A stretch of DNA of 8,034 nt, taken from Deltaproteobacteria bacterium (lineage in GTDB: Bacteria > Myxococcota > Polyangia > Polyangiales > B10-G4). Numbering within the stretch: position 1 is the stretch's first letter; each line of letters begins with the position of its first letter. Location of the stretch: NCBI GenBank assembly GCA_019312705.1, contig JAFDCW010000158.1:1-8034 (forward strand). Direction: 5' to 3'. The notes beneath the pieces are model-generated. The model did no database searches and was not told the DNA's origin. It saw nothing but the letters and a program-made list of their open reading frames with translations. Of the stretch, positions 1 to 8,034 are shown piece by piece. The translations under genes were made by a program, and so were the position numbers.

Positions 1-126
1 ATTTTCGACGAGAATCTAGAGCGCAACTTCGGACATCGCCTCTTCATCGGCGTCTAGTCTTAGCGGCAATCCGGCTCCGGTCGACTGACGTCGCCCTTTC
101 GCCTTCTTGCCACCTCCTCGGTCGAC

Positions 127-148
127 GTACTTTAGGTACTTTAGGTAC
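127..148. repeat. Short tandem repeat, 9-bp unit
   Basis: The unit GTACTTTAG occurs twice in perfect succession (127-135, 136-144) and is followed by a third partial GTAC (145-148). GTAC, itself a palindrome, therefore recurs every 9 bp. The stretch is notably AT-richer than its surroundings. It lies about 330 bp before the first confident gene, so any regulatory role is conjecture. Confidence 0.7.
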
Positions 149-409
149 GCCTCTGTCGGCCCCTGCGGGCGCGCTCGCCAGCTGACGCACGTGGACGCGA
201 CTACCCGACTGGGTCCCGGCTCCGGGACTCGTCGATACATCCCCCGGCCGTGCACGATGCGCCGAGTGACGCGACGATGGCGCATAGATTTTGGGGTGAG
301 AATCGAGCCACGGGCTCTCCCGGGCGATCCGCCGGTGGCGGTGAGGGCCCGCATTTCAGGGTCCCAAGCTCGCGGTTGCGTGTGATTTCGCCGTCTCGAC
401 CCCACCCAG

Positions 410-425
410 CAGACCGAACGGTCTG
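410..425. promoter_or_regulatory. Palindromic operator candidate, TetR/NemR-like
   Basis: CAGACCG (410-416) and CGGTCTG (419-425) are perfect inverted repeats separated by AA. The core AGACC-N4-GGTCT has the size and shape of operators bound by TetR-family repressors and resembles the known NemR-type box (TAGACC-N4-GGTCTA). It lies 48 bp before the preferred GTG start of the SseB-like gene, where a repressor would block transcription of the downstream genes. No TetR-type regulator is encoded in the window, so the binding protein is unknown. The symmetry is seen directly; the function is inferred. Confidence 0.45.
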
Positions 426-473
426 TCTGGAAAGTTGCGGTCCCTCGGAACGGCCAGTCATCATTCTGATCGC

Positions 474-1418
474 GTGGCCGATTCCCCCAGCACACCCTCC
501 CCATTTCAACGACTGCTCGCGGACGCCCAGCAGGGCGGCCAAGCCAAAGTCGACGCTCTGGTGGCGCTCGCCCAGCGGACGGTGCACGTGCCCACCTGGG
601 GTCAGGACGCGAGCTTCCGAACCCTGACCAACGCCGACGGTCAGACGGCGCTGCCCCTATTTTCGAGCGCCGACCAACTCGAAGCTGCCGCGACGCGGTT
701 CGGGTGGCGAGAAGCCGACGGTTCCGTGGCATCGAAGGAGCTCGGAGCACGGGACGCACTCAACTACGCCGTCGGCCACGATCTGCATTTTGTCGTCATC
801 GACATCTCGGCCCCCCATTCTCTCGACATCGACCGCGAGGAGATCGAGCCTCTCCTGAGCCCCGCCGCCCAGCGCGAGTCCACCGGACCCTACGCCGGCG
901 TCGGACGAATCTCGTCGTCGATCATGAGAGCGGTCAAACCTTCGGGGGCGATCAAGATGAACACCAAAGGCGAGCCGATGGGCGGCGCGGCTCGCACGCC
1001 CGACGCGAAGCCCCTGCCCGACGCGAAGCCCCTGCCAGGAGCAGAGCTCCAGGCCTCGGTCTCCGACGAACCCGTCGCCGTGACGACCTTCGGCTCCGGA
1101 TCGAGCGTGAGCGTGCACAAGCTCAACGAAGAGCCGGCCGAGGAGCTGCTTTCTGGCCTCGCGGCGGTGCTGCGCAGCTACCCCGAGGTCGAGTGGGCGG
1201 CGCTCTCGGCGGTCGCCCGGGGACCGTCTGCGCCTATGCCCACCGTCGCCCTCAAGATCGACACCGCGTTCCGCCAACGCTTGAACGAGATCATCCAGAA
1301 GCTCCGGGAAGTCGGGGAAGAGCTCGGGGCTAGCCTCGACGTTCTGCTCCTCGACGACCCTGGCGTCATGCGCACCGTCCGGGCCGAAGCCAAGCTCTTC
1401 TATCCTTGGAAGCGCTGA
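474..1418 (+). CDS. SseB-family protein with N- and C-terminal SseB domains
   Basis: About 314 residues from the preferred GTG. The N-terminal part (about residues 7-125) fits the SseB N-terminal domain: a helical start, an ALPLFSS strand (residues 59-65) followed by a helix, then a hydrophobic strand LHFVVIDIS. The C-terminal part (about 205-314) fits the SseB C-terminal domain, with a helix ending near SYPEVEWAAL, a strand TVALKID and a final LDVLLLDD strand. A Pro/Ala-rich linker joins them and contains a perfect PDAKPL duplication (residues 176-187). There is no signal peptide or membrane segment, so it is probably cytoplasmic. The family is named after an E. coli protein that enhances serine sensitivity, and its biochemical role is not known. 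A TTG at 435 is an alternative start, but it sits 9 bp after the operator-like palindrome and has no properly spaced ribosome site. The gene is 54 bp upstream of the aminotransferase and may share its transcript. Confidence 0.8.
   Translation: MADSPSTPSPFQRLLADAQQGGQAKVDALVALAQRTVHVPTWGQDASFRTLTNADGQTALPLFSSADQLEAAATRFGWREADGSVASKELGARDALNYAVGHDLHFVVIDISAPHSLDIDREEIEPLLSPAAQRESTGPYAGVGRISSSIMRAVKPSGAIKMNTKGEPMGGAARTPDAKPLPDAKPLPGAELQASVSDEPVAVTTFGSGSSVSVHKLNEEPAEELLSGLAAVLRSYPEVEWAALSAVARGPSAPMPTVALKIDTAFRQRLNEIIQKLREVGEELGASLDVLLLDDPGVMRTVRAEAKLFYPWKR
999..1034 (+). repeat. Perfect 18-bp in-frame tandem duplication
   Basis: Two identical 18-bp copies (999-1016 and 1017-1034) encode PDAKPL twice within the linker between the two SseB domains. 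A degenerate third start (PGAEL) follows. Identical DNA suggests a recent slippage duplication that changes linker length without breaking the frame. Confidence 0.9.
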
Positions 1419-1472
1419 AGGTCCCAACCGGACGCCTCGACTAGGCCCGCGACACTCGCTAAACCTGGGCCT

Positions 1473-2807
1473 GTGAGCCACCTCGGACAGCTGCCCCCGG
1501 CGGTACGGGCCCCCCTCCCGGGACCCCGCGGTGAGAGCCTCGTCGAAACCCTCGCGAAGACCGAGTGCCCGGCGTTCACCACCCGCCGCGCCCGACGAAG
1601 CGAGCAGGCGGGCGCCCCCCACGATCCCATCGTATGGGCCGAAGCCCGAGGCGCCAACGTGGTCGATGCCGACGGCAATCGTTTCGTCGACCTCACGGCG
1701 GGGTTCGGGGTCGCCGCGATCGGCCACGGCCACCCCCGGGTCGTCGCCGCCATCGAGGCCCAGGCGAAGCGCCTCTTGCACGCCCTCGGTGACCTGCACC
1801 CTTCGGACGTCAAGGTCGAGCTCCTCGCGCGCCTCTCGGCCCTGTCCCCCTGGGACGGTGGACGGGTCGTCCTAGCCCTCGGCGGCGCCGACGCCGTCGA
1901 GGCCGCCCTCAAGACAGCCGTCCTCGCGACGGGGCGACCCGGGGTCGTCGCCTTCGAAGGCGGCTACCACGGACTCTCCCACGGGCCCCTCGCAGCCTGC
2001 GGCTACTCCGAGGCCTTCCGGGCGCCGTTCAGAGCGCAGCTGAACCCCCACGTCACCTTCGCACCCTTTCCGCGATGCGGGAGCCTCGCCGACGCCCTCG
2101 GCGCCGTAGAGCGTGCTTGGCCCGACCAGGCCCCCGGGGCCGTTCTGATCGAACCCCTCCTCGGTCGTGGCGGCGTCGTTCTTCCACCGAAGGGTTTCCT
2201 CGCGGGGGTCGGAGAGATGGCGCGGAGGGCCGGTGCGCTGCTCGTCGTCGACGAGATCTTCACGGGCTTCGGTCGGACCGGTGCGCGCTTCCGGTCCGTG
2301 GTCGACGGGGCCGCCCCGGACCTCATCTGCGTGGGCAAGGCCCTCGGAGGCGGCCTGCCGGTAAGCGCGCTCCTCGGCCGCCCCGAGGTGATGGCGTCCT
2401 GGGGAGACCCCGACGGCGCGGCCCTTCATACGGGCACGTTTTTCGGCAACCCGGTCACCTCGGCTGCCGCCCTCGCCGCCCTCGACGTGCTCGAGGACGA
2501 AGGCCTCGCCGAGCGCGCGCTTCGGGTGGGCACGCCCTTCCTGGCCCGCCTCCGGGAGCTCGCTCCACGCCATGCTTCGATCGTCGACGTACGCGGTGTC
2601 GGATTGCTCGCTGGCATCGAGTTGGAAAGCGGCGAACTGACCCTGCGCGTCGTGCGGCGGCTCCTCGAGCGCGGCTACCTCACGCTGCCGGCGGGGCAAA
2701 ACGCCGAGGTCTTGCAGGTTGTGCCGCCCCTCACCATCGACCCCGCGCTGCTCGAAGCCTTCGTCCTGGCCCTCGACGAAGTATTGGCAGCCGAGGGGGC
2801 CCGGTGA
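1473..2807 (+). CDS. Class III pyridoxal-phosphate aminotransferase
   Basis: 444 residues, the normal size for fold-type I class III aminotransferases (GabT, ArgD and glutamate-1-semialdehyde aminomutase relatives). The diagnostic parts appear in order: WAEARGANVVDADGNRFVDL near the N-terminus (class III entry strands), IGHGHPRV, GGADAVE (137-143, phosphate-binding loop), EGGYHG (162-167, ring-stacking aromatic), VVDEIFTGFGRTG with Asp260 contacting the pyridine nitrogen, GKALGGG with Lys289 as the Schiff-base lysine, and HTGTFFGNP (319-327). The enzyme should be active and cytosolic. Such enzymes swap an amino group between an amino acid and an aldehyde or keto group. The downstream aldehyde-forming genes suggest an aldehyde acceptor. 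The GTG start is chosen because the frame's N-terminus begins there, but the ribosome site is weak. A 6-bp inverted repeat (1443-1448 and 1467-1472) abuts the start. The stop overlaps the luxE-like start by 4 bp. Substrate specificity cannot be assigned. Confidence 0.92.
   Translation: MSHLGQLPPAVRAPLPGPRGESLVETLAKTECPAFTTRRARRSEQAGAPHDPIVWAEARGANVVDADGNRFVDLTAGFGVAAIGHGHPRVVAAIEAQAKRLLHALGDLHPSDVKVELLARLSALSPWDGGRVVLALGGADAVEAALKTAVLATGRPGVVAFEGGYHGLSHGPLAACGYSEAFRAPFRAQLNPHVTFAPFPRCGSLADALGAVERAWPDQAPGAVLIEPLLGRGGVVLPPKGFLAGVGEMARRAGALLVVDEIFTGFGRTGARFRSVVDGAAPDLICVGKALGGGLPVSALLGRPEVMASWGDPDGAALHTGTFFGNPVTSAAALAALDVLEDEGLAERALRVGTPFLARLRELAPRHASIVDVRGVGLLAGIELESGELTLRVVRRLLERGYLTLPAGQNAEVLQVVPPLTIDPALLEAFVLALDEVLAAEGAR
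2793..2799 (+). promoter_or_regulatory. Ribosome binding site setting the luxE-like start
   Basis: The purine run GAGGGGG lies 4 bp before the GTG at 2804-2806, inside the end of the aminotransferase gene. It supports starting the LuxE-like protein at this GTG and translational coupling through the GTGA overlap. Confidence 0.55.
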
Positions 2808-3895
2808 GTGACCCCTTCGAAGAGCTTGCGGCGAGGGCCGCCGCGCTCATCGATAGCCTCGCTGGGGGGGGGCGGGACGACGAAGGGCGGGATGCCCTTC
2901 TCCTCGACCTCGCCCGGGCCCAGGCCGAGGTCGTCGCGCCCTATCGTCGCCTCGTCGCGAGCCGCGGGGGAGCCCTCGAAGACGCCAGCACCATCGACGC
3001 GGTGCCTGCTCTGCCGACGGATGTCTTCCGCTACGCCCGGGTTTCCCGCTTCGCCGAGTCAGAGACCCAGCGTGTCTTCCGGACCTCCGGAACGACCCAC
3101 GGCGCCCGCGGCGAGCACCATTTCCGAGACCTCTCCCTTTACGATCGCGCCGCCCGCGCAGCCGCCCGCCACGGCCTCTTCCGGGACGGCCTCGAACGCC
3201 ACCTGGTCATCCTCGCCCCGCACCCATCGGAGGCGCCCGACTCTTCGCTCTCCTACATGCTGGGCCGTTTCGAGTCGTGGTTCGGCGAGGGTCGTTCGAC
3301 CTGGGCCTTTCACGACGGCGCCCTCGACCTCGAGGCCCTCAGGAAGGCTCTCGAAGGCGCGATCGACGCCGACCAACCCGTGGCGCTCCTGGGCACGAGC
3401 TTCGCATTTGTGCACGCCGAAGACGCCCTTCGAGGCCAATACTTCGCGCTCCCGGACTCGAGCTTCGTCATGCAGACCGGAGGCTTCAAGGGGCGGTCCC
3501 GGGAGGTCGCTCCCGAGGCGATGTGCGACCTCCTCGCCAAACGCTACGGCGTGGCCGACAACGCCATCGTCGCCGAGTACGGCATGACCGAGCTCTCGAG
3601 CCAGATGTACGAAACGACCCTTCACTGTCCCGACGAGGTGCGCCGGCTCTGGGTGCCCGGATGGGTGCGAGCGACACCCGTCGACCCCGAGAGCCTCGAG
3701 CCGGTGGCACGAGGACAAGTCGGCATCCTGCGCATCGACGATGTAGCCAACGTAGAGTCCGTCGCGACGATCCAGACCGCCGACCTCGCCCGGTGCGTCG
3801 GGGACGGGATCGTGCTCATCGGTCGGGCTCCGGGGACGGTCCCCCGGGGATGCAGTCTCGCCATGGACGAAGCCCTCGGGGACCTGCGCCCATGA
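2804..3895 (+). CDS. LuxE-like acyl-protein synthetase
   Basis: 363 residues from the GTG at 2804, close to the roughly 370 residues of LuxE. LuxE enzymes activate a carboxylic acid with ATP to an acyl-adenylate, take it onto an internal cysteine, and pass it to the LuxC reductase. Visible family features are the nucleotide-binding loop FRTSGTTHGARG (Thr94-Ser95-Gly96-Thr97-Thr98), the segment QTGGFKGRSRE, the adenylate-forming motif AEYGMTELSSQMYE (257-270, with Thr262 and Glu263), and a C-terminal GRAPGTVPRGCSL in which Cys350 sits 13 residues from the end, where LuxE carries its acyl-acceptor cysteine. All catalytic elements appear intact. There is no signal peptide. The gene overlaps the aminotransferase by 4 bp (GTGA) and the reductase by 4 bp (ATGA). 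No luxA or luxB lies nearby, so a role in bioluminescence is unlikely. The acid it activates is unknown. Confidence 0.88.
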   Translation: MSDPFEELAARAAALIDSLAGGGRDDEGRDALLLDLARAQAEVVAPYRRLVASRGGALEDASTIDAVPALPTDVFRYARVSRFAESETQRVFRTSGTTHGARGEHHFRDLSLYDRAARAAARHGLFRDGLERHLVILAPHPSEAPDSSLSYMLGRFESWFGEGRSTWAFHDGALDLEALRKALEGAIDADQPVALLGTSFAFVHAEDALRGQYFALPDSSFVMQTGGFKGRSREVAPEAMCDLLAKRYGVADNAIVAEYGMTELSSQMYETTLHCPDEVRRLWVPGWVRATPVDPESLEPVARGQVGILRIDDVANVESVATIQTADLARCVGDGIVLIGRAPGTVPRGCSLAMDEALGDLRP

Positions 3896-5124
3896 CCGCC
3901 GCCGACAAAATCCGCCGCCGTGCAGCGGAGACCGCGGCGTCCGCAGAGACTCTCGATGCCGTCGGCGTGGGGGCTGTGGCCGGGGCCATCGCCCAGGCCG
4001 CAAGCGCCCTCGTGGACCCTGATTCCGACATCGGCAGCGAAGCGCGGCCGCTGCTCGTCGAATCGACGGGGCTCTCCCGGGAGATGGTCGACTGGGCGCT
4101 CGCGACAACCTGCGGAGACGTCTCGGCGGACGCCCTCGAAGCCTTCGCAGCCGCGGCGGATTTGACCGGCGCGCCATCGCCATCGGCCCGGGCGGTCCCG
4201 GCCCGGGCCCGCCTCGCCGCAATCGTGCTTTCGGGCAACGTCTTCACGGCGCCGTTTCGCGCCGTCGCCGTGCCGCTGCTCGCCGGGGTCCCGGTCATCG
4301 CCAAGGCATCGTCCCGGGACGACATCTTTCCCCGGGTCTTGCACCGCGCTCTCGAGGCCGCGGCCCCCGACGTCGCCGCGAGCTACGCGGTCCTCACCTT
4401 CGAAGGCGGCGATGCGCACCTCGAAGACGCGCTCTTCGCCCAGGCCGACGTCGTCGCCGCCTACGGGAGCGATACGACCCTGGGCCACATCCGCGGGCGC
4501 CTCCCGGCCACGACCACCTTCGTCCCCCACGGCCATGGCCTCGGGGCGATCTGGATTCCAGACGAAGCCGATGACGAAACCGTCGCCCGGGTAGCCCTCG
4601 ATGTCGCCGCCTACGACCAGCGCGGCTGCCTCTCCCCCCATGGCATATGGGTCCGGGGCGACGCCGCTCGGGGCCGAAGCTTCGCCGACCGCCTCGCGCG
4701 GGCCCTCGAGACCATACGCGAGTCGCTGCCCCGGGGTCTCCTGCCCCTCGACCGCGGAGCTCAGCAACTCCAATGGCGGGGCGTCGCCGCCGCTCGCGGC
4801 GACCTCTTCGAAGGCGACGGCTACGCCGTGAGCTTCGAGGGCGACGGCCCCCTGCGCCTGAGCCCAGGCTACCGAAACGTCTCGGTGCTTTCCTGCGCCA
4901 GCGCCGAAGACCTCGGCCACCGCCTCGTCCCCCTCGGCATGCACCTCAAGGCCCTCGGCGTCGCCGCGGACGGGCCAGCTCGCCGAGCCCTCGCCGCAGC
5001 CCTCCCCGCCCCCCTCGCCCCCCGAGTCAGCGAAGTAGGCACCCTACAAACCCCTCCCCTCGACAGCCTAGCCGACGGCCACAGCCCCTGGTTCGGCCTC
5101 ATCCGCCACACCCAAGTGGACTAG
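3892..5124 (+). CDS. LuxC-like acyl-CoA/acyl-thioester reductase
   Basis: 410 residues, somewhat shorter than luminescence LuxC (about 480). LuxC enzymes belong to the aldehyde dehydrogenase superfamily and use NADPH to reduce an acyl thioester, via an enzyme-bound thioester, to a free aldehyde. Visible features are the Rossmann-type segment LSGNVFTAPFRAVAVPLLAGVPVIAKASSRD (split here as SGNV at 114-117 and the cofactor-binding IAKASSRD at 136-143), the strand ADVVAAYGSDTTL, and the catalytic loop YDQRGCLSPHG with nucleophile Cys246, as in LuxC. The ATG at 3892 overlaps the luxE-like stop as ATGA and is preceded by GGGGA (3878-3882) at good spacing. LuxE and LuxC are known to form a fatty acid reductase complex, so these two products probably bind each other. 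The missing length may reflect a different acyl substrate. No luciferase genes are present. Confidence 0.9.
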   Translation: MTAADKIRRRAAETAASAETLDAVGVGAVAGAIAQAASALVDPDSDIGSEARPLLVESTGLSREMVDWALATTCGDVSADALEAFAAAADLTGAPSPSARAVPARARLAAIVLSGNVFTAPFRAVAVPLLAGVPVIAKASSRDDIFPRVLHRALEAAAPDVAASYAVLTFEGGDAHLEDALFAQADVVAAYGSDTTLGHIRGRLPATTTFVPHGHGLGAIWIPDEADDETVARVALDVAAYDQRGCLSPHGIWVRGDAARGRSFADRLARALETIRESLPRGLLPLDRGAQQLQWRGVAAARGDLFEGDGYAVSFEGDGPLRLSPGYRNVSVLSCASAEDLGHRLVPLGMHLKALGVAADGPARRALAAALPAPLAPRVSEVGTLQTPPLDSLADGHSPWFGLIRHTQVD

Positions 5125-5140
5125 GCACGGGGCCGCTGGT

Positions 5141-5159
5141 CCCCGGCCCGGTCCCGGGG
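5141..5159. terminator. Possible shared hairpin between convergent genes
   Basis: CCCCGG (5141-5146) and CCGGGG (5154-5159) can form a 6-bp GC stem with a 7-base loop, in the 35-bp gap between the luxC-like stop and the convergent lipoprotein stop. There is no T-tract on either strand, so a rho-independent role is only suggested by position. Confidence 0.35.
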
Positions 5160-6398
5160 TCAGGGAGTGGCCCAGACGTAGCCGGCGATCGACTCGTAGA
5201 CATAGCCGAAGACCGAGACGGCGCTGTCCCGCTCTGCGATGCTGGGCGTGTAGAAGTGGTCGGCGCCCTTGCGCAAGCGGTAGAGGGGCGTCGAGCCGCA
5301 GACGCTCGCCGACCGGGCGATGTAGCCCACCGTGAGCTCCAGCGTCGCTCCCGCCGAGCCTTCGCAGACGGCGGACTGGGTATAGAAGTGGAAGCCGCTC
5401 GCGAGCAGGCACCGATAGAAGGGCACCAGCCCCGGCTTCGAAGACGAGTAGAGGTGGAAGAAGTCGTAGTGTTCGACGGTGAAGCCGCAGCACGCCACCT
5501 CGGTGCGGCTCGTCGAATAGAAGTGCTCGCCGGTCGAGCTCGCCAGCGAACGGTGCACGGCGATCCGGCACGAAGCCCCCTCATCGCAGCTCCCGTCGCA
5601 ATCGTCGTCGACGAGGTTGCAGCTCTCGACAGAGGTCGGCGGCGCATCGCACATCACCCAGCTGCCGGCGCTGCAGGTTTCGTCCCCGGCGCCGCACGCC
5701 GTCGAGCACGCCCGGGTCAGCCCTTCGTCGGTGGTCCCGTCGCAGTCGTCGTCTACGCCATTGCAGGACTCGGTCCCCACCGGCGGCGCGTCGCAGCCCA
5801 CGAAGGCCCCGCCTTCGCAGCGCTCCGTGCCGGCCCCGCAGGCGGTGGCGCACATGCGGGTTACGTCTTCGTCGACGGCGTCGTCGCAGTCTTCGTCCAG
5901 GGTGTCGCAGGTCTCCGTCGCCCCGGGGTACCGAAACGCGTTTGTTTCGTCGCAGTCGGTCTCGGCACTCACGCCATCGCCGTCGATGTCGGCGCTTCGA
6001 GGCAGGCAGAAGCGGTTGCGGCAGATCTCCGTGGCGGCGCATTCCGTGTCGGCCACGCAAGCGGGGTACGGCGCGCACGCGCCGTCGACGCAACGCTCGA
6101 GGGCCTCGCAGGTGATCGAGCCGCAGGAGGGGCCGATGATCGTCGTATCGCGGCCCGAGTCTCGGGGGGGCGTCGAGCCCGAATCGATCGGGCCACCGTC
6201 GTCGCGTGTCCCGGAGTCCATCACCGAGGTCCCCGTGTCCCGGCCCCGGCCCGTCGGATCCGTCTCCGTGCTGCTGGCGCAGGCGCCCAGGAGCGACACG
6301 AGGGCCAGGAGAGAGGCCAAGCGAGAGGCCGGGAGCAGGGTGCGCCGCGGTGAGGAAGGGAGAGGAAGATGCGCGAAATTAATCAAGCGGGACTGCAT
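5160..6398 (-). CDS. Cys-rich lipoprotein: MopE-type metal-binding repeats plus DUF5648-like domain
   Basis: 412 residues. The N-terminus is a lipoprotein signal: arginines near 18-26, a hydrophobic run, and lipobox LLGAC with Cys40. Residue +2 is Ala, compatible with outer-membrane sorting. A low-complexity Asp/Ser/Gly/Thr spacer (41-88) follows. Residues 92-131 form a small Cys-rich domain. Residues 137-277 carry MopE-like putative metal-binding repeats: one DIDGDGVSAETDCDE calcium-type loop, then three C-N/D-x-x-D-D/E-D-C-D units at 164-177, 212-225 and 260-273, spaced 48 residues apart and separated by C-x3-CGAG stretches. Residues 279-412 match the DUF5648 style, with repeated HFY(S/T) motifs (292-294, 337-339, 381-383) and alternating GYI/GYV strands. 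It is predicted to be surface- or periplasm-facing and to bind calcium or another metal. The N-region before the signal is long, but no better start lies closer. The gene converges on luxC and stands alone. The function is unknown. Confidence 0.85.
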   Translation of the reverse strand: MQSRLINFAHLPLPSSPRRTLLPASRLASLLALVSLLGACASSTETDPTGRGRDTGTSVMDSGTRDDGGPIDSGSTPPRDSGRDTTIIGPSCGSITCEALERCVDGACAPYPACVADTECAATEICRNRFCLPRSADIDGDGVSAETDCDETNAFRYPGATETCDTLDEDCDDAVDEDVTRMCATACGAGTERCEGGAFVGCDAPPVGTESCNGVDDDCDGTTDEGLTRACSTACGAGDETCSAGSWVMCDAPPTSVESCNLVDDDCDGSCDEGASCRIAVHRSLASSTGEHFYSTSRTEVACCGFTVEHYDFFHLYSSSKPGLVPFYRCLLASGFHFYTQSAVCEGSAGATLELTVGYIARSASVCGSTPLYRLRKGADHFYTPSIAERDSAVSVFGYVYESIAGYVWATP

Positions 6399-6455
6399 AG
6401 GCCGTAGTCAGCTTGCGGGACGCGGGGCGATCGAGTCAAACGCCCGGCCCCAACC

Positions 6456-6483
6456 TTGACACCCCCAAGCCAGGGGCTATCTT
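6456..6483 (+). promoter_or_regulatory. Sigma70-like promoter of tRNA-Phe
   Basis: A perfect -35 hexamer TTGACA (6456-6461) and a -10-like TATCTT (6478-6483) are separated by 16 bp. Transcription would start near 6490, a few bases before the tRNA, as expected for a stable RNA gene. It is the clearest promoter in the window. Confidence 0.7.
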
Positions 6484-6496
6484 CCGCCTCCCCATC

Positions 6497-6572
6497 GCCC
6501 AGATAGCTCAGTTGGTAGAGCAGGGGATTGAAAATCCCTGTGTCGGCGGTTCAATTCCGTCTCTGGGCACCA
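6497..6572 (+). tRNA. tRNA-Phe (GAA)
   Basis: A full cloverleaf can be folded. The 7-bp acceptor stem is GCCCAGA/TCTGGGC (6497-6503 with 6562-6568), the D stem GCTC/GAGC, and the anticodon stem GGGGA/TCCCT with one G-T pair. Loop TTGAAAA carries anticodon GAA at 6530-6532. The variable loop has 5 bases, and the T stem GGCGG/CCGTC has loop TTCAATT. Discriminator A6569 is followed by an encoded CCA (6570-6572). All stems pair, with only two G-T wobbles. It decodes UUC/UUU. The gene has its own promoter and hairpin, so it is a single-gene unit. Confidence 0.97.
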
Positions 6573-6577
6573 AGTCA

Positions 6578-6603
6578 TGAGCCCCGCTCAACCGCGGGGC
6601 TCA
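6578..6603 (+). terminator. Hairpin terminator of tRNA-Phe
   Basis: TGAGCCCCGC (6578-6587) and GCGGGGCTCA (6594-6603) form a perfect 10-bp stem with a 6-base loop, starting 5 bases after the tRNA CCA end. The following bases are not a strong T-run, so termination efficiency is uncertain, but position and stability fit a tRNA terminator. Confidence 0.75.
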
Positions 6604-6612
6604 GTCGTATCC

Positions 6613-6624
6613 GGAGCGCGCTCC
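6613..6624. repeat. 12-bp perfect palindrome
   Basis: GGAGCGCGCTCC is fully self-complementary and lies between the tRNA terminator and the phosphatase gene, about 125 bp before the phosphatase start. It could be an operator or part of a cruciform. No regulator family is suggested by its sequence, and GC-rich genomes produce such palindromes by chance. Confidence 0.5.
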
Positions 6625-6748
6625 CCCGGAGTAGCAGGGCGCCGTGTTGCAAGGCAGAATCTCCGGGTGATTTGGCTCCTCAACCGGCGTCTCGCCCTCG
6701 CCCTCGGCATGGCCGGCGGGCGACCGCCCCCGAAAGTGACCATCCACC

Positions 6749-7555
6749 GTGGGTCCTGAGGCCCTGCGCTTCATCGTCCCTTTCACCAGCGTCGACCTCG
6801 CCGCGGCCCAGGTGTTTCCGCTGCTGCACGGTCACGCCGGCGTCTTCACTCACCGCCTCGAGGGCTCGCCCCGGGACAATCAGGACGCCGCCCTCGTGAT
6901 CGGCCACGGAGAGGGGTCGGACGTGCTCGTCGTCGCGGACGGGTCCGGGTCCGGAGACCCCGACCTCGGCGCGGAAGCCGCGAGGGTCGCCCTCGGGGAG
7001 ATCGTGCGCGGGGTCATCGGAGGCCTCGCCGGCGGCCTGTCGGCCCGGGAAGGCGTGCTCGCCGGCTTCGAGACCGCGAACGAGCGCGTGCTCGGCCTCG
7101 GGGCCGGCGCGGCGACGACCCTCGCCGTTTGCGAGATCACCGGCGACCAGGTTCGCACCTATCACGTCGGCCACTCCCGGGTGCTCGTCTGTGGTCAGGG
7201 CGACCGCAGCCGCTTCATCACGGCGGTGCCGACCGACGGCGCGAAGGTCGTCGGTGACCCGGCGATGCAGGTAGAGGTCAGCCCGAACCTGCGCCTCGGA
7301 AGACGCGGCACCATCGTGCTCGGGTCCGACGGTCTCTTCGCCAACCTCTCGGACCGCGAAATCGTCGACTTCCTCTGCCGCTGCCCGCTGCCCGATGCCA
7401 TGGCCAGCGCCATCGCCGCGGCTCGGGGGGCCATGGGCCAAGGGGCCGGCGCCCCCGACGACCTGACGCTCATCGCCTATCGCCCACACCACCGCGCGTC
7501 GCTGCCGCCGTCAGACCTCGGAGCGTCGATGCCCTCGTCCGATCAGGGCGTGTAG
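6749..7555 (+). CDS. PP2C-family serine/threonine phosphatase-like protein
   Basis: 268 residues, the size of a stand-alone bacterial PP2C domain. These metal-dependent enzymes remove phosphate from Ser/Thr on target proteins. Visible motifs are DNQDA (43-47), VVADGSGSGD (62-70, metal ligand Asp64 and Gly65), GAATTLAVCEI, HVGHSRVLV (139-147), VLGSDGLFANLSDREI (Asp194) and a terminal DDLTLIAYR (Asp237/Asp238). The core acidic ligands are all present, so activity is plausible. Two departures from the family stand out: DGSGSG replaces the usual DGMGG, and His142 stands where most members have Asp in VGDSR. There is no signal or membrane segment, so it should be cytoplasmic. The last 20 residues are Ser/Pro-rich and probably disordered. 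The GTG start has only a weak ribosome site. Myxobacteria use many Ser/Thr kinases, but no partner kinase lies in the window. The 3' end overlaps the convergent glycine-rich gene by 13 bp. Confidence 0.82.
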   Translation: MGPEALRFIVPFTSVDLAAAQVFPLLHGHAGVFTHRLEGSPRDNQDAALVIGHGEGSDVLVVADGSGSGDPDLGAEAARVALGEIVRGVIGGLAGGLSAREGVLAGFETANERVLGLGAGAATTLAVCEITGDQVRTYHVGHSRVLVCGQGDRSRFITAVPTDGAKVVGDPAMQVEVSPNLRLGRRGTIVLGSDGLFANLSDREIVDFLCRCPLPDAMASAIAAARGAMGQGAGAPDDLTLIAYRPHHRASLPPSDLGASMPSSDQGV

Positions 7556-8034
7556 GTCGTCGCCGAGGTGCCCATGGTACCCGCCGGGGCGCCGGCTCCA
7601 CCGGTGCCGCCGGCGCCGCCGGTGCCGCCGTTGATCGTGCTCGCCCCGTCGGGGGTGACCGTGCTGGTGCCCCCGAGGACGACGCCGAAGGACGGGCCGC
7701 CGCCGCCGCCGGCGCCCGCGCCGCCGTCCCCGCCGTCCCCGCCGTCACCGCCGCTGCCCCCATAGCCCGATGAGCAGCCCGGCGGGACGAGGCGCGACCC
7801 TCCGCAGAGGCCCATGCCTCCGGCGCCTCCGGGGCGGCCATCGGATCCGTCCCCACCGTCGCCGCCGGACCCCGGGGTCACGGTCGTGCTCTCGAGGGCG
7901 ATGGCCGAGTTCCAGGCGAAGAGAGCCACCGAAGCCCCTCCGCCCCGGCCGCCGCGGCCCGCGTCGCCGCCGCAGCCTCCGGAGCCGCCGCCGCCCCCGG
8001 CCGCGCCCCCGACGTAGCAGAACGAGATCGAGCA
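7543..8034 (-). CDS. PGRS-like glycine-rich protein, C-terminal part
   Basis: The leftward frame is open from the right edge to a TGA at 7543-7545, giving at least 163 residues. The true start lies beyond the window, so an ATG at 7929 is only internal. The sequence alternates glycine runs (GGxGGxGG type) with short hydrophobic/Ser/Thr strands such as SVALFAWNSAIALESTTVTPG and SFGVVLGGTSTVTPDGASTI, shortened here to their pattern: a beta strand, a turn and a STVT-like strand before each glycine block. This matches PGRS-like proteins common in myxobacteria, which probably form a beta-helix or polyglycine-II-like fold and are usually surface-exposed or secreted. Scattered cysteines (for example in GLCGGS and PPGCSSG) may form disulfides. 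The signal peptide is not visible. Function is unknown. The proline-rich frames on the opposite strand of this stretch are shadows. Confidence 0.78.
   Translation of the reverse strand, partial: CSISFCYVGGAAGGGGGSGGCGGDAGRGGRGGGASVALFAWNSAIALESTTVTPGSGGDGGDGSDGRPGGAGGMGLCGGSRLVPPGCSSGYGGSGGDGGDGGDGGAGAGGGGGPSFGVVLGGTSTVTPDGASTINGGTGGAGGTGGAGAPAGTMGTSATTYTP

Follow-up and report, generated by a model that had tools for sequence, protein, structure and literature searches.

Three overlapping genes in the window (the whole 8,034-nucleotide stretch of DNA that was analyzed) encode a class III (PLP) aminotransferase (AT), a LuxE-like enzyme for acid activation and a LuxC-like acyl-thioester reductase. 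From their sequences we propose, with a probability of about 57%, that the three enzymes form a module that would convert free carboxylic acids, with fatty acids as the likeliest substrates, into primary amines.

All three genes lie on the + strand. The AT gene (1473..2807, GTG start, 444 aa) matches Pfam PF00202 (Aminotran_3; 1.5e-89, 301 bits against a cut-off of 30.5), the LuxE-like gene (2804..3895, GTG start, 363 aa) matches PF04443 (LuxE; 1.5e-15, 57.4 bits against a cut-off of 24.9) and the LuxC-like gene (3892..5124, ATG start, 410 aa) matches PF05893 (LuxC; 3e-38, 132 bits against a cut-off of 21). Start and stop codons overlap by 4 bp at both junctions, as GTGA (2804..2807, + strand) between the AT and LuxE-like genes and as ATGA (3892..3895, + strand) between the LuxE-like and LuxC-like genes. 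The first-pass annotation had named these gene identities and overlaps, together with the catalytic residues Lys289, the T94-T98 loop, Cys350 and Cys246; the Pfam matches, the sequence and our alignments bear it out on each. Among readable junctions, an overlap of 4 bp is seen at 83 of 102 for AT|LuxE and at 66 of 100 for LuxE|LuxC, counts that include the window and enter some genomes twice, since loci L001-46 and L051-80 share genomes. Because of this recurrence, the cassette's layout is more than chance. Upstream, an SseB-like gene (435..1418, + strand; PF07179, 6.5e-10) lies 54 nt 5′ of the AT gene. A scan of positions 1-5400 found no promoter, and terminators at chance level; the sole Rfam match in the window was a tRNA. 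Neither luciferase (luxA/luxB) nor luxD was found among the six window genes covered by the Pfam scan, which leaves out a glycine-rich frame at 7543-8034.

The AT's residues were assigned by alignment to E. coli GabT, PatA, BioA and ArgD, and by alignment of 131 relatives. Its catalytic residues are Glu227, Asp260 and Lys289 (codon 2337-2339, + strand; the counterpart of E. coli GabT Lys268), with Lys289 and Asp260 kept in 131/131 relatives. Three further residues are specific to the family: Leu168 (1974-1976), Arg232 (2166-2168) and Gln415 (2715-2717), all on the + strand. Arg232 stands in place of the usual Glu of the Glu-Arg pair in all 131 relatives, the Arg at position 415 is missing in all 131 (a neutral residue in 117, Glu in 14) and Leu168 occupies, in 130, the position where GABA-AT and OAT have a carboxyl-binding Arg. 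In the 14 relatives with Glu at position 415, the combination with Arg232 is, as aligned, a full inversion of the usual pair. These pocket positions have been described for YgjG, where the Glu243-Arg426 ion pair is thought to open for 2-oxoglutarate (PMC4244111, excerpted text). The AT has neither the Glu-Arg ion pair nor the Arg/Lys near the substrate that would place it among the GABA, ornithine, acetylornithine or putrescine aminotransferases. Together, the conserved Leu168 and a Phe at position 78 (130/131) suggest a pocket that suits an uncharged, hydrophobic aldehyde. The aligned positions argue against a contact with a carboxylate, and leave the identity of the substrate unfixed.

In LuxE, the C-terminal cysteine becomes acylated. 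The LuxE-like enzyme carries the T94-T98 loop (3083-3097), Glu263, Asp327 and Cys350 (codon 3851-3853), all on the + strand, with Cys350 as the presumed acyl acceptor. A profile search matched it to the solved LuxE 7xc6_E (5.6e-15) and aligned Cys350 with the cysteine of that protein's C-terminal GCSL motif; a cysteine is found here in all 134 ungapped relatives, with 2 of the 136 gapped at this position. The AlphaFold model has a pLDDT of 88, and residues 341-357, around Cys350, fall below 50. The model's top fold matches are PaaK aryl-acid (phenylacetate) ligases, with a TM no better than about 0.6; the best 50 fold matches listed do not include 7xc6_E. Against the NCBIfam luminescent LuxE equivalog (NF052244), the enzyme scores 51.2 bits, where the cut-off is 550; judged by this score, it is a superfamily relative and not the luminescent LuxE itself. 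The C-terminal domain of CoA ligases appears to be missing, and therefore CoA or ACP need not take part.

The presumed nucleophile of the LuxC-like enzyme is Cys246 (codon 4627-4629, + strand), which aligns with the cysteine of the YDQQACFS motif in the solved LuxC 7xc6_A and is kept in all 119 relatives aligned. That same structure is the best PDB match of the predicted fold (TM 0.82), with aldehyde dehydrogenases also among the matches. The score against the luminescent LuxC equivalog (NCBIfam NF052251) is 33 bits, where the cut-off is 750.

The first-pass annotation had staked its reading on the triplet being conserved in relatives, and the gene order was indeed kept in most loci examined. 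A genome scan gave 46 loci, of which 36 have the order AT-LuxE-LuxC; so do 27 of 30 further loci, whose genomes are shared with the first set, so that sums over both count some twice. The full triplet lies within 1 kb in 25 of 40 loci (L081-120) that were hand-picked from listed places in a ranked list, with E-values of about 8e-113 to 6e-83, weaker LuxE matches falling outside this sample. One locus with a weaker LuxE match, L132, came in by way of its AT and holds a full triplet. Among 14 named control genomes, the Pfam models matched LuxE in none and LuxC in four.

The AT and the LuxE-like gene also co-occur across genomes in two phyla, which we infer to be Myxococcota and Gemmatimonadota. 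Of 377 genomes of the former, 281 have both genes, 10 have LuxE only, 8 AT only and 78 neither; of 200 of the latter, 63 have both, 4 LuxE only, 2 AT only and 131 neither. The correlation is strong in both (phi of 0.87 and 0.93), and the Fisher values (1.2e-59 and 1.9e-44) exaggerate how many independent events there were, because absence is clade-structured, one order having LuxE in 0/16 genomes. All three genes were found in 234 of the 377 Myxococcota genomes, with up to four LuxC candidates scored per genome; under this shallow LuxC search, 50 of 291 LuxE-bearing genomes gave no LuxC, and five other genomes gave LuxC without LuxE. Thresholds were 1e-20 (LuxE), 1e-12 (LuxC) and 1e-95 (AT); that of the AT was chosen after a gap in its scores had been seen. 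At most 4 to 10 candidates were scored per genome, so absences may be misses; the genomes came without completeness values.

In the second phylum, LuxC adjoins LuxE in 21 of the 22 loci read, and the AT is in 0/22 of the flanks; therefore, co-occurrence there is not explained by linkage alone. In seven of eight searched genomes whose LuxE had no adjacent AT, an AT was found elsewhere on the chromosome, with scores of 472-562 bits where the next paralogue reached no more than 268. One second-phylum genome (G006, 1.7 Mb) has LuxE and no AT orthologue at the 472-562-bit level.

Neighboring genes were clustered in a search for a fourth partner, with 17 proteins labeled by Pfam (10 + 7) and the rest, such as housekeeping genes, by eye. 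In the scan loci, SseB-like relatives lie upstream on the same strand in 26/46, not always adjacent, and a metallophosphoesterase lies downstream on the opposite strand in 20/46. In a second clustering of 58 loci, including the 40-locus sample, L081 was the one sample locus that fell into the phosphoesterase cluster, and none of the 45 clusters listed was of SseB. We treat both genes as mainly local synteny. The commonest neighbor cluster there covered 15 of the 58 loci, compared with a full triplet in 25/40 of the sample. In the second phylum, direct search placed FabI, which takes part in fatty-acid synthesis, immediately 5′ of the AT gene and in its orientation at 12 of 20 loci (13/20 by clustering); other recurrent neighbors are a Na/Ca exchanger, a HAD hydrolase, an ABC transporter and a pyridine-nucleotide oxidoreductase, and among them all only FabI bears on the chemistry. 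A LigA-like gene, recognized by eye only, also stands in second-phylum neighborhoods. A search of Myxococcota loci gave no FabI, and no recurring fatty-acid gene was seen beside the cassette there; no natural-product cluster was recognized around the trio.

We now set out the proposed reaction. The LuxE-like enzyme would use ATP to convert the acid to an acyl-adenylate, and would then load the acyl moiety onto Cys350, which sits on the enzyme's own flexible C-terminal tail. This tail would deliver it to Cys246 in the LuxC-like reductase, where the thioester would be reduced to an aldehyde with NAD(P)H. The AT would aminate this aldehyde, taking the amino group from an amino acid whose carboxylate may sit on the family-specific Arg232. 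We infer the direction, the order of the steps, the substrate class, the donor and the product. An acid-to-aldehyde-to-amine reading was also that of the first-pass annotation, and gene order, co-occurrence, the invariant residues and the predicted LuxC fold give it partial support; the likeness it drew to ArgC/ArgD fits poorly, as the AT is without the arginines by which ArgD-type enzymes bind carboxylates. A fatty acid is favored as the substrate because FabI lies beside the AT in the second phylum and LuxCDE works on fatty acids (PMC9646698, excerpted text).

The aldehyde might instead serve some other purpose, with the AT working in parallel within that pathway and not at the next step. 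The second phylum's LuxE-LuxC pairs without an AT alongside are consistent with this, as are the genomes with LuxE and no detected AT (10/377 and 4/200), but class III aminotransferases accept aldehydes as substrates, co-occurrence is strong in both phyla and a 4-bp overlap joins the AT to LuxE at most junctions, so that we regard a parallel role as quite unlikely. Far less probable still is a catabolic direction, in which the AT would turn an amine into an aldehyde, the LuxC-like enzyme, by its aldehyde dehydrogenase fold, would oxidize it and the LuxE-like enzyme would release the acid. Transaminases are reversible and the LuxC-like fold does match aldehyde dehydrogenases, but oxidation needs no ATP-type activating enzyme, and the gene content is that of the known reductive LuxC/LuxE pair.

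A closer contender, which we nonetheless rate as unlikely, keeps the same logic and applies it to a specific non-fatty acid made elsewhere in the cell, whether an aryl acid, one derived from an amino acid or a carboxylate borne by a larger lipid or pigment. The phenylacetate ligases that head the LuxE-like model's fold matches, the Myxococcota cassettes without a recurring fatty-acid neighbor and an AT pocket that leaves the substrate unfixed all point this way; against it stand FabI beside the second-phylum AT and the use of fatty acids by the related LuxC and LuxE (PMC9646698, excerpted text). The PaaK matches and the failure to find FabI at the Myxococcota loci searched count against the proposed making of primary amines from fatty acids, as does the distance of both Lux-like proteins from the equivalog cut-offs. 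So do the triplet's recovery in no more than 25/40 of the sample, the genome G006, and the genomes in which LuxE or LuxC was detected without the other.

Several known systems resemble the trio in part. In prodigiosin PigE, a thioester reductase is joined to the aminotransferase, and we know of no LuxE or LuxC in it. The trio contains no such fusion, and the AT scores 250.5 bits against the PigE model NF053554 (cut-off 850; class III aminotransferase, PDB 4ppm). The LuxC-LuxE(-LuxD) fatty acid reductase (PDB 7xc6) shares homologues, aligned cysteines and the LuxC fold. It differs in that neither luciferase nor LuxD is among the six window genes scanned, the AT is the likely user of the aldehyde and the trio's proteins fall far below the luminescent equivalogs.

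The closest characterized parallel that we found, not named in the first-pass annotation, is PtTamA/PtTamH of the tambjamine pathway in Pseudoalteromonas tunicata, which converts a fatty acid to an aldehyde and then an amine by adenylation, thioester reduction and class III transamination, acting on C7-C14 fatty aldehydes with L-Glu as the preferred donor (PMC9594044, excerpted text). The proposed chemistry is the same and the parts are different. Tambjamine synthesis uses an adenylation-ACP fusion and a transaminase-thioester-reductase fusion within a natural-product cluster (PMC9594044, excerpted text), whereas the trio consists of three separate single-domain proteins, with LuxE and LuxC in place of any ACP or thioester-reductase domain detectable by Pfam, and is found in most genomes of a phylum sample. 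LuxE and LuxC homologues also occur outside luminescence, beside fatty-acid genes, in flagellin glycosylation islands of Aeromonas (PMC7874193) and Enterobacteriaceae (PMC4875605); unlike the trio, those homologues sit in genomic islands of variable content, together with genes for ACP, reductase and glycosyltransferase. In the excerpted texts, the Aeromonas islands have a class III aminotransferase in Group I and luxE/luxC in Group II (PMC7874193), and the aminotransferases named for the Enterobacteriaceae islands are of the PseC and DegT/FdtB types (PMC4875605). LuxC/LuxE/LuxD are mentioned as an engineered aldehyde supply in the excerpted text of PMC3937522, and PMC10435759 was set aside as a name match. 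Our search of the open-licence literature found no report of the AT-LuxE-LuxC trio or its product.

LuxC and LuxE are known for the aldehyde that they supply to luciferase. In this trio, kept across distant lineages, their relatives appear to supply an aminotransferase, and no lux genes were seen close by. With its altered Glu-Arg gate, the AT raises a well-defined question of structure and function in class III aminotransferases. If the proposed reaction is true, the trio would be useful in biocatalysis, as a compact ATP/NAD(P)H/PLP route that takes free acids to primary amines without carrier proteins. It is conceivable, though we would put it at somewhat below even odds, that most inferred Myxococcota and about a third of inferred Gemmatimonadota carry a self-contained Lux-type pathway, with an AT whose gate has been rebuilt (Arg232 in place, the usual Arg gone), making an undescribed long-chain amine or amino-lipid in their ordinary physiology. 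Both phyla would then, if the reaction holds, contain an unrecognized class of amines, probably a lipid component.

Three plus-strand genes occupy positions 1473–5124 and encode a class III aminotransferase (1473–2807; Pfam score of 301 bits), a LuxE-like protein (2804–3895; 57.4 bits) and a LuxC-like protein (3892–5124; 132 bits), each scoring above its curated cut-off. The first-pass annotation had described 4-bp overlaps at both junctions, and the sequence confirms them, GTGA at 2804 and ATGA at 3892. The LuxE-like protein scores 51 bits against the NCBIfam LuxE model (cut-off 550), the LuxC-like protein scores 33 bits against the LuxC model (cut-off 750), and the aminotransferase reaches no NCBIfam cut-off among the best 25 of its 71 matched models (top score 282, cut-off 574). 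Because these cut-offs are missed, the cassette proteins are relatives of the named enzymes, and not those enzymes.

We quantified the cassette's conservation by running a LuxE profile once over a species-genome collection, yielding 46 loci with titles of Myxococcota type (Sandaracinaceae, Polyangiaceae, Myxococcales, Deltaproteobacteria and similar), five titled ‘uncultured bacterium’ and two Gemmatimonadota. A conserved trio was defined by the order aminotransferase-LuxE-LuxC on one strand within 1 kb. This order was kept in 36 of the 46 scan loci, so that conserved aminotransferase-luxE-luxC neighbourhoods, proposed by the first-pass annotation as a check on its reading, do exist across genomes. 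Among the 10 scan loci without the full trio, a contig edge interrupts three (L029, L041 and L045), the aminotransferase is present with no LuxC within 1 kb in four (L030, L031, L033 and L034), and LuxC is present with no aminotransferase within 1 kb in three (L035, L037 and L044). The order recurs in 27 of 30 further loci, partly from genomes already in the scan set, and in 25 of 40 loci hand-picked from a ranked list (aminotransferase adjacent in 30, LuxC in 31). Overlaps of 4 bp are found at 83 of 102 readable aminotransferase|LuxE junctions and 66 of 100 readable LuxE|LuxC junctions. At one locus (L036, 2900–4013), the LuxE-like gene is broken across two frames, either a MAG sequencing error or a decayed copy.

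The strongest evidence that the aminotransferase works together with LuxE and LuxC is their co-occurrence even when the genes lie apart. Across 377 genomes of one phylum (that of genome G002, presumably Myxococcota), the LuxE-like protein is found in 291, the aminotransferase subfamily in 289 and LuxC in 246; the whole trio is present in 234, and 75 have no member. LuxE and the aminotransferase occur together in 281 genomes, LuxE only in 10, the aminotransferase only in 8 and neither in 78 (phi = 0.87), while the corresponding counts for LuxE and LuxC are 241, 50, 5 and 81. When eight genomes having LuxE without an adjacent aminotransferase were searched, seven carried it elsewhere (472–562 bits; next paralogue at most 268), and the remaining one, G006 (1.7 Mb), had none at that level. 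All 10 genomes in the 40-locus sample without an aminotransferase within 1 kb appear among the aminotransferase-positive genomes. In 200 genomes of a second phylum, presumably Gemmatimonadota, both genes occur in 63, LuxE only in 4, the aminotransferase only in 2 and neither in 131 (phi = 0.93); there, 21 of the 22 LuxE loci read have LuxC next to LuxE, and none of the 22 has the aminotransferase in its flanks. The simple Fisher test returns values of 1.2e-59 and 1.9e-44, which overstate independence because the module's presence follows clades. The module seems absent from the whole order of genome G133, where none of 16 genomes (G044 included; five of 9–11.4 Mb) has the LuxE-like protein or appears among the aminotransferase-positive and LuxC-positive genomes.

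The aminotransferase's substrate gate is altered. GABA, ornithine, acetylornithine and putrescine aminotransferases are described as conserving a Glu-Arg ion pair (Glu243-Arg426 in the putrescine aminotransferase YgjG), thought to open for the alpha-carboxylate of 2-oxoglutarate, and a further Arg (Lys183 in YgjG) that binds substrate carboxyls (PMC4244111). We aligned E. coli GabT, PatA, BioA and ArgD with 39 family members, and a second alignment held 131 members, some genomes being counted twice. In all 131, Arg232 replaces the Glu of the pair; its Arg is never retained (Gln 52, Ser 25, Thr 15, Glu 14, Ala 10, Val 9, Gly 6), and the carboxyl-binding position is Leu168 in 130. The missing pair alone is nothing special; E. 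coli BioA also lacks it, and among 20 class III paralogues encoded alongside the family members only 10 keep it. Arg at position 232 and Leu at position 168, in contrast, are each absent from all 20. Phe78, present in 130 of 131 members, aligns with YgjG Phe91, described as part of a hydrophobic entrance (PMC4244111). The substitutions at the ion pair and at position 168 suggest that the acceptor would lack a carboxylate and that the amino donor may be held via Arg232. At loci L121–L152, 14 of 32 members have Glu at the position equivalent to Gln415, which together with Arg232 is, as aligned, a complete reversal of the usual pair; LuxE was found beside the aminotransferase at one of these loci (L132) and at none of the other 31.

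The partner proteins retain their putative acylation sites. When a profile built from 23 LuxE-like proteins was aligned to 7xc6_E, a LuxE chain of known structure, Cys350 fell on the C-terminal GCSL cysteine (E = 7.5e-19); with the LuxC profile, Cys246 of the LuxC-like protein fell on the YDQQACFS cysteine of the LuxC chain 7xc6_A (E = 3.9e-13). Among PDB structures, the predicted LuxC-like fold (AlphaFold pLDDT 92.8) is most similar to 7xc6_A (TM 0.82); aldehyde dehydrogenases rank next. For the LuxE-like model (pLDDT 88.0), the closest folds among the 50 matches listed are PaaK ligases (TM ~0.6), and 7xc6_E is absent from those 50. At 363 aa, the protein is ~60–70 residues shorter than the matched PaaK chains (423–433 residues), suggesting that it lacks the CoA-ligase C-terminal domain. 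Its tail carrying Cys350 (residues 341–357) is modelled at low confidence (pLDDT < 50), consistent with a mobile arm, although simple model uncertainty could also explain it.

The trio's neighbours differ from clade to clade in Myxococcota, and no biosynthetic cluster was recognised there, with a family scan that covered 10 neighbour proteins. In the second phylum, a possible clue to the substrate is a gene for FabI (enoyl-ACP reductase, by Pfam) that lies directly upstream of the unlinked aminotransferase, on the same strand, at 12 of 20 loci (L133–L152); at E = 1e-20, FabI was found in none of the Myxococcota loci searched, 30 of them only ~4 kb long. Immediately 5′ of the cassette is a plus-strand gene with an SseB N-terminal domain (435–1418), possibly the first gene of the cassette's operon; 26 of the 46 scan loci carry a relative upstream in the same orientation, not always next to the cassette. 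Downstream are a minus-strand gene for a putative lipoprotein, so judged by eye (5160–6398), in which Pfam recognises DUF5648 (PF18885) and metal-binding motifs of the MopE type (PF11617), a plus-strand tRNA-Phe (GAA; 6497–6572), a PP2C-type phosphatase gene (6749–7555) and a glycine-rich minus-strand open frame (7543–8034) continuing past the window's end.

We put the probability that the three proteins form one functional module at roughly 95%. The module probably converts an acid to an amine, and we lean slightly towards fatty acids as its substrate. The gene composition and layout, the invariant residues, the co-occurrence and the predicted LuxC fold are direct results of the analysis, whereas the chemistry is inferred, including which way each reaction runs, the donor and a fatty acid as substrate: the LuxE-like protein would activate the acid with ATP and acylate its own Cys350, the acyl group would pass to Cys246 of the LuxC-like protein and be reduced to an aldehyde, and the aminotransferase would transaminate the aldehyde to a primary amine. 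Such acid-to-amine chemistry is already known from tambjamine biosynthesis, where PtTamA/PtTamH are reported to convert fatty acids to amines through C7–C14 aldehydes with L-Glu as donor; their parts differ, one protein fusing adenylation and ACP domains and the other joining a transaminase to a reductase (PMC9594044). LuxCDE is described as supplying luciferase with aldehydes from fatty acids (PMC9646698), and LuxE/LuxC pairs are also reported in flagellin glycosylation islands (PMC7874193, PMC4875605). As far as searches of open-licence literature show, what is new is the joining of Lux-type activation and reduction with an aminotransferase, together with the trio's wide conservation in the phylum and the aminotransferase's altered gate.
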